A stretch of 64,000 nt of DNA from Rhyzopertha dominica (Eukaryota; Arthropoda; Insecta; Coleoptera; Bostrichidae). The notes under the pieces were generated by a model. It saw only the letters and a program-made list of their open reading frames with translations. It was not told the origin of the DNA and searched no databases. Made by a program: the position numbers and the translations under genes. The stretch's first letter is position 1. The number at the start of each line of letters is the position of its first letter. The stretch is from contig QCXZ01000001.1 in assembly GCA_025024175.1 (NCBI GenBank), forward strand, positions 35,148,942 to 35,212,941. Reading direction: 5' to 3'. Positions 1-64,000 of this stretch are shown here, piece after piece.

Positions 1-1254
1 GGTTACCTACATCTCTTGTCTACGCACTGACGCCATTACAGTTTGATTCTTCATTGTATACGTTGTTTACTGAGTGTTTAAGATGCCTCCGACAATCGTG
101 AGTCCCGCCGATTGTGAAGTACGGGCTGTTATACGATTTCTTAGTGCTAAAGGCGTAAAACCGATCGATATTCATCGTGAGATCTGTGAAGTTTCGGACA
201 AAACATTATGAGTGATGGAATGGTAAGGAAATGGGTGAGAGCATTTAAAGATGGCCGCACAAATGTGCATGATGAAGAACGGAGTGCGCGTCCTTCGGTC
301 GTTAATGAAGATTTGGTGCAGAAAGTGAACGAAAAGGTGAGAGAAAACAGACGCTTTACAATTTCATCATTGTGCGACTGCTTTCCTCAATATTCTCGTA
401 GTGTTTTGTATCGCATTGTGACCGAGAACTTGAATTACCGGAAATTGTGTTCACGTTGGGTTCCAAAAATGTTGACGGATTTGCACAAAACCCAACGTTT
501 AGGTAGTGCATTGACTTTCCTTGAGCGGTACCACAATGAAGGTGAAGATTTTTTAGACCAAATTGTTACTGGTGACGAAACATGGGTGGCCTACGTCACA
601 CCAGAATTGAAACAACAATCCATGGAATGGCGACATTCATCATCACCCAAAAAAGTGAAGTTTAAGCAAACAATTTCTGCCCGGAAAATCATGTGCACAG
701 TTTTTTGGGACAGAAAAGGAGTATTGCTAGTGGAGTTTCTGCCTCGTAATGAGACAATCAATGCAGCGTCTTATTGTAAGACATTGAACACAATCTGCGT
801 CGTGCAATCCAGAACAAAAGACGTGGCAAGTTCAGTAAGGGTATCGTTTTGCTGCATGACAATGCCCGTCCACATGTGGCTGATCGGACCAAAGAATTCA
901 TCAAATCTTTTAAATGGGAAACTCTAGATCATCCTCCATACAGCCCTGATCTGGCGCCCAGCGACTACCATTTGTTTCTGCACTTGAAGAAACACCTGGG
1001 TGGTCAGCGTCTTCAAGACGATAACGAAGTCGAAACATTTGTGATACAGTGGTTAACAAGTCAGGCGGCAGAATTTTATGAGGAGGGTATATAAAAACTG
1101 GTGCCACGTTATGACAAGTGCCTCAATATTCACGGAAATTATGTAGAAAAGTAGATTAAGGTACAGGCTTTCATGTAAGATAAAATTATTGTGATATCTT
1201 TGCACGTCTTTTTTTAATTCCAAAACGGTACTTACTTAAAAAACATGCCTCGTA
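1..1254 (+). mobile_element. mariner-family DNA transposon, left end outside window
   Basis: The window opens in the 5' untranslated region of a mariner copy. The 3' terminal inverted repeat lies at about 1205-1254: it contains CCAAAACGGTACTTACTTAA and ends ATGCCTCGTA, followed by TA as expected for a TA target duplication. No matching 5' inverted repeat is seen at the window start, so the left end must lie upstream. The element is about 1.25 kb within the window, near full mariner length. The single gene inside is broken, so this copy cannot make its own transposase. Confidence 0.88.
83..1154 (+). pseudogene. broken mariner transposase (DD34D)
   Basis: The intact family protein cuts and pastes the element at TA sites. 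The start is the ATG at 83, which opens an N-terminal helix-turn-helix region of about 40 codons before a frameshift near 200-208. The frame continues at 208 through MSDGMVRKWVRAFKDG and the first catalytic aspartate in TGDETW. A second frameshift lies near 790-850. The frame then resumes with HDNARPH (second aspartate) and PYSPDLAPSDYHLF (third). Thirty-four residues separate the last two aspartates, the mariner signature. An in-frame TAA at 1092-1094 interrupts the C-terminus, which reads on to the expected TAG at 1152. Two frameshifts and one nonsense codon make it a pseudogene. All three catalytic aspartates survive, so the copy is moderately young. Confidence 0.9.
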
Positions 1255-3479
1255 TATAGAGCCTAGAAACATAAAGCTTTATTTATATTACATTTGCTTC
1301 ATGACTTGTTTTTAGTATTAATAAATTGAAATTAGATTACAACGCACGAGTGGTCGCAATTATTTTTTGCCAGACAGTAGCTACCTGATATTAATTTAAA
1401 AAGGGAATTAAATATGGAATAGCAGAAAACTGGTAGACAACTAAAATAAACGTAATAAACGGTCAGGTAATTTTCAAAATGCAAATTTATCTGTAGTAAA
1501 GAAGAGAACATACATAGTATAATAAAAAAGAGAACATAAATTAGCTACGTTACTGAGGAACTATACAAGAAGTATATGTTTACTCCTCTGCAGAATTTGC
1601 GTCACACTTTCATATTTTCGATGTTATTTGAACCCACATTATTGCAATAAATTAAAATACGTTAAAAATACTGAATGCTAATTGGCGTAGTTCAATCGTT
1701 ACTTCTTTACTCTAGATTAATGCGGCTTTTACTATTACCATACAACATTTACAGAAATTGAGATGTTGAAATATTAGAAACATTAACTGCATCGTTGAAA
1801 AATATTATAATGGGAAACTGGCAATTTTCTATACAAAGAGCTTTTTGTTTTCACCCAAAATTAAATACGCGATATCTGCATGATTTTACGCTCAGCGAGT
1901 ACATTATTAGTCCATCAAAGCCTTGACTCAATCAGCAGTCAAAACGATTTACAACGACGGACGGTACAAATCTAGGATCTATCGTCCTAGGTACAAATAC
2001 AATAGTAGGCCGACATGTCATTCAGTGCTTTGTAGCTATAATTTTGCTGTTGCTAAATATTATATCACTTTATATAGGTGCCTTGATCTGTAACCTCATG
2101 TTACATACACCAGACAATTTACATACGCGTAGATATTCAAATTGGCAAAGAAACTAATGAACTGATCGTATATTTTATTTATTCATAACGATAAAAAACA
2201 GTCGCATTAATATTATTTTTAAATGTATATATCAAATTTCATTTACATTGGAAATTAATCCTAATATATCATGTCTACTAGGATTAATGTTATTTACAAT
2301 GCTTTTAGCAAATTTGAATGCTTCGATAAATAATCATTGCATTTGGACTGCATGTTTAGTTTAATTCCAGACCTATACTTCAAACTACAAGATGTGTTCA
2401 GTTCAATGGTATATTTGGTCACTTCCAGAGTATCAAAGGCAAATGTATGAATCGAGTTACGAAACTTCTAACAGGTAAACAATTGCGACCATATATGACT
2501 ACATATGACATATAACGGGAATAGAAGACCTAATAAAACAAAAGCAGTTAAATATTACGCAGATAGCTTATTTTGTAATAAAGTGAAACCTGGTGTAAAA
2601 ATAGCACTGTTAAACGTGGAGGAAGAGGAATAATTATTCAAAAATATCTCTAGACCCCGCTTGATATAATTTCATTAAATTTTGGTTATTATTATTTGAA
2701 GTGGAAGACGTTTTAATATGACGCGCTTTTTTCTTAATAAATGGGGAGGGGGGGGGGGGCTAGCCCCACCAGTTATAGAAAACGATATACAATTACAACA
2801 CTTACATTATTAGTTAAAAAGGACATACAAATTAGCTATCCCAAGACAAACGAAAAACGACAAATATAGGTTTATACCAGTTGGGACAATTGACAATTGG
2901 AGATAAGCACACCTCAGACTAATATTGAACACAAAGACGGGAGTGACCACGTCGCAAATAAATAACCACTGAAGTATACCTACACCGAGTTAAAGGTCCG
3001 AACGCGCCAACCGCCACATGTGAGCTCCGCGAATATTTGCATAGAATGGTAGGCAGTACCTACCTGTGTGTGTCGGTACCGTTTAGAAAATACATTATTA
3101 ATTTACAGTGACCGAATTTCTTCCTGTCCATAGTAAACGGACGCGCTTTGGTCAAGGTAATAAATTTTGTTGATTTATGATGTCCGAGAACAATCACTGG
3201 GAACTGAATAGATGCGGATGGACGATGAGTTTAAAATAGCTACGGAACGAGAATGACCTGTGCCGTTTTTTGTACGTAATGGTGTTGTGTACTATAGCAG
3301 CAAAACCCTGAGCAGTATAAGTTTCTCGTGCTGAATAGTCATTTGAAGACCGAGTATATAAATACATAGATAATAAAGTCTAATATAAAGTATGTGCTTG
3401 GAAAATATACGTGGATTTCTGAAATGGATATAATTAAATATTAACACTTAACGATAATTTCACAAGATCTTTAATTTGT
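1255..3479. other. AT-rich intergenic DNA, no gene seen
   Basis: No reading frame, splice pattern or repeat structure that I recognise. A poly-G tract at about 2743-2759 followed by GCTAGCCCC resembles the ends of some hAT elements but has no partner. Confidence 0.5.
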
Positions 3480-4160
3480 GTTATTACAACAACTCAATGG
3501 AATAATTATATTTACCTTCTATAATACGTTGCCAAACCCTTGTTGCAACCATCATGCTGGAAGCTAGTTTGTAGTCTTCCAGTAGTGGAGGCAAATCGTT
3601 TATTAAGAAATGTAAATACCTATGATCATTTAAATGTTCATCAAATATAAAAGGCCCAATAATGCGACCTTCTAGGATGCCAGTAAGGATTGAAGATTAT
3701 TCTGAGAACAGGACTTATTATAAATTTGGCTTCATCGGTCCATATAACTAAATATGATTAATTGGTCCTGTTGTACACAATCTAGCGACCATTAACGGTA
3801 TACTGTCATTTAAAAGTCGTGATTCGTGAGAGCTTGGTGAAGTTTAATTTATATGTTATGCTCGGTATTTGTGTTCATCTAGAATTTTTTTTTAACACTG
3901 CAAGAAGATTTTTCGAGATTTTCTGATAGCTCACTAATGCTTATGTGAAGCTAGGCTTCCCCACACGTCATAACGTCGATTATTTATACTCTTTCACATT
4001 GCTTATTCAGAGAAATACTTTGCCTGAATATTGAGTTCTATTTTATTTGAATATTGTACAGCACATTCCCTTGCGGCAACTAACTCCTTTTAAATTGAAA
4101 ATACGTTTTCAGCATGTCATTTATTCATTTTGCTTGCCACAACTGTATGCTCCGAAATTA
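3480..4160 (-). pseudogene. decayed mariner/Tc1-superfamily transposase
   Basis: Reading the minus strand from about 4150 down, fragments in several frames line up in the order of an insect DDE transposase of the mariner/Tc1 group. An N-terminal piece reads VAARECAVQYSNKIEL. It is followed by a helix-turn-helix piece with SVKK-like residues and KYRA, then LHQALTNHDF, then IWTDEAKF with the first catalytic aspartate. Next comes TGILEGRIIGPFIFDEHLND and FLINDLPPLLED. The part that should carry the other two acidic residues is missing: sequence jumps to a C-terminal-like MMVATRVWQRII near 3540. There are frameshifts and stops throughout. The order of matches supports the family. No inverted repeats were found, so element ends are unknown. 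Confidence 0.65.
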
Positions 4161-4347
4161 AGGACATCAAAATAAATACATACAATAGGTCGATATTTTA
4201 ATTCTTCTGTTTTCCAAGACAGTCTATTTTCCATGGCTTGCTTATGGCTGTAAGCCTTTACAAAGGGTAAAGCTACATGAAATCGACTGTTCCAATAAAA
4301 TATTATACTGATTGTTTGTAGGTTATGTTATGCAGTTGGGAAAATAA

Positions 4348-4711
4348 ACTAGTCTTAGATATCAATGCTCAACAATTTAATTGAGAACTTTCGGAGCGAC
4401 CGTTTTCATCTCTAAGTCATAAATAATGTGTGAGACGTCCGCTAAACCACTACATTTGGTGCACATCACAAATTATGCTTTTACATCTTAATTAATGTTA
4501 TATGTTTATAAATATGGTAATTTAATTTTGTTAAACAAATTCGTATTTTGTCACGACATGCCATGATTTCAAATGTCTTATAAGATGTGCACTAAATGTA
4601 GTTTAGGGGTTTAGGGGGACCTCTCACACATCATTTGTGACTTGAAGATGGAAGCGGCCGTTTCCGAAACGTCTCAGTTAGATTATTTACTATTGATATC
4701 TAAGACTATAA
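4348..4711. repeat. foldback repeat 1, about 120-base arms
   Basis: The left arm (about 4350-4468) is largely the reverse complement of the right arm (about 4583-4709), with roughly 115 bases between. Outer ends read AGTCTTAGATATCAA and TTGATATCTAAGACT. The right arm contains TTGAAGATGGAAGCGGCCG then TTTCCGAAAC. There GGAA and TTCC can pair between a GAAGA and a CGAAA box, the layout of a degenerate hammerhead ribozyme core. Penelope-like elements are known to carry such motifs in repeats that can lie head to head. Assignment to that group is inference. Confidence 0.7.
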
Positions 4712-4812
4712 ACATTATAATGACTTTTCTCTCCATCCACTGTCTCCACAGATAGAACTACATTAAAATACCTTCAATAACAATTGTACAGTTATTGACC
4801 GTTGATCTTAGA

Positions 4813-5192
4813 TGTTATTTAAAAATATTAGGTTTCGGTCTTCCAAATAAAACTCCTTTTATCTTATGCCAAGCTTTCGGAGAACATTTGTCTCCTTCTT
4901 CTGGGCAATAGAAAAGGAATTATTTTAAGTTGAATAGCAGTCTTAACTTCATATATATAACTCTAATACTTATGGGTAATTTTAAATATTGCTAACTATT
5001 AATAATCACAAACAATGTTGACAAGTATTTGCCATAAGTATTAGAGTTATATATATGAAGTTAAGACTGCTTTTCAACTTAGATAATTTCGTTTCTATTG
5101 CCCAGAAGAAGGAGACAAATGATCTCCGAAAGCTTGGCATAAGATAAAGGAGTTTTATTTGGAAGACCGAAACCTAATATATTTAAATAACA
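4813..5192. repeat. foldback repeat 2, about 160-base arms
   Basis: The arms at 4813-4975 and 5032-5192 are near-perfect reverse complements around a loop of about 56 bases. Ends read GTTATTTAAA and its complement. Each arm carries AGAAGAAGGAGACAAATG, then TCTCCGAAAGC, on the plus strand in the right arm and the minus strand in the left. GGAGA pairs with TCTCC between GAAGA and CGAAA boxes. A direct repeat ACCTTCAATAACAATT occurs outside the left arm (about 4771) and at the right end (about 5192). That may mark a target duplication or an outer part of the element. It lies 100 bases from foldback 1 and has the same architecture. Confidence 0.75.
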
Positions 5193-5369
5193 CCTTCAAT
5201 AACAATTATGTAATATTTTGTACGTATACTGATTTTGGCACTTTTAACTCACATTTGCATTTATATTTTTATTGAAATTACTGTTTTGCTATTTTGGTCC
5301 TCTTGTGGTGGGTGTATATCAAAGTATTTGCTAAAAATTTCAGAATATTAATTATAAATTTTTGTTTAG

Positions 5370-5590
5370 AGCCACTCAACAACTACCAACTTGGCTTTCT
5401 TTGCCAGTTTAGTATCATCTTCTGAACTTGTATTCTGCAAATACTGATTTCAACAAAGCATTCGATCGCACTAACTACCACATGCTGCTGAAGTGGATAC
5501 GTTTGGACACCGTAGATTTGCTGTGTCATAGTCCTCCTTATATGGTGCATTTTTTCAAAGAAGCTGTTATGTGTCATATCTTAAGCATTA
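5370..5590 (+). pseudogene. non-LTR retrotransposon reverse transcriptase fragment
   Basis: A short stretch encodes TDFNKAFDRTNYHMLLKWIR, which matches the YTDFSKAFDRVNH..LL block around catalytic motif A of Jockey/CR1-type reverse transcriptases. Just upstream, in another frame, TTNLAFFASLV fits the segment that normally precedes it. Downstream, DTVDLLCHSPPYMVHF resembles the following region. The copy lacks both its 5' and 3' parts and is shifted in frame, so it is a dead scrap. The family within the non-LTR elements cannot be fixed. Confidence 0.62.
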
Positions 5591-5592
5591 CC

Positions 5593-8500
5593 GGATATTA
5601 ATATTATGTTATGCGGGTATTCTAATTTATATTGATTTTGTTGTTTTCGCTACTCTTCATTTTGTTCTTAATTTGTCCTATAGTATATTAGATAGCAAAG
5701 GATATTACTAATATCAGAAATTTGAATAGCACTTTATTTCCAATATTCAAGAGTCTACTGCACTTGATTAAAATTTCTGCGTATTGATAAGTATATATAA
5801 CTACTGGATAATGAAAAAAAACGAATGCCATACTTTATTTTGTGGTTTGGTCGTGTTTTGTTAGTGATATGTGACTAGGACTGTACTCTAGGGCTGTAGC
5901 ATCGTGAACAATAGTTCTCTATTACTATCTGTGTGATTCAATTGCTTTACTATCAAAGAATGCCTTTAATACACCATTACAGATGGCTACTATAGGCTTT
6001 TATATGCCTATTATTCTCCAGCAGAGCATTATAATTTGATAAATAAAGTTGATGAGCTATTTATCTACTCAACAGATTTAGCGACGCTATTACGGCGGCC
6101 TCAGAGAGGATTAATTGCTGGTTCATTTTTTGTGATAGTTCTTTTATGATTAAAAAGTATAAAGCAGCCTCCTTTGTATATTTAAATGCCTGTTTATCTG
6201 ACAATAGTTGTTTACTGTACTGCTAGAGCTATTACATTGCGGTTGTCGGGTACTTATAAAATATTAAAGTGGTCGTTTATTTTCTCTGTGTATTGCAATC
6301 GCTGTCGGTGCATTTGGAATTAGCATGTGGGCACGTGCAGGGGCGTATGCACTATGCAAGTATGAATTCAGTAGTGGATATTAAAATCTAGACGCAATTT
6401 CTAGCATACCTACCTAAATACTTTTTGCAACACAGGTTTTCCTCAAAATCTGCTTCTATTTATCAGATGGGCCTAATAAGAGATATAATAATTATTATAA
6501 ACCCATGAACATGCAATAATATGTATGTTCCATAGATATAAACAATGATCGGCTCTAGGCGGCAGGCAACTGCCAACGGTGATAGAATTTAGAAGCGGCA
6601 AAATCAAATTAATTATTACAAAAAAAAAACACAAAAATATATTGCGATAGAAAATAAAGGAATAAATATAACAGGAATTGACAGGCTTCAGCAGACCAGA
6701 ATAGACTATAGGGTCTGGGTATTGACTATTTGCATAGATGAATTGCCTACAAAACCCAATTAAAATACTCCTATAGTTATTGAATTTTAATGTTTATTCT
6801 TTTTTTACTTTAAATAATTCATTTAATACTTCTTCAGAAGTCATTGGAACTTCTTGGTGTATACTTTACCCGGTGGATAAAGGCACAACGGCTCAATAGT
6901 TTGTAACAAATTTATTACTCCTAAATGTAAAAAAGCTGTTATTTTATTGAAAAAATAATTTCATTCATGGGAGGGAGGGGGGAGAATTGACCCTCTGCCC
7001 ATCTCCTTGGCTACGTCATTCTGCGGAAAAAAGGTTCGAAAGAGATTATGTTAATTGATGTTTAAACTTTGATTATTGCACTAGTATTCTATGCTCTTTG
7101 TTGTTTGAAAGCATTATTTGTACTAATTTTAGTTCCTAATTAAAAAAAATACGTAAATATGGTGGTGATAAGGTGGTATTATCTTAATATGTTTTTCTTT
7201 GTAAATCTGTTTTCTATTAATTTTTAATTTGCCTACGGCGGCAAAAATGCTAAGGCCGGCTATGGATAAAATTTGTACTCGCATTTCTTAAAATTAATAT
7301 TAAGCAGTGTTTGCACTGACAATGCAATTTATGTTTATAAATTTTGGGTTCGTGTGCTTAATAATTTAATTTTATTGACGTTAATATACACTTAGACCGG
7401 GTTTCACAAAAACTTTTGTCAAATACAATTGGAAAATACCTTTTGTTCATATTTTCTGAAGTCTCAGCCAAAGATTGACGACGAAGACAATGTTTGCATG
7501 TAGATAGTAACGTGCATGTAGACAAATTTAAAATAAAAACCTCAACGAAGTAACCATATTAAGTAATTTAGATAAATAGGTAGATATTCAAGTTGTAGTA
7601 GGCATATGAAGAAAATGCTGTAGAATACCAACTTCGATATCATTTTGTATCGTGGGGAAGAAAGCCTTTATGCATTTTTCAGTTAAAATGCTGACAAAAC
7701 ACAATTAAAATAAAAAGTTTTTATCGCAAAAAAATAACCTGGCCTAAATGTCGGAATAGGCCAAGAACAGCAGTTTATAATGACACTTAAAGTACCCGTG
7801 AACTCTAAAGCTTGAATCAACAACGATACGGCGCTTAGAAAATATTGCNATCTAAAGTCAAATGTTTTCGTTCAAGTTATCGAATTGTTATATAGTACAT
7901 GGTGATTAGTCTCAGTACTTAATTTGTAGTTGGCTTAAGACTGGAGATTACATTGCCAAACGAATAAGTCAAACTTTGAAAAGTGATTGGGAGAAAAATT
8001 GTTACCAAATTTGTCTTATCTTATCTTAAAGGCAAAACTAGTTATGTCCTCATGTCTGTAGAAGAAAATCTTACAATCGTACATTCGTTGTCATTGTGAT
8101 AATTCCACAAAAATTCCCTCCCTAAACATAGGCTTAGATAGGGGGGTTTTGGGGTGGCTAAGCCCTAAGCTTCTCGATAGCCCCCCCCCCCTTAAAGTAT
8201 TTCGCNAGGTTTAAATATAATAATTTATTTATATATATTTCTGATAGTTCAGCCTGCTAAAGAAGAAAAGTACAGAAATGTTTAGGTAAGTATTTCTGCA
8301 AGTATACATATAATATAAGACACAATTCGATAAACAAAGAAATGTAAGTGTCCGAAATTGGGCATAGCAAATAAAGCGGACACAAAGAGGGTGCAAACAG
8401 TGTGGGACACTTCATATTATAATAAGACGACCGTTCCTTTTAGCCCATCCGTTGTCTAGGACAATGGGTTTATGTATCTTCTTTAGATTCTAATTTAATC

Positions 8501-9235
8501 ATCGCCTTTATTTACAAGTTGGCAGGGTAAACGTCCTGGTATTTGATTTATCTATTACGTTCAACATGCGTGTGCTAATTGAAACTGGTGATACTGTCTA
8601 TTATGCGTGGAGAAAACCTAAAGTAGGCTTTACGTTAGTGGGCTTGACAAAATGGATATATAGGAAGAAAATTTTTGTTTGTTAGCTGTCGTTGTTTGTC
8701 ATGGTCCTCCAGCATACATAATGCACGTGCCATGCAAGAGTACATACATAATGGTGGAATCTACTACCTACTGATGATGACATACTTTAGGCAGAGTCTC
8801 TTGAGCTTCAATGGAATGGTCCCCTTATTAGAATCTTTTACGCCGCCTGTTCAAGGACGGTTGCAACAATTCTGATCTACATGTTGAATAGTTACGTCGT
8901 TCAAAACACAAGATTCGGGAATGCATATCCCTTGGTTCATCTTGTGCTCCTCCACTACAGTAATTTCCCGTTTAATANAATGTTTAAAAANACTACTGGG
9001 TAGGGTCTACAAGGTCTACTTTATCTCATCATATTTCCGTTAAAACAGTGACNGATCTGAAAAAATATTGAATACCTTAGAAGAGTTGTGTGATCTTTTA
9101 AATATCTATCTAGAATACTTCATATTGCGTTAGATACTTGTAAGGCCGCCTGTAAGTTTAACAAAACTGTAAGTTCTTTCTGTATTTCTAATCAAATAAA
9201 TAATTACTGTCATCGATAGTGCTATAAAATCTGAC
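5593..9235. other. AT-rich intergenic DNA with possible element scraps
   Basis: No gene supported. The C-tract block at about 8110-8205 (GGGGTGGCTAAGCCC) and the G-tract block at 6968-7015 (its complement reads GACGTAGCCAAGG) look like end fragments of hAT-type elements of the GGGCGTAGCCAGG kind. N bases at 7850, 8206, 8978, 8991 and 9053 limit reading. Confidence 0.45.
6549..7265. mobile_element. possible degraded non-autonomous hAT-like element
   Basis: The left end CGGCTCTAGGCGGCAGGC and the right end GGCGGCAAAAATGCTAAGG followed by CCGGC are roughly complementary, and both resemble arthropod element ends of the GGCCGGCTCTAGG type. The interior is AT-rich without a recognisable transposase. 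Flanking 8-base duplication is not convincing. Ends are tentative. Confidence 0.3.
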
Positions 9236-10043
9236 CAGTGGCGGCTGATGAGGGAGGGCTGCGGGGCACCGCCCTTCGTACGCAAATGACTAGGTACATT
9301 AAATTCAATTAAATTAAAATATTTATTTACATTTACACCTAATGATCTAATATATCCATTATTAGTTTATTACCCGTAGGTATTTAATTTATAATCTTAC
9401 GTAGATTTGCGTTCAGCGCCTGCACTGCGGGAACCCGCAAGCCATCTGATTCACTTGCCTGCCGGGTGCCGGGCGGGCTGATTCCTGTAAGCCCAAAGCG
9501 TTTCGATGCCAATACAATGTTATGTGGCCAATGCGATGGAAATGGCACGCGTCGACACCCGATTCTAAGTTGAATTTCAGGCTCAGTTCGTTCAGCCCGA
9601 GACACGAGCGCGCATTTCTGCAAATAATGCACTCGAACGTGAGCGGTTATTAAACGTAGGAACAGGTGTTTTTGTGGAAAATTGTGTTCAAGAGAAAAAT
9701 GAGGATGTGTGATTTGATTAAATTAAACTTCAGTTCTCTGAATTTGGCCAACAAAGTAAACATTAAGGAAAAGGAAATGCCCTGTGCCTGTATTAAATTC
9801 AAATCAAGTACAACCTAGTTCCTAAAACCGAAAAGGATTTGCCAGGAAGTTTGATCTAAATGTTTATGAAGACTTTATGGTTGCGCGGATGGGAAGAGAC
9901 AAATGCGGTTTTTTTGTTTTGTTTGTTTATTGTTTGGTGGCGATGATAACTGGACATTTCTGAGAAATAAAAGAAAAAGTAGAAATATTTTTTGTATTAT
10001 TCGATCAGCGCCCCCCAGATAAAAATGCCACCAGCCGCCACTG
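9236..10043 (+). mobile_element. internally deleted hAT element (Ds-like)
   Basis: The left end begins CAGTGGCGGCTGATG and the right end is the complement of CAGTGGCGGCTGGTGG, giving a 12-base perfect terminal repeat. The flanks AATCTGAC (9228-9235) and ACTTTGAC (10044-10051) agree at 6 of 8 positions, as expected for an old 8-base hAT target duplication. A GC-rich leader (about 9400-9650) precedes a transposase N-terminal remnant that stops after a GGDDNW block and runs straight into the 3' end. The DDE core and dimerisation region are therefore missing. The same terminal motif starts the longer element at 55652. Confidence 0.82.
9700..9990 (+). pseudogene. hAT transposase N-terminal fragment
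   Basis: Three frame-shifted pieces follow the order of the N-terminus of insect hAT transposases related to zinc-finger MYM-type protein 1. They are FSSLNLANKVNIKEKEM, then RKFDLNVYEDF, then FGGDDNWTF, which matches the LF.GDD..W.KTG zinc-finger-like block. The corresponding blocks in the 55652 copy are IEVKQLGPLRPVLNLQ, then a frame-shifted segment, then GDDCDPAWVKTG. Nothing of the catalytic part is present. Confidence 0.55.
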
Positions 10044-10051
10044 ACTTTGAC

Positions 10052-12589
10052 AATCAAAAATATAAAGAAATATACAAATATTGATTTGGAAAGATACGTG
10101 GAAGACGAAATTGGAAAAAGAGGCTACATCCGATAACCATCATCTGATGTCGGCTTAATAATACAAGACGAGGTTCATAAGTCGATGTTTGAATACATAT
10201 AGATAGGTATTACCCAAGAATTGCCGCAAAGATTCTGCAATAGATGGAATCTCAAATACATTTAAATTTATATTTATAACGAATTTGATAAGGAACAAGC
10301 AATGTAAGAGCTAACGAAGCACCAATTGGAGTGCAACTATATTCTGGACAGCACAAAAAATGCTGAAATTTATACAATTATTTAAATGAGACTTTACTGA
10401 ACCACTTCCAGACAATCCCATATCATACAGTATGCTTTCTAATCATTTGTGTGTCCGTCTCGTTTTGTGAAAGGATTTCTTGAACGTAAATTAATAAAAA
10501 AAATTACTTCATATCCACTATGACCGAGGATATGCTAATAAAGTTTATCTATAGAAGGACAATTAGCAAGTGCATTACATTTTGATGGCGTTTTAGATAA
10601 GCAGGACCACCTCTGGTAAAGAAAAATAAATGAAAACATTATTTACTTTTCGATATTTTGATTCAAAGCCTGTGACAAGAATGTGAATAATCTTATCTCT
10701 TGAGGATGGCTTCTTGCAATCGACAAATTAGACAGACTTGAGATGTAGATGTACACGGCATAGTATGGCAGACACTTGATTTCTTGTTGCATCATAAATA
10801 GTACTAACACTTTGATAAAGCTATATAGCGAAATATTTTTTTGCGATTCAAATTTTGATATTGAGCTAACTTGGCATTACTATATTTCGGTAGTTATCAA
10901 TTCGGCTACTATAAATAGATAACGTGTTTCGGTCGTCGAACGTTAAAAGTAGCTGCGGGATGTAATATCCACAATCCACTACTGGCACTCCTCTTTATAA
11001 ATCCAAGCTTGTTTGCCCTGTCGACATTTTAATTACTACACGTCAGGTTCCGACACAGGTATACATATGCTGCTATAATACGAATATTTTAATGTTCAAG
11101 ATGTTGTAAACTGTTATCAACACTTTCGTATGATATGCGTTTTCAGTTAAACGAGTAGGATACAAAACAATTTTATTTGTTAATTTGTAAAAAATATACA
11201 TAAATACCTGCTTATCCACCATGAAATGTGTTGGCTAATTCAGTATATAAACCGATCTTGAATATCGTGGAATACAAATAGTAGATACAATAACGTTATA
11301 TAACTTTTACTAAAATGCACAGATTATCTTTATTACCTGGAGTCAAAACTCCAAGTAGGTAATTATGTAATAGGTTTGTCTTTGTCGAAGTACATTGTTT
11401 AAACTTTGCTTGGAAAATGTGGGATACATTAATAAATACCTACACAAACGTTTCAATAATCTTTATTAAGATTAGCAAATTGCATTTAAATGAATCACAC
11501 GTTTACTATTATGTACCTGCAAAGAAATGTTACTGTATGGAGGATTCCAGTCTTGTTTTAAATAGAAAAAACCCTCACTTGGCAAATAAAGTTCTTGTGT
11601 TGCAAGAAAGACCAATAATTATGTGGAACCTTATGTGAAATGTAGTGATGATTTACACGACCGATTACAACCTTATGCAGTACCATTCTTGCTTATTCAT
11701 CCACTTACGCCAGTTGGCAAACACACGAGATACTTCCTTTNGCATTATCGACAAGTTTCGAAGGTGATCAAAAATTAAAGATGTTTGCTGGTATGTAATA
11801 ACATAATTTTACTGCAGTCATATGAACAGTAAATGTTGTGTGGAGATCACTACCATATATTTGTAATTATATTGTATATTAATCGTAAATTTCCTATGTA
11901 TATATTAATGTTAAATGTAAATATTTCTAAAACTATCCATCTATCGCTTCTAAATTTCGGTTTAAGTATAACTACTACCTACTTTGGGTTTTTCCAAATA
12001 CTTCGCATGCTGACTAATCTTCTTTCAACTTGCTTTGCCGACAAATATTTTATTACCTTCTACCGCTTCGCTTTGTATAACTTTTACTATTCTATTCTCT
12101 CGATTTCCGCTGTAAACTAACCTTGTAGCCAGCACAGCATAGACATGCATTTTAATTTCAATATTAACCCCACTTACTATTTTCTTGCTGGTTAGGAATA
12201 AGATTTTTGTACAGTCTAGTCTTAGCTCGCGTTCGAATAGAAGCTAACGTATCGCACGAGAAATAAACTGTGAATCTAATTCAACTGGACCGTTTTAATC
12301 ACACGCACATACCCCCACAGTTGATATTTTAACAGTACTTATGAATAACACAACAACGATGCGCAAAAGAAACTTCTATGACAGGAGTGTAAAGCAACCT
12401 TTATTACTATCGTGTAAATGCAGCTTTATATCCTGACAAAATGGTGGAGACAAAAAAGTATATGGTGTTGACAGGAGTGCCTATTCTGGTTAGGTATTTG
12501 TTTATTCTGTGCTTGTGCCCCCAATAAGGGGGTGGATTAACTAGATTAACCTCCTAATGGTGCACCCTGGGCAATGTGGTATCACGCCC
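10052..12589. other. AT-rich intergenic DNA, no gene seen
   Basis: No supported coding region or element. TGACAGGAGTG occurs twice, near 12379 and 12469. Short open frames here have no recognisable domain and low-complexity composition. Confidence 0.5.
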
Positions 12590-13400
12590 AAAGAGTCTAC
12601 AATTTGGCCGCTGGACCTCTTTGAGGATATCCGAGCACACAAAGTATTTAGTTGCATAATCTGTCGATTGCCATAAATAAACGTCTTGGTGAAAACATTC
12701 CCCTTGTTCTTCACTGTAATCTCCAAGATTTATGGAGAATGGTCAATGTCGGAATATAAAAAATGAATTTTCAAACTATTGTTGCAACCTAAATATTTAT
12801 AACAGTTTAACATTTTTGACTGTTTTTGTAATTGGGATCTTTAACGTTGCCTAGAAATTTCGAGACATTTTGAAAGGAAACCAAGCTTTTTTGTTCTTAA
12901 CTTATCGTAACATTCTTAATTAATTGATTTTCTGATATCAGATCCTGTAAATATGCCCTCTTTTAACTTTGCATCAGGAAAACATAAACAGATAGATAAA
13001 AGTGTCTCTATCTTTTGTTAATGCCTTGACAAATTGTTTCATCAATCCAGGTTTAATGTGCTGTGGTGGAAGCAATATCTTCTCAGGATCCAACAAACTG
13101 GCATGAATAACATTTTTTTCCGACTTCCATTTTTTTCGAAACGACTAATCTGAAGTGTAAATCTTTTGCTATCCCGCTCGCAAATATAACATGGAAATTT
13201 TGTATAGCCTTGTTGTTGGCCAAGAAGCATCGCAACAAATTAGCCAATTGTGTTTAGTGTAATTTATTTTTGCCAAAACACTTTTTTAAGTTGGCATAAG
13301 TTTCTTTAAGTTGAACTGAATGTGCGACAGGTATTGATGCATATTTATTGCCATCAGCAGTTTTCAGGCTTCTTTTCGAAGAGTCTATAAATAGCCTCCA
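12590..13400 (-). pseudogene. C-terminal half of decayed uncharacterised arthropod multicopy protein
   Basis: On the minus strand from 13400 down, pieces in shifting frames read WRLFIDSSKRSLK, GNKYASIPVAHSVQLKETY, LLGQQQGYTKFPCYIC, LLPPQHIKPGLMKQFVKAL and NLGDYSEEQGECFHQD. I recognise this order from a family found in many copies in insect genomes and normally left uncharacterised. Its function is not established, and its copy number suggests a mobile-element origin. The reading is continuous with the N-terminal half at 17321-18015 once the insertion at 13401-17320 is removed. Several frameshifts and stops show that it is dead. Confidence 0.72.
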
Positions 13401-13409
13401 CACACAGAA

Positions 13410-13790
13410 AAATTATTACTTGGAATAACTAAATATTACTTAGTTCAAACAAATATTAAGTTTGTATATACGCAAACTTAAGATATCCTTAATTGGAAAT
13501 TATGAAATACTTGATATTGAAACAAATGTTTAATTGTTTGAAGAATTAAATACTTTAATTAAAAATTTCATTAGTTTCAAAACAGCCGCCGTAGTTTTCA
13601 TACAATTAGATTATGCTTTCATCTGAAATACGCAAATTCTTAATATGAAATAAATAACACTTGGATTAAGACTGTACTGTTTTTCCATCAAATATTTTAC
13701 TACTTTCGTATGAAATCAATCACTTTTAATCCAAGCTTGGGATATACTCAATCCTAATGTAAAGTATATTCAGATTAAAATAATATTCAG
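13410..13790. repeat. AT-rich subterminal region with short repeats
   Basis: Short motifs recur in both orientations: ATTAAGTTTG and GCAAACTTAAG, TACTTTAATTA, CTTAATTGGAAAT, ATTACTT. Subterminal repeat clusters of this kind are typical transposase-binding zones of DNA transposons. That role here is inferred. The matching right zone (about 16910-17300) contains GTTTGGAAAT twice. Confidence 0.4.
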
Positions 13791-13853
13791 CTTGAAACAC
13801 AGAATATTTTACTTACCACAAGAAGCGTTATTTTCTTGGTTGAAAAAAACGCA

Positions 13854-13996
13854 ATGGATCTGGAGATTCGAATCCGACCCGGCTCGGCTGAACCGAATTC
13901 GCGGGTATTATGAACAGATTATAACAAATGTGGAACATGTATGGCGAGTTTTATGTCCGAAATCAGAGCACATTACCGCAAATGTTGGAGGCAAAG
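13854..13996 (+). CDS. possible zinc-finger exon of a second gene in the element
   Basis: From ATG 13854 one frame reads MDLEIRIRPGSAEPN and, after an in-frame TGA, NKCGTCMASFMSEIRAHYRKC. The latter has the spacing C-x2-C-x10-H-x3-C of a small zinc finger. The frame ends at a fair splice donor, CAAAG|GTAGTC, and an acceptor TTTTTTACAG follows at about 14101-14110, but the frame does not continue cleanly beyond it. The exon lies inside the 13401-17320 element, on the opposite strand to its SAM-like gene. I did not recognise the protein, and the TGA makes this copy inactive if it is real. Confidence 0.28.
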
Positions 13997-14859
13997 GTAG
14001 TCCTAAACACTAGTACTTTAAATAATGTGAGAGCAAAAGTGCAGTTGATACAGTAAGTATATGTAGGTATGGAAGTGTTTAATATTTTAAAATAAAAATA
14101 TTTTTTACAGTTACTTGCAACAGCGGCACTAAAGCTAAACATTTTGAGAAATGGAAAGAAATACCAAGTAATATTCACTAAATAGAAGCGCAACCCCAGA
14201 AATATCAACTTTCGATTCACATGCGACTAAACAGGAAGAAAGAAGGCAATGGATTTGCACAGTGCAAAGTACATACACATTTGCAACTACTACACCTTTT
14301 TTAGGAATATTTCCGTTTCTCGATGTTAGTTAACTCTGTAATCATGACGTTGCCTTAAAATAAGTAGATTATTAAAGTATTATATTGTTTATTTATGTAC
14401 CTATTTAAGTAAGTAAATTATTTCTAAAAATGCCGAAGAAAATCCACATAACTGGGATTCAGTTAAATTATGCTATTACTATACTTTAATATTTTGTTCT
14501 GTTTGCTGGAATAACTTTTAATGTTATTGTTTTTACTATTGATGCACTATAATTGCTGTTCACTTTATGGGATACTGTAAGTAAGCTTATGTTTTGCTTG
14601 TGTGTTAATTATTTAATAAATAAATATTTTATTGTAGTTCTTGTTTCTTTTTCGATCAGAATAAAAATTGTGGTTAAAACATTAATTATTTATTTTGAAC
14701 TTAAACAACCCTGATTTATAATATACAACCAAGCTTTCAGAAAAATCTTATGCTAACTTTCTATATAATAAGGATGTTAACAATTATAACAAGGAAATCA
14801 AACTGTACAAAAATCTAGAGAACTGAAAAACATAATTTATTTTATTTATGATATTTACA

Positions 14860-16658
14860 AACTACTCTACTTTGGGGGATACAGTTTGTCAAAATCAAGA
14901 TTTATCTGCAAAAAATTTTCTGCAGTTAACACAAACATAGAAATTTGATTTGTTTTATACCAGGGTATATGCTCTAGGATTATTCAAGATGGGCCATTGT
15001 GAAATAATTTCGAACACTGTACCGAAATCGGATAAAGTTTGCTTTCTTCTTAAGGAGAATGTTGCTTGCCACTTACTGATCACTTCTGTCCGTAGTTCAT
15101 TTCTGGCACGCAGCCATAAAACATCTTCTTGCACATTTTCTACAATAAGATACAAACAAAGTAATATAAAGTTAAATTGCAAGCACTCAAAATTAATAAT
15201 TATTGCATTGGGATAATGTAATACTACATGTATACGAGTACAAATGATTTTTAATAACACTGGCTACTAAAAAAGTTTGTATAAATATCAAAAGCTGTTA
15301 TATCATTCCTATTATTTGATTTAAGTCGATATTAGCTGAATAAATAAAACCAGATAACCATAACGATGCGTTAAGGTAAGGTAAGAGATTAGTTTAGAAT
15401 TTAACTACAGAGATGAGATATTAGCTTTACGTGAAGAATAAGAACTGGCACTAAGCAATAAAAATTCCTCGTTTACATAATGACTTCCTTAGTTGGTTTA
15501 GGTTGTTTCGTAATTGTGACGCTTGTTCTTGATATATGTTTTGTACCTTTGATGTTTTGAGGTAAAAAATTCAACACTGTTTATATTTCTTTTAGTGTGT
15601 AGTACGTGAGACTGCAATTTTTATGAAAAAAATATATACTTATGTTCAACTTCATTTGAAGTGTCCTCATCTTCGAATTCGTTTATGCTTTTCCTTAATC
15701 CTTGAGCTTCTCCTGATTTATATAATAAGTTTCTGCACTAATCCACCAGTCAACCTTTAGTTAGAATGGGACGTCCAGTTGGTGATTTACATTTACTTAC
15801 AGCTGGCAGTGTTTCAAACGACTGAAAATTTGAAACATACAGAATCTGTTAATATTCATAAAACTAAACTTACTGTTTGATTATAAAATCCATGTTCTGC
15901 ATAATAATTGATAATTGTGTTGCCTAGAGCACTTTGTTCAAGTAAGTGTTGCAGTTCAAAGTCGGGAAACACTACAACACTATTTAGGAAGTCTTTCATT
16001 CCTACGAAGGATACTTCTCGATTTTCCTGTGGTATGAGGTATGTTTCGGCATGACTTGAACTAGTCTCACTTAGGCTGTCAGTCGAGCTAGTATTGTTTG
16101 CTACATCAGTGCAAGCGACAAGTTTCTACAAAGTAAATTTGAGAAAATGATAAAACGGTACAATCATTTTAATTACCGTAATTTCATTGCTTCTCCGAAT
16201 TCCTTCTAAAACTGGAATTCTGGCACCTACGCTTGGAATTAACTCCTTAAGCAATTCGTTGTCAAGCTTTCATTTATTCTCTATGCCGATTTCATTTTCT
16301 AAAACATAAATTGAGCGTTTAATGCTTTGTTTCCTTAGTACTGAAACTTAAAATTTGCCTGACATACCACATACTCTAACAATATAAAACTAAAACTAGT
16401 TCTATATGCAAATGAACCTCTTCAGCTTTTTACAGATAGTGACCTAAGTATTCCAAAAACACACATAAGTAATAGGATATAGTTTTTAGCAAAATCTAAT
16501 ATGTACTTAGAATCTAGCAGGTGTACACCTGCCGCTACTATTTGGTGTGTTGTAATACAATGGTAAAAGCTTGCTTGACACATTAGGTACATACCTATAA
16601 ACGACTTGATTATTTCTTCGTTACAAACCCAGTCCAATAGTAGGTCCCTAATATCCAT
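14860..16658 (-). pseudogene. spliced SAM-like (SAMD3-like) gene carried by the element
   Basis: Six minus-strand exons are proposed from frame and splice sites: 16595-16658 (ATG 16658, MDIRDLLLDWV), 16177-16298, 15874-16125, about 15640-15821, 14961-15139 and about 14860-14905. Donors such as ATAG|GTATGT and ACA|GTAAGT and acceptors such as TTTATGTTTTAG and TTTACTTTGTAG are good. Introns 2, 3 and 5 are 51-55 bases. Reading phase is kept across exons 1-4 and 5-6. Exons 1-2 resemble a SAM domain (LDNELLKELIPSVGAR). Exon 5 (WLRARNELRTEVISKWQATF, then ISQWPILNNPRAYTL) continues in exon 6 as INLDFDKLYP. This is the order in multicopy SAMD3-like proteins. Stops lie in exon 2 (TGA) and exon 4 (TGA, TAG), and the exon 4/5 phase does not match. 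The copy is therefore a pseudogene or the model is incomplete. An upstream ATG at 16694 is possible. Confidence 0.6.
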
Positions 16659-16699
16659 GTCCTCGATTGACAAATGGAGAAACGAATAAGTCAAACTAA

Positions 16700-16910
16700 T
16701 CGCTGATCACACTAATCCTTATCACTAAACAACACTAAACACTGATCACCAGCTAAAGCTAACCAGCCAACACAGCACCCAACCGACGCACCGACGCTGT
16801 GAAATCCCGCGTTTTCTATCAGCAGGTGGCACAAGACGTAAACCAATAACAGACTGCTTTTGAGGTCACGTGACAGGTATCCGAACACTGCAGTGTTTTG
16901 AAACAAGAAT
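16700..16910 (-). promoter_or_regulatory. GC-richer presumed promoter of the element's SAM-like gene
   Basis: The 200 bases upstream of ATG 16658 are clearly less AT-rich than the surroundings (CCAACCGACGCACCGACG, GAGGTCACGTGACAGG with an E-box-like CACGTG). Position suggests the promoter/5' leader. No TATA box was identified. Confidence 0.3.
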
Positions 16911-17320
16911 GATGTAGTTTATTTTAAAGCATTATACATATTAACTGAAGAAGTGTATTTTTCAGTTTATGAAAATCTGTTACTTACTTTACGACATTAT
17001 ATTATCAGATTAAAGCAAATACGTTTGAGGCAAATTTACAAATTCTTGACATAAAATTTGACATGTTCTTCTGTCAAATATACTTTAGGATATTGTTTGG
17101 AAATCAGTTTGTTTTTAAATCAAATAAACAATTATATTGGATTAAATAATAATAACGTTGTTTGGAAATTTTATTGAAACAAATTAATTTCTTCTGTTAA
17201 GAAAATGCATAATTTCAAGGCAAAAGTATTTGTTCAGATAAAGTAAATGGGTTATTTCGTTTAAATAAATAACACCGAGTAAATCGGTTTGTTCATTCTG
17301 AGAAATTATTTCTATGTGTG

Positions 17321-18015
17321 CATTCTTGTGTTTTGTACTCAATGCCAAATTTATGTACCAGACCGTCAACATCACAGCAGAAAACCAAGTTTTCCTCTTT
17401 TCTAAAGTAGTGCACGAATTCTTTATCACGTCTTCGATACCAATAAAATGTATCAAAGTCTAACAAATTTTTATTAGATGAGAGCCTCTGGCTAATCCAA
17501 CATCTGGTACCAAATCATTAAGTTTTTTTTGTTTAAATGGTTGAGGCTCAATCACATCAGGATAAACATTTCACCGTTGCTGGGAAAATCATCACATTCT
17601 GAATTTTGGCGAGATACAGTCGAATCTAAGCTTACATTTTTATTAAAAATGGGAATTGGTAATTCAGGTCTAGGTATAATCGGCTTTGTAACCGATGAAA
17701 CATTAGGATAGACGATCTTGTGACGGTTTTTAGAGTTATATGTCGTTATATTGCTCAAACAAAAATAGCAATCATTAGTATGATTTGTTTGCTCCCGCCA
17801 CATCATAGAATTTCCAAATGGCAATGAGTCCATTGTCTCATTGTTGCAATGCAAAACCAACATGCTTTATGTGGTACCCACTGTTTACCTTGTTGTTCTA
17901 ACTCTAACCGAATTCCGAAGTACGCGAAATAAGAATTTTTACCAGGTCTGTTTTATTTCTTCTTTGTTCCACTAAGGTATGTTGTCCACATATATAACAA
18001 AAAACATCGGGACTA
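17321..18015 (-). pseudogene. N-terminal half of decayed uncharacterised arthropod multicopy protein
   Basis: From about 18015 down, the minus strand encodes PDVFCYICGQHTLVEQRRNK, with a C-x2-C pair near the N-terminus. In another frame come LPFGNSMMWREQTNHTNDCY and SKNRHKIVYPNVSSV, then ELPIPIF. Last comes EENLVFCCDVDGLVHKFGIE, ending at YKTQE exactly where the 13401-17320 element begins. These blocks and their order match the N-terminal half of the family whose C-terminal half lies at 12590-13400. Frameshifts separate most blocks. A zinc-binding role for the cysteines is inference. Confidence 0.7.
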
Positions 18016-21000
18016 TTTTTTTAATACCGATATGCCATTGCCATACACTTAAAAAACAGCACAATTTAAATAAACATAAAACCCTAACCGCTATTGTCTA
18101 TTCTGAAGCGCGAACATACGCACTGAAATGCTTTGTGGGGATTGCGAAAAATGTTGCTTTTGGCATCGCTGCCAACATTAGATAGTAATACATATTATTA
18201 ATAACATCAAACATTTTGAGGAAATAAACATTTTTAATAAATTTGTTATGCCACTAAATTTCTGATTTCTGTTGTAATACAACTGCCCTATTATAGAAAA
18301 AGTATTAAATAAAAATGAGAAAAAGCGAGAGTGGTGTATATAATGATATGTAATCGTCCAGAAGAAATGGAATTATTTATTTACTGTAATTGCTGCTATT
18401 GCTATTTAATAAATATTAAATAAAGCATCCGTCATTAAAAACAAAACGTGACGTGATATGCTAAAACGAAATTCATATTCGGAATGAGCAGCCCAAAATC
18501 CATATGTTTCAGGTAAAATTATGTAAAAGAAACTTTCATCGCTGACCTGTTTATTTTAATACGATGACTTAAGGGACCATATAGTATTTCCTTTCCTTTG
18601 GTCCATAAGACTGAAAGTGTCATTATAACCAAAGTTTTACAGTACAAACACATGCGACATCTGCTTTGCCACTTTTGTGTGCTAAATACGTGAGAACGAA
18701 TATGATAGGGTCGTGTTTAAGGAGGTTTATATCTTGGACACGGTAATATTCATAGATACAATAGTTATAAGTAACATAAGCTTACCATGTTATTATGCTT
18801 TCTGGTGTCTCTTTTGTGCAAAATAGCATTATGCGAAAACGAAATTTTATAACGTTAAAAATTTGAAAATGTGTACAGGAACAGACTTAATAATGGTTAT
18901 TAATACGTACACAGCTTCTAAACATTAACACAAAGAGACGGGTCATTCAAAAGCGTATCATTTAATTTGTTCAATGACTAAAACGATTTTTCCTGATCTT
19001 CTATTGTAGATTATTAGGCAATACGAAGATGTTTCAAGGCGGTACCGGCGCTCACAAAATACAAGTCAGGCCTTAGAGGCACTCAATCTTCGTCTTTATC
19101 TGATCGTACATTGCTGCCTCTCCATCGACTACTACTTGAACGACAGCTTCAAATGCGATTCCCGTTGATGTCTGGCAATTGATAATTTCATATTAGGCGC
19201 GCTACTAGATGGTCTACTCTACATCCGGGAAAGTAAAACCTAAAGCAGATCGTGAGTTTAATTCAATTTTTACAGTGCGACATGAATACCTAGCGTGCGC
19301 TAAAAAACGAGTTCATAGTTGTTCTCGGTACGAACAAAAAGTAGATTGACGACATTATAGTTGCTGCGCGAATCATCGTGTCCTCCTAGGTACATTGCCG
19401 TTTCAAAGACACAGATCTAGATAAATCCAAGTGTACCGTTTAGTGTCGCGCACACTGAATCATAAACAATGATACCGGAATGGCCATGGGAAGGATTCTG
19501 CAGATTGTCTCGACAATGTAACACACAATTACAATCTCCTTGCTGCGTGTCACGGTTCCATAAAAGTCGAAGTAAACGCAGCGAAGCAGGAATTTTTTTA
19601 AATAAATATTAAATTATCTAAATAAATATTTAAAAAAATAAATAGCATCAAAATTTCTTACATCCAAACACTGCAGTAGGTCACGCCTTTTTACTTTTAC
19701 GAGGAAAACAAAAATGACGTTATTTCAGATACTATTATTTTATGCAGGCAATCATATACTAAAAAATATTTTTGCTTTAGGCGAGAATTAAACACCCAAT
19801 ACCTACAAGACTGCGCCTTGACACGTTTACAACAGACATTAAATATAACAAAAGTATTATTATTACATATTTACATTATGCATTGGATTAACTGTTCTAT
19901 AAGGGAAATCGGTTGTATTCTTTTAAGAGCGTTAAAGGAGCTTCACCTAATGTCTGCTGTACTTTTCTTCATATACAAGGTATCCCGCTCATATCTCGAG
20001 AAATATAATGTACTATTAAAATTACAGGAAATCTGGCTACGTAGCTTTATTTCTACATTCTATTTTGGTTAAATGTTTTCCATATGTAGTACTTCCGTTT
20101 AGATCGAATGTCAGTCACAATTTTCTTATTTTAGATATAGCAATCTGATGTATGTTTACTTTCACTTTATTGGATTCTCTGGAATATTGTGGACTTATAT
20201 GCAACATGTTTTCTTTAAACTAAACCGCTTTGAAGGTATTTGCTATTTTACAAGTAGGTATGCATGATGCAGAAGGTACTCAGCGGTTTATGCTAAATAT
20301 GTGTTTCTGTTACAAGATGGTTCTTTGAGAAGTTGTTATGGAAGCTCTAAGCTAGAAAACTACAGCAAAAACTTGATACATTACTCTACAGTGCTATTTT
20401 AAAATCAATCAAATGAATAAAAATAAAATTTCGAAATGTAATACCTACCTTAGTTTTTTTTGTTGTAATCTCATAAGCTTACCAAAGCAGAAGAAACTGC
20501 TACACTATGTTTAACCTTAGTATGATTATTAATATAGATAGATAAAAAATTAGAAAATTCAGAATTTTGTTACGCTAAGCCAACTCCAACCACTTGATTA
20601 GAAACAAATACCTAACTGCGGATTTTAATAATCTTATTTCTTAATTTTCACTGGTAATCGATTAATACATTAATCATCATATTACACGAGTAGAGAGTTA
20701 TAGTATAGCGTTTGGAATAACAAGCTTATTTCTGTAAATACAAACTTTTTTCCTAGCCAAAGCAATGTTCATTTTTTAATGGCAAGTAAGGCATGTTTGC
20801 TGTTTTGACTTTCACTTTTTATCATTAAAATGATCAGTATTTATTTTGTATGGTTTGATGAATTTTTGTTAACAATCGTATTCTCAAACAAACGACAAAA
20901 ATATGACCAAAGAAGGTTTTGCTGGTGTCAATGCAAACAAATGTTCAAACTGGAGACCCCTTGCGGCTTGACAATATCAGAAATTATGCGTAACGAATTT

Positions 21001-22247
21001 TAAAGCCTCTATTACTTGAATTCGCAACTTATCAATGATTAGCTAAACATACACATCGTTGGTTAGGAAGCCATAAATACATCTTTGTGACCTGCTCTGT
21101 GCTATTTACAATGAGTTAAATTCTATAATTTTTGTTTGTACGATATTAGTAAATGAATATAACTATCCTAAATCGTTTATTAAAGAATCTGGCACATACG
21201 TGTAGTAGCTATTTAAATAAAGACATTTTATGCCTATTTAGCCGAAAGGAAATCAGGTCCATTTCGTGAAACCAATCTTCAAACACGTTTCTGAGAGGTT
21301 TCTAAATAACCACTTATTAAATTAACGTCTCTGTATTCCGCTATTACACACTAGTTGTTTATATAACAATATTATACCGTTGCTCCAGAAGCAAATTCAG
21401 GTAGCACCTTTTTAAGTGGGCGACAAAGCGTTTACGTGCTCAGGATGAATATCAGGCCGTGAGTGCACGTACGGGGAGGTGTGGAACTAGAACACATGCA
21501 ACTGAGTAGACTACAGATTTGTCTTCAAACCTGTATAATGTTTTAATGCCTTCTAAAGAACGAAATTAGCAGAAATTATCAGTGACCTATTCACTTACTG
21601 TAAATATTTAACGTATTACAACGACTATTCTGTAGATATTTGTTATGNAGTACCTCAAAAAGTCATCAGCATTGTAGACTGAGAGTGAGGATAAATATAT
21701 GTACGCTTCTATATATTGTTAGTAACGTGAAAGGGAGTGGTATATCAATATCAAATCATTAAGATTTTTCCAATGAGTAGTTTTAGATAATTATTTTCAA
21801 AAATTATCAATTTCGGACTTACCGAATTTACCTTATCTTCATAATTTTAATGGAGCATTATTTTAACCTCATTTTGGTAACTATACGTCATGTGGTGGAT
21901 ACGATTAGCGATACTGGTTTGAAAAAAAATACGTTGATTACTGCTTCGAACGTAAAAAAAAATACTAGGGTGCGTTCTTACTACCCATTTACGAACTTTC
22001 TCAGGATAGTGCAATCAAAGGTCTTTTTTGGCTGCTAGCAGGCTGAAGTCAAGTGATGTCCATATAGTTCTTAAGCAATGCAGTACAGCACAATTTTATT
22101 AAGAGTTGTTCAATGCTGACTTCAAAAAACACTACGATTTTATAGTAGGTACTCCACAAATTATAAGAGAACCTCTTATCTTTAAAAATTAATCAATACA
22201 TGGGTGTGCCCAGAACAACCAACAGGTCATAGGTAAGTATTTAATAT
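18016..22247. other. AT-rich intergenic DNA, one possible Tc1-like scrap
   Basis: Apart from the weak remnant at 19020-19520, nothing recognisable. Low-complexity A/T palindromes occur near 19590-19640. One N lies near 21647. Confidence 0.45.
19020..19520 (+). pseudogene. possible Tc1-like transposase remnant
   Basis: This stretch is less AT-rich than its neighbours and gives broken pieces in Tc1-like order: QALEALNLRLYL near the start, then LPLHRLLLERQLQMRF in another frame, and IPEWPW close to the end, where Tc1 proteins have a WPA.SPDLNPIE block. No frame stays open and no catalytic residue can be placed, so this is tentative. Confidence 0.3.
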
Positions 22248-22686
22248 TGTTGCGGAGTCAGCGCCATCTGCGTACCGAAGTGGCAGGCGTGTAGATGTGG
22301 TGTAGTAGGACACTGCAAGTAGTGATCCTATATAGCGACAGACAGATGGCATGGAATATCGATACTCTAAAGAATTCTATCAATGGACACTTCGCGGAGT
22401 TTCAATAGTGTCTGGAAAGTGTCGTTTCTGGAATTTTCGATGGGAGTATAAATAGCCCGACGGAGGGAGCGAGGGCAGTTCTAAATAACGGTTATCAAGC
22501 AAACGAAATGCTGAATGAAGCAGGTGTTGTTAGTGGTAGTGTGTACAGTATAGTGACTTAGTGAAGTAGTAGTGTTAAAACAGTAGTTATTTTGAACTAG
22601 TTGTGTTTAGGCTGAGTGCATTTCATACGTGTTTCAAATACAAAGGAAATCAGGAATCGGCAGTTCCGAACCTCGTAGTCGTAACA
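22248..22686 (+). mobile_element. solo LTR of an LTR retrotransposon
   Basis: A 439-base block starts TGTTGCGGAGTC and ends GTCGTAACA, the TG...CA ends of retrotransposon LTRs. It carries a TATA box (TATAAATA at about 22446) followed by a G/C-rich initiator zone. ATAT (22244-22247) on the left and ATGT (22687-22690) on the right agree at 3 of 4 bases, fitting an old 4-base target duplication. No internal domain, primer-binding site or second LTR is seen, so it looks like the product of LTR-LTR recombination. Gypsy-type is likely but not shown. Confidence 0.65.
22440..22480 (+). promoter_or_regulatory. LTR core promoter
   Basis: GGGAGTATAAATAGCCCGAC then GGGAGCGAGGGCAGTT: a TATA box with an initiator-like sequence about 25-30 bases downstream, inside the solo LTR. 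Confidence 0.5.
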
Positions 22687-22689
22687 ATG

Positions 22690-23830
22690 TCATACTTTAG
22701 ATGCCATTTTTATCCAAATTTGGCAAGCACCATCGTAATTAGCATAAAAAATACGTTCAACGATACTCGCGAAAGATAATCATTTTTGTACCTTTGGTTA
22801 CCATACCGCAAGCCCATCATAGGCTAATTAACATTTGACATATATTATCATACTCAACAAATATCACGTCAACGACACTCATGAAGCAAAATAAAAAATT
22901 TTCATTTTTGGGTACCATGATGTTTATGTCTTTCACAGTCGTAATACAAATTTGACATATACCATTATACTCAGCATTGAAATCATGTTCAGCGACACCC
23001 GTGAAGTAAAATGGATTTTTTTAATTAAATATACCATAGTCATAGTCATGTCGTAAATACATGATGTAATATTAAATATTGGTATCTTAAGTACAGTGGA
23101 GTCTTGATTATCCGAGATCCGGCTTATCCGAGCCCACGTTCAAATTAGACTTGTCCGCATTATCCGAGCTGTCATTGCAATGAATACGTGTTATCCGTGA
23201 TCACGAACGAGGAATCACGGAATTCTGTTCGAGCTAGCGCACTCACAAACTCTCATAAGCGAGCATCTAGCAGTCGTGTCGTCTTACAATTGCAACGAAA
23301 GAAAGCGATAAAAGAAAACGCGTTGTTCTATCCCTTCAAGATAAGTTAAAGGCATTCAAGATCAGACAACGGTAAACTGATTAAAACGGTGAGATTTTGC
23401 CGCAAATAAAAGGCGAAACACATTGAAACAATCGCGAATTGATACCTATTTTTCGTTGTTGTAGTACAAATATAATTATTTGTAGTATCTACCTGTATAC
23501 ATTGAAGTTCTTCATAAATAGTTTTGTACCGTTTACTACATGAAAAGAAACTCTTACGACGTTAAAAAAAATATATTTAGGTAACCCGCGTTATCCGAGT
23601 TTTTCTCTAACCTACTTACCTCGTATAATCGAGACTCCACTGTACCATAGTTTTAATCCATTTGCAGTTTACTATAGTACTCAGCACCAAAAATCACGTT
23701 TGACGACAATCATGATGGAAATGGATTTTTTTGCATCTTTAGGTACCATAAGGCACATCCATCTGTGTCCACCATAACTTTAATCAAAATTTGACATACA
23801 TCATCACATTCAGCACTAGTCACACCCTAA
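22690..23830. repeat. degenerate tandem satellite, about 115-127-base unit, interrupted
   Basis: Five decayed units share the order TTGACATAT..CAT.ATACTCAGCA, AAATCACGTT.A.CGACACTC.TGAAG, TGGATTTTTT and TTTGGGTACCATA. Units begin near 22722, 22837, 22954, 23666 and 23793. The gap between the third and fourth is explained by the pogo-type element at 23094-23642. The solo LTR abuts the left side. No coding capacity. Confidence 0.65.
23094..23642. mobile_element. non-autonomous pogo/Tigger-type element
   Basis: Left end CAGTGGAGTCTTGATTATCC and right end, as complement, CAGTGGAGTCTCGATTATAC form inverted repeats of more than 20 bases. TA flanks both ends, as required for this superfamily. Inside, the plus strand 23310-23375 encodes KRKRVVLSLQDKLKAF and then stops. 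This is the start of the CENP-B-like helix-turn-helix of pogo/Tigger transposases. No DDE region remains, so this 549-base copy is a deletion derivative. Confidence 0.82.
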
Positions 23831-25039
23831 TAAGCTACCATTTAGCGGAAACCCGAATCAATCCGACTCTTAGGAGCCGAGATCTCAACTTCCATAAACC
23901 TTGTTAATTTACGGACACCATTTTCATTACTGTGCTACATCGCTGGTTACTAATGGATGGGGATATTAAGAAATCGTCTTATCAGGCTTTTCCTTTTTGA
24001 TGATCGTTTAATGGTTAAAGATAACAGCAATTCTTACAAGAAGACTTAGATAATATATTAATGAACGTTTATCCGAACAATGTCGATTCAAGGTTATGGT
24101 ACTGCTCTACAGATAATAATGATAGTCGTCCGGGCAGATGAATATCAAATCTCGGAGAGAATTAAGATATTATGTCATGATCAAAATTGTGGGCATTTTA
24201 ACTTACTAACGCCCTCTTGACATGCATTTGCATATTTGTTTAAAATTTAATTTCCAGTTTTCTCCTACCAAATCAACGTGTTTTTATAAAGATTGATTGT
24301 TAATCAATTCAAACATGCAAAGAACAAATTTGTCAGATGCAGCATTTTTTAAGTAAAATAATCTGACAATAATATCCCCTATGACTCACACCATTCCGAT
24401 NGCTAAAGATCAGCAATACNTTTGAAGAGAATTAAATTTAACCAGAAGCTAAAATTGAATAAAACAAATTGCTTCCAATAATGGAAACGATGAAGGATTT
24501 GTTAATAATATTTTTAATAGAAAACTACAGAAATTAAGATACATAAACTTAGGTTTTAGGACTTCTCAAGAGCCAGCTGTCAGTTGAAGCGTAATTCCAT
24601 ATTATGGCCCGATTAGTGCTAAAATAGCATATTTGTTTAATAGTAAAGGTTTCAATATCACATTTTTGTATAATGGTAAGATTATGCAGCTTTTACTAAA
24701 TAACACTGATAAATGTAATATTTTAGAAAATAATTAGGTATTGAAAACTTATCCATATTCTCAAAGTTGAATTATAATTAATGAATTCTTCTTTAAGAAA
24801 ATTATTCTTCAAGTGTAATCCACTATATTCAAGAATTAGGTGTACAGTCTGAGTTGTGGAGATTGTGGAGTTGTGTTGGATTTAACACACACTTTAGATC
24901 TTTAAGATTCCTAGAGGGAGATTCAAATTTTGCTGAAATTTTGTTCATACAGGTCACATATCCTCCTTGAATAACTACTAAATATTACACATAGAGAACT
25001 GTTAGATTTGAAAGAAGCTTTAAAGATTTATAAGTTTAT
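23831..25039. other. AT-rich intergenic DNA, nothing recognised
   Basis: No open frame with recognisable content. Two N bases near 24402 and 24420. Confidence 0.5.
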
Positions 25040-25360
25040 TAAGAACGACACACTCAATATATATAGTATATAGACAACTTTTGAGTGTGTAATGTTGTAA
25101 GGTTGGATCTTTGAATATAGAATGTACATTACATTACATTCTATATTCAAAGGGTTGGATGTAGCATAATTTTTTATTTAATCTTGAAAGTCTTAATGTG
25201 AAGTTACTAAACTTTGATTAATTGAATGTATACCATTTCTAGCCAGCAGTCATATTGTAAGTAATATATTAACCTAAGGTAGCCTTAGCTGATGAAGGAC
25301 TCTTAACGAACGAAACTGGTTTCAATATTTTAATAAAGTATGATAAGACTATTGCAATAT
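25040..25360 (+). repeat. hairpin-rich region with hammerhead-like motif (Penelope-like 3' end candidate)
   Basis: Two hairpins occur: ACACACTCA pairs with TGAGTGTGT (about 25048-25091), and TTTGAATATAGAATG pairs with CATTCTATATTCAAA across about 12 bases (about 25111-25152). Downstream, CTGATGAAGGACTCTTAACG then AACGAAACTGG (about 25289-25319) has CTGATGA and CGAAA boxes as in hammerhead cores. It is followed by AATAAAGT, which may be a polyadenylation signal. The layout is like the ends of Penelope-like elements. The stem between the boxes is weak. Confidence 0.4.
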
Positions 25361-27399
25361 GTGATACGTCATCATCTTCTTATCTCAATTAAATTATACG
25401 AAGTGCACTCTAGTGTATTTTTTAAGTGCCAGGGGCTGACCTAAGTTACATAAGTACTTCTTTAGTATTTGGTGATACACCCTAGATATCGGCAGATTAA
25501 GATATGTTAGTGAATTAATTTAATTCATTGTTGTGCGAAAGTTGAGTGTTGTATAACTATTTACCGACTAGATTTGTTAACATAGCATTTTGTTTGACCA
25601 AATAGGGCTTTAAGTAGCCAAAAGTACATAGTACTGTACATACCTAAATTTTAGTAGTATATGACTAAAAAAGTACCTGTCATTAGTATCGATGATATTT
25701 TGAAATCATAAATATTGTATGCGGGTGGTTTGTTCAAATAACACAGTAATTATGATGACTATATGCTCTATGTTCAATAGAGAAGATAAGGTTGATTTAT
25801 AAATGACGCTTTTTCTATTTTTCTTTCTTTCAGCACTGTAAATGCGAATTCTACACGATTTACAAATATATTCAGTAAGCATAATAGTTAATCTACAAGA
25901 ATATCTGACCGAGAGTGAAACATTTACAATGTGTTAATATTATTCTAGTTTATGATCAGTGTTTTTCCAAAGCAGTTTTATTTAAAAGTACTGAAATTAT
26001 TGATTGTCATTAACAAATGACAATTCAAGCTTGTAGAAGTTAAACAGTTAATGATTCTAATTGGTATCGCGACATATAGTGCAATAAAACAAATAGTGTA
26101 TATTTCAATAATTTTATCCAGATTTTTTTATTAAAGCATCAGTTGAACGTATTTATTTAGAGCAGGTCTGATTAATACATCTTACTTTCGACGTTCGGCA
26201 TCCACATACAGTCTAAGCGAAGATGCACGTTGGATATCTGCTAACGATAACATCTACGATTTCGTGATCATACGTCACTCTCGGAAATTATAAAAGTACT
26301 TTGGATACAAGCTAGGAAAGCGATAAGCTAAATTTAAAACGTCGTAGAACGGACACGGCTAATGGCCAGTGACTGCTGTATCTGATACCGGTTGCTCAAA
26401 CGAAAAATTCAAGAACGTAGAGTGACCCAACTGGCAGAATGTACAGTATTTGGGTATTTGCTGTGCTTCCTTTTACGCTAAATCTAAAACAGAGAAATTG
26501 CTCTTGAAACTATTATAATAAAAACAAAAATGAAATTGATTTTACTACTGGATATTCTCACCAGATTTATTGTAACATCTGTGTTTTGTTCCTTTTGATT
26601 CTCAAGGCGTTGTTTGCAAGTTATTCGTAGATTCTGCAAATTCACACTCATTGTTTGTATACATCCTCGCGGTAGACACATACACTTAGAGAACGTGTAC
26701 ATCTGCATTCTCGCAGGAACAGTATTTCAGCAGATACACGTGTTCCAAGTGTACCTTCTGCAAACAGCAGGATGTGAGCATTTTCACTAACAACTCATGC
26801 ATGTTTGCATGTCGCGTATTTACACATTATATAAAAATTACTGGCCTGATTCGTAAAGTATAAACGATTGTTTTAGCTTTTAAAATCAATATTCGAACAA
26901 AGAGAAATATCGCAGCTTTAAAATGACAAAACTTTCCATAATATAGGCCAATAAACAAACTTTCAACTCGATTATATGCTCATGTTTTGGTAGATATATA
27001 AATCATTTATCCTTTATTGTAAGCAGCATCTAACTGCGATGGGTAATTTGCATTCTAAATTTTGATTATTGCTATGCTATTATATTTATGTAACACGTGT
27101 GGTCTGGAGATACAGTTTATATCATTCACTACAAAGTAAGATATGTGATAATAGCTGCAATATCATAAGCAGGTGTAGCAACCCAAAATTTCGATTAATG
27201 AAAATGGGTAAATCTGTCACTTCATGTGGCCATTACCCCGAACGAGAGGTATGTCTTATTCGAATGTTAAAGAAAACAGCAGCCCAGCAAGGGCTAGGGT
27301 AAGAGTGTCCAATGGTAGTGGTGTGTCCACGTGAGCATTATGGATAAGTTGCATTACTTGTGTGACAGGTATTTATAGAGGTATATGCTTATTATTGAA
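25361..27399. other. AT-rich intergenic DNA with one weak transposase scrap
   Basis: Only the 26290-26470 segment hints at coding origin. The rest shows nothing. Confidence 0.45.
26290..26470 (+). pseudogene. possible Tc1-like N-terminal scrap
   Basis: A frame reading YRLLKRKIQERRVTQLAEC resembles the DRYL....RR.R.T...LA block of the Tc1 N-terminal DNA-binding region. It stands alone and is flanked by stops. Tentative. Confidence 0.2.
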
Positions 27400-27880
27400 A
27401 TGGGTATTATGTGTATTGGCCATTATTGTAAATGTGTGGGCGCCGGTGGGCGCAGGACTAACTAGTGATCCGGTGGCAGTGGCCACGAGACCAAGTGGGT
27501 CTATGCAGCAAGTGGCTGCGGAGGTTTATGGCAGTTCCTCCATCTTTTAGCTATAGGAGTCCCGGACGGCGTGGTCTCGACCATCCTGTCCGTGACCTTC
27601 TGCTAGCGGAAGTGACCTGGCCAGTGTAAGTGCCAGGAGTTCCTCGCAGATGGAACAGAAACCTCTGTATTTATTCCATCAGGGGTTTTAGGTGCTTTAG
27701 TGAGTCCGTACATTCGGCCAATGTATGGAATGCCTGTTGAAAGACTGGGGCCTAAGGGTAGCAATCCCTACTAATCATATGTTATAGGTTGTCGGCCTAC
27801 GTGTGCTTCACCCGCTTACAGGGGGTCAGCGCCAGGGTGCAAGGCACCCGCCGTAAGTTAACTATCCAGAAAGGGCGTAA
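27400..27880 (+). other. unassigned GC-richer block
   Basis: About 480 bases are much richer in G and C than the flanks, with abrupt edges. It includes GGCGCCGGTGGGCGCAGG, GGTGGCAGTGGCCACGAG and GTGCAAGGCACCCGCC. A 62-codon frame (27362-27550) reads through part of it without a recognisable domain. The composition suggests a retroelement fragment or an untranslated leader rather than AT-rich host spacer. Family not identified. Confidence 0.35.
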
Positions 27881-29449
27881 ATGTGATATAAGAATAATAT
27901 ACAAATTATTTAACACTAACCAATAACGACTAACATACGCCCATCTCTATTTTGGATGCTACATATGTTTTTTTCATACTGGTTCTGGAAACTCGCTGTA
28001 AAAATACATCAAGGAACCGATTCAAAGAACTGGGATTATTGTTTTCACTGATGTGCTCTTTTACTGCGATTTGCATATTGTTACTTAATTAATTTAAAAC
28101 GTCTAATACAGAATTCAATATATCAGTATAGTTATTGAATTTTATTTGTCTCCCGATACTTTGCATTTGACTAGGGTTGTTGAAAGCGAGAACCTCACTG
28201 TATACCTGAAATGAAAAATTGGAGATGACTTCCTAATCAGTAACAAATGGAGATTGTAAGTCATCCGACTTTCTTTAGCAAAACTGGCATCGTTAGAAGC
28301 GATCTAACCTAATATACAAGTATTCATGATTCCTCCTACAAATTTGAGACTACCTGAACCTATTATACTATCCCTTGGTTGTGGAATATAAGTATATATG
28401 TGACCTGCTTTTTAATCCTTATCGTCATCAGACGTTTAATTTCCTCTACAAAACTATCGCGTTTGTGATTTATAAATTAAGCACAATATTATAAGAATAC
28501 TCTATTAAGTATGAAGGGCAGTAATTTCAAAGTAGAATATATGACCTAATATGGCACATGTAGGAGCAAGAAAAAATGCCTGATGACATACAGAACAGTA
28601 AAAGTCATATATATAAAAAGAACATAGCCACCTACTGAGGAATAGCGCATTGAACTACAAAAATGCGACGAGATAATACTAAAATTGTGTATTTAGAACA
28701 ATTAGTTCAGTGAGGTATCGGATTTTATACTAAAGTACATGTAGAACGACTGCTACGACTAGCGATAAAGCTAAAGAATGGGTAATACATCAGAGGTACA
28801 GATATACTTATTTCAGATTAGAAAATCAATGAGACAGGGTGACCTGCTACACAGTAGTAATCAGGCAGAGCGGTAAACCAAGAGATGGTGTAATTTACAA
28901 CGAATCTGTTCAATGCTTCAATGTGTGGCATTTCAATAAACTGTAAGAGGTCTGAAATGTATGGTAACGCGTGTAGAAGGCAGTGACCAAGGTGGAATTA
29001 AAACTCAACCAGGAAAGGTCCAAATTTATAGGTGTGACACAAAGAATCTAGTACAAACTGACAAAATCACGAGTATGATAGGGTACTTCTTTTCACTTAC
29101 CTGGGAGTATAATACAGAACGGCGGCATATGCAATACGGGCGAGCAAATAACGCTACAGTAGCAGCCGTTGACTTTGTCCGGTAGTCGATGATAAAACGT
29201 GGAGGGGGGTGTTTTTTCTGTACTTCTACATGTGCCGACAACAACAATCTATTATGTTAAAAGTAACTCGATCTGCTGCTATGCTATAATGTGTCAGTTT
29301 GGAGGTGAATCAGTGTAACTTTTAATTGTAGCCCTTAGGACCATTGTCATTACGCTTGCTATATATAACTGCTTGTCAAGTCAGCTTAAACCAGCAGTTT
29401 CTCTCCGAGAAACTAATAAAAAATCCATTGTGACAACTTTTCTGTAAAA
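27881..29449. other. intergenic DNA, no gene supported
   Basis: Short open frames on both strands (for example around 28960-29250) overlap each other and show no family resemblance. Confidence 0.45.
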
Positions 29450-29760
29450 TTTTAATGCGGGCAAGCTAATGGTATTGAATGTTGAACCTGGAAAAAGAAC
29501 TAGCCATGGGAGAAGATACATTTTATTCAAGCTGGTGGAAAAAATTGCCACGACCTTTTTAAAGCATGATTTGGAGGAAAGTTACCTATTAAAGCGTTTG
29601 GAGGAACTACCTATAATAATTGTAAACAACTCTACCATCCATTCTGAAATGCAATAAAAGACACCATTGTCTGGACTAAACCACAAATGATTGAATGGTT
29701 TAATTTAAATAACAAAGTTTGATGCTTCTTTATTAAAAGTCCGTTTTTTAACTAGCAAAA
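29450..29760 (+). pseudogene. DDE transposase C-terminal remnant (IS630/Tc1-like)
   Basis: The plus strand encodes LMVLNVEPGKRTSHGRRYI, then LKHDLEESYLLKRLEELPI and IIVNNSTIHSEMQ, then, after a stop and shift, KTPLS and WTKPQMIEWFNLNN. Members of this insect DDE group read RLIVLNVG..., then ...SVIIMDNASYHS and KTPT..WTK..I.EWL in the same order. The second catalytic aspartate, expected in VDNA.YHS, is changed to asparagine (VNNSTIHS). Upstream and extreme C-terminal parts are not recognisable. Confidence 0.6.
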
Positions 29761-29837
29761 TATCCTGTTAATGTTTAGGCTAAGGCTTGTATAAATTATA
29801 ATTTTGTATATAGAAGCATATAAAATATAGATAATGC

Positions 29838-30420
29838 ACTGTGGTGTAGATTTTGAGTAGATAATATGAATGAAATGAGTATATTATGGCTAAAGTGTAT
29901 TATTATGTCAGAAAAATGAGTAGTTACCATATATAATTATCACTTTAAATCAGTGTCTCTAGTTCGGCAATGATACCGTGTCAATATAGGTATTACCATA
30001 AAATAGACCTGGGATTGAAATTTTTGCAATGGAAGGAAAACTGATTGTGCACCTATCCCGTTTATAAAGAAAAAAAGTGCTTTAGATACCAAGTTTGTTG
30101 TGATTACTCGGGTCTTTTGGTCAAATTTAATGTAGGTATGCCTAAACAGGTTATTGTTATTTACACAATTGTCTACAGTTATTACAATTGCAACAAAATA
30201 GTATTTGCCTTATTGGTTAACTCGGAATAAAAATATTAAAATATAACATAATATTGACATTCGTGGTGTTCTAAACATCAGTACTGGTAATGACAACCAA
30301 TAAAAAATAAATATTTTTGTTTTTCTGCACAACCTTTTTAAAGTATAGAATATTACATAGCTTGCCCATAGATAATAAGGTAATGTTGTATTTACGTGGC
30401 ATATTTCATCAGTGCTTGCT
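29838..30420 (+). repeat. degraded second copy of the 39357-40271 element
   Basis: GGTGTAGATTTTGAGTAGA, CTAAAGTGTATTA, ATAATATTGACATT and CATAGATAATA followed by TACGTGGC all recur in the same order in the hAT-like element at 39357-40271. The terminal repeats are too decayed to place the ends exactly. Confidence 0.55.
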
Positions 30421-33400
30421 CATTTAGCATCAAAACACTAACACGAAGTTTTGAGCCAAGCAAAAAAGAGGAAGATCTTTTATGTATATATATTGGAAGA
30501 AGCTAACGCGTAAATCAAAAAACATTGTATCAGATACTTATAATAGGAAGCTAATTTTTAATGTGTACATTCGTGCTTTGTTTTGCAGCTAGTCTTTTTT
30601 ATTTGATCGGACTGCCATACGACATTAAATAAGATTACTATTGGGAAGAAGAAATCATAGCGACAATAGCAGAAATGCTACACAAGAAAGTAGTAGTTCA
30701 CATGTAACAGGAAAACACAATAACACTCCAACCGGACGAAAGCACTAAAGGGGCAGATGATACTGAGTAACAAATAAAATTGTCACATATTTCAAGGAAG
30801 AGTAAGAAACCCCTATCACAGAGAGATAGTACATAAACCAGGAAAACATGGAACAAACCCAATCGCAGAAAATTGTGGCAGTTGTAAATAATCTTCGATA
30901 GAAAAAAAAAACTAATTCATAGTCAAGATAATATATCCTGTAGAGCACCATTAGCCCATCTAGAGTTTCAGCAAGCGAACGAAATAGGTACATACTTACG
31001 AAAGAACCATTGAGACCAACACGCAAAGGCAACCTAATAATTAAGAGATTCTAAATCTGTACATTTGAGGAAAAATAATGATACAGCCGAGTTAGGCCAA
31101 ATGAAACACAAATATCTAAGGGAAGCATTTAAGAATGTTTGGTCCACCCGTAAACCTTCCAATTATATAGTCCTTAGCGGCAGGAAGGTCTACTGTACGC
31201 TGTATTGGCTCAATCAGTCTATCAAAGCAGAAACCATGTAACAAAAACAATGAAGAAGACGCAAGACAATTTATTTTACTTCCTTTCAAAATCCTGAACG
31301 AGGACAGAATCATTACGACCTGTTTCGCTGGTGATAGTAATGGCCTGTCAGCGCTCAAGATTTACTCACAGACACCAAGCAAGAGGATTTACCAGCGTTT
31401 GTTTTTTCAGAGACTTAAGTTAACATTTGAAGAAAGTGGAAGTATTTCTCACGCAATGTGGATAAGAATATTTCTTGAAATATGTTCTGTTTAATGACGG
31501 TGTAAACTTTTTTTAACTCAATCTGGCCAACCTCCACTATTATTATTTATCAATCACAATTTTGTTAGTTATTGATTAAAATTATAGGATAATGTGTTGT
31601 TTTTTTAACAAATACGTCAATGGAGACAGCTACTTAAATATTTTATCAAACTTGTCGTGGGAGTTGTTATAATGTTCCTATCAGTGTTAAATAAAGGTAG
31701 ATACCCCAGTACTTGACCAAATTTGATCTTTTTCTATGGAGATAGGCCTAAAATAGAGTATTCCATATGTGTCGCATTATTAGAAAATACAATGGATATG
31801 AAAGAAAGAATTATAACAATATTTCAAGAAATAAACTTTGAGCAGTTAATAATGTCAAAATATAGAGCGCTTTTTCGGGAATACGTTTCTTACGATGAAT
31901 CGTCGTATTCCCGGAACACAGATTGAACTAATTTAACCCTGAACAATGAGAGATTAGTAGTAAAGCTTGCTTGAGACCAAACCCTTGCTTGCATTCCTCC
32001 ATAGTGAGAGCGCTCAAACAACCATTATGGTACTTAAAGATTTGTACACAGCTGGAATAGCGTCCAATAGTTTCAATTCATTTCTATTTTACTACTCTCT
32101 CTGTGTATGCTTTGACGTGCTACCATATGTTCAGCATGAATATACTAAAACACGCACTGTATTGCCCACAACGGTTATAGCTCTATGTTTCATGCCGCAT
32201 ATCCTAACTGAGAGCTGATTAAATGCTATTCACACATAATGCGTGTTATCACGTTGTGAATTTAAAACAGTTGCGTTTACAATAATTCAAACCCAGAAAC
32301 CTATTTTTCAAGCGGACTTGCTTGGGTACAGTTAACGTTATATGGTTAATTAGAAAACAAGTGACATTATGGACAATTGTCGCTCGCGTGCTACAGCAAC
32401 TAGATTTCCCAACGCAACAAACCGGGTGAATTTGGTAATTGTGGATTCCACAATTGCAGGAAATACCCAGAGTATATCCAATTAGCAATTTTGCAATCAC
32501 TGATGCCACTTTACATTAAATTGCTAGGACATATAACCGGTGGTGTTTAGATATTGTTCTGAGTAGAGAAAGTGCAGATACTAGAGTATCATTATAGTGT
32601 TTTGCAATGTGTTAAACATTACGTATAAACCAAATTACAAATTTATTAACTGATGCATTGAAATTGGCTTGAATTGAAATGTGATATAATTGTTGGTGTG
32701 TCTTTTAAAAATGACTTATAAAAATCTAAGCTACAATTAATGTTTCGCAACAAAACTTATAGAGAAATACTATAAGGAATATACACTGAGGAATAGTTTA
32801 AGATCACTTTACTCATTTTTGTCGAGATATTGATTCTACCCTCTTTCTAGATATCCAAAGGTATCACTTTAAATTCTAAAGAGATAATATAGGAATTAGC
32901 AAAACATTTGACAGTTTATTTTACTTCATAAGCAGTTATTAAAAAATTAAGTTGAACCTACGTTAGTAACCTTTTCCCCACTTCTTTAATTTATATTTAG
33001 GGACACATATTTTCTTGCAAAATATTATTTAGTGCATTAGATTATGCATTAAATATGTTTTGTCGTATCTTCTTGTAAATAGATCTATGGTTCCTATAAA
33101 AGGCCAGTTTTTCGTAAAGTAATCCATATCCATATTTGTGTAAGATAGCAAGAATTGGTCTAGTTTGTCCAGTAANATTTACTGTCTATANCTTTGAAAA
33201 ATGTAGTAGTCATGAACGTAAGTATTCATCATTTAAACGTCGAGATATATACACAACTACAAAACACAACTTGCAAATACCAAATCAGATTACTTATTAG
33301 AAGAAATATTACTCTTGCCAAGAAAGTACATGCAAATATGTAAGTAAACACAATACAGACCGTCATTCATATGGATAATCATGGGAAATTTTCCAACACA

Positions 33401-35590
33401 AAGCGGTGCGTAAGTACAGATTTCTTTACTTTCTGTTAATAATTACAGTAGCTTCTTCAAGAATTTCCACAATACAAACAATAGATCACATACTCTTTTC
33501 TAATATTTATATCTGGTAATGTTCTTGTAGTTCACCTTGGCCTCATTGGATTTCAACGGTAATTCTGTTCTAGATCTGTACACCTAACATCTTTTTTTAG
33601 AGATATTGCGTTTTTCCTTAGTATTTAAGGTAGAAGTGGTCTTAAACTATTATTGACTGTGGATGTTAAAAGGGTAACACTTTAGTACTCGCACGTACCT
33701 ATTTGAATAATTTTTTTAATCGAGAAAGTACTTATTTAATTTAATAAAACATGCTCCTTTGGTTCAATATGAGCTTCAATATTATCGCATTTAGGTATAT
33801 GTTATTCGAAAAAGTGTGTTGTTAAATAAACATGCTGGCGACACCTTTTGTTGGCACATATATACAAATAAAAATACACTACATTTAGCTACCTTTGCGA
33901 GCATAACTATACAAACATCAAGTGACTTTATTATGCATGCAGCGCATGTCGCGCTATTAAAGGGCCGAAAACAGAATAAATATCATAGATGCAAAATTTT
34001 CAATGATCGAATGATCGAACATTTCGTAACATTTAACTTTAAAAAATTGTTACAAAAAGTATACATGTGTAAGAATTTTTTAAATTCCAACAGCATATTG
34101 TTTAATTGTTTTTAATTGACTAAGCATTTATTTTTATTGAGTAGAACATTTACTTTCTTGTAAGTAATACTTGTTCTTACTTTTCAAGTGTTAGAGATAT
34201 TAAAGATTCCTAACAAAATGTTTCACTTCTAGGTTTCTGCGCTTCCGGGCATGAAGTTACCTTAACATATACACATAATATATACATATAAGAGTACTTT
34301 ACTTAATAGGTATACAATTTGAAATATACCAAGTGTTCTTTTCTACTAATAATTGAATAATGCTTCATTTGCCACCCTCACAAGGTTCAGTTGAAATTAA
34401 CTTTGACATTTACAGAACAAACGCACTACACTTTCCAAACTTACGCAAATAGATAATATGACATTAAAATATAATAATATAAAATTAAAATAGAATACAA
34501 AATATAAAAATAAAACAATTCATACCAACATGACAACAGTATAAATTGTTAGTAATTGTGACATTATTGAAAGAAGAAAATAGTTAACTATTGTCCTGTC
34601 TTATTCATTTCAATAAAGGTCAAGAAAATTGAAAGTGTTTTAAATAAATATTTTGAAATCGTTAAGCCCAATAATTAATTTCCTGCCTCAGTGTTTTTTA
34701 TTTATTAATTTTCGATTACAATTACATTTTAATTTTAAGCTGATCCTTCCAACTTATGAATTAATTGTTTCATTCTTTAATAGTCGTGGCTATTCCACAA
34801 TGTTTTCATTAAATATAGATACTATTACCTCCTAAATTCTACGATCAGCCTACTTTTAGTAGGATTTAAACTTATGATCATCTAAAATTTGTATGTGTAT
34901 TAAATATAACACGGAAAATTTTATAGTGAATTTAATATTACTATACTGTCTATATGATTTTGGTATGTGTTGTGCTCAAAACTGACTACTACAAAAAGAA
35001 ATACATGTTTCAGTCAGCATACTAGTTCCGACTGTTCCAACTTTTTAAAGCAAATGACGCACTATTTTGATTTTTAATCATAAAAATTATTATTATTATT
35101 ATATAAAGAATATTTGGACAGTGTAAATTGTATCTATCAGTTAACGTAAACAGCCTTGCCGAAACATTGTATCTTTTCCCTGCCCATTGCAATCTCTTTC
35201 GTTAAGGAGTCTGTGACATCTGCAATTATTTATGCTACATTAGTGCACCACATGAAGAGTTAATGAAAATTGTATGCTGTCAAGTTACGGATGAGTATTG
35301 CAACCGCTAATTTATTCAAATAAGGAGCGTTACCGACATGATTACAGGCAGAGCAGTCATCATCTTTGGTGCCACGCGTAATTTATCGCTAGTAAGCACA
35401 CTTCGACGAGCAGTTAACATACTCGTAAAATTAAGGGCAAACTTATTTTGCTTTTTTTCCACCTTTATATTATAAGCGTATTTTAAAGACCACTAAATAC
35501 ATAAAAAATGTGAAGTTTTTCTTCTATAGATAGTGGTATATAAACTTCTGTGTAAGAAGACATGTAAATATCATTGCTTTTAACGGGCAC
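30421..35590. other. AT-rich intergenic DNA, no gene supported
   Basis: Several 60-99-codon frames exist but none has a recognisable domain, and composition tracks AT content. An ATT-triplet run lies at about 35088-35101. A small inverted repeat CGGGAATACG/CGTATTCCCG lies near 31877-31913. N bases lie near 33176 and 33191. Confidence 0.45.
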
Positions 35591-35624
35591 ACAATTTACG
35601 CTGCACGTTGGGCGCCATTTTTTT

Positions 35625-35965
35625 AAAATCGGTAATGAGTCATCTAGCGGTAGCTTTACGAACTACAATATAGGTCGATATGATCTGTAAATACAGAGAC
35701 ATACATTGTCGATTGCCCGCTCATTTGATGAAAATCGGCAGTGTCGTATAGCAGTGGCTTTGCGCACTTCGACACTGTTTGGTACGGTCTGTAAGTACAA
35801 AGACCTACATTGCTGATTAGCCCATTATGAAAGCACGGTGAAAGAGCGCGGTTAAATAAAATTACTTTAAATGCTTAATCTTTGTCATATTCATTTTAGC
35901 TCAGAGTACTACCTCCTCTACCACGTATTTAAGATAAACGTTTCACGTCAAACTTACAAGTGCCT
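35625..35965 (+). repeat. dispersed repeat: two tandem 106-base units plus tail
   Basis: Units starting AAAATCGGTAATGAG (35625) and AAAATCGGCAGTGTC (35731) share TAGC.GT.GCTTT.CG.AC, CTGTAA.TACA.AGAC.TACATTG and a GATT.GCCC end. A tail follows (about 35855-35965) with TTTGTCATATTCATTTTAGC and ACGTATTTAAGA. Related units occur at 61843 and 63064, and the tail recurs at 63145-63260. Function unknown. Confidence 0.65.
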
Positions 35966-36299
35966 CAAGTGGAATTTCATTCAGGGTTTTCTCCACAAAC
36001 ACCTAAGTTTCCTCTTCTACTTTTGGAGCAGTATTTATTGTCCTACAGTATCTTGATTGGGGCAAAAGAATCAATTTTTCCAATCGATTATGAAATAATA
36101 TACGATTCGGTTGTCTTCTCCTTGGATAGAGCTCAAGATACCGGCGATGAGCTCTACGCGTATGTACGCAAACCATATCTCCCATCCCCATGTTCAAAAA
36201 TAATTTATGGTCCAGTCAAAGAAGCAAAATGAACGGAAATAAATCGTGTAGTTATGGATTTTTGTACAGTGGCAGAGGTTGTTTCCATGGACAACTTAC

Positions 36300-37490
36300 T
36301 AAAAGTCCTGACCGCTGGGATGTGTGCGTTGGGAGATGAGAGGGTGGAAAGGTACGTTATTTTGTGTTTTTCTTGAATATGTAGAACACACCGCCCTTTA
36401 GCGGAAAATGTGCTGTATACAAAATTAAAGTAAATTTAGTTTCACATCAATCCTATCATCAACACCTGGCACAATACAGAGGGTGGAATGATCGAAATGT
36501 AGTGTCACAACAATAGGTGAAAATGTCGACTTGATTGTTCTTCTTATTGCTTTGGCGCCAGCAGGAAGAAACGTATTCTTCTTGAAGCCTGGCAGGAGGA
36601 AAGTGGAGTAAAACTCTATGCAACAGTTAAACTCCAACAACTAAACCATCCTCCTTCTTCACTCCTTCAGCGGTTACGATATTACCTCGTTCATTTATAA
36701 TAAGACCAAAAGGGGTGTGGTTAAGTTGTTCAGTAAACTGTCCAACCAAATAAAATATATATCGGACGTCTTCATAAACCGCAACATCAGAAATGTTTGC
36801 ACAAGGTGGCGAAACAATGTTTCTGGAAGTCTACCAGGTGACTTCCAATCAGAAAAATTTATACAGGCATCGATATGCAGTTTTCCTGAAAGTTTCAACG
36901 AAGACAAAACTATAAACCTAGCCTCATCACCACCAAGAGCAGCGGCAAAACAACGCTCTTTTAGAGTTTATTTACAGATATTAATTTTGTTCGATTATTT
37001 TTTTATTATTGAGGTGCTTACTTACTACATGTACTAGATTTCCACAAAATGGTTTAGCTTTGCATATTTATTGTAACTTAAAGTGGTTTCACTACTCATT
37101 ACCAGATCCAGCAAATGCAAAGTAATTCAAACATACAACCGATTGGGTGGAGATGGATCCGAGCTGAGGATGGCTCATTGATACATTTGAAGACTAAATA
37201 TTCAGATGACGGTCTTTAACATACAGATTTTCATTAATAATTAAATATTTATTTATAAAATAAAAGTTCACTTCACTGGAATGAAATGCGTTTTTCAGAA
37301 TATTCGATTTTTCTATATTATGTATTGCGCTATGTATTGATGATAGAATAAAAAAATATTTAATTTACTTTAATTTTGTATATGGCACATTTTCTGCTAG
37401 AGGGCGCCGATTTCGAGATATTCACAATAAACTCGAAAACGCATATTTCCACCTCCTTCCCACCCAATGCTCACACCCTAGCGACACAAA
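36300..37490. mobile_element. unclassified 1.2-kb element with about 125-base inverted repeats
   Basis: The left arm (about 36309-36437) and right arm (about 37362-37486) are reverse complements with scattered differences, for example ATACAAAATTAAAGTAAATT and its complement at the inner edges and GACCGCTGGGATG/GTCGCTAGGGTG at the outer edges. The interior holds a 106-codon plus-strand frame (36717-37037) with NIRNVCTRWRNNVSGSLPGD and FIQASICSFPESFNEDKTIN. It looks protein-like, but I do not recognise it. No target duplication was established. Confidence 0.6.
36717..37037 (+). CDS. unrecognised ORF inside the 1.2-kb long-TIR element
   Basis: The 106-codon frame starts at ATG 36717 (MVKLFSKLSNQIKYI). 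Its middle has a balanced amino-acid composition unlike random AT-rich frames (TRWRNNVSGSLPGDFQSEKF, then SSPPRAAAKQRSFRVYL), then decays into a hydrophobic AT-driven tail after about residue 88. The true coding part may therefore end, or meet a splice site, near 36975. Location between the inverted repeats suggests it belongs to the element. No domain or catalytic motif could be named. Confidence 0.3.
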   Translation: MVKLFSKLSNQIKYISDVFINRNIRNVCTRWRNNVSGSLPGDFQSEKFIQASICSFPESFNEDKTINLASSPPRAAAKQRSFRVYLQILILFDYFFIIEVLTYYMY

Positions 37491-37676
37491 GTAGAAAAAA
37501 TTACGAATTGACAAAAATGAAGCAATAAGCGTTATTTCTTGTTGCTTTTTATTCAAGNCCTCCTGAGAAAATACACATTGTTTAAATAAAGGAATATGCA
37601 AATATCTCAAAAAACGATCCATTGTAGGGACCTCTATAAGCCAACTTTTTTATGGAAAAGGGATTTTAAATAAACA

Positions 37677-37905
37677 TACAGAGTGACACAAAAAGGTTAT
37701 GCCGTTATAAAGCTACGTGAAGCACCGTAAATTACATCACTTGCAAATAGCAGCCAATTAGTCCAAATATTTTAAATACTTTACACAAAAACCCCGAATA
37801 CCAATTTATTAAAATATTGCAATAATTTAAAACATTGTTCAGAAATATCAAAAATCTTAAATTTAACACTCTTTATCTTGGTATTAACTTTTGGACCACC
37901 CTGTA
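37677..37905. mobile_element. small MITE with TACAGGGTG-type ends
   Basis: TACAGAGTGACACAAAAAGG at the left pairs with the complement of the right end, TACAGGGTGGTCCAAAAG. The outer TA could be the target duplication, as in mariner-like MITEs. About 229 bases, non-coding and AT-rich. Confidence 0.5.
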
Positions 37906-39356
37906 AGTACTCGTATGCGCATAATTTTTATCCTTCCAGAAGTGGTTATAACTTCCTGCTTGTATACAGTATGTTAATGTCTATTTTTTAGAGTCAAATT
38001 AGAAATTATATAGTTGATATATTGGCCTATACAAAAAGAAGTGTTAATTTTCATGAGTTCGTGGAGGAACTAAAAAAAATCGGGCTCTTTTGCGCCTTAG
38101 ACGCGCGACCTTTTTACGTCACTTAATCTGAATCTGAAATTGCTTTAGGGGCGGCATTTTCAAACCTTGCATCGCAGTGATAAAATCCACCGCACGCCTC
38201 CGGATGCAACGTATGAAATGTAGTATTGCATTTCTTTAATAAATAATCTTTCTGCGTGAAATTAATATACAAATTAAAAAACATTCTTCACGCGTCGAAC
38301 ACCGTGTGCAATATATGAAATATGTATTTGTATTTCCTGTTTCATATTAATAATCCTCCGGACAGGTGGACGAGTTAATTCAGTGCCCCGTTTAATAAGT
38401 TCGCTATGGGCTAATTACACTATTAATTAAGTTGTCAAGCGCACAATTAATAAAAATAACAATGTAACTTACCTATCTCCAAAAAAAAAGAATAACAATC
38501 TGAGCCCGCAGCAATTGATCACCAAACACAAAGGTGGGTATATTTGGTCAAACGTCAATAACACAATATAGTTAAGGCACTTCTTAAGTCGAATAGCCGC
38601 CTCGGCTGGCGCAATACTCAGCGCCAATTAGAAGGCCGCTCTTCGCGCACTAATTCTTTTCACCGCCTCGGTTGGTATTGTTCTGCCTGGAGTTCTTTCA
38701 GCAGGAGCCACCGAACGACTGAACCTGCAGCATCGTGACCCTGCTCTTGTTAGGTTAGAGCACGTGCACGCCGGAAAATTCATAAAAATACGTGGTCACT
38801 GTCACCGCAGCGTTTTTAAGCGCGCCGCTTTTTATCCCAGCGACATGGGCGGAGCGAAAAGCAGATTTAACACCGTTTTTGGTGAATTTTTTGAGCTGTT
38901 AACGTTTTACAGCTTACTCGATTGGCGGTTCCCAGTCGTAATTCGGCAAGCGCTACGCCCTATTTTTTATTTTGGGAGAGTTATCAAGCAATCATTATCG
39001 ANAATGCGGCAGTTTACGGAAAGTGCTTCGAGTGAAAGAAATTGTTAACCCATTCTATTGGTTCGAGGGCTATAACTGCAAAGTGAAAGAGTAATGTAAT
39101 CGCCGAAAAACAACATTGATAGACTTCTTCCCTATTTTCCGGAACATGTTTCCTTTTCCATGCGCCCCGTGCAGTAGGGTTTTTAACCGGATTCGAAAAC
39201 TATTACTTTCCAGGAACTGACGTGAAAATGGTATGGGTGTTGTCAATTTACCTTAAATAATAATACATAATATATCATCGGATTGAATCGGAAACCGAAA
39301 CACAAACATTGTCTTTTGCCGGAACGAAAATTGAAATTAAACCGATATACTTACAT
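37906..39356. other. intergenic DNA with a GC-richer block at 38590-39050
   Basis: The block contains CCGCCTCGGCTGGCGC and CCGCCTCGGTTGG (an imperfect repeat near 38598 and 38662) and a 94-codon frame from 38764 with one ambiguous codon. Composition differs from the flanks, like a promoter/leader or an LTR. No TG...CA pair, domain or splice pattern settles it. Confidence 0.35.
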
Positions 39357-40271
39357 CAGTGATGGGTGTTTACGAGTGAATTATAATTTTGTACGTTACT
39401 CGCGTTTCACTTTGGTGTAGATTTTGAGTAGAAAATACAAGACGAGTATGCCTAAAGTGTATTAGCTACAGATTAAAACTAATGGAAAATATTTTATTTA
39501 TAGGTTTTCTGTTTTGTAAGTTCCTCCATGTGTCGAAATCCTAAAAAAATTAAAATTTAATAGTTTTTTATAATATCTACATTACAAACTTGCATAACAT
39601 ATTATAGTAAATCATCATGCTATGCAAACGGTGTTTTTATGTCTTTGAGCACAAAAGTCAAAACGACATAGTTTTCGAAGTCTTTCCTTCTAGAGTTATA
39701 TTAGTTATATCTAAGAAGCCTATTTTTGACATGCTTTCAGCGTCGAAACCGCTTACTTCAAATACAAATGAATTATTTTCCAAAGGAATGTATTTACTAA
39801 TAACTGCTTATCACTTGCTACTTGCTTCTTTAGATCAATAAAAACTGCTTGTATACCCTTTCAATACGGCAGAATAAAATTTTCCTGTGATTAAAAATAA
39901 CAAAGGTAGCATATGAAATTGCCTGTCTATTTTCGTTTATAGAGAAGGACAATAAAATCATAGTTTAAAGTCATTGAGGGCTCCAAATTGCTTTTGACAG
40001 CACGCTTGTCCTGCTTAGTCAAGTCTTCTGGCCCTAATTAACGTATTGTTGTTTATATATTTCCCTAGTTATAATATTTCGTTTAGGTGAGACGGGATTA
40101 AAAATAATAATAAAATACAAAATAATATTGACATTTGAAGCAAAAAAGCTAAATATTTCTAGAGTCTACACAATGCGCTTTTCTAGAGTAGACTTTCAAA
40201 GCAGAATATTAGATAGTTTACGCATAGATAATAGCATAATCTACGTGGCGTATTCTACGCACCCATCACTG
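39357..40271. mobile_element. hAT-like non-autonomous element, 915 bases
   Basis: Left end CAGTGATGGGTGTTTACGAG and right end CGCACCCATCACTG make a terminal inverted repeat of at least 12 bases. Ends of this form are common in hAT elements. The flanking octamers do not match, so a target duplication is not shown. The interior is AT-rich. A 74-codon frame (39617-39841) has no recognisable domain. A decayed relative lies at 29838-30420. Confidence 0.6.
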
Positions 40272-43200
40272 TATAGAGAGTTAATCAAAAGTATGAAATA
40301 ACAAGTATATTTATGTAAATATGAACTTTACAGCAAAATATCTTTAACAAAATTATTTTGGCAACTATTTTTCAGTGCGTACTTTTTGTTGTGGTACATC
40401 AACACACTTCCATGACAACGTATCTGTTTGTGCTTTTAAGTGGCAACTTAGCGATTTGGTATATACGGACGGACTCGTATTGCTTTGTAGCAGTTTTATC
40501 CTACTTGCTTACTGATCAAAATTAATAGCGAAGGGATCAATCAGTTTCAAACTGTAAGTTCTAAACGCCACTAATTAAACAAAAACGTTACTTCTAGTAA
40601 TTGTGTGGAGCATTGTTTCTCGTAATTTAATTCGATTGAATAATACAAAAACTCTCCAAAACTCACGCAAGAGCACAATAAACTATTTTACGGAAAAATA
40701 AAACCAGATTTCTAACAACAAAACGTTTAACAACTAATAAATGAAAGACTGAACAAAATAAAAGTCAAACAAAACTTGTATCCCAATTTGTTGACAAGGC
40801 GAGAAAATGACATTAACCCGAACAATTTGGGCCTATGTAGGATCATATATAACGAATTTGCACGAAACTATCTAAGAACCCTACATGAATTAAAGTGACT
40901 AGTTAATTCAATCAATTTATACTCTTTATACACAGAACTAACTAACTAAGAATATACGGAAGCTTGACCAACGAGAATTTGATGTTATTACGTCAAAGAA
41001 ATACGCGAAATTAAGTTTGCTATCACCATCTCTAATCTAACGTTCAAGAACTTATTGATGGATTTTTGCCCGATCTTAATCAATAATTACTCTACATCGA
41101 CATACGAATCAAAATCAGCCTTACTCCCGATATGAGGGTGGAACTTGACTGAAGATTTTGAACTTTACAACAAAACAAACAGATAAACGGGACCGGTCAA
41201 ACAAGGGTGAGTAAACTTTCGCTCCTGCTCTACGTGGCGTGAAGTCCTTTTGTCGTTTTCTATATACATATTTATCAAATTATCGAAGCTAACCAAAGCT
41301 AATAAAATGTTTATCGAACTGACTTGTGCATTCTTTCGAATCTGTTAGGACCCCACGTGATATGGCAACAACTTTAATTACTAGTTCGATTAATTCTCAT
41401 ATTGGTGGAGGAAAAGCTTCAATAAAACATCTCCACTTTGTTACCAAATGTAATTAAATCCTTATCTAATATCGTCATAATTTCCAATTAAATAACTATT
41501 GACGAATTTAATATAAGCTAAAGAATTTTCGAAAGCTTCCATCTCTGTGACGAATTACGAAATTACGAGGAAGCCATAAACTGCCCCTGACTACGCTTTC
41601 TACACTGGCTGCAATAAACACATCCCGATAGAGCGACAATGTCGAACCTCTAACATGAGACTATGGCCTGACAAAGTGTAACGGGATTTTACATGTAATG
41701 CGCAACAATCACCTCTATAATAATAATTTATCTAGGTAGTCGCTGTTTGTCAAAAAAAAAATCTAAAACGTCAAAATTAGTATCAAATTTGCTTTTGCGT
41801 AAACATCGTACGAGAAGGCTGCACATGTAGAACATATATATCCTTGGAAATTGCACAAGGGACACGAACTGACACGAACTATAGAAGCTTCCAGTGGTTG
41901 ACGATGTAGTTGCTGGAACTTCGTTTTGCATTCGCAGGAGAGGTTTACCTTATTCAACCCATTAGACCCTTAGGAAAAGAGGATCTTTTGTATACGATTA
42001 AATTGTCCCGTCAAGTCTGCAGTTGGTTTCGCCGCCCCTTTTTGGAACATCCAGATTCCCGGTACCTTTCCCATATCAACTTTTACCGGAAGCTCGTAGA
42101 CAACGTTCTTAACACAAGATTGTTCCAAGAGTATTGCAAACGAATAGCTCCTAATCATAAGGATTAGAATTTATGTGTTGATATAATATTAGGTTNTTTT
42201 TCTAATTATTGAGAACTGTACGTGTACACGTCCGGTAATTATCATCTTCTTTTTGTAAACTGAAAATTGAATTGTGACATATATATTTAATTTATTCCAA
42301 GGTCAGTATTTGTTTTTCGTTGATCACTACTGTGGCGGAATCTACTATATCGGCTCCGTCTTAATCTAATTTTTTATAGCCAGGTGTCAGCTTCCGTTCC
42401 TCCAGGCCCATTTCTTTTTGCACGCCATTTTTGTATTGTCTTTTGTTTTAAAGCCAAAGCCAACTTTTGAAAAATGTAACATGTAACTGTAGAGACATTT
42501 TTTACAGATATTTTTATTCTGAATTCAGTGGCGTACTCATAATTTTATGGGGTCACATTTTTGAGATATAACACAAACTTGCATTTTTTTCAACGGAAAC
42601 TATAGTTGGTTTTGTTATGGTTAAAAAGAAATATTTTTTCTGATTAAGAAAATCTATACATTGTTAAGTTTATCGTAATAATTTAATGAGATTTTACGTT
42701 TTTCGTCAAAATGGATGTAAATACTTCATGATAAACAATGCATAGGTACTTATCTCCAAATAAACAATCATTTTCATTAGTTACATGGCCTCCTAGATTA
42801 TCGATAAAAAAAACGCATGAGCGCTCTTGGGAGTCTTATGTATGTATTCAAATATGCATATGTTGTTTTTAAAGGATTAAAATTTTTAGTTAAAAATATA
42901 AATTATATCGTGTGTTTTCTTATCCCATAGCCTCCTGGATGTAAACGTAAAAAAAGGTGATTAGTCTGGTCACCTCAGCATGAACCATCCACAGATCTCT
43001 ACACTGTAATAAACTGCATTACTAACGCAAAAAATGCACGCCTCCATAAACTTAAATTTATTAACAGAATCAGTTGTTAACTGACATAATACTACTACCT
43101 ACTTATTTATTATCGAATGTGCACTTGTATGAAAAGAGGGATAAAAAAGTTTTTGCTCACTGGCTTTGAGTTTGAGATTGTTTTTACCACGACACGAAGT

Positions 43201-43485
43201 GGGCAGGCTCGCTTACCAACTGTCCGTTGTCAGTACCCAAGAAACGTCTCGGCTACTCACTGCGTTCCGGTGGTCAGGGGTATGTTAAGCGTTGAGGGTG
43301 GTGAATAGTATGCACCGAGGGTCGCTGTCATCCTGACAGCTAGTCGTTTTTATTCTAGATTCGGCTGGGCTTTTACCAAAAACGTCGCTGGAATGTAATC
43401 TAGGGAAACCTTTAATTTTGAATCGATACCAAAGGTTGTTACATGCCATGGAAAGAGATTTCACAACATTGTTATTATTATTATT
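40272..43485. other. AT-rich intergenic DNA, no gene supported
   Basis: A frame at 41910-42167 (GLY-poor, PIRPLGKEDLLYTIKLS) looks less random than most but matches nothing I know. GACACGAACT is duplicated at about 41862-41881. One N near 42196. Confidence 0.4.
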
Positions 43486-43640
43486 GAATCCCAGTGACCA
43501 GGATCGGGGGTCCACGTAGGGTTACCCCACTCCACCCAAACCAGTCAATCGACTCGTAGGTAGGCCCCCCGGTCTACAAGGCACAACGCATAAGTCGAAG
43601 GAAGCACGTCCGATAGATCGGGCAGCCAGCGCTTAGGGGG
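43486..43640 (-). repeat. possible non-LTR retrotransposon 3' end with microsatellite tail
   Basis: Read on the minus strand, a GC-rich segment (GCTGGCTGCCCGATC, GACTGGTTTGGGTGGAGTGG, GTGGACCCCCGATCC) ends in CACTGGGATTCAATAATAAT. Fixed GC-rich 3' untranslated sequence ending in a short AAT repeat is usual for some non-LTR elements. No coding part is present, so the call rests on composition and tail only. Confidence 0.4.
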
Positions 43641-46099
43641 CTAAAAATATCATCATAAGCATAAAAGCATTCTCACACCACATGTCACCTTGATATGATT
43701 ATCAACAACTCTCTTTTCTACACCCACTATGCTATTTATCTAATTGCGAAGCTCTGTTATCATCCATAGTGTGTACTCTTTTTAATAGGAAAACGAACAG
43801 TTATATTTCTAACTGAAGAAAGAAATAAGCACACTTTACAAGTCACTTGAATACCGTTTAAACGTTCAGATTTGTTCCGCTTCTACTATTCTTCATTTAT
43901 GATTGTAGGGTTCCTGTCCGGAGACGTGTAATTGATTTCATATTTTAGGAGTTCCAATCCATATTTTCATTAAGCAATTTTTAAACGTGCCAGTATTTGA
44001 GGAAACATCTTCGTTTTCAGCAATGCAGCCGATATTTAAATTTTACTTAATGAAGGATAACGTCAACAAAAACAAAGAGAAACTCAACAATAGAGGTTAC
44101 ATTATTTCTTGGAAACCGTAAAAACCTGCTACTTTTTGATATAACTCATAAACGGTCAGTTAGAACTGTTAACAATGTACATCAAATCAAAAGAAATTTT
44201 GTTTTACATTTAACAGTAGGAAAATATGTCAGCAAGTTATTATTTTATTGTCAAATTTTACTTCAACAAAAGGCATTCTTTTTATAATAGTGAAAACTCA
44301 CTGGCTTCGTCTGTTTTAGTTTAACAGTTATTTTGATCTTACGTAGGTATTGCAATTGTAATTTGTTTTTTCACAAAATATTGAATAACTCCATGCTAGT
44401 GCATTTTACACTTAATGTACGGTACATAATGTGACAATAAAATTTCGTAAGCAACACAAAAATATAATAAAGTAAATAAGGTGTTCCATTAAAAAAGGCT
44501 AAATAAGTCTGTATTTTCAGTAAAATCGTCGACCATCTTATGTACTTGTTGTACTTAATAACCCAAAACATCTTTGTATAAAACAGTTTTCCGTAGTGTC
44601 AACAATTGTCTAATAATGGACGAAACACACTCGTCTGGCACATTCTCTTTGGTATCAGATAAATATCATTTCGAAATCCCAAATAGGAGCACAATAAATA
44701 AATAAATATTAGTTGTGAGCCTGTCAGCCACGTTCTTCAGGTATAAAGTTTATGGAGATTATCCTGATACCCAAAATTTTCATATTTTCTATATTATACA
44801 GAAGAGTTAAGGATTAGTGGTGGCTTCTAAGCAATTAATTAAACGGGACAAAAATGAAGTTCATCCTTGTTAGGCACTAAAAGTGATCGTCTCGTAATCT
44901 CCGTCGCTTATTGTCCCTTCCAATTTCATTAGGTTTGTTTACGGACGATTGCTCTCAAAATTTGCAGTACCTATATTTTGTCGATTCATATGTAAATCAT
45001 ATGGAGATGGATCAGCTATTAAGTGAAAGAAGAAAGCAAAGGTTTGCCCATAACGGATATACTGGGTTTCTACAAAAATGTTTCATGCAACGCGAGCGGC
45101 GTTGATTTCTGAATTCTTTGTGCCGCCTTTTTATAACTGCTGCCAAACTACAATATGCACGGCGATTACTGAACATCAATGAGCACGATAGTACCTACTG
45201 AAGATTGCAGGTCAAGTTACAATCACAAAATTGATGGCTTTATAAACATTTTCCAACAAATTACGGTTATATTTTTCTTTCAAATGTAAGATAAAGGTAA
45301 TAATTATTCGTAAAGCTAAGCTTGTAGTAACGTTTACAGTATACACTCTTGCACTGTGGAAGTGCAGCTAACGGTATTACCACTTAGTTTGTGAATTTTG
45401 CGGCAGGCTGAAAACATCTTTCAGACCATCACAGTACAATTAATTAACGGTCTTACTATAGCCACAACCTCACAAATACGATACATAACCTAAAAGTTAT
45501 ACGTCACCCCACAGCTCTGAAATGTGAGCTTTCTGCAACCTTAAAGTGGATTACTACACAAAACACTACAGAATATGTTGAAAATACAAACTCCCACGCG
45601 TTTTCTCATATTGAAATATATCAAATAATTCAACAATCAACAATTGAGAAGTATACGTCAAAGCAATTGTTGTGTTTACCTTCCTAAGAAACGGCAAACT
45701 GATTTAATCGATAATTTTCATAAGCGCCCTGGATGCATGAATCATTTATAGAATCCCTGTTTTTACGTTTACTTTGGTTCCGACGCTCTGAACAGAAGGA
45801 AATGAATAATTTACACCAAAAACGAGGATATGATCAACGGAGTGATGCTCTTTCGCATAATCCCTCTGCGGTAGCCAAACTCATAACACAGTTAAAAGTT
45901 CGTTCAGAAGATGGGGTGGAAGGTAGTGTACAATTAATTAAGCAGTATACTTTGTTGCAAGCCTCCATTGCCTAATTTGGGGAGTCTGAAATAAAACTGT
46001 TAGAAGGAACGTAATGCAGTACACGGCGTGTTGGCAGTGCCTTTAAATCTTTCTCGGTTAAGGCTGACTGAAAAATATAAAACAGCCAGGTATTACAGA
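43641..46099. other. AT-rich intergenic DNA, nothing recognised
   Basis: Frames at 44911-45105 and 45733-45975 are open but unrecognised. The second lies just upstream of the Mutator-like fragment and could be part of the same dead element. Confidence 0.4.
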
Positions 46100-46274
46100 A
46101 ATTCCCTACTTGCTGACAGCGGCGAAGATTCTACGAGAATTTTTATGTTCGAAAGAGAGACATGGATATACATCAATTGCAAGACTCCAAGACATAGTAG
46201 GTATGCTGACGGAACTTTCCAGGTAGCATCGCATTTATTCGCNCAAGCGTATGTTGTAAAAAATATGACGTAAA
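46100..46274 (+). pseudogene. Mutator-like (MULE) transposase fragment
   Basis: The frame reads DSGEDSTRIFMFERETW, then SRYADGTFQVASHLF and QAYVV. The motif YADGTF.V...LF.QLY around the first catalytic aspartate is characteristic of MULE transposases, and the preceding ..RI.MF segment sits at the expected distance. The frame runs from ATG 46028 and ends at 46273. One N interrupts the motif, at about codon 74. No second or third catalytic residue and no inverted repeats are seen. Confidence 0.55.
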
Positions 46275-49200
46275 ATCTAAAATCGTAAAAGCTTTAACGC
46301 CAAAGGTCATAATACGAAAATACGATAAGAGGTCAAGTAGTGCCCCCGCTGGAATTTAAACTCTCTACGCTGTAAAATTATTTTGTTTTACACAGTGTCC
46401 AATCCATTTCTGGACCAAACTGGACCAAACTCTACCAAACTTTACCAATCGGAATACCCTGTATATTTTTGAAACATTCGAATTTCACAACAAAAATTAA
46501 GCCCCCCTTGTTCGTGTGTTCTGTTTTATAGCTGTATTTTGTTTTTTATGTATTTAAAAAAATTGCGGTTTTCACTTCTAGATAGGGCAAAAGCTCTATG
46601 GTTCGGTTGCACAAACGTGGAACAAATTTAATCCGAGTTTAGCCCGGGGTCATTGATATAGCAACACTAATCAGAACATCGGATTTATAACTACTATATC
46701 AAACATTTTGATTTGCTGAAAAGGTTTCGAACAAAAGAGTATATTTTTTGCAGTTTTTGGTCATTGTTAACTTCATTTTTACTTTCACATATTATAACAG
46801 ATTATTGTATAGCACAAAAAAATTCAAAAATTTTAATTTGCTCAATTGCTGTAAAATGCTCGAAAACGTCCAAACACAAAATTTGAGCAAAAAAAGTCTT
46901 GTCTGTGGCTGTGTGTCTGTCGGTCTGTGTGTGGACGCGATAACTTTCGATGACTTAACATAAGAACATAAGAATTTGGCATACATATAAATCTCAACTA
47001 CCCAAAACGACCTATTATTTTGGGGTAAGTAGGGTATAGGGAGGGGGGTAACTACCCTTTTCAAAAATTTTGTTTTTTAATATGTGATTTGTAGTATAAT
47101 TGCGAGTATTATTCGTCCCTATAAATTTTCGGTGCAGCAAACTGTTTAGAAGATATACTTTTTGTAAAGTTAATATTTTTATAGTTATTTAGAAGAGATT
47201 TTAAAAATTTATGGATTTTTGGTATTACGAGAACCGTTTGTCGTAGAAAAAAATGTGTAGAGAGAAAAAATGCTCAAAACCTCATTATTGATCGTACCTA
47301 TAATATAAGAAATAAAAGCGTAAATGTCATTTTGACAATTTGATGTGGAAGTATTGATTCAATTTGCAGCGATTTTTTTTATAATGGAGCGGTATATTTA
47401 TTTGCACGTTATTAAATGCCAATTAAAATTACCTTTTTGTTAGTATGAGGCAGGCATGTGACATAAGCAGTTTTTCTTTAATTTTGAAATAACTGAATTT
47501 TTTGTTTTTTTGTAAATCTGGTTTACACATCTAATAATTGTCAACTGTTTAGGTCATGACATGGCAGTTTTCAATAGCAATTTTTATCTTCTTAGCCCAT
47601 TTAAGTAACCAGAACGTTCACGTAATCAACTTTTGTTACTAGATTATAAAGCACTCTGTCATCAAGCAACGGCGACGACTGAAAATGAAATTTGTCACTG
47701 TGAGCCCTGGGTGCTTTAGAAATATGAACTTTTGAAACACAGTAGTATTATATTAAAAAATTGCTAACTAAGCTACTTTATAATGCTTTCGTACTCAAAA
47801 TGCGAACCAATGCTTGACTCTGCCATGACAAAGATTTGGGCACTTTGCAAAGTTCGACATCACAATAATAGCATATTATTTCAAACTGTCATTTTACACA
47901 GAACAATTGAAAACAAGGAAGTAATACAAGCATATTTTCGCTTGACTAGTAAGAAAACGCAACACGTCTGACGGAGAGACAATTTCATGCTAAAGTTGCT
48001 CCCACTCTCCCACTGCTACCAACTTCAAACGAATGAAACTGAGAATTCCATTTTACATTGCTTATGCAAAACCTAGTGTTTTTAGTTGTTCAGTTTCAGC
48101 TAATTCCGAAAGTGGTCTATATAGAGCCCCATGGGTCGACGAAGGCCTGCAAGGGGTGCATGTCAATAAAAAAAAAGAAATTGGGGATCTATGAGATGTT
48201 AATGGGAGTCCACGATAGTTGATACCACAGTTGATAATAAATCCAAATGATGACAGCGTATGTCATATTGCAAGAACTGATCGGAGTGAAAAAGGCTTCA
48301 GCATGGTTGCCAAACTCTTGACAGAAAAAAAAGAAGACACTGGACATCATTAACCGATGAGATTTGAGATTAAACCCAACTAAATTAATGTCAAATGTTG
48401 CAAATTTATCATTAAAGCATCAGGTTCATTCCTCTTACTAAGAGCATTTACTTTTTATTCATCAGTTACATATATTAGTAACAGATACTACATTTTAATT
48501 TAATTATTAAATGTATAAAACTTATCATGTTTTCACATTAGGTACACTTCACTGCAGTTGGAGATTTTTATCTTTCAAAGTGAGTAACATTATACCAGCT
48601 ATCAAAAACACATCTGAAGTTGATGAATTTGCAAAAATTCAATATTAGCTAAGCAGGGGGTATTCGAGAAAAAACAGAAATTTTGGGGACCTCTGCTCTA
48701 ATATTTTATTTGAACAGGTTATACCAAAAACCAAAAGTGACTACTGACTTGGTTTNCAGAGTCAGCTAGGTTTTACTCGTCACGTTCTTTAAATGTCTCT
48801 TACAAGCAGTGAACTGATTAACAAGGCCTTCTGTGCTTACTTGCAAAATGTTGTCAAAATGCTTTGTATTGGCTGTGCAGCTTATTCGATACGTTTTAAA
48901 AATAAAATATACTTGCAAGGACTCCGTCTCCGAATCAGGTAGATTCAAAACATGTTAAAAAAGTCAATTATTGGTGCTTATTTGTTTTTTCCGTAGTTCT
49001 ATATTTCTACATTTATTATTATACATAAAATATTTAAGTTAACATGTGGTTTTTAACCACATTATCCTAATTTATTTGCATTAATTCAATACAAACAAAA
49101 ATATTTATTTGTTGTCTCTGATGCTAAAAATGGTACTTAATGTAATGTAAATAATGAGTTTATCAAGAGGCGCCTTATGCGCCGTAGAAATCAATGTATG

Positions 49201-49632
49201 TATTACACAAAAAGGCCAAAGGAACTTACGAGCAAGGCTGACGTGATGATTCGAGAAAATTGGTTTTTTTCAAATGCCTAAAACTTTGTTAGGCTACATA
49301 TACTTATTGGTCAACAGAAATGTATTTTGAACAAATTAGGTAACTTGGAAACAAGCTTATTGTTTTGAACGCATGTGCTTTGTCTCACTCGTATCAGAAA
49401 ACTCTGACAATCGTTCCGACCTAAATGGTCATTGCCAGAGATAACAGCGTTATACTAAATTCAGATGTGCGGAATTTTGTTTACGTCCCCTGTTTTACAG
49501 GGGTTGTAAAGTTCAGTTGTAAAAATCTCTCGCTTGGGTTTGAAGGCGGACTTCATAAGTTTGGCAATATCAAAGGCGTATTGGATGTAGGAATTTCTTT
49601 TTGCGTACTTGCCAAATGTTTTTTTTCTTATG
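46275..49632. other. AT-rich intergenic DNA, one dispersed-type motif
   Basis: At about 46900-46950, GTCTGTGGCTGTGTGTCTGT then GGACGCGATAACTTTCGATG matches the style of a repeat widespread in arthropod genomes (degenerate CTGT run followed by a CGCGATAA motif). No gene supported. One N near 48757. Confidence 0.4.
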
Positions 49633-49900
49633 TTAAGTTTTTTTAATTTCCAAAAGTTCTAAAAGGTTTAGTTTTCTACCTTTTCTTACGCAATGGAATA
49701 CTTTCATGTCGTTTTCATTTAAGCAGTGATTATTTTCTATGCAATGGTCAGCAAAATCTGTTGTGCCTTTATTTGAATTTATATTCCTAACATGTTATTT
49801 AGTTTTATTTTTAATAGCTCGACATGACTGTCCTATGTAGACGATATCACATTACATGTACATAATTTGGTAAATACCGCTTTCGTTCAAACTATTGGAT
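49633..49900 (-). pseudogene. Penelope-like element, GIY-YIG endonuclease fragment
   Basis: The minus strand reads SGIYQIMYM, stop, CDIVYIGQSCRAIKNKTK, then HVRNINSNKGTTDFADHCIE, NNHCLNENDMKVF and KLNLLELLEIKKT before a stop at 49633-49635. GIY and YIG at the right spacing, the arginine after the YIG block, and the FA.HC.E..H motif identify the GIY-YIG endonuclease that ends Penelope-like reverse transcriptases. Stops within the first third make it dead. The reverse transcriptase part is not recognisable upstream. Confidence 0.72.
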
Positions 49901-50585
49901 ATGGATTGCTGTTAACCAGAAGTTCTCCCAAATTGCACTCTATTGCCCTATTGCTTTTATTTCGAATCTGTTCACCCTATTTTTACCGCAAACACTAACA
50001 CCTTTAACATAATTAATTTACTGCGGCGAAAAGACATGCGTTCAGCTTGTTTCTTATTTCCAAGCTACCTTGTGATTCAGAAAATTTCACAATGAATCCA
50101 TCTTTGAAACCATTCAATTTGAACAAACTTTCAATGATGTGTAAATCTAGCGCACTGCAAACATCAAAATCGAAAAACTTCCAAAAAGGGACGATACGGT
50201 ACAAAATAGAACGTATTTTTAACAAAATGGCCTTGTTTAATATTAACTTCACAACAGTCCATCCCGTCTTAGGAGACGCCTCCTATGTATACCTCATTTG
50301 ATCATAAGCTGCTTTTTTTATTATAATTTATAAACAATAGGTAAAGTTTGTATTACTGTTAACAATTTGCGTAGAATTCATTATTGTATACACCTACTTA
50401 ACTCTAAAATGGTGAGATGAGCAGAGCGCGCGTGAACTGGTGAATCTACCATATGGCAGCTAGTCCCGCGCTAAGGAGAATGTTGTTCGCATATGAGTAT
50501 ACAAAAGATGAAAAAAAAAGTGCAGGAAGGGTCAAATCTTTACTATTATTATAAAAGAAAATGATTGGTAAAAAAGTTTCAACTA
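49901..50585. other. intergenic DNA, unrecognised 79-codon minus-strand ORF
   Basis: The frame 50252-50013 (IVPFWKFFDFDVCSALDLHI, GFKDGFIVKFSESQG) lies just upstream of the Penelope fragment on the same strand. It does not match the Penelope reverse transcriptase as I know it. It may be unrelated. Confidence 0.3.
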
Positions 50586-51890
50586 AGGTAAGTTGGGGTA
50601 ACTGTGTAGCAAAATTCTGAAAGTTCGGATATATCTCATGTTTACAATCAAAATACTGGAGATGTTTAAATTATTTTTTGACCCAATATTATGGGTTATA
50701 TTAGCTACATCTCAAGCGTGTTAAACCTTTTTATTAATGCACCCGTTTTGATATACTTCCATTTTATTTTTTTGTGTCCGTATTACACATTTACTCCGTC
50801 ACACGGGGAAAGTGTGTATATGGCCTGGAATTCCCAGACTAGTCTGTGTAGTTATCACAGGTAAAAGTGTGTAAATCTACGAAAAAATTAGTTTCAGTAG
50901 CCTTTTGAATTTTTTTATTATATGTTAAGCTTAAAAAGATACAAACTTTACAAAATCGAAAAGAAAAGCCCTTCTTAGCTATAAAAACAAAAAAAATACT
51001 TTTCCTACAGAAAAACCAATTTCTTCAAACAAAATAAAGTTCTTAATGATTATGCATTAGATTAATTATTTGCATTTTTTTTTGTATTCATATTACGCAC
51101 TTATATGTGACAAGGATATGTGGACAGCTTGTATACAACCTTAATTTACCCTATGTAATTATCACTGGTGAAAATTTTAAATAAAAAAAATATAAAACTT
51201 TGCACTTTTTCTGCCTCGTATACCCCTTAGATGATAATTCAGAGTCATCTTAGGAATTCTATATTTTTCACTAGCCTTATAGGCGGTGATTGTACCGCTT
51301 CGTACTTCATTCATGGCTCGTTCTAGGTCCTGTTTGGTGTAGGACTTGGCCCTGTCGCTTTTTCTCACATAAACTCTGCCCATATTTTGCTTAATGAGCG
51401 TCTCCTGCAACTGATATTTATTATCACTACTAAAACAATGGAAACTGCTACACAGGGAAAGTGTGTAATATACTTACACACTCGCCTCAAAAAAATAGTA
51501 CACACTTTCCTTTTCTTGGGGCAACTGTGTATTACCCGATAATTTTTACGAAAAAACAACTTAACATAAAAATACATATAGTAAGTTAAAATTTAATTGT
51601 CTCTTACCTTATTCACATAAACATCCAATTTAAAATCGCACTGAATGAATCGATGCCGGCTGATTATATCTCGCGGTTACAACTCCGTGGCAGCAGAAGA
51701 AAACAACCTGAGGAATAATCCGATTCTGCAACCTGATTTACAGATATTTATTTGCTGCTATATAGTTACATTGGAAGCTTAGGGAGTTTCCTCCAGTAGT
51801 TCATAGATGGCAACTGCTAAATCTACATTATGGGAAAAGTATTTGGTGGGTACACACTTACCCCGGCGACACACTTACCCCACCTTACCT
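50586..51890 (-). mobile_element. pogo-superfamily element with psq-type HTH gene remnant
   Basis: Left end AGGTAAGTTGGGGTAACTGT and right end, as complement, AGGTAAGGTGGGGTAAGTGT form inverted repeats of about 23 bases. TA flanks both sides (50584-50585 and 51891-51892). Further copies of the inner motif (GGGGAAAGTGTGTA, GGGAAAGTGTGTAA, CCGGGGTAAGTGTGTA and inverted copies) lie near 50804, 51448, 51491 and 51850, a subterminal repeat pattern. The minus-strand gene keeps only the DNA-binding domain, so this 1305-base copy is non-autonomous. Confidence 0.8.
51177..51410 (-). pseudogene. transposase N-terminal psq-type helix-turn-helix
   Basis: The 77-codon frame contains SYTKQDLERAMNEVRSGTIT, AYKASEKYRIPKMTLNYHL and GIRGRKS. 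This is the pipsqueak-type helix-turn-helix found in pogo/Tigger/Jerky transposases and some insect transcription factors: ..L..A...V..G..S...A...Y.IP..TL..... The likely start is Met11 (51380, MGRVYVRK). The frame runs into AT-rich sequence after the domain, with no DDE catalytic region before the element end. It could act as a first exon whose partner is deleted. The domain itself is intact. Confidence 0.7.
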
Positions 51891-52260
51891 TAGACAAAAG
51901 GGCAGTGCCAAGGGAAAAAAGCACATTTCTGTTGCAAGCAATGCCGCAATGATTACATTTGTGGTGAGCCGGTGGGATTAAGGAAATGAATAGACACGAA
52001 ATGACATCAAAACATGTAACTGTGTCTCAAGGTATGGTGAACCAAAAAGAGCATTTTTAATATCCTGCATATTCAAGGACGAAAAGATGTCTCCACCGCA
52101 AGAAAAGGTGAAATGCAGCTATTGGTTTGCCTGCTTTAATTGAAGTTGTACGTCAAGACTTTTAAATTGCTAAAAACTAGAAATTCGTGCTCCTATATTA
52201 TTAAGAATCCAATTGGAGCTGATAATTCTGTAAAACTGATTTCTATTCTTAAGTGCATCA

Positions 52261-52346
52261 GTTTTTTCTGACAGTAGATGAGAGTACTGACTTTAGATGT
52301 ACAAAAGATTTATGTTCGGTGGTAAAATATTTAGATGATTTGAGAT
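52261..52346 (+). pseudogene. hAT transposase catalytic-core scrap
   Basis: The frame reads FFLT, stop or shift, VDESTDFRCTKDLCSVVKYL. This matches the F...IDESTD.S..K.L...VRY block that holds the first catalytic aspartate of many hAT transposases. Sequence before it (about 51895-52250) may be the remainder of the same dead gene, but no clear match was seen. Confidence 0.4.
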
Positions 52347-54833
52347 AGTTTTTTAGCATTATTATATATTCCTCCAAGTCGGACGGCTGAAATTTTTTTT
52401 TGCGTGTTCGACCATTTTAAAGCCAATGAGCAAATTAACATGTTTAAAAATTTTTTCCGCGTTGGATGTGGAAGTAAAATTCACTTACCCAAGCGTTTTT
52501 CCGGAAAAAATTACCTGACCTGACCTGACATACAAGTTTTATCTAATCTTTGAGCTCAGTATTTATGTGCTGATGTCAACTAATAAGCTGCCAGCACAAC
52601 TATTACTCCTTTAAAACCCATTTATAACCTATTGGACATTTTGTTTCTAATACGAATAAATAACTATATAGTTTTATACCGGCAAATAAAGGTGAAACTA
52701 TACGATTTTTGAATTCATTTTAAGCAGAGGTTAAAGGGACGTGTACTTTGCGCCTAGTACGGACAATTAGTGTTTTAGTTGCTGTATAATTTCTATTCAA
52801 AGTTGTTCGCTAGATAGATCGTACGTGTCTAAAATATTTGATTCGCACATTCAAATCCCAGAACATTTCCTGAAAGATGAATTTATAACGCATTCGCAAA
52901 TTAAGATTCCAACATCTGTGGTATAGATAAGTTCACAAAAACCCATTAAACCTTTCACTTAAATTGATATATTATGTTTTTGAGATTGAGGATTGGCAAA
53001 TCAGCAGCATTCCCTTTTTGTTCCTAGATAAAGTGGTAGTAGTTTTTTCTTGTTATATATACGCTGTTCTGGGAACATCCTCGCAGCGTTTGTGTACAAC
53101 TACAACTCTAGATATATGCAATACACTGAATAACGTATGTTATTTGGTTACAAATTTAAGCGATCCTAAATATTATGTATCGGCTTTTGACTGAAAATGC
53201 TATAACAAAATGTTTATAATATTTGAAGGCAGGTTGATAATTTTCTATAAATGTTTAAGGGGTTTGTGCGATTCTAGTTCTGTTTTTCTCCAGGCACACA
53301 CTAATCAAATTATGTTTCATTAGATTAATGGCAAAATCTTTGGAGTTTGTAGTACCTTCCTTTCGATATTATATGTATTTGTTATTGACATTCTTTTACT
53401 CGATATTCTCAATTCAATAACCCATTTACATCTGTAGCACTGAATACACAATTTCTATCGGCTTATTTGCGCGCTCGTAAAATTGTGCTGTGGATAGTAT
53501 AATAAGCAAATTGTAGATTTAATGACCCAGTCGCATCAGCGCTATATTCACGACCGGAAAGGTAAGGCTTAAAAAACAAAATAATAAAATTTTATCTACG
53601 ACGGTATTCAAGTGTCAACGAGTAGATTTATTCCTACATCATTTATCCCTATATTTAAAATCACCTAACATTGTGTAGAACGGGATAATATTTTATGGAA
53701 GGCGCGTTGTACCGCGGAAGTCGCTGAACTAAAAGCACTGTTTAGAAAATTGCAGAGCCCATCCATAAAAAAAATACTGAAAATGCTCTTCAACTGTCGG
53801 CGTATATATAAAGGTTATTGCTATAAAATATTAAATAAAAACGTTATTATTTCTATCATATTTCGGATACCGTTTACGGTAGTTCGCTGTAGTTCACTGA
53901 TACTCGTACCTAAAATGATTTCAAAAAGCCATTTCGTCCTCTTTGATGGTACCTTCAAATAATTAAGTTTTGTTTGTTACTTCAAGAATGTTTTAGATAT
54001 TATACATACATGTCTTAAAATTGTTTTTTGGGCGTTGTGTTACCTTACACAATATTTGTCTTGGTACAAGTGGCATGATTTAGAATTAATAGCCGAAATA
54101 AGACTTTTTATGAAATCCTACTGTCCCTACCGACCTAATTGTAAGACAGTGTTCGTTTTATTAATTTGCAATAAATGCTTACTTTGGCTCCTATTCGCTT
54201 TTGTCACACCCTTCCTTTTTTATGATTTTGCTGTGTGTAAAGGCCAACAAGAAAAGTGGAGTTTTATAACTCAAAAACAAGAAAATTATAACGAAAAAAT
54301 GAAAATCGGGATAGCCTAATCGTTGTAATTGGGACTTAACAACGCATACGTAAATACTTACTCATAGTTTGCATAAGAATAGGTATATTTATACCCAACA
54401 TTTAGAGCATATCACTTTATTCAAGCACTGTCACTCTTACGGATACTACAAAGCGAAATAAACGAAAGGAGATTAGACTGCAGCCAAGCTGCCGACTGAA
54501 TGTTAATGAAAAGTATCTATAGTGTTTACAAAAACCTATTCACGACAAAATCGTATCCAATGAATTTACAAGAGTTATGGAGAAATCACATGTAAATCGT
54601 AAGATGATTATGTTGTGTTTAGACGTAGTAATAGGAGATTGTACCTTAATATCACGTGACATCATATAAAGACAATACTTTAGCCGAGTAATAAAATATA
54701 ATAAGCTATTAGAAAACACCCGTATGAGATAAAAAGTAAAAGCTGTTTAAGTGTAAAACTAGAAATATTTTCACTAATTAGCTTATTATTTCAATATGGG
54801 AAACGTCTTTGATATTGATACACTCGTAAGTGT
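52347..54833. other. AT-rich intergenic DNA, no gene supported
   Basis: A frame at 53750-53962 ends in HFVLFDGTFK, reminiscent of a MULE motif, but is isolated. Nothing else recognised. Confidence 0.4.
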
Positions 54834-55390
54834 GTATGTTTAGTGATGCCCCCAGATATTCTCGTTTGCAAGAGTCTCGTCTCGTCTCGTTTTCGAGACG
54901 AGACTCGAGAAGATCCTTTAACTTTTCCTTGCGAGACGAGACGAGACATTCGAAAAGTCTCGTCTCGAATCACGCAGGAGAATCTCGCAAAAGTGTCGTA
55001 ATATCGCGAAATATTAAGCAAATATTTTTACATTTTACAACTGAAACCACGGGCGTAGCCAGGGAAGGTTGGAACCCCCCCCCCCCTCCCCCGAAATATC
55101 AAAATATTGCATTAATGTTATAAGTATTGAAATAAGGAGAGGCAAGGAGTGTAAAATATTACTTCAATATTTTGAATTTGCCGCGCTGCCACCTATGGCG
55201 GACGGTCGCCGATTATCGCATTCAGTAACCCTCGTATGCTTTCGTGCGGTGCGGGCGGTGGTTCAGTTCAGTTTCAGTTTTGTCTTCGAGTGTTCGAGTA
55301 ACCTACTTGCCTTATTATTATTGTTAATCCAGGAGTAAGTAAATAACTCAATAGGGCTAATGTTTTATTAATTCTTGACGTGCAGTGTAG

Positions 55391-55644
55391 TCTTAGGCCA
55401 CGATTTCATTTTTTGTTGCAAGCAGTGGCGCAGTGCGAGGGTTTGACGCATTCTTATGCAAAGGCGCCACAAGTACGAAAATGGAACTCGCAATCTCCAT
55501 TTGCATCGTTTCCGTGGCAGCGCTGAGTGACGATGAAAATAGATTTCGAGTTCCATTTTCGTACTTATGGCGTCTTTGCATAAGAACGCGTCAAAACTTG
55601 CACTGCGCCACCCCTTGTAACCAGAAATGAAATCGGGGTCTTAG
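55391..55644. repeat. near-perfect palindromic MITE
   Basis: About 110-base arms face each other with a centre of only about 25 bases (about 55505-55535). Shared arm motifs include CGATTTCATTT, GTGGCGCAGTG, TTCTTATGCAAAG and GTACGAAAATGGAACTCG. The inner left arm GCAATCTCCATTTGCATCG pairs with the complement of CGATGAAAATAGATTTCG. Reading frames across this region are by-products of the palindrome. No target duplication was certain. Confidence 0.75.
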
Positions 55645-55651
55645 TCGCAAT

Positions 55652-57709
55652 CAGTGGCGGCTGGTGTGGGAGGGCAAACGGGCAATGCCCCACCAACAGA
55701 AAAATAAGAAAAAGGGAAATTTCAATTTAAAATAGTTTATTTAATTATTTTGACGAATCTCTGTGGTATTTTATTTTACCGTCGCACAGCTATTCGCATT
55801 TGTAATATCTATGTTTATTCTGTGGTAGGCATCGCGGTCAGCAGGGAAATTCTCGGACAAGGCTTTTTATTCATGCCCTCCCTCGCGTTGCCATATCATA
55901 CCAGAATTCCCTGGATCGAGGTGTTATTAGTTTCAAAAATACAGCTACAAGTGGCGCCGGGAGGGTATACGCTGAAATGTCCGAGCCAATCGCAGGTCTC
56001 GCAGTTTGCGTACACAACGCATGCGCTATATGCTATATTATTCGTTATTCCTGCTTCACCGTCACATGTGTAGCAGTGTTTTCATTTCGAACAGTGAAGA
56101 AATTTATTATTTATTAATATTCTACTTACAGCTACATTTATCATTTATTGTTATTTTTATTTTTTATTTTTCGCGAAGATCGACTTGTGAATGCGAAGTG
56201 TTTTATTCGGAGTTCGCGGAATTGTACAGAAAATGGAGCAGGCGGCGAAAAATGCGATATCGTCCATTAAGGCAATGAAACAGGCAGGTTTGGCTTTTCA
56301 GGACAGAATTGAAGTAAAGCAGCTAGGGCCACTTCGTCCTGTCCTTAACTTACAAAACCAAGCCATCGTAAAAGGTAAAACTGTTAAAAGAAATTTTACG
56401 CAAATGATATTTCGTTATGTGGCTGCTACAAGAGTAATTCGTTATTTTGTTTTGTTTGCTTACTAATGGCAGGTGACGATTGCGATCCGGCCTGGGTTAA
56501 GACGGGAGTTACGGATTTGAAGCATCTGGGCGAAAAAATTAAAAAAACATTCAATTTGTCAAAAACATTTAAATTCCTCGCTAGAATCAACTAAACAGTG
56601 CTTACAGGCTTGAAATTTTGAAACATAAAGACGCGGTTAAACAAAATCGTTACATACTTGGTCGTTTAATTGATTGCATTAAATTTTGTGGAGCCTTTGA
56701 GCTAGCTTTGCGCGGTCACGATGAAAGAGTAGATAGTCAGAATCCGGGCATTTTTAAGGGTTTGGTTAATTTAATGGCGTAAATTGACACAACGTTAAAA
56801 TCTCATCGAATTGAAGTATGCATTTGCATGCCAATTTGTCAGGCTAAAGGTCACTTCCTTTAGGAAGTAGTACCCGTTAAGGCAGCTAGGTGGCTTTGTC
56901 ATCATGTCAGTGTAATGCTGACAGATGGCATTGCCATCCTAAATTCTTAGTTTCTAAAAATAGTGTTTTTTCAATCCTATCCAAAACGAACTCTTAGCGA
57001 TAAATCACTGATTTATTCGGGAACAAATATAATCATCAGATTTCATTGCTGCAGCAGCGCCAGATAGTCTTAAGGTTAAGAATTCAATCTCCGCATTTTC
57101 GACTTCGGTTCAAAAAATTAGGGACGAGTTGGACGTTAACATTCCTGAAGCAACCGTGCCTTCAAAGCGACAGTGTTTTATTGATGGTAACAAACAGATG
57201 GCTAAAGAAATTTGCGAAGTAATAATTACGAATATATGTAATAGATTCTTTTCGAGCGATTTTTAGAGGCGTCCTTCTTGAATCTCATTGCTTCCAAGAA
57301 TACAGCAAAACATTTCCCGACAAATATGATTTAAACGCGATTACACTTAAACACGAGTTAATGACAATTTATCACCGAGAAGATTTTTAAATTGCAAATG
57401 GAGCCGTTCATGTTTATCAGTTTTTGATGCAAAATAATTTAAGCAGCATGTTTCCGGAAACTATTAAACTTTTAAAAATTATTTGTACCATTCCCATGAC
57501 GACGGTCGAGAGCGAGCGGTGTTTTTCAAAATTAAAGAGAATTAAATGTTTTCGCGCAATACTATGGGTCAGGACTGACTTAATGCATTGGCAATGTGCT
57601 GTATTGAAAAGGAACTAATACAGTCAAATTTAAATTTTAATGAACTCGTAATTGACCATTTTGCGGCTCAAAAGAATAGGCGCATGGACTTCACATACAA
57701 ATCGTAAAT
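55652..57709 (+). pseudogene. hAT transposase (ZMYM1-like), broken, with 5' end of its element
   Basis: The element begins CAGTGGCGGCTGGTGTGG at 55652, the same end as the element at 9236. After a leader, coding pieces run in order: MEQAAKNAISSIKAMKQAG and VKQLGPLRPVLNLQ (from ATG 56233 in frame), GDDCDPAWVKTGVTDLKHLG, KQNRYILGRLIDCIKFCGAF and LRGHDERVDSQNPGIFKGLV, IRDELDVNIPEATVPSKRQC, KTFPDKYDLNAITLKHELM, then PMTTVESERCFSKLKRIK. The last is the hAT C-terminal dimerisation block. The tail FAAQKNRRMDFTYKS ends at TAA about 57709. A large middle portion, including catalytic parts, is missing between GIFKGLV and IRDELDV, and there are many shifts. No matching 3' terminal repeat was found. Confidence 0.78.
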
Positions 57710-57737
57710 TTGAATAATATTTAATTTTTATTTTGTA

Positions 57738-57850
57738 GAACCACGAAGGAGGAGGGGTTTAAGCCGGTAAGAATCCGACACTACCCNGCNGGCCGGCAGG
57801 AGGGTGCCTATGCAAGGTTTCCCCTCATCCACGAAAAAAAAAGCAAAAAA
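57738..57850 (+). repeat. possible non-LTR retrotransposon 3' tail with poly(A)
   Basis: CCACGAAGGAGGAGGGGTTT, AAGCCGGTAAGAATCCGACA, GGCCGGCAGGAGGGTGCC, then CCACG followed by two A-runs. A GC-rich fixed segment ending in poly(A) fits the end of a 5'-truncated non-LTR element inserted behind the hAT remnant. Two N bases (57787, 57790). Confidence 0.45.
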
Positions 57851-58079
57851 AAGTTCAAGACTATTCTTGTAGAACACTTAGTGAAAATGGACCAGTTTAC
57901 ATTGTTTATATGCATTTCACGTACATAGGAAACATCATGAAAATTTTGTGAGACTTTCGCGAGACTTGAACGAGACATAAGACGAGACTTTTAGTTACGA
58001 GTCAAGACTCGAGACGAGACTTTAATTTCCTCACGAGACAAGACGTCTCGTCTCGTTTCGTGGGCATCACTAGTATGTT

Positions 58080-61000
58080 AAATACGGGGTATTTAATTCT
58101 ATGAGATATGCTGAAGATTAATCTTCTTTTTACTGACCGTAACACGCCATACGTACTTCTTAAATCCTCCATTAGATAAGGCATACAGATTTTCACGAAA
58201 TGACAGACCAATCGGCAAGTTAAGCCTGTCTACTTGCAGCTCGCACCAACCTACGTCGTAGTTTGTAAAAAATATACCCTTAAAGTACGGCATAAAAGAC
58301 TTCTCCACGACAAAAGATTTCGGGAACAACGCGGATAGCGCCGCTTGTTAGCTTGAAATAATACTTGCGGTTTCAAACGGCGTTTAAACAAGCACAATGA
58401 ATGGAAATAGTAACAATTCTGCGATACAGTGAGAATTTCAAGCAAGATGATGTGATAGATATGTACACCTTGCTTTAAGTGGTTATGGGTTGGGTTTTGC
58501 ACTCAGCTAAACCACAATCATTTAACTCCTTTATAATGTACAGTAAACTTATCCACCTTAAGTAATAAGCTTATAAATGAAAATTTTCCAACCATCAGTC
58601 ATGTTGTATATTCCCATTTTCTCATGTAGTTTGCAGCTGCAGGTAATCACTGAAGTGAGAGCAGGTGGAGGGGTGGTAATTACCCCCTCCCCCCCACAAT
58701 GAAAAATTGAACTGATACTAATTTAAGCGTGTTGGATAATTTTTGTTTCGGAAAATTAACAGAATATCACTTTAGACCGCCCTACTTTATTCAGAGTATA
58801 ACCCTCTCCTACAAAAAATGTATCTACATCACTGCAGGTAATACTATCTCATACCGACAAGGGACGCTGATCATTATCGTCGATAATTTACAGAAGTTTC
58901 CAGTATTACCTAGAATGGTAAAGTTTATAGCAATATAGTAAGGACTAAAACTAAATCTTTGCGTTTTCCATTAAGTACTACCAGTTTATTATTATGGTAG
59001 CAAGGTGTTGACGAGATAAACAATAAAAATGTAGGTATGAAAAAATAACCTTCGGTGTCAAATGGGTGACATCTGCTTTGGTCAAGTCAGTCGGATACCG
59101 TTCCTCAAAAGTTTCGCTGTCATTTTAAGTCGTCAGACGGCAATATTACCTAGATAATCAACACAGTGCTCAGTAAATTACAAAACATTACTACTACGTA
59201 ATATTTAGAGATAAGCACACTAATACAATATGGCGGAACCACTATGAAGGAGCATGAGCTATAGACCTACGAATTAGTCTACTTGCAGCCCTGTGATTGC
59301 CAAGGAAAAAATTCGAGTCTTATCATATATTAAATAGGTGATGTCTGATGAGCTAAAAAAGACGGCGTAATCCATGGGTAGCGCTAATCTACTGGCATAG
59401 ATAATTTATCTATGCTACTGGCTAACCAGTACAGATGTAACAAGTTTAATATCTGATAATACAATGGAATTATTTTTCAACACCAAGTAGGCTAACCAGA
59501 AGGCCCTACTTCGCAATATTTCTACCAAATTACTTTAGTGCAAATACCATTTTGATCTGGTATATGAAATTTCTAATCAAACGACATTTCAAAATCATTT
59601 GTGCAATGATAACGGGTAGCTAGAATATAAACAATAAAAATACAATGTGGAGTTGAGCAATTCGAATTCTTGTTTTCTGATATCATGAGAAAATGTGATG
59701 TGCTTTTGTGCCTTGGTGATATGAACAATTGACCTTGATATTACTGCAGCTGATGTTCATAAATATCTGAGTCTGCGAAGCGTTAAACTTAAAGCACGTA
59801 CCCAATACCCTACAGAATTTCNTCTTTACTCTCATATATCACGTTATAGTACATATCTGATACAACTTCTAGGGCAAAAATATAGTTTTTAGTATTCGTA
59901 TTATTTCCCAAATAGAAAAGAATTTACCTATGTTTTGATAACTTCTATCAAACCTAATTCTAAATGAATTAGCTGACTGAGAGCAAGAGGTTTATGAATT
60001 GCAGTCTATCAAGGTATCCATTGTTTATGATAAACTTTTGCCCGTGTTTGACATCAATATCCTACCTGTATACATGAGAGATGCTAAGCTCAAAGTTCTA
60101 TGGTTTACTAGCTTTTTTCATCTTTACTTTATTTTTCTCAAGATCTTGACTTTCTTGTAGTTTGAACTTTGACAACACTGCAATAAACTTTTAAAAAATA
60201 TGTACTTTATTGTTTAAATGGCGCATCGAAATTTATATAAACAAATAAAGTTGTACACTGCCTTAAAGATATAAAACATCCTATGTATATGAATACTCAA
60301 AAAATACCCCATTTTCTATATTGGACTATGGACTGATTTCGCGGCTGCGACTTACCCTGTATATTTGCTTAATATTTGACTAACAATGCAGAACTATTCA
60401 ACACCTACAAAATGAACACCTTACGCTTACCGTGAAAAAGATACCGTAACATAAATAGTAAAGTAAGTATGATCACATCACGCTCGAATACTGAGATTAT
60501 AATTTTTAAACATCATTAATCGTTTTATATGTTGTAAGCACTCCTCGATCAATTTCGTCGGTTGATAGAAACATACGGTTATAAAAGGGGCTATTTAAGA
60601 CATATTAATATTTACAGCCTCTTTTGTAAACCACAGTTTTTGCTGTTTTTAAAGCTTGTTTTGTATAAAGGAACATAAAAACAGCGTGAAAGAGCCATAT
60701 ATTTCAACTAATTTCTGGTCGTTAACGGTAAGATAAATTAATCTTGTATATTGTGGTGAATCTTTAAATACGTTTCAGTCGAACGGAGCTATCCACAACA
60801 CACTGTCGGTATATCATTATTACATACATCAACATAAAACATATGTTTGCCGTATTTCCGCATCTAACATTCAAGTAAATATTGCCAGTACGCTAATGAG
60901 TACATGCATTGAATTGTTATTGATAATATGCATGTTTCCTTTATACCATTTAGAATTTAGTAGCAATGTAATATATTTTGTGATATGCAGATTATAGTCA

Positions 61001-61842
61001 TAGTTCTTATATAATGAAAGCTTCATTCAAGGACAATAACATTAATACCTCGAGCTAATTAATCCAGCTTGTTAAGAACCTAATTAGTTAATCTAGACAA
61101 TGTACTAATACAAATACACAGAACATTATTTACAAATTAGACTTCCGCTTTCTTAGATAAAATGTTTTGTAGGAGTAACAACATAATTTGTTAAAGGAAT
61201 CCCATCTCGGTATATTAAACATCAATTTAGATCATGTAGACAATTATTATGGTACGAATATTTTTACAACCACTGGTAAGTTGAGACTAAGAGATGCTCA
61301 AGGAAAGCGCAACAAATAAATAAGGACGTTTGCCTGTTGCTGAAGTGAAATTAATTGAGAGACGATATGTTGTAAATTTGTAGGGTTGTCTAGATATCAT
61401 GCCCACACAACTGACGATGACGGCTTTATCTGAAATCCTAGATAAAAGTGCTGCGAATCTAAGCTATAATGCTCAAGGAGTACTCGATAAAGCGGTATCA
61501 TAGTTATACAAGGTGTTCAATTTCGAGTTGAAACCAAAACTTTTTTTTTTAATAGAACTCTTAATTTTATGTCGGATCAAGTTGGAGGTTATATTTAAAA
61601 GAAATCTAAGTTATTCTAAATATTTTACTCTAAGATTTCAACAACTGGAGTATAACCATGCGTATATCTCCAAAAGCGTCAATTTTAGACCATATCTATT
61701 TTAATAGCTTCTTACTTAAAAAAATGTGATTAAGTTTGCTTTGGTACTCGAAATGAACTAAATACTATGTATAAATAGGCTATAACCGGTATTGGAAACA
61801 CTTTTTTGATGCCTTATACCGGACTTTAGGGATCATTTTGTG
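58080..61842. other. AT-rich intergenic DNA, no gene supported
   Basis: Two overlapping minus-strand frames at 58002-58329 look somewhat protein-like but match nothing known and run into the outer element. A short hairpin CATAGATAA/TTATCTATG lies at about 59395-59416. One N near 59822. Confidence 0.4.
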
Positions 61843-61945
61843 AAAATCGCCATCTGCTCATCTTGCGGTGACCTCGAACTACGATGTGGTTGCTACGGAC
61901 AGTAAGTACAGAAGCTTACATTGTCTAAACGCAGATACTTATATT
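61843..61945 (+). repeat. dispersed 106-base repeat unit, single copy
   Basis: AAAATCGCCATCTGCTCATC, GAACTACGATGTGGT and AGTAAGTACAGAAGCTTACA follow the order of the tandem units at 35625. Confidence 0.5.
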
Positions 61946-63063
61946 ACCTACCGTTTGCTCAATGGGGTTGTTGCCCTTGACAGTAAATCGTTATTATAAC
62001 ACATGTGCGACTTTGCTTGGACCTGATGAAGTTAGAAGCTGGCAATAGAAAAAATATTTTTAATGTTTTTGTATCTTATTTTTATTTTTTAAGGTTTACC
62101 GCCAAATTAAAATATTTCGTGATACCTCACCGTTCCTGGAGACGCTCTCCGCTATTGCGCCGATGCGCCGGATGCCCTGTTGCATGCTTGACACCTTTGT
62201 CGCTATTGAATTGAACACGCGTATGTTCTGTAGTTCTGTCCCTTTGTACCTTTGTTTACGTTTTGCTCTGAGAACGGAGGACGCGTTAAAGTTTTGTTTT
62301 TATTTACTTACTTTATTTACTTAGTACTGTGCAAGATTATGTGAAGGGATCTTCAGACAATTTACCAAAAATTGACTTACACTTGATTGACGAATTTTAC
62401 TTGAATGGAAACTCGTGTGGCCAGATCGTTCGATTTTACGCAAATTAGGCGATTTTGCTATTTAAAAGTTGCGACTTGAATAAAATGATGTAATAGCAGC
62501 TATACATGCTGTAACTCAGGTTTAAACAAGTTTACCTACTTAATAAATAGTTGTTCCAGCTTTAATATCACTTGAAATATGAACTTATCCTTCGGCTGTC
62601 CTAAAATGAATTCGGTTTGCGATATATCCGCTGCAAGTTATAATTTTAATTTAATGTATTTTACGTTTTAATATTTACAGTGAAAACGACTAACAACGAA
62701 TCGCGCTTAACACATCCATTCGCTTGTAGGTTTTTATAATTCATAATTACGATTGCGAGTTAGAAATAAAATGGCAACGCTGCTGCGACTTCGTTTTCAG
62801 AAACTCATCTCGGCCGACAGGAATGCCAGGATCAGAAAAAATGGCGTCGTAACATCACACAGTTACACCGCACTAAGCGCGCCAGGGAACGCTGACGTCA
62901 GAGATTCAAACTTTAAACATAAGCAATCTTTTTTTAAGCATTAACTAAGCGCTTTGCAAAAAATAAAAATAACAGGGGTCTGTATTTTTTCATTAGAATC
63001 ATATTCTGCAATAAAAAATGGGGGCAACAGGCCCATAGCGCATGAGCATAATTTGAGCACATT
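61946..63063. other. intergenic DNA with GC-richer patches
   Basis: Patches at 62130-62220 and 62760-62900 are richer in G and C (CGCTATTGCGCCGATGCGCC, CGCGCCAGGGAACGCTGACG) but give no recognisable protein. Since related repeat units lie on both sides (61843, 63064), this 1.1-kb stretch may be the interior of one larger repeat. Confidence 0.35.
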
Positions 63064-63260
63064 GAAAACACGCATATAGCGGTAGCTTTACGAATTACGA
63101 CGTGTTGCGGTAGGTATGAACTGGAAGAACCTGGCCAAAAAAATTCACTGAAATAAAATTAATTCAAATGACTAATTTTTGCCATATTCATTCAACTAAC
63201 AGTTATCTACCTTCTCTGTCATGTATTTAAGACACAGGCGTTTGGCATTTACTTGAGCTG
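63064..63260 (+). repeat. dispersed repeat unit with tail
   Basis: ATAGCGGTAGCTTTACGAAT and the downstream TTTTTGCCATATTCATTCAA and CATGTATTTAAGACA match the unit and tail order at 35640-35965, confirming that unit and tail travel together. Confidence 0.6.
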
Positions 63261-64000
63261 TCTTGCACGTTTTGAAATGTTCGCTATATTTCCTGTTTTA
63301 AAACTACATAACGTTATAAAATCAAAATGTATCGTTTTCAAGATAATTGTTACACGACGCATGTATAATCAAGAAATTCTCTAGAAGTAGTTAATATTTA
63401 AATAATATCGGTAGAAAGATCCAGCAAAAGCCGAAACCATTCAAAAACCTTCCAGTCATTAAAATCTTGGCTATTTTTGCACAATAATATGGAATTGATT
63501 ACAGTTAGACTGTAGTACAGAAGAAGCATTAAACACAATACGGGAACAAACCCCATTAAAAACATTATCATCTTCTACAACTCGCTTAGTGATATCTCTA
63601 TCAAGTTGGATTACCGAGTGGAAGAAGTTTTTCTTCTATCTAGCATGTTCCATTATTTCACATATTGACTTGTTAAGAATATGGTCTGATTTGCATTTTT
63701 GTAAATAGCGAAGTGGTTCATCTTTCTAGTAGGAGTCGGTCACGCCAAAGATTTGAATTCTAGGATTCGCACGATGAAGCTTTTGAATAATAAGCTTGTG
63801 ACAACCTGCACTAGGCCGGTGACTATAACAGTTATAGACCGCCTAGCTCGCAGAGTTCCGTTTAGATGGCACTGAGGGCATTTGCTTTCTTATTCTCACT
63901 TGTGACAATATTTGTTTAGCCCTCTTTATTACTTAATTCTTCACTCTCTTGTTGAGTTGGGTTTTCAGTTTTCGCCCCCCGCTCCGTCCCCTTTTTCCCG
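63261..64000. other. intergenic DNA, nothing recognised
   Basis: No open frame, repeat or RNA gene seen. The window ends in a C-rich patch. Confidence 0.5.

Follow-up and report, generated by a model that had tools for sequence, protein, structure and literature searches.

Three groups of described transposons come closest to the element reported here. CACTA/EnSpm (CMC) transposons of the plant type have ends that begin with CAC and make a target duplication of 2-3 bp, and a 2-bp target duplication is also reported for animal TRC elements, which belong to the CACTA superfamily (PMC1636069, PMC4298943). Pack-TIR or Pack-TYPE elements are non-autonomous TIR elements that bear a gene; a metazoan survey reports that none was identified in birds and insects, and treats Ssk-FB4 in Drosophila as a Pack-MULE (PMC8277862). 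Tc1/mariner elements, the third group, make a 2-bp duplication that is TA only.

The element shares the initial CAC with CACTA/EnSpm, together with a 2-bp duplication (CA at one site and TA at another), but its ends read CACACA rather than CACTA or the CCC of animal members, its inverted repeats are long and imperfect, and no Transposase_21 gene was seen in the element frames scanned. On the grounds of its terminal motif and of the failure to find a Transposase_21 gene, we do not place it with CACTA. It resembles the Pack-TIRs in being a TIR element with a gene inside, but only distant paralogs and no parental copy of that gene were found, and the gene, with five recognisable exons and its upstream region, was associated with the element before the two exact copies arose. 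As in Tc1/mariner, the duplication is of 2 bp, and TA is found at the second exact copy and before four of seven related ends; however, it is CA at the copy described first, and a DDE family that is abundant here, presumably IS630/Tc1-like, has another end.

Borders of the insertion and the interrupted gene

The window analysed is a stretch of 64,000 nucleotides (G000:C1:35148942-35212941), and the genome searched comprises 479 Mb in 138 contigs. The comparisons confirmed that positions 13401-17320 of the window are a base-exact insertion of a TIR transposon of 3,920 bp, flanked by a 2-bp CA target-site duplication at 13399-13400 (left copy) and 17321-17322 (right copy), all three features being unstranded. 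These borders rest on empty sites (eight of eight examined) and on a second copy with the same ends on contig C86. The outermost letters of the element are CACACAGAAAA at 13401 and CTATGTGTG at 17320; its left edge starts CACACAGAAAAATTATTACTTGGAAT and its right edge finishes with ATTCTGAGAAATTATTTCTATGTGTG. Joining both flanks through one CA gives the reconstructed empty site CCTCCA/TTCTTG. A search with the right flank gave at least 48 matches, corresponding to at least 40 loci including the window (40 scored of 68 first-look candidates). Besides the window, at least 15 matches begin at the junction base, and eight of 15 were taken for empty-site alignment. All eight, which are paralogs of the interrupted gene, are gapless at the junction and have a single CA there (CA/TTC), with variable surrounding sequence and, in some of the eight, minor gaps near the junction. 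The precise insertion and its target-site duplication are those of a cut-and-paste TIR DNA transposon.

The interrupted gene lies on the minus strand, its 3' part (WRLFIDSSKRSLK...) at 12900-13398, from the flank alignment, and its 5' part at 17323-17900, from the right-flank search; the outer border of neither part is fixed. The initial annotation had proposed that removal of the element with one CA would rejoin this gene, that the borders and the duplication were exact to the base, and that EWR would be rebuilt across the junction. The borders and the duplication were borne out: the eight sites have the predicted form, the same two end bases limit the C86 copy, and a frame with EWRLFI or EWSLFI spans the junction in four of the eight paralogs (L062, L064, L066 and L068), as in STKQEWRLFIDSSKRSLEAV at L064. 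The interrupted gene is itself one of at least 40 family loci found, with a EWRLFIDSSKRSLKAVLLH-type motif, and its window copy also contains other stops.

Copies of the element

When the genome was probed with the left 500 bp of the element, only two segments were found besides the window, C86:13242741-13243094 and C86:13264703-13264860, which belong to a single copy. In local alignment, homology of this C86 copy begins at 13400/13401 (one flank base extra) and ends at 17320, and the copy is flanked by TA...TA, in contrast to CA...CA at the window copy. Identity is 98% over the left 355 bp, and 69 of 3,555 sites differ in the remainder, gaps aside, so that the full-span copies diverge by about 2% overall. 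The same borders at two sites with differing duplications argue for transposition rather than for copying of flanking sequence. Neither homology running past the borders nor ends unique to this site, either of which would speak against an element, was seen: the C86 copy stops identically and related ends occur elsewhere.

A relative on contig C136 (L012), 84% identical, has the same right end and the gene. It has in common with the window the right end and the sequence that precedes the ATG of the gene (16660-17320, minus strand), in which 84 of 638 sites differ (13%), and part of this right-end region (16782-17306, minus strand) also aligns with a further locus, L013. Since right end, upstream region and gene occur together in a relative at 84% identity, their association is older than the split from the C136 copy. 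The support that the initial annotation looked for, numerous copies that share both ends and enclose the same gene, did not materialise; the census stands at two with both ends, one more with the right end and the gene, and one more with the right-end region only.

Other mobile sequences lie close to these copies. The C86 copy is split by a nested insertion of 21.6 kb (G000:C86:13243095-13264706; L004-L006), both ends of which are AGTAGTATAGATAGACCG, with AGT...ACT termini and a 6-bp CAATCC duplication. By eye, its frames resemble a phospholipase-like capsid gene as well as a packaging ATPase, and we take it to be Polinton/Maverick-like, presumably with Gypsy-like and Tigger-like frames inside. 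Beside the C136 relative, at about 1-5240 of L012, lies what looks by eye like a BEL/Pao-like retrotransposon, which has an LTR.

Terminal inverted repeats and related ends

As aligned, the left inverted repeat occupies 13401-13570 (plus strand), with its core CACACAGAAAAATTATTACTTGGAAT at 13401-13426, and the right one 17165-17320 (minus strand), with the core CACACATAGAAATAATTTCTCAGAAT at 17295-17320. They are imperfect, 156-170 bp long as aligned, and their first letters are CACACA. The end-to-end inverted alignment scores 71, compared with a maximum of 56 in up to 300 random window pairs, which bears out the imperfect inverted ends of CACACA type reported initially. A 26-base end motif built from both ends had no third match in the window at three or fewer mismatches, the chance expectation being 0.02.

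A motif made of the positions common to both ends gave 52 matches at two or fewer mismatches, as opposed to 13 for the reversed control. One identical CACACGT... sequence accounts for 21 of them; the other 31 are the four ends of the exact copies, one end of the C136 relative, seven that we examined and 19 remaining. The 21 identical matches were not taken as independent insertions, since the five that we read (L070, L071 and L079-L081) have an additional 60-bp flank in common, which indicates that an element end lies within a larger amplified repeat. In this repeat the CACACGT end follows the constant 60-bp flank.

The seven further loci looked alike and were picked by their first 26 bases. 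In 21 pairwise comparisons their flanks reached at most 34, against a control maximum of 35, a resemblance at chance level; their insides beyond 26 bases exceed the control maximum in 20 of 21 pairs. The seven are thus separate insertions of a single end family, or its one-ended remnants. The dinucleotides before the seven are TA, TA, TG, TA, TA, AT and GG. Compared with the right end of the window element, the amplified repeat at L070 scored 130 against a maximum of 83 in 375 controls, and, with the first 26 bases left aside, 106 against a maximum of 84. For four of the seven loci the right-end match beyond 26 bases was equalled by at most one of 400 controls; for the remaining three, 12, 27 and 209 of 400 controls were as good. 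The left-end match was borderline in every test: for L070, one of 369 controls was as good (16 of 370 beyond 26 bases), and for the seven loci between 3 and 72 of 400, some of these controls overlapping the element itself. The element thus likely belongs to a wider clan of related ends, to judge from sequence similarity, with a right-end link that is clear for some loci and weak for others.

Two loci with such ends, L082 and L083, are alike at 84% over about 640 bp from the end, and match the larger repeat at 76-78% over 360 bp. In the 4.5 kb read of each, no opposite end was found, and the CACAC loci may therefore be one-ended remnants. Nor was any SAM-like exon seen near the related ends beyond chance-level matches (best E=0.023, at L070). 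A frame of 98 amino acids at L083:2-295, 4.2-4.5 kb from the CACAC end, resembles by eye a mariner-type transposase C-terminus, without Pfam support.

Structure of the SAM-like gene

Just inside the right end the element carries, on the minus strand, a gene with five predicted exons, whose borders were placed by eye from reading frames and splice-like sites. Exon 1 (MDIRDLLLDWVCNEEIIKSFI) lies at 16597-16659 with a donor at about 16596; exon 2 (16179-16303) completes the SAM-like domain; exon 3 (15878-16122) ends in FELQHLLEQSALGNTIINYYAEHGFYNQ; exon 4 is at 15645-15821; and exon 5 (14958-15146) reads VQEDVLWLRARNE...ISKWQATF...GTVFEIISQWPILNNPRAYTLV and closes with a TAA stop. The SAM-like sequence results from in-frame splicing of exons 1 and 2.

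A profile built from five related SAM-like pieces matched the SAM domains of four proteins, Bicaudal C (4rqm; E=2.8e-4), ANKS6 (0.013), ANKS4B (0.014) and Shank2 (0.054), a similarity that places the predicted protein in the SAM domain family. Designed armadillo repeats, which occupied the top rows of the profile search, were set aside as short matches with no stretch passing alone. Unlike these SAM domain proteins, the protein predicted from the window found no counterpart in Pfam at E<=10, and the element frames scanned likewise gave no match; SAM_1 (E=0.031) and DUF4769 (E=0.0027) were each reached from one of the five pieces, both below the cut-off. Two composite SAM-like sequences, compared with protein databases, gave no hit at E<=0.01 among 340 and 472 candidates, and no paper on SAM-like transposons was found among the open-licence papers searched.

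The last exon has three close copies in this genome. More distant paralogs with the same last exon are L028, the exons of which have the same architecture and are open by eye, and the less well supported L029; L030 has a SAM-like part. The multicopy family of the initial annotation therefore depends on these distant relatives, the close last-exon copies numbering three.

Decay of the gene

The spliced SAM-like gene described initially is recognisable in that exons 1 and 2 join in frame, but the window copy is broken, with a TGA in exon 2 and a TGA and a TAG in exon 4. In the C86 copy the only stop in the translated parts is the exon 4 TAG, in common with the window, and its exon 2 is open. The C136 copy has no stop at any of these points, but its exon 3 is missing and its exon 4 contains an indel. 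With exon 3 excluded, pN/pS was 0.067/0.090 for window and C136 copies (9 synonymous changes), 0.060/0.079 for C86 and C136 copies (8 synonymous changes) and 0.025/0.010 for window and C86 copies (1 synonymous change), values which suggest little protein-level constraint between the copies. Between the window and the C136 copy, 40 of 540 exon sites differ, compared with 86 of 778 intron sites (summed); the lower exon divergence hints at past selection on the gene.

Because the TAG is common to both exact copies and the C136 copy is open there, the most economical interpretation is that the two exact copies descend from a progenitor that no longer had an intact gene at the time of its move. If so, the SAM-like protein would not have been the mover, and another protein would have moved the element. 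As a caveat, the TAG could have spread between the copies by gene conversion, which is conceivable because of an identical block at 14023-14625 (plus strand): all 603 aligned sites are the same in both exact copies, which are otherwise about 2% apart, and an identical run of this length was reached in one of 20,000 shuffles. The block holds a possible spliced ORF with AATAAA at 14615, perhaps a convergent plus-strand gene, for which the donor CAG/GTAAGT is present only in the C86 copy.

Mobilization of the element

A fragment of a DDE transposase gene in L013 (7110-7301), without a Pfam match, adjoins the common upstream region and was considered as an autonomous partner; it was rejected, because the end of its family is GTATAGTAATGCAACTC. 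This family, which we presume to be IS630/Tc1-like, is very abundant (at least 150 matches scored of 1,720 first-look candidates). Among 29 of its loci, none matches the right-end region of the window element, and a single one aligns with the left half, over 43 bases (E=0.008).

No transposase was identified in the element, nor in 4.5 kb of L082 and L083. The explanation that we consider probable is that the element moved non-autonomously by means of a transposase acting in trans, with the SAM-like gene as a passenger or helper and not the mover. On this account a cut-and-paste DNA element with imperfect CACAC inverted repeats, a 2-bp duplication and no strict target carries a spliced gene of the SAM-domain family with its upstream region just inside the right end. 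A transposase supplied in trans, perhaps from a relative with CACAC-type ends, would mobilize it, and the SAM-like gene would be a long-standing passenger or helper, not the enzyme behind these copies. Of the two readings offered by the initial annotation, the one in which an element bears the gene, or has captured it, is thus favoured, whereas the gene as motor of these copies is unsupported in view of the common nonsense codon, though it may have that role in the lineage.

We think it unlikely that the SAM-like protein belongs to the machinery that mobilizes a new element lineage, the exact copies being decayed members moved by intact sisters. Gene, upstream region and right end have remained linked over 13% divergence, the exon and intron differences between the window and the C136 copy point the same way, and so do the open exons of L028; but no intact gene was seen within an element bearing these ends, and a simple scan around the three distant paralogs for inverted ends with a 2-bp duplication gave scores of 11 (L028), 12 (L029) and 27 (L030), compared with 16 for the window, on a scale with no shuffled control. 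To our knowledge, SAM domains are protein- or RNA-binding modules, not recombinases. About as unlikely to us is a recent Pack-type capture of a host SAM-like gene by a non-autonomous element. Pack-TIRs with captured sequence do exist in metazoans (PMC8277862), and distant SAM-like paralogs lie outside any element detected here. Against such a capture, no close parental copy was found: probes 13401-13900, 13755-14800 and 16821-17320 match only the copies described above, and exon-level protein searches found no close match beyond the three known copies. The C136 relative, moreover, shows that the association is not new, which argues against capture in the very recent past and would be compatible with a helper role. 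Segmental duplication or ectopic recombination in place of transposition, which the small family and the interruption of the C86 copy by another insertion might recall, we regard as highly improbable in the face of two sites with identical borders, different 2-bp duplications and inverted ends, and of eight clean empty sites for the window copy.

Exact borders have been fixed for an element bearing an unclassified SAM-like gene, which automatic annotation could call a host gene, and the end sequences can be used to hunt for the transposase and to ask about mobility of the family elsewhere. We give only a small chance to the larger proposal of a previously undescribed animal transposon lineage, marked by CACAC ends and a 2-bp duplication, whose SAM-domain protein would be a functional helper or DNA-end assembly factor; if the protein were indeed a functional element gene, this would account for the multiple copies of such genes and for their lack of a classification.

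At L030, an inverted repeat of about 48 bp, at 2593 and 6483 and with GC on both outer sides, brackets the distant SAM-like paralog; with a third arm nearby, it looks like a dispersed repeat.
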